Of a DNA stretch of 21,637 bases, positions 1 through 21,637 are shown in pieces. The stretch's first letter is position 1; the number at the start of each line of letters is the position of its first letter. The translations under genes were made by a program, and so were the position numbers. The stretch spans positions 1 to 21,637 of IMG/VR virus record IMGVR_UViG_3300010885_015134; one strand, written 5' to 3'. The DNA comes from a virus. The notes under the pieces were generated by a model, which worked only from the letters and a program-made list of their open reading frames with translations, did no database searches and had not been told where the DNA came from.

Positions 1-51
1 GAACGGATTAAAAACCTAATGATGAAAAATGCTAAACTTAGGAACGGGTAA
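1..51 (+). CDS. 3' end of an upstream gene (partial)
   Basis: Frame 1 is the only + strand frame that enters the window open. It codes for about 16 residues and ends in TAA at 49-51. The fragment is basic and too short to assign. If it is real, it overlaps the start of the next gene by about 23 bases when that gene starts at 29. It would not overlap if the next gene starts at the in-frame ATG at 77. Confidence 0.4.
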   Translation, partial: ERIKNLMMKNAKLRNG

Positions 52-601
52 GGTAGAAGCAAATATTGAAGATACAATGACCAAGCTATTAGCTACGTTC
101 TGCGACCAATTGATTAAGTCAATGCAGGATAAGTTAGTAGAAAGGGATAGGGTAGCCGCAGGCGTACTGCACGAAAGTATTGACCTAATTATTGGTGAGC
201 GTTCCGTATCTATTAAAATGGAAGACTACTGGAAGTTTGTAGACAAGGGTGTGCAAGGCAACGGGAAAGGAACTAAAGGTAGATTAAAAGGAGTTGGCAG
301 CCCGTTTAAATACAAGAATAAGATGCCGCCAATGGAAGCTTTTAAAAGGCATATAATGAATAGGGGTATATCTATCAAAGGTTACTCCGATAAGAAGAGA
401 AGTCTAAGGGCGGGGATAAGGGCAAAGAAAGGCAACCCGATAGAACAAGCAGCTTGGGCAATGGCAAAGAACGTGCAGATGTATGGCATTGATGGCGTTA
501 AGTTTTATAGCGATGTAGTTAATGACAAAGCCTTTGGCGAATTAGTAATAGCTGCCGAAAAGTTATTAGGCAAGCAATTGATATACGAAATAAGAAAGTA
601 A
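29..601 (+). CDS. gp10-like neck / head-tail joining protein
   Basis: This 190-residue basic protein probably sits in the phage neck, where head and tail join. What is seen: a helical N-terminal half, the segment YWKFVDKGVQG at residues 67-77, a Lys/Gly-rich loop, then SPFKYKNKMPP at 91-101 and a second basic helical segment. An aromatic-x-FVD-x-G segment followed by a P-P loop is what I remember of HK97 gp10-like proteins in Bacteroidetes phages; this is recognition from memory, not a search. The start is uncertain: ATG at 29 gives the length quoted, and ATG at 77 would remove 16 residues and avoid overlap with the fragment before it. The stop codon shares its last base with the ATG of the next gene (TAATG), suggesting translational coupling with the tail genes that follow. 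Confidence 0.55.
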   Translation: MLNLGTGKVEANIEDTMTKLLATFCDQLIKSMQDKLVERDRVAAGVLHESIDLIIGERSVSIKMEDYWKFVDKGVQGNGKGTKGRLKGVGSPFKYKNKMPPMEAFKRHIMNRGISIKGYSDKKRSLRAGIRAKKGNPIEQAAWAMAKNVQMYGIDGVKFYSDVVNDKAFGELVIAAEKLLGKQLIYEIRK

Positions 602-1827
602 TGGCAATAACAATATTACAGGAGCCGGCAAAGTTTACACCTGCTTATAATGAGAATTGGTTTGTAGCAAGCACTACCAATCAGGCACAAGCTAACTTTA
701 AGTTTGTGGTTGATATTGTGTTTTTAGGCGATGTAACCTACACCCGTAGGATTAAACGGAACATATACCCAGGCTCAACCAATAAGTTAGTAATTGACGT
801 ACATAGGATAATTGAAAACTACCTAACACACGATATTGATTTAGCTACTGATGAGGTTACGCAGAACGCTAACAGTTGGAAAGGCTACATTATAAGGGTA
901 GGTGAGGAGTACGGAACAACAACAACCGTTTACCCTAACTTAGCACAAAGTAATATTATACTTACTTGGAACGCAGTCGAGGACTTTCAGCAGTTTGTAA
1001 CTTATTCAAGTGGTACTTGTTTACTTGGCTCAAGTGGTAGCACGTTTTTAACTAACAGCCCCGACCAAAATGTTAGCATTGATGAGAAAGGTTGGTTGTA
1101 TATGATACAAAACCCCAACGGGCAAACGTTCACACAAGCCGAGGTTAAGACTTACAATGGCAATACGTTAGTTCAAACGGTAAAGGTAAACAACCCATAT
1201 AGTTCAGTATCAAGTTCGGGGGAGTGTTTTTTGAGAATGCCCGCAGCACCTGCAAGCCTTAACCTAATACCCGGTGGAAGTCTTAACGCAGGTAGCCAAC
1301 CGATAATTGATAGCAGCATAACCCGTTACACGATACGCACTTTAGATACTGGCATACCTAACAACTCAAGTTCAGTAACTAAAACCTACAATATAGTTAC
1401 CAATTGCAGCGACCATACTAAGTACCGATTGCATTTCCTTAACAGGTTAGGCGGGTTTGATAGCTTTAGCTTTATCAAAGGCTCGCAGATTAGCGACCAA
1501 ATAAACAAGGCTAACTATAAAAAACCCAAAGGGGAGTTAACAGGCTCATCATTTGGTTACTCAATATCCGATAGGCTAACAACCCAATACCAAACAGAGG
1601 TTAAAACAACCTACCAAATTAACTCGGATTGGATTACTGATGAGGAAAGCGAATGGTTAAGGGAGTTACTTAGCAGCCCAATTATATTTTGGCAGAAAGA
1701 TGACAACCTTATTGCAATCAATATAACCGATGTAAACTACACAGCTAAGAAAGCCCTAACCGATATGACGTTTAACCTAATGGTTACTTTTGAAACAAGC
1801 TATACAACACAAATGCAACGCTACTAA
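601..1827 (+). CDS. tail structural protein, distal-tail/baseplate candidate
   Basis: This 408-residue protein is rich in beta-strand-type sequence (many Thr, Ser, Asn, Val and aromatic residues) and has no signal peptide or membrane segment, as expected of a virion component. I recognise the N-terminal style (residues 1-60, alternating hydrophobic strands with an Arg-rich stretch near 50) from Bacteroidetes phage tail proteins without a firm family name. The last 80 residues, with a W-L-x-x-L-L-x-S-P motif and an I-T-D-x-x-Y strand, recall beta-sandwich domains of tail-tip proteins. It is joined by TAATG junctions to the neck-like gene before and the large tail protein after. A distal tail or baseplate hub role is inferred from that position only. 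Confidence 0.5.
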   Translation: MAITILQEPAKFTPAYNENWFVASTTNQAQANFKFVVDIVFLGDVTYTRRIKRNIYPGSTNKLVIDVHRIIENYLTHDIDLATDEVTQNANSWKGYIIRVGEEYGTTTTVYPNLAQSNIILTWNAVEDFQQFVTYSSGTCLLGSSGSTFLTNSPDQNVSIDEKGWLYMIQNPNGQTFTQAEVKTYNGNTLVQTVKVNNPYSSVSSSGECFLRMPAAPASLNLIPGGSLNAGSQPIIDSSITRYTIRTLDTGIPNNSSSVTKTYNIVTNCSDHTKYRLHFLNRLGGFDSFSFIKGSQISDQINKANYKKPKGELTGSSFGYSISDRLTTQYQTEVKTTYQINSDWITDEESEWLRELLSSPIIFWQKDDNLIAINITDVNYTAKKALTDMTFNLMVTFETSYTTQMQRY

Positions 1828-4727
1828 TGGTTACTAAGATATTTGTAAAAGCTAATCAGCTAACAACGTGGAGTTCTTTGGACTTGCTCGAAGATATAAC
1901 AATGTCTTTGAACTATGCCATCTTTGATATTCGTGATGTTCAAAATAGGGAGGGCAACTATTCAAAGACCATAACAATACCAGGCACCAAGAATAACAAC
2001 GAACTGTTTACTGATATATTTGAGATTGATATAGATGGAACGTTTAACCCTGCGTTAAAATCTGATGTTGAGGTGTTTGCTGATGACGTTTCTATATTTA
2101 GGGGAACGCTGCAATTGCTTAAAGTTATAACCATTGACACCAACTTTATACAGTATGATGTTCAGGTAATAGGCAATGCACCTACGTTGTTTAGTGAGTT
2201 AGGAGACCAAACAGTTACAGCCTTAGACTTTAGCGACCTTGACCACGCATATACTTTTACTAATGTACAAGGCAGTTGGACACCAACATTGGGCGAGGGA
2301 TATGTTTACCCGTTAATCAACTACGACCAAACCATAACCACGTTATACCAGACTGCCGACTTTGTACCTGCTATCTTTACTAAGGAGTATTGGGATAGGA
2401 TATTTACATTAGCAGGTTATACCTATACCTCATCATTCATAACCTCAACTTACTTTAAGAGTTTAATTATTCCGTATAGTGGTGCAGGTTTAAAGCTGAC
2501 TAATACTGATATACAGGATAGAACGTTTAGAGCAAGTCTATCAGCTTACTATGAAAGTACAGATATATTTGGAGGCATACAATATAGGACAATAGTATAT
2601 GATAATGACACCACAGCCCCAAACTTTGACCCTAATGGAAATTACAATACAGCATCAGGTAGGTTTACTGCTGTCTATGCAGGTACATATAATTTAGCTG
2701 CAACTGCTGAAATAAAAATATACTATTATAATGGGGGTGTATATGTAGGCAATAGCGCACCATTTAACTCATTAATATATATGTCTAATGTGTTTTTAAA
2801 CATTGGGGATTATATTACAACAAGGGTTAAAATAGTGTGGGCATCGGGGCAATCAGTATGTCAGTTGCAATTAATTAAGAATGGAACAACTGTATTAAAT
2901 ACATCATATGCTGGTACATTCTTAAACTTTGTAGCCTTTGATGAGGCGAGAATAAGAGTATCAGCTAACTCTACATTTTATAATGGAGTTGCTGTTGATA
3001 CTATAAACGATGGTGATACAATGTTAATGAATAACACATTGCCACCGCCTGATACCAAGTTGAGGGATATACTGATGAGCCTTATCAGAATGTTCAATCT
3101 TTACTTTGAGGTTGACCCCGATAACGTTAAGAACTTAATAATAGAGCCGAGGGATAGTTATTACCTAACAGGGAGTAACAATGCTTTAGACTGGACTGAT
3201 AAACTTGATGAGAGCAAAGAGTTAACCATTACCCCATTAGGTGAGTTAGACTGCAAATCATTTTACTTTACTTATAAAGAGGATAGCGATTACTACAACG
3301 CTAAATATAAAAGGAGTACCAATGACATCTATGGTAAGTGGCTGCAACCCGTTGTTAATGATTTCAGCAAGGAACAAAAGACCATTGATGTTATCTTTAG
3401 CCCTACACCGTTAGTAGGTAGTCCACTATCTAACAGGATTGTTCCGCATATCTATCAGTTTGATGAGCAAAACAACACGATAAGCAGAAAGGCAACCAAC
3501 ATACGCATACTATTTTGGGGTGGTTTGCTGACAAGTACACCAACGTACATAGTAAAGTCTACATATCCGACAACGATATTAAATAACCTTTCTCAATATC
3601 CGTATGCAGGGCATTTAGATAACCCTTATTCACCCGATTACGACCTATGTTGGGGATTGCCTCAAGAATTGTTCTATGGTTATAATCAATATATAGCACC
3701 GCCAAACCTTGAGTACACTAATAACACCCTATACAACAAGTTCTACAAGTCGTTAATTGACGAGATAAGCGACAAGGATAGTAAGATTGTTACCTGCTAT
3801 ATGAGGTTAACTCCTGAAGATATGGAGTTCCTTTCATTCCGTAGGGTGTATGTTGTTAAGGGTTATTACTACCGATTACAGAAGATTGAAGATTACAACC
3901 CTATCAGCAACGGAGTAACAAAGGTTGAGTTCTTAAAGATTAAAGACGGGCAAAACTTTCAGTTTACCAAAGATGTTTTGATTGGTGGAGTTGCCGGAGC
4001 AATAGGCACTGATATTGCACCGGGCTTTGTGGTAGACGGTAAACCTTTTAACGGAGAAGTTAAACCAGGCAACATCATTAGGTTTGGCAATGGTGGCTAT
4101 TTAGACAGCAGTTCAACACACTTAGTTATCAATGGTGATAATAACAATGTTCACGCAAACAACCAACGCATAACAATCAACGGAACGGATAACACAGTTT
4201 ATTCGGGAAGTTCGGGAGTGGTACTATTAAACTCAAGCGGTTGCGTTCTGTTAGGCAACAACCAAAATATAAGCTTAGAGAATTGCTTTGATTGCACTGT
4301 TAACGACGGGGTGAGTAATGTAACTGCCTTTGGGTTTAATAACTATACATTCTTTTCAAGTGGTACATACATAGCCAACCCGATAATCATTATTGACGGG
4401 AGTACTGATGTAACATTAGACTTAGATGACCCTACCATATTTGCGGCAAACGTTCTAACCATTCCGAGCCAATACGTAAACAACAACAGTTTCTTATTGA
4501 CGGGGGCAAGTGCAAGTTATATTGTTAATCAGATAACCCAAATACCAAACCCTGATTTCACATTGAAAAAAACAGGCTCAATAACGAGTTTAAAGTTTAC
4601 GCAGGGAACGTACATTAAAACACCAAGCCCGTCAAGTTTTGCACTGTTAGACGGAACGCAGCAGGATTACATAACATTTAGAAAAGTAGGCACAGCAGTT
4701 AAACAATTAGAAGTAAACGTATACTAA
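1827..4727 (+). CDS. large tail-tip/baseplate protein with C-terminal beta-helical region
   Basis: At 966 residues this is the largest protein in the window and is very probably part of the tail tip. Residues 1 to about 150 are a beta-rich domain with an R-x-G-x-Y-S-K-T-I-x-I-P-G segment near 38-50, of a kind seen at the N terminus of Bacteroidetes phage tail proteins. The middle (about 150-730) is mixed, with many aromatic and Asn/Asp residues. Residues about 735-850 hold a periodic series of short strands separated by Asn-Gly or Asn-Asn turns (for example LVINGDNNNV, then ITINGTDNTV), which suggests a parallel beta-helix. The last 110 residues look like a compact C-terminal cap. It lies between another tail protein and the tape measure, with TAATG junctions on both sides. 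Host-surface binding by the helix is an inference. Confidence 0.65.
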   Translation: MVTKIFVKANQLTTWSSLDLLEDITMSLNYAIFDIRDVQNREGNYSKTITIPGTKNNNELFTDIFEIDIDGTFNPALKSDVEVFADDVSIFRGTLQLLKVITIDTNFIQYDVQVIGNAPTLFSELGDQTVTALDFSDLDHAYTFTNVQGSWTPTLGEGYVYPLINYDQTITTLYQTADFVPAIFTKEYWDRIFTLAGYTYTSSFITSTYFKSLIIPYSGAGLKLTNTDIQDRTFRASLSAYYESTDIFGGIQYRTIVYDNDTTAPNFDPNGNYNTASGRFTAVYAGTYNLAATAEIKIYYYNGGVYVGNSAPFNSLIYMSNVFLNIGDYITTRVKIVWASGQSVCQLQLIKNGTTVLNTSYAGTFLNFVAFDEARIRVSANSTFYNGVAVDTINDGDTMLMNNTLPPPDTKLRDILMSLIRMFNLYFEVDPDNVKNLIIEPRDSYYLTGSNNALDWTDKLDESKELTITPLGELDCKSFYFTYKEDSDYYNAKYKRSTNDIYGKWLQPVVNDFSKEQKTIDVIFSPTPLVGSPLSNRIVPHIYQFDEQNNTISRKATNIRILFWGGLLTSTPTYIVKSTYPTTILNNLSQYPYAGHLDNPYSPDYDLCWGLPQELFYGYNQYIAPPNLEYTNNTLYNKFYKSLIDEISDKDSKIVTCYMRLTPEDMEFLSFRRVYVVKGYYYRLQKIEDYNPISNGVTKVEFLKIKDGQNFQFTKDVLIGGVAGAIGTDIAPGFVVDGKPFNGEVKPGNIIRFGNGGYLDSSSTHLVINGDNNNVHANNQRITINGTDNTVYSGSSGVVLLNSSGCVLLGNNQNISLENCFDCTVNDGVSNVTAFGFNNYTFFSSGTYIANPIIIIDGSTDVTLDLDDPTIFAANVLTIPSQYVNNNSFLLTGASASYIVNQITQIPNPDFTLKKTGSITSLKFTQGTYIKTPSPSSFALLDGTQQDYITFRKVGTAVKQLEVNVY

Positions 4728-6613
4728 TGGAAGAAGTAGTTTTAAAAGTCAAGGTTGAGGGTTCGGGCGATAGCGAGGCTAAGATAAAAACCGTAAAGCA
4801 GCAACTAAAGGAAGCCAGAGAAGCAGCCTTACAAGCCAAAGAGGGTACAGAAGAATACTTTGCAGCCCTACAAAAAGCCGCAGGGTTAGCCGACCAACTG
4901 CAAGACGTAAACAAAGCGGTTAATCAATTAGACCCGTCGGCAAAGGCAGCAGCATTCGGCAGTCTTATTAATGGTATAGCAGGCGGTTTTCAAACCATAA
5001 CAGGTTTGTACGGTTTACTTGGTGAAAAATCGCAAGACGTAGAAAAGTTACTATTAAAAGTACAGGCTGCAAGTGCTATTGCTATGGGCGTTCAATCTTT
5101 AGTTGAAGCCCAAAAACAATGGAAAAACATACAGCAAGCTATAAAAGCTACTACCATAGTACAGAATATAAACACAGTAGCAACTAATATAGCATCGGTA
5201 GCGCAATCTGCATTTTCAGCAGTAGTAGCAACAAGCACAGGTTGGTTAAAGGCATTTAGAATTGCTTTAGCTGCAACAGGTATTGGTTTAGTAGTAGTAG
5301 CATTAGCTGAATTAATTGTCAATTGGAAAAAGGTTAATGAGTTAATAGATAAAGGAACAGAGTATGTAAAAAAATACAAAGTAGCTTTTATATTATTAGC
5401 CCCTGCTATACTTGCATTGTTTGGCGGTCTTATTTTAATTGCCGGTGCAATAAAAGGGATTAACTCATTAATGAAGTCAGGCTCTGAACAGACTGGCGAT
5501 TATGAAGAACATATTAAATTAGTTACCGAAGCACTTGATAAGTTAACGGAAGCAGAATTAAAAAAACGTGGCGCAGCAGCAGGTGGAGAAAAAGACATAG
5601 AACGTCAAATAAAACTATTACAGGCACAGGGTAAAACAGCAGCAGAAACCGCAGGATTAGAAGAAAAGCTATTTAAAATAAGACTTAAAAATATTGATGA
5701 CCTAATTGCTGCAAATAAAATATATCATTTAGATACAACTGATTTAGAGCAGCAACGCAAAGACTTAATAAATGATAATGCGACAAGGATAGCAAGTATA
5801 GCTAAAGCAGCATCAGACCAAAAAGTTAAAGATGATAAAGATGCTGCCGATAAACTTATTAAGTCTGAACACGATATTACTAAGGACTTTGATGATGAAA
5901 CATTAAAACGACAGGAATTAGATAAAAAAGCACAGGCAGATGGAATTGCAAGAAATAGACTTAAAAGGGATGAGATATCTGGTATTGAAGATGAGACCAC
6001 GCAGAAAATAAAAGACGAATTACAGAAAAGGCGTGATGCTGAACGAGCTGCCGATGATGAAAGAAAAGCAGCAGAGCAACAAGCATTTCAAGAAAAACAA
6101 CAAAGAATACAAAATGCCTTTGCCATAGCACAGGCCTCTGCCAATGCTCTTAATTCACTTAATGATTTAATCACGCAGAATGAAATGCAGCGATTAAAAA
6201 AAGGTGAGGTACTATCTAAGGATATTCAGAAAAAACAGTTTAACAGGCAAAAGGCTCTTAGTATGGTTAACACCTCTATCAATACAGCCGAGGCAATTGT
6301 TAAAGCATTAGCTACACCGGGAGGTGTTGCGGGTGGAGTGTTAGCGGGTATATATGGTGCAATGGGTGCAATACAGTTAGCAGCAATAGCATCTAAAAAG
6401 TTTAACCCCGATGGCGGAGGTGATAATAGCGCACCACCAGCACCTCTACCAACAGGAGGCGGTATAACACCCCCAAGCCTACAACCTGTAAACACAAGCG
6501 GTTTTATACAGCAAGACGAGCAAAACTTTAAAGTGTATGTTGTAGAAAGCGACATAACCAACACCCAACAAGGCGTTCAGCAAAACAAGAAAAAAGCATT
6601 GTTAACTATCTAA
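4727..6613 (+). CDS. tape measure protein
   Basis: This 628-residue protein should set tail length and be ejected ahead of the DNA. What is seen: a Lys/Glu/Ala/Gln-rich helical N-terminal part, a glycine-dotted hydrophobic stretch near 80-100, two strong hydrophobic segments at about 175-199 and 219-243 that could span a membrane, and a long charged coiled coil from about 300 to 500. A Gly/Ala-rich hydrophobic stretch lies near 525-560 and a Pro/Gly-rich linker before the C terminus. This architecture is typical of tape measures. At the usual 1.5 angstroms per residue it predicts a tail of roughly 90-95 nm. No frameshifted pair of tail assembly chaperones lies upstream, which is the usual place; the upstream neighbour is the tail-tip gene instead. 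Confidence 0.85.
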   Translation: MEEVVLKVKVEGSGDSEAKIKTVKQQLKEAREAALQAKEGTEEYFAALQKAAGLADQLQDVNKAVNQLDPSAKAAAFGSLINGIAGGFQTITGLYGLLGEKSQDVEKLLLKVQAASAIAMGVQSLVEAQKQWKNIQQAIKATTIVQNINTVATNIASVAQSAFSAVVATSTGWLKAFRIALAATGIGLVVVALAELIVNWKKVNELIDKGTEYVKKYKVAFILLAPAILALFGGLILIAGAIKGINSLMKSGSEQTGDYEEHIKLVTEALDKLTEAELKKRGAAAGGEKDIERQIKLLQAQGKTAAETAGLEEKLFKIRLKNIDDLIAANKIYHLDTTDLEQQRKDLINDNATRIASIAKAASDQKVKDDKDAADKLIKSEHDITKDFDDETLKRQELDKKAQADGIARNRLKRDEISGIEDETTQKIKDELQKRRDAERAADDERKAAEQQAFQEKQQRIQNAFAIAQASANALNSLNDLITQNEMQRLKKGEVLSKDIQKKQFNRQKALSMVNTSINTAEAIVKALATPGGVAGGVLAGIYGAMGAIQLAAIASKKFNPDGGGDNSAPPAPLPTGGGITPPSLQPVNTSGFIQQDEQNFKVYVVESDITNTQQGVQQNKKKALLTI

Positions 6614-6642
6614 TGGCACTAAACACAATATTAACATTTTAA
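6613..6642 (+). CDS. nine-codon mini-ORF at a TAATG junction
   Basis: The tape measure stop codon runs straight into an ATG (TAATG), as at true gene junctions here. However, the frame closes after nine codons (MALNTILTF), 4 nt before the ATG of the protease gene. It may be a relay that carries terminating ribosomes to the next start, a relic of a lost gene, or chance. Nothing shows that the peptide is functional. Confidence 0.2.
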   Translation: MALNTILTF

Positions 6643-6646
6643 AGAT

Positions 6647-7231
6647 ATGGAATTACCACTTTATACAGTACACATTGACGACTTTGACTTTACAACAGGA
6701 GTTGATGCAGTTGCAATAGTTGACCACCCGGCAATAGAACGTTCTTTTATGGCTTACTCTAAACACTACGAGTTTGCCTTTAGTGAGAATGGTGATAGGC
6801 GAATTGTTACCGGGGCTTTAATGGTTGCCGATATGCCTATTTATCGAAACATTGCCGGGCGTGAGTTCTACGTTCAGTTTGATGCCAACACCATAGAAGC
6901 CATTGCACAGCGTTTCTTTGAGTTAGGCTATCAGTCTAAAGTTAATCTTCAGCATAACGGGGAATTAATCGACGGAGTTGTTATGTACGAGAGTATGATA
7001 ATTGACAAAGCCAGGGGAATACAGTTCCAAGACCTGCCAGAGGGTAGTTGGGTTGGCTCTTTTAAAGTCAATAACGATATGGTATGGGAAAAAATCAAAT
7101 CGGGCGAGATGAAAGGCTTTTCAGTTGAGGGCATATTCAACCACGTTAAGGTGCAAGATGTACCACAGGAGGAGTTAGCCGATATGCACGAGGCATTGGT
7201 TGATTTAGAATACCTAATGGCACACATATAA
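6647..7231 (+). CDS. XkdF-type prohead protease
   Basis: This 194-residue protein is very probably the serine protease that processes the prohead. The central region, from a TGALMVAD-type strand near 56 through the helix containing EAIAQRFFELG, then His103 in NLQHNG and Ser159 in KGFSVEG, matches the pattern I know from XkdF-type putative phage serine proteases (Peptidase_S78_2). There His and Ser are the likely catalytic residues. The N-terminal 40 residues, with VAIVDHPAIE, are a common leader of this family. The product lies directly upstream of the scaffold-like protein and the major capsid protein, as is usual for the protease. An A-rich leader, not a Shine-Dalgarno sequence, precedes the ATG. 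Confidence 0.8.
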   Translation: MELPLYTVHIDDFDFTTGVDAVAIVDHPAIERSFMAYSKHYEFAFSENGDRRIVTGALMVADMPIYRNIAGREFYVQFDANTIEAIAQRFFELGYQSKVNLQHNGELIDGVVMYESMIIDKARGIQFQDLPEGSWVGSFKVNNDMVWEKIKSGEMKGFSVEGIFNHVKVQDVPQEELADMHEALVDLEYLMAHI

Positions 7232-7259
7232 TTTATTGCATTTTATAAATAAAAACATA

Positions 7260-7838
7260 ATGAGCTTAACAGAAGACATCAAAGGCGTAATAGAACGCAT
7301 TAAATTAAAGCTAAACGCTGAACATAACTTTATGGAGGCAAAGCTAAAAGACGGTACAATTGTGCAATACGAGGGCGAACTGAATGTTGGCACTAAGTTG
7401 AATGTTATTGATGCCGGTGGACAAGTATCTGCTGCACCTGATGGAACGCACGAACTTGAAGACGGTACTATGGTAACTGTTGCAGGTGGTTTTGTAACTG
7501 ACTTAAAAACTCCAGAGGGAACTGAAGCTGAAGCACCTGTTGAGGTAAATGTTGAAGCGGGGTGTGAGCCTGTTAAAATGGAAGATGTTGAAGCTGCCAT
7601 ACAAACAGCATTAGCCAACATTAATAAAGATGAGGTTGCAAGCCTTAAAACAGAATTAGCAGCACAATCAGCACTTATCAAAGATATGTTTGCTGTTATT
7701 GAAAAGTTAGCTGAAGAGCCTACTGCACCTGCTGACAAACCAAAAAATTCATTTAGCAAATCAGTGCAAAACGACAAAGCTACTGCAATAGAGCGTATGT
7801 CAGCAGCAGCACAAAAGTTTTCACAACGTAACAAGTAA
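7260..7838 (+). CDS. scaffold-like / minor capsid protein
   Basis: This 192-residue acidic protein sits between the protease and the major capsid protein, the normal place of a capsid scaffold. Residues 1-27 are helical. Residues about 28-85 are beta-rich and contain DGT three times (31-33, 61-63, 68-70), each followed or preceded by Val/Gly strands. Residues 85-110 are a Glu/Ala/Pro-rich linker, and the rest is predicted helix ending in a basic tail (S-x-R-N-K). An acidic, helical, low-complexity protein with a basic C terminus fits scaffolding proteins, but the DGT region resembles a small beta barrel, so a delta-domain or decoration role is possible. I chose the ATG at 7260, preceded by an A-rich stretch; an earlier in-frame TTG at 7236 is less likely. 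Confidence 0.6.
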   Translation: MSLTEDIKGVIERIKLKLNAEHNFMEAKLKDGTIVQYEGELNVGTKLNVIDAGGQVSAAPDGTHELEDGTMVTVAGGFVTDLKTPEGTEAEAPVEVNVEAGCEPVKMEDVEAAIQTALANINKDEVASLKTELAAQSALIKDMFAVIEKLAEEPTAPADKPKNSFSKSVQNDKATAIERMSAAAQKFSQRNK

Positions 7839-7864
7839 CTTAAAAAAACTAAAAATAAAAGAAA
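7839..7864 (+). promoter_or_regulatory. A-rich leader of the major capsid gene
   Basis: The 26 bases between the scaffold stop and the capsid ATG are almost entirely A and T, with three A-runs and no Shine-Dalgarno sequence. A-rich leaders of this kind favour translation initiation in Bacteroidetes, where the anti-Shine-Dalgarno interaction is little used. This fits the very high expression expected for the major capsid protein. Confidence 0.45.
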
Positions 7865-8794
7865 ATGGGATTTAATGTAGCAGCTCTTGGTGCTTATACC
7901 AGAGAAGAAATGGACAGCCTAAAATACGCTTTAGTATTTGAGGGTAAGACAGCGGGTTTCCTATCGTCAATGGTAGGTATAAAATCTTCTGAACAATTAA
8001 ACAAAATAGCAACCGAAGGCTTTTGGCAACTACAAGCTTGTGGTTTTAGCGCATCAGGTGATACCGTATTTACCCAACGTGCATTAACAGTTGGCAAAAT
8101 TGGTCTTTACCTTGAGTGGTGTCCTAAAGACCTTGAGGCTAAATGGACGCAAAAAGGTTTGAAACCAGGTAGCCCAATGGGCTTAGATGAGTTTGAAAAG
8201 TACATCGTTGATGATACTATGCAGAACTTCGGTAAACGTAAAGAGATTGCTTTATGGCAAGGTGATACAAGCTTAAACGCAGCTAACTACCCTTACCTTT
8301 CACGCTTTGATGGTTTCCTTAAACTTATCGATTCCGACACATCAGTAGTAGCAGCAACACCTCAAGCATCTATCTCTGCCTCTACCATTCGTGGTATTTT
8401 GCAAGACATCATCACTAAGATACCTTTAGATGTAAAAGGTCGTGACACCGTTAAGGTGATGTGCGGTTATGATGTTTTTGAAATCTATCAAAACAAACTT
8501 GCTACCGATAACCTTTATCATTACTTTGGTGATGCTACCGGCTACGAAATGAAAGTTGAAAACTCTATATACACCTTAGTAGGCGTACCGGGCTTAAATG
8601 GAACAAACCGTATTATTGCAGGTGAGTTTGGTGAGAATGGTAACTTTGTTATCGGCACTGACTTACTTAACGAAGAAGAGCAATTTGAATTGTTCTATGC
8701 TCGTGAGGCTCGCCAAGTACGTTTCGTTGCCGAGACTAAAATAGGCGTACAGTACTACTTTGGTAATCGTATTGTTCAATACAAAAACTCTTAA
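7865..8794 (+). CDS. major capsid protein
   Basis: This 309-residue soluble protein is the best candidate for the shell subunit, expected to have the HK97 fold. It follows a prohead protease and a scaffold-like protein. It has an alpha/beta composition with a long helical N-terminal part. A central helix-strand region follows (IRGILQDIITKIP, then DTVKVMCGYDVFEIY), of the type seen in capsid A-domains. The C-terminal strands read RQVRFVAETKIGVQYYFG, very like the P-domain strand ending of Bacteroidetes phage capsid proteins. Its leader is A-rich and its codons are those of a highly expressed gene compared with its neighbours (by eye). No obvious protease cleavage site stands out. Confidence 0.8.
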   Translation: MGFNVAALGAYTREEMDSLKYALVFEGKTAGFLSSMVGIKSSEQLNKIATEGFWQLQACGFSASGDTVFTQRALTVGKIGLYLEWCPKDLEAKWTQKGLKPGSPMGLDEFEKYIVDDTMQNFGKRKEIALWQGDTSLNAANYPYLSRFDGFLKLIDSDTSVVAATPQASISASTIRGILQDIITKIPLDVKGRDTVKVMCGYDVFEIYQNKLATDNLYHYFGDATGYEMKVENSIYTLVGVPGLNGTNRIIAGEFGENGNFVIGTDLLNEEEQFELFYAREARQVRFVAETKIGVQYYFGNRIVQYKNS

Positions 8795-8797
8795 TAA

Positions 8798-9301
8798 ATG
8801 AGTTGCGCTATAACAAGTGGCTTTTCATTAGATTGTCGTGATAGTGTAGGGGGCATACAAGCCCTCTACATTAACACCACAGCTAACGTAACAGGCTACA
8901 CCGAAGCAAGTGGAACAGTATCGGCAATTACTAAGTCGAGCGTGTTCTACAAGTATGAACTTGAGGAAGAGAACTCAATGGCTCAAAGCGTGTTAACAGG
9001 TAGCCGACCTAATGGAACGGTTTACTTTGCTCAACAGGTATCGGCTATCTTCCAAAAGTTAACCTACCAAACCCGTGATAAGATTGTTGCCTTAGCTAAA
9101 AACAGGTTAGTTATTATCGTGAAAGATAACAACGGTAAACTATGGATTTGCGGCAAACAAAAAGGTCTAATGGTTACTACCTCAACAGCAGTTACAGGTA
9201 CTGCAATGGGAGACCTTAATGGGTACACCGTAGTATTTGATGGTAACGAGCCTAACGATTGGTTTGAATACACCGGAACAGAAAGCAGTTTGATTTCATA
9301 A
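8798..9301 (+). CDS. probable tail tube protein
   Basis: This 167-residue beta-rich protein starts 3 nt after the major capsid stop and is followed at once by a strong terminator. It therefore probably shares the high expression of the capsid gene, as a tail tube would need. The N terminus (MSCAITSGFSLDCRDSVGG) is a characteristic start that I associate with Bacteroidetes phage virion proteins. The C-terminal half (LAKNRLVIIVKDNNGKLWICG, then a T-G-T-A-x-G-D-L-N-G-Y segment and a final strand with NEP) looks like tail tube proteins that carry a 'GdlNGytltf' type strand. A capsid decoration protein is the main alternative. Confidence 0.55.
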   Translation: MSCAITSGFSLDCRDSVGGIQALYINTTANVTGYTEASGTVSAITKSSVFYKYELEEENSMAQSVLTGSRPNGTVYFAQQVSAIFQKLTYQTRDKIVALAKNRLVIIVKDNNGKLWICGKQKGLMVTTSTAVTGTAMGDLNGYTVVFDGNEPNDWFEYTGTESSLIS

Positions 9302-9322
9302 GTGTTTGAAGCGGTTAGAAAG

Positions 9323-9350
9323 AGCCTCCATTCGTGGGGGCTTTTTTTTT
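9323..9350 (+). terminator. strong intrinsic terminator after capsid/tube genes
   Basis: An 8-bp stem (AGCCTCCA at 9323-9330 pairing with TGGGGGCT at 9335-9342, one G-T wobble) closes a TTCG tetraloop and is followed by nine T residues (9342-9350). It lies 21 nt after the tail-tube stop and insulates the abundant head and tube transcripts from the genes downstream. Confidence 0.9.
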
Positions 9351-9378
9351 GGCACAAAATGAACATTCTGTATATTAA
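9348..9378 (+). promoter_or_regulatory. possible promoter directly behind the terminator
   Basis: A TTTG at 9348-9351, formed by the end of the terminator T-run, is followed after exactly 19 nt by TATATTAA at 9371-9378. The Bacteroidetes consensus is TTTG-N19-TAnnTTTG. The -33 box and the spacing are perfect, but the last two bases of the -7 box are not. It would restart transcription toward the portal operon, with a very short or absent leader before the ATG at 9383. Confidence 0.35.
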
Positions 9379-9382
9379 TAAT

Positions 9383-9778
9383 ATGGTAGTTATAAATAAG
9401 GGGCAAAGCAACACGGTTACGGTAACTCTAAAAGAGAAAACCACCATTAGCAACGCTTACTACTTATGGGAATGGATTAGCAAAGCAAGCGGAGAAAAGA
9501 AGTATTGCATACAGCCAATTGAGTTAAGTGCATACCTTGATAGGTACAATCAGTTTAACATAACAGAAACTGCAACACCTAATCCAATAGCCGGGCAAGT
9601 AACACTGGCAATAACAGGCGAATGGACTTATAACGTTTACGAGCAAGCAAGTGCCACAAATCTAAGCCCAACAGGTAAGACAATAGTTGAAAGCGGATTA
9701 GTGCAAGTAATAGGAACAGCAACCACCGACACACAATACACAAGAACAGTAACAACTGCGGTTTATGGAGGACAATAA
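9383..9778 (+). CDS. small structural protein, unknown (Ig-like candidate)
   Basis: This 131-residue protein is beta-rich (INKGQSNTVTVTLKEK, then an aromatic strand YYLWEWISK and a GQVTLAITGEWTYNVYEQ segment). It ends in Thr-rich strands. I recognise this type of protein from between capsid and portal genes in Bacteroidetes phages, where it is usually listed as hypothetical, and its strand pattern suggests an immunoglobulin-like fold. I chose the ATG at 9383. The frame is open back to 9302, but that upstream part is the terminator hairpin and its T-run, and would encode GLFFW from it. The gene overlaps the portal start by 14 bases if the portal begins at 9765. Confidence 0.6.
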   Translation: MVVINKGQSNTVTVTLKEKTTISNAYYLWEWISKASGEKKYCIQPIELSAYLDRYNQFNITETATPNPIAGQVTLAITGEWTYNVYEQASATNLSPTGKTIVESGLVQVIGTATTDTQYTRTVTTAVYGGQ

Positions 9779-11762
9779 TTTAATGGTAATTAAGCTGATA
9801 AACAGCGCACCACCTGTATTTAAGGAGGTGAAAAACCACGATAGCACTAAGCCCTGGGTTATATTTGGTGAGGGTAATAATTACCCCGATTACCTTGTTG
9901 CCTTGCTTAATGGCTCGGCAAAGCATAACGCTATTATTACAGGCAAAGTTCAGTACATTACAGGTAAAGGATTAGAGGCTAAAAAAGATAGTGTTAACGC
10001 AGAAAGTGTAAACACCTACTTAGACTTAGTTAACCCTTACGAAAGTGGCGAAGATGTTCAGTATAAGTCTGTAATGGACTTAGAGGTATTTGGCGGTTTT
10101 TATTGGAAGTTTATTTTTGACCGTGTCGGTAGATTAAAATACATTACTCACATACCCTTTGCAAAGGTTAGAACTAACAACGATTGTTCAGAGTATTACA
10201 TATCGGATAAGTGGGAGAAGTCAACCCGTTTAGCTGCAAGAGATGTTGAAACAGTACAGGCTTACAACGGTATAAACAAAGGCGTTAAAATGTATGCTTA
10301 TAAGTTGTACCGACCTAAAATGGGTAACGAGCCTGATGTATACCCTTTGCCTGATTATGTTGGTGCAGTTCCGTATATCAATATGGATATGGAGGTGGCT
10401 AACTTTCACCTCAACAACCTAAAGAATGGTTTTGTAAGTAGCACACTTATTTCATTCCACAATGGAGAACCAACAGAGGAGGCAAAGAATAACATAGAGG
10501 CACAATTCAAAAACAAGTTTGCAGGTACCAACAACGCAGGTAGGTTTATTCTTTCATTTACTCCTCCAAACGTACAAGCCCCAACAATTGATACGTTAGC
10601 ACCAAGCGACTTAGATAAACAGTTCCTTGAGTTAAATAAACAAATCCAACAAGAGATATTTAGTGGGCATAAGATACCAAGCCCTGAGTTGTTTGGAATA
10701 CCAACAGAGGGTGCATTAGGAGATAGGAATGCTACCGACCTTAAATATGAGTTGTTTAAAAAGACTTATGTACAGGCAAGGCAGAAAGCAATGGAGGATA
10801 ATTGGAACTTTGCGTTGCAGTTAACTAGCATTGGTGGCGAGGTAGAGATTAAAGAATTTGCACCGCTTGATGTTGTTTATTCAGAGCAATTACTTACTTC
10901 AATCTTAACTAAAGATGAGTTAAGAGAACGCATAGGACTTGAGGCTATCCAAACCACCGAGACAGGTAACAATATTGTTGATGCATTAACTACATTAAGC
11001 CCATTATTAGGCAATGCCATATTAGGCAATGCCATATTAGGCAACTTGACTACAAATGAAGTAAGGAGTATAGTAGGGTTGCCACCGATACCAGAGGGCA
11101 ATGTTTTAGATAAAGTACCTATTAGTGCCGACCCCTCGCCTATTCAAATGGCTAATGAAAGAGATGTTACATCACAAGTAATAAGCCTTTTTGCTAATTG
11201 CGGTAAACCTGCAACCGATTACAACATAGTATCAACCCGTGTTAGAAAGTTCCATAACGATAGCGAAGCAGAACAAGGCGAGAACGATTTGATTAGAGCT
11301 GCATTTGCTGACCTTACAGAGAAAGAAAAACAGGTAGTTGATATACTACGCACAAACCCAGAGATTGCACTACCTGACTTAGCTAAGGCGGTTAAATTGA
11401 CAATTGACAAGCTAACCACAATAATTGATACACTTGCTAAAAACTCTATTATTGAGATTGATGGTGGGCGTATTAACGTGCTAAAGCCCGAAACACCAAA
11501 GGCAGAAATAGTAGTTCGCTATCAATATGCTAAAGCACCAAGAGTACAAGGGGCGGTTATACTACCAACAAGCCGAGATTTTTGCAGGCAACTTATAGAC
11601 CTTGATAGGTTATACACAAGGAACGAAATCAACCTTATCAGCTCACAAGTGGGCAGAGATGTATGGACTGAACGTGGAGGTTGGTACACCAAAAAAGGAA
11701 CAGACACAGCAACGCCTTACTGTAGGCACATTTGGCAACAAGTAATAGCAATCAAACGATGA
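9765..11762 (+). CDS. portal protein with winged-helix and MuF-like C-terminal extension
   Basis: This 665-residue protein is very probably the portal, the dodecameric DNA channel at one capsid vertex. Residues 1 to about 410 show the portal pattern: an N-terminal strand and wing region, a segment at about 215-265 ending in NAGRFILSF, then the helical stem part with FSGHKIPSPELFG near 298. Residues about 414-427 are a tandem ILGNA repeat. Residues about 518-575 (LTEKEKQVVDILRTNP onward) look like a winged helix-turn-helix. Residues about 604-655, from RDFC through GGWYT to CRH at 653-655, look like the end of a MuF-type minor head protein. The start is either 9765 or the ATG at 9783, which has GGAGG 11 nt upstream. 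The stop overlaps the next start (ATGA). Confidence 0.8.
   Translation: MEDNNLMVIKLINSAPPVFKEVKNHDSTKPWVIFGEGNNYPDYLVALLNGSAKHNAIITGKVQYITGKGLEAKKDSVNAESVNTYLDLVNPYESGEDVQYKSVMDLEVFGGFYWKFIFDRVGRLKYITHIPFAKVRTNNDCSEYYISDKWEKSTRLAARDVETVQAYNGINKGVKMYAYKLYRPKMGNEPDVYPLPDYVGAVPYINMDMEVANFHLNNLKNGFVSSTLISFHNGEPTEEAKNNIEAQFKNKFAGTNNAGRFILSFTPPNVQAPTIDTLAPSDLDKQFLELNKQIQQEIFSGHKIPSPELFGIPTEGALGDRNATDLKYELFKKTYVQARQKAMEDNWNFALQLTSIGGEVEIKEFAPLDVVYSEQLLTSILTKDELRERIGLEAIQTTETGNNIVDALTTLSPLLGNAILGNAILGNLTTNEVRSIVGLPPIPEGNVLDKVPISADPSPIQMANERDVTSQVISLFANCGKPATDYNIVSTRVRKFHNDSEAEQGENDLIRAAFADLTEKEKQVVDILRTNPEIALPDLAKAVKLTIDKLTTIIDTLAKNSIIEIDGGRINVLKPETPKAEIVVRYQYAKAPRVQGAVILPTSRDFCRQLIDLDRLYTRNEINLISSQVGRDVWTERGGWYTKKGTDTATPYCRHIWQQVIAIKR
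11006..11044 (+). repeat. 15-bp in-frame tandem repeat inside the portal gene
   Basis: The unit ATTAGGCAATGCCAT occurs at 11006-11020 and 11021-11035 and again in part at 11036-11044. It encodes ILGNA twice and then ILGN. The two full copies are identical, so the duplication is recent or under conversion. It lies in the linker between the portal core and its C-terminal extension. Confidence 0.9.
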
Positions 11763-12361
11763 GCTTAGTAATATTTATAGATGAGCAAACCTTAAAGGAC
11801 TACACTATCATTTCTGATAACGTAGACTTTAAGCAGTTACGACCTGAAATCATTTCTATTCAAGACCTGTATATCCAAGACTTGATAGGTAGTGGTTTGT
11901 ATAACGAACTAAAAACCCAAGTAACAGCCAACACGGTAACAGCATTAAACCAAACGTTGTTAAATGACTATATACAACCTTGTTTAATTTGGCGTATAAT
12001 GTCGGAAAGCCCGTTAGCATTGTCTTTTAAATACACCAATAAAGGCATAGTAAATAAAACGGGCGAAGCCTCTGTTATGCCTAATATGGCAGATATGGCT
12101 AACATAATTGGGAAGTACCAAGAACGCTCTGAAAGCTATGCCGAGAAGTTGGTTAACTACCTTATTCAAAATAGCACCTTATATCCTTTGTACTTCAATC
12201 CGGGTAGTGGAGTTGACACCGTATATCCTCGACGTAGGGTATTTACAACAGGTTTTGCTATGGGTACTACTACAAGGCTAACTTTAGACTTAGCAACAAG
12301 GTACCAGGGTAACTATGATTTATTGTGCGATGACTGCTATTCAACATATGGAAAATTCTAA
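11759..12361 (+). CDS. head-tail connector-like protein (DUF6712-like)
   Basis: This 200-residue mostly helical protein starts in the ATGA overlap with the portal stop. The frame is open 27 bases further upstream, but that extension would lie wholly inside the portal. The N terminus (VIFIDEQTLKDYTIISDNVD), then the helix around DLYIQDLIGSGLYNEL, and a Tyr/Pro-rich C terminus are of a type I recall from Bacteroidetes phages as DUF6712. The position directly after the portal suggests a head completion protein or adaptor of the gp6/gp15 kind. That role comes from context and general fold character, not from a clear motif. Confidence 0.55.
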   Translation: MSLVIFIDEQTLKDYTIISDNVDFKQLRPEIISIQDLYIQDLIGSGLYNELKTQVTANTVTALNQTLLNDYIQPCLIWRIMSESPLALSFKYTNKGIVNKTGEASVMPNMADMANIIGKYQERSESYAEKLVNYLIQNSTLYPLYFNPGSGVDTVYPRRRVFTTGFAMGTTTRLTLDLATRYQGNYDLLCDDCYSTYGKF

Positions 12362-12479
12362 CAGAGGCAAAAAGAACAAGGAGAAATTTGAGGCTTTTTG
12401 CAAGGAACAGGACAAAAAACAAGGTAAGCCGTTACCTAAAATAACTGACGAATTATGGCGTTTACGCTTAACCAAATAA
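12330..12479 (+). CDS. small basic protein, unknown
   Basis: A 49-residue reading frame bridges the gap between the connector-like gene and the tail-terminator-like gene. It overlaps the first by 32 bases and the second by 25. It is very Lys-rich in the middle (GKKNKEKFEAF, then KEQDKKQGKPLP) and ends in ITDELWRLRLTK. It could also start at the in-frame ATG at 12348. The 93-base gap is otherwise empty in a tightly packed operon, which favours a real gene. I do not recognise it. Confidence 0.55.
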   Translation: MTAIQHMENSNRGKKNKEKFEAFCKEQDKKQGKPLPKITDELWRLRLTK

Positions 12480-12913
12480 TTGCACTGACTGATAGCTATG
12501 TTGTAGCTCATAAGCAGTTAAATACTTTTCAGTTTGGAGACCCGTGGGAGTTTGCCGAAAGTGAAGAGGTGCAATACCCTGCTTTGTTTATGGTTAACGG
12601 TAACGTTAATGTTGATGGAAAGGCTTTGTACCACCAATTTAACCTATTGATATGTGATAGGATTGATTATAATATGGATAACCCTGCTGATAAGAACGCA
12701 CAAGAGAACGAAGTTTTATCTGATATGCGTGAGGTAGCTTTAGACATCTTAGCAATGTTTAATAACCCTGCAAATCGTGATAACTTTTACTTAGACCAAG
12801 TTTCAAGTTTAGATCCTTTTACTGAAAAGTTTAAAGATTGGACTGCTGGGTGGAATTTAACTATCCGACTTAAACAACCAATGTTATATAATCGCTGCCA
12901 AGTACCGCAATAA
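12455..12913 (+). CDS. tail-terminator / tail-completion-like protein
   Basis: This 152-residue alpha/beta protein starts with a helix (LNQIIALTDSYVVAHKQL), has a strand pair around YPALFMVNGNV and KALYHQFNLLICDR, a long helix (SDMREVALDILAMFNN), and a final WNLTIRLKQP strand. This order of one helix, strands, one long helix and a last strand after 'TAGW' is typical of small tail terminator or tail completion proteins that cap the tail tube. It sits between the connector-like gene and the tail fibre, with a TAATG junction to the fibre gene. The family is recalled from general pattern only. Confidence 0.5.
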   Translation: MAFTLNQIIALTDSYVVAHKQLNTFQFGDPWEFAESEEVQYPALFMVNGNVNVDGKALYHQFNLLICDRIDYNMDNPADKNAQENEVLSDMREVALDILAMFNNPANRDNFYLDQVSSLDPFTEKFKDWTAGWNLTIRLKQPMLYNRCQVPQ

Positions 12914-14220
12914 TGGATAAAAGTCAAGTAAGGAGTTGTATCAGTGGAAGCGGTAGTATTACATACGACCCGACTACTGGCGTTATAGGTGGTGGTGGAG
13001 GTGGAACAGGAACGGTAACAACTGTATCGGTAGTAACTAACGACGGAGTAAGCGGAACGGTAGCTAACGCTACTACAACACCTGCTATTACTTTAGATTT
13101 AGGCACAATAACACCGGATGCAATTAGCATACTTGGAAGCAGTGGTAATGGTTATCTTAAACTACGTTCACAAAGTTCAACAGTACCTACACCAATAACA
13201 GGAGTAACGGTTTGGGCTGATAACCTTAATAGGTTTGGCTGGGTTAACCCATCAGCCTATGCGGTGAGTTTAGATGACACAGGTATTACAGCAAGTAGAA
13301 ACTATACTTTACCTAATGCAAGTGGCACATTAGCTTTATTAAGTGATATTACAAGCGGTTACGTACCATATACAGGTGCAACAGGTAACGTAGACTTAGG
13401 GGCAAATACACTTATAGCAGCTTTATTAAAGGCTAATGGTAGCGGTGGTTTAGGCATACAGGGTAGTGGAGGGGCTAACTCTATTTTAGTTGGTGCAGGT
13501 GGCGGGCAAAACGTTACAATATACGGTGGGGCTAAACTTGACTATGCAACAGCAAGCACATTGCCTGTATTAGATGCCTCAAAAAACCTTGTTAGTTCAG
13601 CCGGTAGTGGCTATGTAAAAGCCTCAAGCGGTGTAGTTTCATATAATTCTATTATACCTATTTCAGACGGTGGAACGGGTGGTGCTTTATACGCAGGTTG
13701 GGATTTAATCAGTACAGCAACAGCAAGTAGTTCAACCACTATTGATTTTACAGGGTTATCTTCTACATATAAAACCTACAAAATAATTATTACAGACCTT
13801 ATTGCGGCAACTAACACGGTTAACTTACTTATTAGGTTAGGAACGGGGGGTACACCAACATATGATACAGGTAGTAATTATGGTTGGGCGGTAGGTTATT
13901 TACAAGGAAGCCCTACAACAGGGGCAGCCTTAGGGGCTGTACAGGGTAATTTATCAGATACATCATTTAGGATTAACTCAAATTCAATTACCAATACAAG
14001 CACCAAGCCTGTAAATGGTGAAATTACATTATACAATCCAAGCCAGTCAAGCACATTTCACGCATTAGATAGTAGGATAAACTTTTTTGAAAACTCTTTA
14101 ATATGTCAAAATTGGGCAACAGCACTATATAAATCATCAACAGCAGTAACGGCAATTAGATTATTTATGAGTAGCGGTAATATTGCAAGTGGTACTATAC
14201 AACTATACGGAATAAGATAA
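12913..14220 (+). CDS. tail fibre / receptor-binding protein
   Basis: This 435-residue protein is Gly, Ser, Thr and Asn rich with few charged residues, typical of a trimeric fibre. A six-glycine run is near residue 27-33. A YTLPNASGTLALLSD motif around 130-145 and a PYTGATGNVDLG motif around 150-163 are familiar fibre-shaft elements of many tailed phages. From Trp263 to the end (residue 435) is a separate beta-rich domain that begins WDLIST and ends GTIQLYGIR. Domains of this kind at fibre tips usually bind host glycans or other surface receptors. TAATG junctions join it to both neighbours. No reverse transcriptase or template repeat of a diversity-generating element is nearby. Confidence 0.8.
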   Translation: MDKSQVRSCISGSGSITYDPTTGVIGGGGGGTGTVTTVSVVTNDGVSGTVANATTTPAITLDLGTITPDAISILGSSGNGYLKLRSQSSTVPTPITGVTVWADNLNRFGWVNPSAYAVSLDDTGITASRNYTLPNASGTLALLSDITSGYVPYTGATGNVDLGANTLIAALLKANGSGGLGIQGSGGANSILVGAGGGQNVTIYGGAKLDYATASTLPVLDASKNLVSSAGSGYVKASSGVVSYNSIIPISDGGTGGALYAGWDLISTATASSSTTIDFTGLSSTYKTYKIIITDLIAATNTVNLLIRLGTGGTPTYDTGSNYGWAVGYLQGSPTTGAALGAVQGNLSDTSFRINSNSITNTSTKPVNGEITLYNPSQSSTFHALDSRINFFENSLICQNWATALYKSSTAVTAIRLFMSSGNIASGTIQLYGIR

Positions 14221-14570
14221 TGGAAGCACCAACCCACAAGAACGTAAACGGTGTTCAAATACCGCTAACAGAGCAAGAAAAAGCCGAAATAGTAGCTGAA
14301 TGGAACGCTAATTTAAACGACCTTAATGCTTATAAACAAGGTATTGATAGTAAGGTACAGGCTTTAGTTGATAGCGAGTGCTTAAAACACCGTTACGACA
14401 ACATTGCGCAGGTAACACAATTTGCAGCCGTTGAGGGTGAATTTCAAGCAGAGGCAATAGCCTTATTAGATTGGAACGCAAGGGTGTGGGAAATGACCGA
14501 AGCGCATATTAGTAGCATTGCCGAGATACCACAAACCGATTTTATAAATACTTTGCCTACATTTGAATAA
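14220..14570 (+). CDS. tail-fibre-associated protein (assembly/chaperone-like)
   Basis: This 116-residue acidic protein follows the fibre gene with a TAATG junction and precedes the lysis genes with another. The segment from RYDNIAQVTQFAAVEG to EFQAEAIALLDWNARVWE (about residues 58-92) resembles the C-terminal end of tail fibre assembly and related proteins, where an EA-x-AL-x-x-W-x-x-x-VW helix recurs. A helper for fibre folding or a small fibre-tip accessory is likely; I cannot tell which. Confidence 0.5.
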   Translation: MEAPTHKNVNGVQIPLTEQEKAEIVAEWNANLNDLNAYKQGIDSKVQALVDSECLKHRYDNIAQVTQFAAVEGEFQAEAIALLDWNARVWEMTEAHISSIAEIPQTDFINTLPTFE

Positions 14571-14914
14571 TGGAGTGGATTAATGAGGTTGTTAAGATTG
14601 TAGGTAGTGTAGGCGGTGGCGGTATAATCGGGTGGATTGTAACCCGTAAAAAAACCAATGCCGATGCTAAAGGTAGCGAACTTGAGAACGTAGAACACGC
14701 CATCAAGATTTGGCGAGAAACTGCCGAGAAACTTAGTGCCAGGGTTGATGAGTTAAGCCTTGAGGTTGAAGAGTTACGCAAAGATTTAATAAGCGTACAC
14801 AGGGAGAACAAACAGTTGAAAGACTACCTATATAAACGAGGCATAGACTTTTCAATAATACAAAATGAAAGCACAATAATTTTCAATGAAAATAAAGGAA
14901 CTGATAACAGGTAA
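14570..14914 (+). CDS. membrane-anchored coiled-coil protein of the lysis cassette
   Basis: This 114-residue protein has a glycine-rich hydrophobic N-terminal segment at about 6-25, followed by basic residues (RKK at 26-28). It then has a long heptad-type helix at about 40-90, with Leu and Val at spaced positions among Glu, Lys and Arg. It overlaps the two-TM holin candidate by 29 bases and starts the lysis block. Short membrane-anchored coiled coils are common next to Bacteroidetes phage holins and are often labelled holin or cell-wall-anchor proteins. A holin partner or antiholin role is possible; no motif decides. Confidence 0.55.
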   Translation: MEWINEVVKIVGSVGGGGIIGWIVTRKKTNADAKGSELENVEHAIKIWRETAEKLSARVDELSLEVEELRKDLISVHRENKQLKDYLYKRGIDFSIIQNESTIIFNENKGTDNR

Positions 14915-15116
14915 CGACGGGCGGTATTCCCTTAGGCGTATCTTAGCTATATTTGCCTTTTTAGGCATTATGGATTGCACACACTACGGAATAAGGCACG
15001 GGTTAGCAGTTGAGGTAGTTGGATTGGTTGGGGTGCTTGCTGGACTTGTTACCGCTATGCTTGGTTTAACAACAATTCAATCTATAAAAGAAAAAAAAGA
15101 TGACAAAGAACTTTAA
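14886..15116 (+). CDS. holin candidate (two membrane segments)
   Basis: This 76-residue protein has a basic N terminus, a hydrophobic segment at about 17-35 (ILAIFAFLGIMDCTHYGI), a second at about 42-64 (VVGLVGVLAGLVTAMLGLTTI), and a charged C-terminal tail (KEKKDDKEL). Size, two close membrane segments, charged tail and position directly before the endolysin fit a class II holin, which would permeabilise the inner membrane at the lysis time. It overlaps the genes on both sides, by 29 and 17 bases. Confidence 0.65.
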   Translation: MKIKELITGNDGRYSLRRILAIFAFLGIMDCTHYGIRHGLAVEVVGLVGVLAGLVTAMLGLTTIQSIKEKKDDKEL

Positions 15117-15549
15117 GTTAGCCGAGTTTTTAAAATCTAACACAGCCACAAGGTTAGGTATTGATGAGCAGTTTAACCCACCTCAATTTGTCTTAGACAA
15201 TATCGACGCATTAGCCCAACAATTACAGGTAGCCCGTGATTACTTTGGTGAGCCTATGGTATTTAGTAGTGGCTACCGTTGTTTGAAACTAAACAAGGCG
15301 GTTGGCGGTGTGGATAATTCAGCGCATACAAGCGGAATGGCAGTTGATATAGAGTTTACAAGTGAAGCCCACGCAAAGAAACTTATCGAGGCTTTAATAA
15401 AAGCAGGGTTTAAGCGTATCGGTTTGGGTTGGAGTTTTATTCACGTTGATATTGATATGAGCAAACCGCACCCTGCTTGTTGGTTATATGGCAGCAAAAC
15501 CCCACAATGGTTAGCAGCAATGGAAAAACAAATAGAAGCAAGACTATGA
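15100..15549 (+). CDS. endolysin, peptidase M15A family
   Basis: This 149-residue protein is a zinc D-alanyl-D-alanine type carboxypeptidase/endopeptidase that should cut peptidoglycan cross-links at lysis. The metal-site motifs are clear: SAHTSGMAVDIE, with His76 and Asp83, and FIHVDID, with His115 and Asp117 (the SxHxxGxAxD and HxD patterns of M15A). The upstream SSGYRC motif at about 57-62 is also typical of the family. There is no signal peptide, so export should depend on the holin. It starts inside the holin gene, and its TGA overlaps the start of the spanin candidate. Confidence 0.9.
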   Translation: MTKNFKLAEFLKSNTATRLGIDEQFNPPQFVLDNIDALAQQLQVARDYFGEPMVFSSGYRCLKLNKAVGGVDNSAHTSGMAVDIEFTSEAHAKKLIEALIKAGFKRIGLGWSFIHVDIDMSKPHPACWLYGSKTPQWLAAMEKQIEARL

Positions 15550-16070
15550 AAATAAAAGTAGGTGAATGGTTTTTGGCTTTTGTGATAGCCATAGCCGCAG
15601 TATTGTTAATCGGTTTATCAGCTTGCAAGGTTAAAACCAAAACAGTTGATAAGGACAAACAGGATATTAAGATTGAGCAAACCTCAACCACAACCACTGT
15701 AATAGATACCATTGTAAAAATTGGTGGCGATACAGCCCAGGTTATTGCACCGTTGATTGAACTATTTAAAGGCGATACTATAATTGCCGAGAATAACGGA
15801 ACGGTTGTAAAATTGCACTATGACAAAAAGAATAAGACTGTTACAGCAAGGGCAATAAGTAAGACTAAGTTTGTGCCGGTGCAAGCAACTAAAACAGAAA
15901 CCAATAATCTAAAAGCAGACGTAAAAACGACCTCAATTCATAAGCAGCAAACTGTTAAGTCAGATGTTGGCAGTAATATGAAATGGTTGTTTTGGCTTTT
16001 TTTATTGGCGGCTATTATTATCTTTGTCGCATACCAGTACGCAAACCATAGCTTTCCGTTCAATCTATAA
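15546..16070 (+). CDS. unimolecular spanin (u-spanin) candidate
   Basis: This 174-residue protein begins with a signal sequence and the lipobox LSAC, with Cys27 as the lipidation site. Its last 30 residues hold a hydrophobic segment at about 147-163 (WLFWLFLLAAIIIFVAY). A lipoprotein anchor for the outer membrane at one end and an inner-membrane segment at the other is the defining layout of a unimolecular spanin, as in T1 gp11, which fuses the two membranes in the last step of lysis. The middle is Thr/Lys rich with several predicted strands. The +2 residue after Cys is Lys, not Asp, so outer-membrane sorting is not blocked. The ATG at 15546 overlaps the endolysin stop; the frame is open further upstream but lacks a plausible start. 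Confidence 0.7.
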   Translation: MKIKVGEWFLAFVIAIAAVLLIGLSACKVKTKTVDKDKQDIKIEQTSTTTTVIDTIVKIGGDTAQVIAPLIELFKGDTIIAENNGTVVKLHYDKKNKTVTARAISKTKFVPVQATKTETNNLKADVKTTSIHKQQTVKSDVGSNMKWLFWLFLLAAIIIFVAYQYANHSFPFNL

Positions 16071-16093
16071 CGGGGGCTAAAAACCACACATAG

Positions 16094-17257
16094 ATGAGCC
16101 AACCAAACCAAAAAGTTTGGCACTTACGAATAGCCGAAACGCCACGCCAAGAGGGCGAAACACCCTACGAATATTATAGGCGAATGGCTATCAAGTATAA
16201 GACCACGTTTGGCAATACAAGGGGTAAGATAGCCAAGCACCTTAAGCAAATAAGGTTAGATGAGGCAAATGAAAAGGGCTACATACCTGTAATAGATAAC
16301 GAGGGAATAGACTATGGAGAGGTTAAACACGGTTGGCTAAAGACCAAACCTAACGAGAAAGGTCGCTCACATTCTTTATTCTTTAAGGTTGACCACGAGG
16401 TTGATTTTCTCGACAATCTTATTGTAGGTTTAAAGGGGTATGAATTTTGCGCGCCAAAGTTAGGTAAAAAAATAGTAAGTAACAGCATAGGCATTATCAA
16501 TTTGTTTGATGCACACATTGACAAAGTTTGCATAGTTGACAACACCCACACAGATAGTTCAATTGATTACAATATAGAGCATTTTAAGAGAGCCTTTGTG
16601 GCTCTTTTTGATAAGTGCCTATCTGCTGAAAAGATTATCTTCCCGATTGGTAATGATTTCTACAATGCCAATGATGAGAAAAACACAACCGTAAAAGGAA
16701 CTCCACAGGATAGTCTTTTTGATTGGCGTGATAGTTTTAGCAAAGGGGTTGAACTTATACGTTGGTGTATTGACTATATATTACAAGCAGGTAAACCCGT
16801 TGATATTATTACCGTTTACTCAAACCACGACGGTACTAAACTATTCTACCTATCAAAGTGTATAGAGTTAATCTATGCCGGCAATGAAAATGTATCAATA
16901 GACTTGCAGGGGGTACAACGTAAATACAGCATATACGGTTTAAACTTGTTTGGATTTGCACACGGGGATAAAGAAAAAACAACTGCTTTGCCTTTGTTAA
17001 TGGCAACAGAAAGGCGAAAGGATTGGGGCAATGTTCAGAATTGCTTTTGGTTTTTAGGTGATAAGCACCACGAAAAAACGTATGTATTTAAAAAGTCTTT
17101 AGATATGCCGAGTGTTGAGGTACATTGGTTGAGGGCAGTGGCAACAACTGATAACTGGCATTATCAATCGGGCTACATAGGCATACCAAAAACCGCTTAT
17201 TGTTATATCTTTGACAAGCAACACGGGTTAACAACAACACATAGACAACCATTCTAA
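16094..17257 (+). CDS. calcineurin-like metallophosphoesterase
   Basis: This 387-residue protein is a two-metal phosphoesterase. The family motifs appear in order: D-A-H at 139-141 (FDAHID), G-N-D at 186-188, N-H-D at 244-246 (SNHD), H290 in FAHGD and H325/H326 in GDKHHE. The N-terminal 120 residues are a basic helical and beta region that is not part of the core and may be a nucleic-acid-binding addition. The substrate cannot be read from sequence; nucleic acid ends, cyclic nucleotides and phosphoproteins are all known for the family. It is the second-last gene of the late operon, after lysis, which suggests a late role in DNA processing or host takeover rather than replication. Confidence 0.85.
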   Translation: MSQPNQKVWHLRIAETPRQEGETPYEYYRRMAIKYKTTFGNTRGKIAKHLKQIRLDEANEKGYIPVIDNEGIDYGEVKHGWLKTKPNEKGRSHSLFFKVDHEVDFLDNLIVGLKGYEFCAPKLGKKIVSNSIGIINLFDAHIDKVCIVDNTHTDSSIDYNIEHFKRAFVALFDKCLSAEKIIFPIGNDFYNANDEKNTTVKGTPQDSLFDWRDSFSKGVELIRWCIDYILQAGKPVDIITVYSNHDGTKLFYLSKCIELIYAGNENVSIDLQGVQRKYSIYGLNLFGFAHGDKEKTTALPLLMATERRKDWGNVQNCFWFLGDKHHEKTYVFKKSLDMPSVEVHWLRAVATTDNWHYQSGYIGIPKTAYCYIFDKQHGLTTTHRQPF

Positions 17258-17258
17258 T

Positions 17259-17477
17259 ATGATAAACGCAGACCGATATTTGGCATACATTGAAACCGAT
17301 GGTGAGTTCGAGTTGCAAATGACAGCCGACTTAACTAACGATGACTTGACTGATATTATACTTAATATCTTTGATGCCTACCCAGAACTAAGAACAGGAA
17401 TAATAAACGCAGCGAGTACATTGTTACAGGCACCAGCAAGCCGACCAACTGAAAGCAGAACACCTAACAAAGCATAG
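17259..17477 (+). CDS. small acidic hypothetical protein
   Basis: This 72-residue protein starts 1 nt after the phosphoesterase stop and is the last gene of the late region. It is acidic in the first 45 residues (DGEFELQ, then TNDDLTDIILNIFDAY) and ends in a Pro/Ser/Thr-rich tail. No motif or membrane segment is visible. Its function is unknown. Confidence 0.6.
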   Translation: MINADRYLAYIETDGEFELQMTADLTNDDLTDIILNIFDAYPELRTGIINAASTLLQAPASRPTESRTPNKA

Positions 17478-17482
17478 TATAA

Positions 17483-17517
17483 TAGGCAAAATGTAGCTTA
17501 TTGGTAGCTTTTGCCTA
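17483..17517. repeat. inverted repeat upstream of the small-RNA promoter
   Basis: The perfect 9-bp arms TAGGCAAAA (17483-17491) and TTTTGCCTA (17509-17517) flank 17 nt, in which TAGCTT is also directly repeated. The repeat lies 6 nt after the last late gene and overlaps the -33 region of the promoter that follows. It could be a weak terminator for the late operon, though no T-run follows, or an operator. Confidence 0.55.
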
Positions 17518-17533
17518 ATAAATTGTATATTTG
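17501..17533 (+). promoter_or_regulatory. Bacteroidetes-type promoter for a short transcript
   Basis: TATATTTG at 17526-17533 is a perfect TAnnTTTG -7 box. A TTG at 17501-17503 gives a 22-nt spacing, within the range seen in Bacteroidetes but not ideal. It lies in a real intergenic region, unlike the chance copies inside genes. Confidence 0.5.
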
Positions 17534-17538
17534 AATAA

Positions 17539-17568
17539 ATGTATCTGAACCCGCCAAGTGCGATGTAG
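17539..17568 (+). CDS. nine-codon leader-peptide candidate
   Basis: ATG at 17539 opens a frame of nine codons (MYLNPPSAM) that ends in TAG, just upstream of the terminator hairpin and just downstream of a promoter-like site. That is the layout of a leader peptide, but no controlled gene follows in this direction and the length is well within chance. Confidence 0.2.
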   Translation: MYLNPPSAM

Positions 17569-17581
17569 GATATACCCGTAG

Positions 17582-17612
17582 AGCCTCGATTAAGTCGGGG
17601 CTTTGCTATTTC
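17582..17612 (+). terminator. intrinsic terminator of the small transcript
   Basis: AGCCTCGA (17582-17589) pairs with TCGGGGCT (17595-17602) with one wobble pair around a 5-nt loop, followed by TTTGCTATTTCT. The stem is similar to the one at 9323 (both start AGCCTC), but the T-tract is interrupted, so it should be weaker. The - strand has no T-tract, so it does not serve the HNH gene. Confidence 0.65.
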
Positions 17613-17622
17613 TATATTAATT

Positions 17623-17970
17623 TTATTGTCTAACAAGATAATTATACTTGTATGTTTTTCTTAACCCAGTTACCATAGCGTGAGTTAGGTTTTCTTTTTG
17701 AGTACACCATTCTAAATTGCAAGCCCTATTGTCACGCTTTATACCGTTAATATGATTAATTATAGGTTTATCATCAGGGTTATCAACAAAAAGTATGGCT
17801 ACAACACGATGTAAAGGACTGCAACCTATATATAAATAGGGCAACTTATTTTCAAAAATACGTTTTTCTAATCCATTATCTTTTACTTTATATACGTTAC
17901 CAAAACTTGATACAAAGTAACGAGCCTTACCTATATAAACAGGTTTCCATATTTCTTCTTGTGTTTTCAT
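17623..17970 (-). CDS. HNH homing-type endonuclease with NUMOD4 domain
   Basis: This 115-residue protein is the only clear - strand gene. Residues about 6-35 ([22 protein letters not shown]) are a NUMOD4 DNA-binding element. Residues about 53-98 are an HNH_3 nuclease core: [10 protein letters not shown] with His54, then [17 protein letters not shown] with His73 and Asn81/Asn85, and a [10 protein letters not shown] end. It is a free-standing mobile endonuclease of the kind often inserted between phage gene modules; neither group I intron ends nor an interrupted gene are visible next to it. It has its own promoter with the consensus spacing. Its position between the late and early operons, opposite to both, is typical of a moron-like insertion. 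Confidence 0.9.
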
Positions 17971-17974
17971 ATCA

Positions 17975-18005
17975 CAAATATAGACATTGTAAATATATTT
18001 ACAAA
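17975..18005 (-). promoter_or_regulatory. promoter of the HNH gene
   Basis: On the - strand, TTTG (18005-18002) is followed by a 19-nt spacer and TATATTTG (17982-17975), a perfect Bacteroidetes -33/-7 pair. The ATG at 17970 lies only 4 nt beyond the -7 box, so the mRNA would be leaderless or nearly so. Confidence 0.75.
17988..18003. promoter_or_regulatory. 16-bp perfect palindrome, operator candidate
   Basis: TGTAAATATATTTACA is a perfect palindrome lying in the spacer and overlapping the -33 box of the HNH promoter. It is centred about 40 bp from a related imperfect palindrome over the other promoter, so one repressor or activator could control both. The AT-rich context makes chance palindromes more likely, so this is a candidate only. 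Confidence 0.5.
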
Positions 18006-18027
18006 ATAATATGAAAATATTTTAATA

Positions 18028-18043
18028 AATATTTGTAAATATT
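18028..18043. promoter_or_regulatory. imperfect palindrome over the early promoter, operator candidate
   Basis: AATATTTGTAAATATT has 7-bp arms (AATATTT and AAATATT) around a central GT. It covers the -33 box of the early promoter and shares TGTAAATAT with the perfect palindrome at 17988. Confidence 0.4.
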
Positions 18044-18062
18044 AAAAATGGTTGTATATTTG
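18032..18062 (+). promoter_or_regulatory. early operon promoter
   Basis: TTTG (18032-18035), a 19-nt spacer and TATATTTG (18055-18062) form a perfect Bacteroidetes sigma-ABfr-type promoter. It predicts a start near 18066 and a leader of roughly 18 nt before the ATG at 18084. It drives the whole replication and recombination operon to the right. Confidence 0.8.
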
Positions 18063-18083
18063 CCTCAACAAACAAACAAAACA

Positions 18084-18311
18084 ATGTATACAGCAACACA
18101 ATTAAAAGCAATTTACCAAGCCTTACGAGGCTTGCAAGCTATCGGTAAGATAGCAGATGAGGTAGGCTTAAGCCGAATTGAACTTAAGCAACAATTCTAC
18201 CCAACGTTAGAAACAAATGTCAACCCAGAGGTTTACAAATGTGCAATCAATTACCTTAAAGAAGAAGGAGTACTCCGAGACATTCAACTATTAAACACAC
18301 TTTTAAACTAA
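18084..18311 (+). CDS. small HTH-like protein, first gene of the early operon
   Basis: This 75-residue protein follows the early promoter. The ATG at 18084 is chosen because the earlier in-frame ATG at 18048 lies upstream of the -7 box and would not be transcribed. Residues about 18-40 (IGKIADEVGLSRIELKQQF) fit a helix-turn-helix: a short helix, the turn around Val-Gly-Leu, then a recognition helix. A second helix pair follows (NPEVYKCAINYLKEEG). Such small DNA-binding proteins at the head of an early operon are usually regulators, so control of the palindromes just upstream is a reasonable guess. It could equally be a host-modifying or replication accessory protein. Confidence 0.55.
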   Translation: MYTATQLKAIYQALRGLQAIGKIADEVGLSRIELKQQFYPTLETNVNPEVYKCAINYLKEEGVLRDIQLLNTLLN

Positions 18312-18315
18312 GACT

Positions 18316-18654
18316 ATGGCACTCGAATACCAATTAGCCGAGTTAATCGGCACAGCGCAAACAGACGAGCAGTGGAAAAATGCTATGGCAGCTTATGAGA
18401 TTACCTCTTTTCGCCTTAATGATGATGAAAAAGAACGCATACGCAAGTTGTTATCTGAAAGGAACGAGGCTATTACCAAGCAAGCATACAAGCACCTTGA
18501 CTTAGCCTTTGCTATCCGTAAAGAGTTCGGCATACAAAACAACATTGTTAAGCCGGTAGAGAGCGACGGTACGCCAATGGTAGAAGATTTTACCGACGAG
18601 GCAATAACAGCCGACAACGTAGCCAAAGTAGCAAGCACCTTAATACTGAAATAA
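18316..18654 (+). CDS. hypothetical early protein
   Basis: This 112-residue acidic, mostly helical protein starts 4 nt after the preceding stop and ends in a TAATG junction with the DnaA-like gene. It has a charged central helix (NDDEKERIRKLLSERNEAI) and an acidic C-terminal third (VEDFTDEAI). No signal peptide, membrane segment or known motif is visible. The tight coupling to the DnaA-like protein suggests a replication role, but nothing proves it. Confidence 0.55.
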   Translation: MALEYQLAELIGTAQTDEQWKNAMAAYEITSFRLNDDEKERIRKLLSERNEAITKQAYKHLDLAFAIRKEFGIQNNIVKPVESDGTPMVEDFTDEAITADNVAKVASTLILK

Positions 18655-19055
18655 TGAGAGCAGAATTATTTGTAGGGTTGCCAAAGTTTGTGCAACAGTC
18701 AGTAGTGCTAAGAGTACCGTTAAGGCTATCAAAAGAACTAACTGATATTAACACCTTTATACGGTTTATATGCGAAAAGAGGGCTATACAGCATTCCGCA
18801 TTAATAAGCAAATGTAGACAAAGGCATTTAGCCGAAGCAAGGCAATGGGTAATGTATTACTACACCAAATACCAACGTGATACCAAGCAAGATGTTTTGC
18901 CACTATACGCTATTGGTGCTTGCTTAAATAAAGACCACGCCACAGTAATATATAGCATAAAAAACGTTGAAAACCTATTGCTTACCGATAGGAAAAAACG
19001 TGAAGAATTTGAGGGATTGTATCACACCATTAAAACAGAATATAAAGCAGAATGA
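18654..19055 (+). CDS. DnaA domain IV-like DNA-binding protein
   Basis: This 133-residue protein carries the DNA-binding domain of the DnaA initiator without its ATPase. The core is at about residues 48-115: a helix with SKCRQRHLAEARQWVMYYY, a linker, then IGACLNKDHATVIYSIKNV, with Gly88 and DHATV at 94-98. In DnaA the matching parts are the R-x-R-x-x-x-x-A-R helix and the DHTTV signature that reads DnaA boxes. The N-terminal 45 residues are basic and not recognised. It may mark a phage origin, recruit host replication proteins or block host initiation. It lies in the early operon upstream of the recombination genes. A start at the TAATG junction is well supported. Confidence 0.8.
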   Translation: MRAELFVGLPKFVQQSVVLRVPLRLSKELTDINTFIRFICEKRAIQHSALISKCRQRHLAEARQWVMYYYTKYQRDTKQDVLPLYAIGACLNKDHATVIYSIKNVENLLLTDRKKREEFEGLYHTIKTEYKAE

Positions 19056-19327
19056 AAATAATTCACGTTGAGCCATTTAACCCGCAAAACTGCACCGTTT
19101 ATTATTCGGTAGAAGATAAGCCAGGCATTTACTTTTTGATAATTAGCTATAACGAACTTGAGGGCTACTTTGATGAAAACTTTAGGACAACGGACTTAGA
19201 ACGGGTTGCATTATTTGCCGACACCTATATTATGGGAACGGTACGTAACCACGAAAAGTACGATGCTATTGAAGATGTACTGGCAGCCGAGCCACATTTA
19301 TTAACCAAATTTCAACCGTATTTATAA
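19052..19327 (+). CDS. hypothetical early protein
   Basis: This 91-residue acidic protein overlaps the DnaA-like gene by 4 bases (ATGA). It begins with a beta-rich half (IIHVEPFNP, then VYYSVEDKPGIYFLIISY) and ends with a helical half (ERVALFADTY, then DVLAAEPHLLTKF). No known motif is visible; function unknown. Confidence 0.55.
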   Translation: MKIIHVEPFNPQNCTVYYSVEDKPGIYFLIISYNELEGYFDENFRTTDLERVALFADTYIMGTVRNHEKYDAIEDVLAAEPHLLTKFQPYL

Positions 19328-19356
19328 CACCGCATAGCGGATTAAATTAGAAAACA

Positions 19357-19809
19357 ATGGGGAGAAGCGGTAAAAATATGCGCAGAGAGAAGCTAAACAA
19401 CTTTAAAAATAATGAGTTGCCTAAACTTCAAAAAATGTACTCAATTGTAGAGTTTAATATTGGGTCTTTTAGAATAACACATAACGGGCTTACAGTTGAC
19501 TATTTTCCAAGTGCCGACCATTTCTTTAACCACAATACAGGTGAAAGAGGAGGCTTATCAATAAAGATTACCGAGTACATAGATATATGGACACCTGTAA
19601 ATAAAGATAAGCCCGAACAAAAGGTTTTACCAATACAGAATGAAGCCAAGCGAGTATTCTTAGAATGGATTATAAAACGAGGTAAAGAGGTAAAAAAAGA
19701 ACTCGCAACAGTTTTGGATAAAGACCTTAGAAAAGGCCTTAATAACCGATTAAAAAACCTGAAAGCATTATACATAAAAGAAAATACACTTACCACTAAT
19801 AACACTTAA
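19357..19809 (+). CDS. hypothetical early protein, basic C-terminal coiled region
   Basis: This 150-residue basic protein starts 29 nt after the previous gene, the largest gap in the early operon, which holds only a tiny CCGC-ATA-GCGG hairpin. The ATG at 19357 or the in-frame ATG at 19378 could be the start. The middle is beta-rich with aromatic residues (TVDYFPSADHFFNH). The last 60 residues are a Lys/Arg/Leu-rich helix with coiled-coil character (IKRGKEVKKELATVLDKDLR). It may bind nucleic acid. I do not recognise a family. Confidence 0.5.
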   Translation: MGRSGKNMRREKLNNFKNNELPKLQKMYSIVEFNIGSFRITHNGLTVDYFPSADHFFNHNTGERGGLSIKITEYIDIWTPVNKDKPEQKVLPIQNEAKRVFLEWIIKRGKEVKKELATVLDKDLRKGLNNRLKNLKALYIKENTLTTNNT

Positions 19810-19817
19810 AACAACTT

Positions 19818-20024
19818 ATGAGAACTTTAAGAATTGACAAAGAAACCAACCCGTTAGGAGAAACTAAATACTACCTAATGTTTCAATCAGGTGAAGGTAT
19901 CGTATGGCTGGCAATAGGTTTTAGCCACAATGAAGAAACCATATTGCATCAATATGAAATTGCAAAGTCTAACCTTTTATTAGAAACAGTATCAACCGAA
20001 GTAATCAAACAAGAAACATTTTAA
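19818..20024 (+). CDS. small hypothetical early protein
   Basis: This 68-residue protein starts 8 nt after the previous stop and ends 3 nt before the ERF gene. It has two beta strands (TKYYLMFQSG, then GIVWLAIGF) and a helical C-terminal half (NEETILHQYEIAKSNLLLETVS). No motif is recognised. Its tight spacing suggests it is made together with the annealing protein. Confidence 0.5.
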   Translation: MRTLRIDKETNPLGETKYYLMFQSGEGIVWLAIGFSHNEETILHQYEIAKSNLLLETVSTEVIKQETF

Positions 20025-20027
20025 ACT

Positions 20028-20606
20028 ATGGAACTTCAGAAATCAGACAGCATCGTTAACCTTACCAAAGCACTTATGCTTTTTAGTATTAAAATCGGTA
20101 AGATAAAAAAAGAAAACACTAACCCGTTCTTTCATTCGCTTTACGCAGACTTACCCGCTATACAGGATGCAATAGCCGACCCCCTACAAGAAAGTGGATT
20201 AGTGGTTACGCAGTTGCCTTGTGGCGATGGTTTAATAACTATGCTTGCCCACGCAGAAAGTGGAGAGTATATTATGGCTAACAGCATAATGAAGCCAGTT
20301 AAGAACGACCCGCAATCTATGGGTAGTGCCATAACCTACCAACGTAGGTATTCATTAGCCGCCTTGCTTAACCTTAACATTGATAAGGATGATGATGGTA
20401 ACGCAGCAAGTGTAGCACCTCAACCCGTACAACTAAATGAGAAGCCCTGGCTAAATAAGTATTCAGACAAAAACAAAAGCATACTATCCAAAGAATGGAA
20501 CGGGGCTATTGTAAAGCTGCAAGATGGAACTACAACCATCGCTAAGATTAAAGACTACTACCGGGTATCAAAAGAGAACGAACAAGAATTACTTAACATA
20601 CGATAA
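20028..20606 (+). CDS. erf: ERF-family single-strand annealing protein
   Basis: This 192-residue protein belongs to the ERF superfamily of phage recombinases, which anneal complementary single strands. The first 130 residues carry the family pattern: a helix with LTKALMLFSIKIGKI, then TNPFFHSLYADLPAIQDAI (about 32-50), then strands with GLVVTQLPCGDGL and ITMLAHAESGEYI, and the GSAITYQRRYSLAALLNL helix (about 98-115). Residues from about 118 are an acidic linker and a variable C-terminal domain. It is directly followed (TAATG) by a YqaJ-type exonuclease, which would supply the 3' overhangs, and then a RusA-type resolvase. Confidence 0.9.
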   Translation: MELQKSDSIVNLTKALMLFSIKIGKIKKENTNPFFHSLYADLPAIQDAIADPLQESGLVVTQLPCGDGLITMLAHAESGEYIMANSIMKPVKNDPQSMGSAITYQRRYSLAALLNLNIDKDDDGNAASVAPQPVQLNEKPWLNKYSDKNKSILSKEWNGAIVKLQDGTTTIAKIKDYYRVSKENEQELLNIR

Positions 20607-21271
20607 TGGAAACATCAGCATTAATAGAACATTTTAACCAAGCCGATATTAGTTTTGATGTATGGGCAGAGCAGCGAAGAGGTAAAGTAACTGCAAGCCT
20701 TGTGCATAAATTAATGAAAGGCTTTAACAACGAAACCGCTAAGACGTACATTAAGACCTTAGCGGGGGAGAGCATAGGTATTTACGATGAGGACAACTAC
20801 CAAAGCCCGGCAATGATAGCAGGAAGCGTTAATGAGTTTGCAGCGATGCAAGAATACATCAGTTACCCAACCACTGGTGCCGTTATCTATGGCTCTAAAG
20901 TATTTGTACCGCTTGGGGAGAATGCAGGGGTAAGCCCTGATGGGGTGGAACTGATAGACTTTCAAAAGATATACCTTGAAGTTAAATGCCCTTTTACTCC
21001 TAACAAGTATGTTGAATTGATACTCTGTGATACGATTGAGAAACTAAAGAAAGAACGACCCGATGTGTACTGGCAATGCGTAATGAATATGCTTGTGTTG
21101 GATTGCCAAGAGGCTAAGGTATTGGTTTACCATCCTAAAAAGGGGCTAAGGACTATTGTCGTGCCACGAATAGAAGAGGATATATTAGAGTGCCAAGAGG
21201 CTATTAATAAGGCAGTAGAGTTGAAGTTAGAGTTAACAGCAAAACTGATTGATGTACTCACTACCAATTAA
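20606..21271 (+). CDS. YqaJ/lambda-type exonuclease
   Basis: This 221-residue protein is a 5'-3' exonuclease of the YqaJ/lambda Exo family in the PD-(D/E)XK superfamily, which makes 3' overhangs for the annealing protein. The opening element RRGKVTASLVHKLM (about 24-37) is the family's first motif. Glu77 in the SVNEFAAMQEY helix, Asp112 in SPDGVEL, and Glu125 and Lys127 in LEVKCPF are the expected active-site residues. The later WQCVMNMLVL helix (about 152-161) matches the conserved Gln region. It overlaps the resolvase gene by 20 bases. Length is normal for the family. Confidence 0.9.
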   Translation: METSALIEHFNQADISFDVWAEQRRGKVTASLVHKLMKGFNNETAKTYIKTLAGESIGIYDEDNYQSPAMIAGSVNEFAAMQEYISYPTTGAVIYGSKVFVPLGENAGVSPDGVELIDFQKIYLEVKCPFTPNKYVELILCDTIEKLKKERPDVYWQCVMNMLVLDCQEAKVLVYHPKKGLRTIVVPRIEEDILECQEAINKAVELKLELTAKLIDVLTTN

Positions 21272-21584
21272 GCCACTAAGCGTTAACGCAGCTTGGCAGG
21301 GCAAACGTTATAAGACTAAAGATTATTTGAGTTATGAACGGGCGGTGATGTTGATGTTGCCAAAGTTGAAGTTACCAGAGCCGCCTTTCATTATCACTTT
21401 AGAATTTGGTTTTAGCAGCCCATTGGCAGACCTTAGCAACCCGATAAAACTCTTTGAGGATATACTCCAAAAGAAGTACGGGTTTAACGATAAGGAGATA
21501 TTTAAAATAGTAGCCACAAAAGTACACACTAAAAAAGGTAACGAGTTTATTAACTTTAAAATTGAACATTACAGTTTGTATTAA
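21252..21584 (+). CDS. rusA: RusA-family Holliday junction resolvase, variant active site
   Basis: This 110-residue protein is a RusA-type resolvase, which cuts four-way DNA junctions as a dimer. It has the family start IKPLSVNAAWQGKRYKT (about 6-22), the metal-site region ADLSNPIKLFEDIL at about 59-72, and NDKEIFKIVATKV at about 79-91. By alignment with E. coli RusA in memory, Asp60, Lys66 and Asp80 match Asp70, Lys76 and Asp91, but the position of the catalytic Asp72 is Ser62. The ATG at 21252 is chosen; an in-frame TTG precedes it. It is the last gene of the recombination block and lies within the end of the exonuclease gene. Confidence 0.85.
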   Translation: MYSLPIKPLSVNAAWQGKRYKTKDYLSYERAVMLMLPKLKLPEPPFIITLEFGFSSPLADLSNPIKLFEDILQKKYGFNDKEIFKIVATKVHTKKGNEFINFKIEHYSLY

Positions 21585-21600
21585 AATTTTTACTATATTG
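21575..21600 (+). promoter_or_regulatory. weak promoter-like site before the next gene
   Basis: TTTG (21575-21578) and TATATTG (21594-21600) lie at the junction after the resolvase. The -7 box lacks one T of TAnnTTTG and the spacing is only 15 nt, so it is weak, but its intergenic position ahead of a possible start is suggestive. Confidence 0.25.
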
Positions 21601-21627
21601 CACACGCACAATTCAATTACATCGTCA

Positions 21628-21637
21628 ATGACAAAGC
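21628..21637 (+). CDS. start of a further gene (partial)
   Basis: An ATG at 21628 opens a frame (M-T-K) that runs off the window 27 nt after a promoter-like site. Only three codons are present, so no product can be named. Confidence 0.25.

Follow-up and report, generated by a model that had tools for sequence, protein, structure and literature searches.

In the window analyzed here, which is one virus record from IMG/VR and 21,637 bases long, a TAnnTTTG box and a hairpin lie between the late and the early genes, and the question is whether they form a transcription unit of their own or whether the hairpin simply marks the end of the late operon. By homology the virus is probably a Bacteroidetes phage, since its portal protein resembles those of Nonlabens phages, its phosphoesterase those of Flavobacterium phages and its exonuclease that of a Riemerella phage. 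A sequence-only reading had described the locus as an orphan promoter–terminator unit and as a small RNA or attenuator candidate. Its placement of the locus at the boundary between the two modules is correct, with the late stop at 17477 and the early genes from 18084. The adjoining claim, that no plus-strand gene follows for about 470 nt, holds in that the next ATG is at 18084, but the stretch is not empty, as an HNH gene occupies its minus strand (Table 1).

Table 1. Coordinates of the features at the late–early boundary of the window and position of related units in other phage contigs.
Feature	Position	Strand	Remarks
Metallophosphoesterase / DNA repair exonuclease, 387 aa	16094–17257	+	phrog_704, E = 9.6e-47; close to the late operon end
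Last late gene, 72 aa, no assigned function	17259–17477	+	~50% identical homologues in relatives
Inverted repeat TAATAGGCAAAA...TTTTGCCTAATA	17480–17520	+	−14.0 kcal/mol; abuts the late stop codon; missed by the sequence-only reading
TTG, candidate −33 element	17501–17503	+	22 nt (N22) ahead of the 17526 box
TATATTTG, candidate sigma-ABfr −7 box	17526–17533	+	matches TAnnTTTG
Predicted short RNA, ~70–75 nt	17538–17612	+	5′ end predicted from the G at −5, 3′ end from the hairpin and its tail
Terminator hairpin, 13 bp, weak U-tract	17578–17606	+	core AGAGCCTCGATTAAGTCGGGGCTTT at 17580–17604
HNH homing-type endonuclease (NUMOD4 + HNH_3)	17623–17970	−	convergent with the late genes; absent from relatives' junctions
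Early-promoter box TATATTTG	18055–18062	+	first early gene from ATG 18084
Unit in L202			beside phosphoesterase phrog_284
Two tandem units in L218	8097–8290 of reverse complement	−	between phosphoesterase (phrog_221) and early genes
Two similar units, L201 and L212 (contig IMGVR_UViG_3300043470_000543)			each ~55 nt before a different phosphoesterase gene (phrog_704 and phrog_221)
Units in L209 and L226			phosphoesterase phrog_221; unit on the other strand

Results

The hairpin probably ends the late operon

Within the gap, the most stable 32-nt fold reached −19.5 kcal/mol, compared with −8.2 ± 2.1 in shuffled sequences, none of which (0/500) folded as well, and the hairpin at 17578–17606 is not due to chance. 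An intrinsic terminator had been proposed about 50 nt past the box; the hairpin stands, but it makes a weak terminator of the classical intrinsic type (terminator score d = −7) because its tail is TTTGCTATTTC. No T run directly follows the stem, whereas relatives carry TTTTTATTTT or TTTTTTATTT at this position and score d = 27–34.

The outer stem, AGAGCCTC...GGGGCTTT, is identical, both G-U pairs included, to the stem of a second terminator in the window (9321–9344), located behind the capsid-region genes. This post-capsid terminator (9321–9353, plus strand) is strong, with a T9 tail and d = 38, and is kept in four relatives, in which the upper stems differ but remain paired. The window hairpin also has 24 of 25 nucleotides in common with that of L104; this near-identity falls short of establishing descent, the stem being used by many phages. 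Given how common the stem is among phages, its sharing proves little by itself.

Six distinct junctions from the same phage family were compared (L002/L011, L003/L012, L004, L005/L009, L014/L016 and L019). All six have a textbook terminator directly 3′ of the last late gene, followed in most by a conserved early promoter region. The window hairpin, GC-rich and located 3′ of the last late gene at the position conserved in these relatives, probably also ends the late operon, and part of what had been called the "least explained element" is thus ordinary. A lack of conservation of promoter and hairpin in relatives had been named as one possible refutation, and conservation was found for one half of the pair: the terminator recurs at the same place in 6/6 junctions, but a TAnnTTTG box precedes it in 0/6. 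The HNH gene is likewise found in none of the six, and the sequence 17478–17622 has no match in them.

A mobile link between the locus and the HNH gene was considered and rejected, as HNH relatives occur everywhere and have no hairpin in common. The HNH gene has its own TATATTTG box (17975–17982, minus strand), which stops 4 nt short of the start codon, so that a leaderless mRNA is possible. The early promoter region contains palindromes, TTGTAAATATATTTACAA at 17987–18004 of the window and GTTTGATNATCAAAC in the relatives (L011 3920–4003 and equivalents), where mostly two TACATTTG-type boxes lie 32 nt apart; these palindromes are likely the operator of an early repressor. Further into the early genes, one at 18654–19055 encodes a DnaA C-terminal domain (Bac_DnaA_C), which hints at a phage replication origin nearby.

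A candidate promoter box of the early-gene form precedes the hairpin

The perfect TAnnTTTG box reported at 17526 was confirmed, and the sequence there also satisfies the stricter TAHHTTTG consensus. Across the whole window, TAnnTTTG is no more frequent than in shuffles, with 30 copies against an expectation of 30.5, and at least one copy within 100 nt before the hairpin arises in 6–7% of shuffles; taken alone, the box has a 6–9% chance of arising and is not clearly beyond chance. Requiring in addition a TTG 17–23 nt upstream of a box ahead of the hairpin lowers the chance probability to 0.007 (shuffles). The 11-mer TTGTATATTTG spanning the box recurs without change at the early promoter (18052–18062) and in the unit of phage P12024S described below. 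A position-weight matrix derived from the early boxes of relatives, too weak to be relied on, ranks the 17526 box thirteenth in the window, above the two gene-linked boxes.

In Flavobacterium johnsoniae, mapped transcription starts place the G of the box at −5 (PMC6847099), and by this rule the predicted start is 17538. Between the late stop codon and the box lies the inverted repeat listed in Table 1, possibly a late-mRNA hairpin or an operator in the promoter spacer.

The predicted RNA is structured, apparently non-coding and without a homologue outside its record

The stretch between box and hairpin is GC-rich. The predicted RNA of ~70 nt has a fold z of −3.4, and its length, fold and non-coding character fit the criteria for small RNAs of 30–500 nt (PMC7366714). 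The nine-codon ORF that had been noted, MYLNPPSAM, is present at 17539–17568, but it is trivial: ORFs as long or nearly so arise in 25–40% of shuffles (at least 8 codons, 25%), and it therefore carries no evidential weight. A start at 17538 would also make it leaderless, and only 5.5% of mRNAs in Flavobacterium psychrophilum are of that kind (PMC9723704). Coding by MYLNPPSAM is not supported.

Searches of all collections by pattern, blastn and nhmmer, and of the relatives' whole contigs, returned no homologue of the whole unit. None of the Rfam 15 covariance models scored above gathering, the weak rimP and rnk_pseudo matches being caused by the hairpin, and a tRNA/tmRNA search gave nothing. 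When the body was paired with the starts of the phage genes, 80 of 100 shuffles did as well and no target stood out.

Similar units recur beside phosphoesterase genes

On the evidence of the relatives' junctions and the post-capsid stem, we had at first read the locus as nothing more than the terminator of the late operon, with a poor U-tract; a hairpin-only scan of IMG/VR viral contigs (pattern AGAGCCTCGN7CGGGGCTTT) led us to revise this view. Among the 104 copies retrieved, 22 have TATATTTG 45–54 nt upstream, the spacing in the window being 54, and all 22 belong to one lineage, L102; outside it the scan found three boxes only, all inside coding sequence. The L102-lineage unit lies directly 3′ of a 331-aa metallophosphoesterase gene (phrog_221) and is followed by a spanin gene and early genes, a neighbourhood that matches that of the window unit.

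Pooling of two scans gave 30 units of this lineage, 15 of them distinct. The box is present in all, and the sequence 5′ of it differs. Their bodies keep AGTAGTTT at the 5′ end and TTTGG near the 3′ end, separated by a stretch that has gained and lost nucleotides; changes in the stem are compensatory (G-C to A-T, A-T to C-G). In L102 (8162–8210) and its relatives, a second TAnnTTTG lies directly 3′ of the terminator and the spanin ATG falls exactly at the expected +1, from which a leaderless mRNA is predicted for the spanin lipoprotein.

A second pattern scan, which required the box, returned 78 matches; they demonstrate the existence of such units, not their enrichment. It added further groups, several of which adjoin phosphoesterase genes (Table 1). 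Two isolates carry such units. In Flavobacterium phage 11b, phosphoesterase gene 51 is flanked by a unit on either side; in Nonlabens phage P12024S, a single unit lies slightly ahead of phosphoesterase gene 16. In Snork6-1, a box and terminator lie two genes past the phosphoesterase gene, the box within coding sequence.

The bodies of the units outside the window are U-rich (AGTAGTTTT, CATAGTTTT, TTTGGTTAA) and end in full U-tracts. Some resemble each other across lineages (A with L160, G with H, and 11b with H2; p = 0.0025–0.0075). The window body bears no likeness to the body of any other unit (p about 0.1–1.0) and lacks the U-rich character with a CATAGTTTT- or TTTGGTTAA-like motif (p about 0.1 or more). 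The U-rich pattern matched host genomes eight times, and none of the three Flavobacteriales matches examined contains such a unit; no bacterial genome carrying the phosphoesterase was found. In L084, the unit is followed by some 480 nt in which no gene is evident (~10935–11380), and a long-range stem, GTCGCACTT...AAGTGCGAC, with a terminator marks this stretch as a second structured-RNA candidate, which has no Rfam match.

Boxes are enriched upstream of phage terminators

A scan that selects for the box, as the second one does, cannot show enrichment. We therefore built a neutral set from all terminators with d ≥ 5 in 105 Bacteroidetes-phage loci, excluding the units by which the loci had been retrieved and removing near-duplicates (n = 53). 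A TAHHTTTG starting 28–88 nt upstream on the same strand precedes 8 of the 53 terminators, against 1.6 in shuffles, and none of 1000 shuffles reached 8. For the exact TATATTTG at the same distance the count is 5 of 53 against 0.23 (0/1000). Without phage 11b, 6 boxes remain against 1.5 expected (2/1000 shuffles), and the opposite strand has 2. The set is small, and of its 8 boxes two or three fall within coding ends. By these counts about 20% of TAHHTTTG boxes would be false, and a smaller share of TATATTTG boxes; judged from such statistics, a box 28–88 nt before a terminator in a Bacteroidetes phage is, on balance, probably functional.

Discussion

We propose that 17526–17612 is a short independent transcription unit, probably specifying a small non-coding RNA, and that it uses the late-operon terminator as its own; we rate the chances of this proposal as about even. 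The best reading of the unit is that it is of the kind that many Bacteroidetes phages have next to their metallophosphoesterase gene. The host polymerase with its primary sigma factor would initiate at about 17538 from a sigma-ABfr-type promoter, and transcription would end in the U-rich tail past 17606, giving an RNA of ~70–75 nt with a body of ~40–45 nt, and late transcripts arriving from upstream would stop at the same hairpin. If it accumulates, the product may be a regulatory small RNA of the 3′-end kind, which shares the terminator of the preceding operon.

The window unit has its box 54 nt before the hairpin, within the 28–88 nt that define the family, and lies near a metallophosphoesterase gene with a single 72-aa gene between. 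Box, spacing, stem and neighbourhood agree and the body differs, for which reason we favor the view that the window unit probably works like the other phage units and do not claim it as their homologue. The earlier suggestion of a small RNA is thus upheld for the class, by the layout that recurs in several unrelated Bacteroidetes phages, the two isolates and the enrichment in the neutral set, but is unproven for this copy, whose body is an orphan and whose close relatives are boxless. The poor U-tract (d = −7) and the 6–9% chance of a box likewise count against the favored reading, as do the chance-level pairing with phage gene starts and the hairpin-only scan, whose three boxes outside the L102 lineage all lie in coding sequence. 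More tentatively, Bacteroidetes phages may possess, where the late and early modules meet, a fast-evolving small-RNA locus next to the metallophosphoesterase gene, in which promoter and terminator are kept and the body is swapped from lineage to lineage, the window holding one swapped version; we regard this as possible and would not call it probable.

The main competitor of an independent unit is a plain late-operon terminator that keeps late transcription out of the convergent HNH gene and away from the early promoter, with a TAnnTTTG present by chance and no separate RNA. The terminator without a box at all six junctions of close relatives, the stem identical to the conserved post-capsid one down to both G-U pairs, and the chance frequency of TAnnTTTG in the window all speak for it. 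It leaves unexplained, however, the strong enrichment of TATATTTG 28–88 nt before terminators in Bacteroidetes phages and the fact that the box has the same TTGTATATTTG form as the early promoter, and the weak U-tract does not suit it either; we give it a substantial probability that nevertheless stays below an even chance. In another arrangement, 17578–17606 would end the late transcript and the 17480–17520 repeat the HNH transcript, as might be expected where the late 72-aa gene and the HNH gene converge and the stop codon of the former is followed by an inverted repeat. In the direction needed, the U-tracts of both hairpins are poor, and the box is left without a role; we consider this pairing very unlikely.

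The remaining alternatives accept a promoter and assign the short transcript another task. In phage lambda, the PR′–tR′ unit of 6S RNA consists of a promoter closely trailed by a terminator at a phage module boundary, and by analogy the locus could make a constitutive short RNA until a phage factor allowed read-through into the genes behind. The window promoter likewise closely precedes its terminator at such a boundary, the anatomy (promoter, ~70 nt, imperfect terminator) fits, and the weak U-tract would favor read-through. Unlike in lambda, no antiterminator is known or was identified among the genes, and the window (18055), phage 11b (30457) and the L102 lineage each have a second promoter past the terminator; read-through is not needed, since the downstream genes have their own promoters. 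The next 350 nt of the window are antisense to HNH. We consider antitermination very unlikely. The attenuator of the sequence-only reading, with MYLNPPSAM as leader peptide, finds no support: a short ORF does stand ahead of the hairpin, but it is of the chance-level, leaderless sort described above, the fold shows no notable competing hairpin, and no same-strand gene is in reach, the gene at 18084 following its own TATATTTG box. We consider it extremely improbable.

Taken singly, the window unit is a modest find, and the recurrence of such units beside phosphoesterase genes is the interesting part. A limited literature search found no earlier description of this recurrence and no paper on non-coding RNAs of Bacteroidetes phages, which seem almost unstudied. 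The recurrent units, including those of the isolates 11b and P12024S, offer concrete predicted 5′ and 3′ ends. For the isolates, starts are predicted some 5 nt past the G of TATATTTG (11b 30326 and 28595; P12024S 10174), with ends in the U-tract behind the hairpin and RNA lengths of 50–110 nt; if the reading is true, phage terminators in Bacteroidetes would often be coupled to a promoter of their own.

Among known host systems, Bacteroides thetaiotaomicron has intergenic and 3′-UTR-derived small RNAs, such as GibS, known from RNA-seq, and those derived from 3′ UTRs may start independently yet end at the upstream gene's terminator (PMC7366714). The window unit resembles them in its candidate sigma-ABfr box and short predicted length; where they have an intrinsic terminator, it has a beyond-chance hairpin with a weak tail (d = −7). 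It differs from these chromosomal RNAs in being phage-borne and predicted, with no target found. With the independent transcribed regions of F. psychrophilum, such as Rfp18 (PMC9723704), which belong to a Flavobacteriaceae host, it has in common a promoter of the TAnnTTTG type and a short transcript that stands alone, predicted in the present case; no sequence relation to them was found, and the unit is without a homologue outside its own record. Compared with the phage units of the L102 lineage, 11b and P12024S, whose bodies are U-rich and whose U-tracts are full, the window unit has an unrelated body and a poor U-tract. Its stem core is nevertheless common to the L102 type, and with all three it shares TATATTTG, a short body, a terminator, a metallophosphoesterase neighbor and the position at the late/early boundary.
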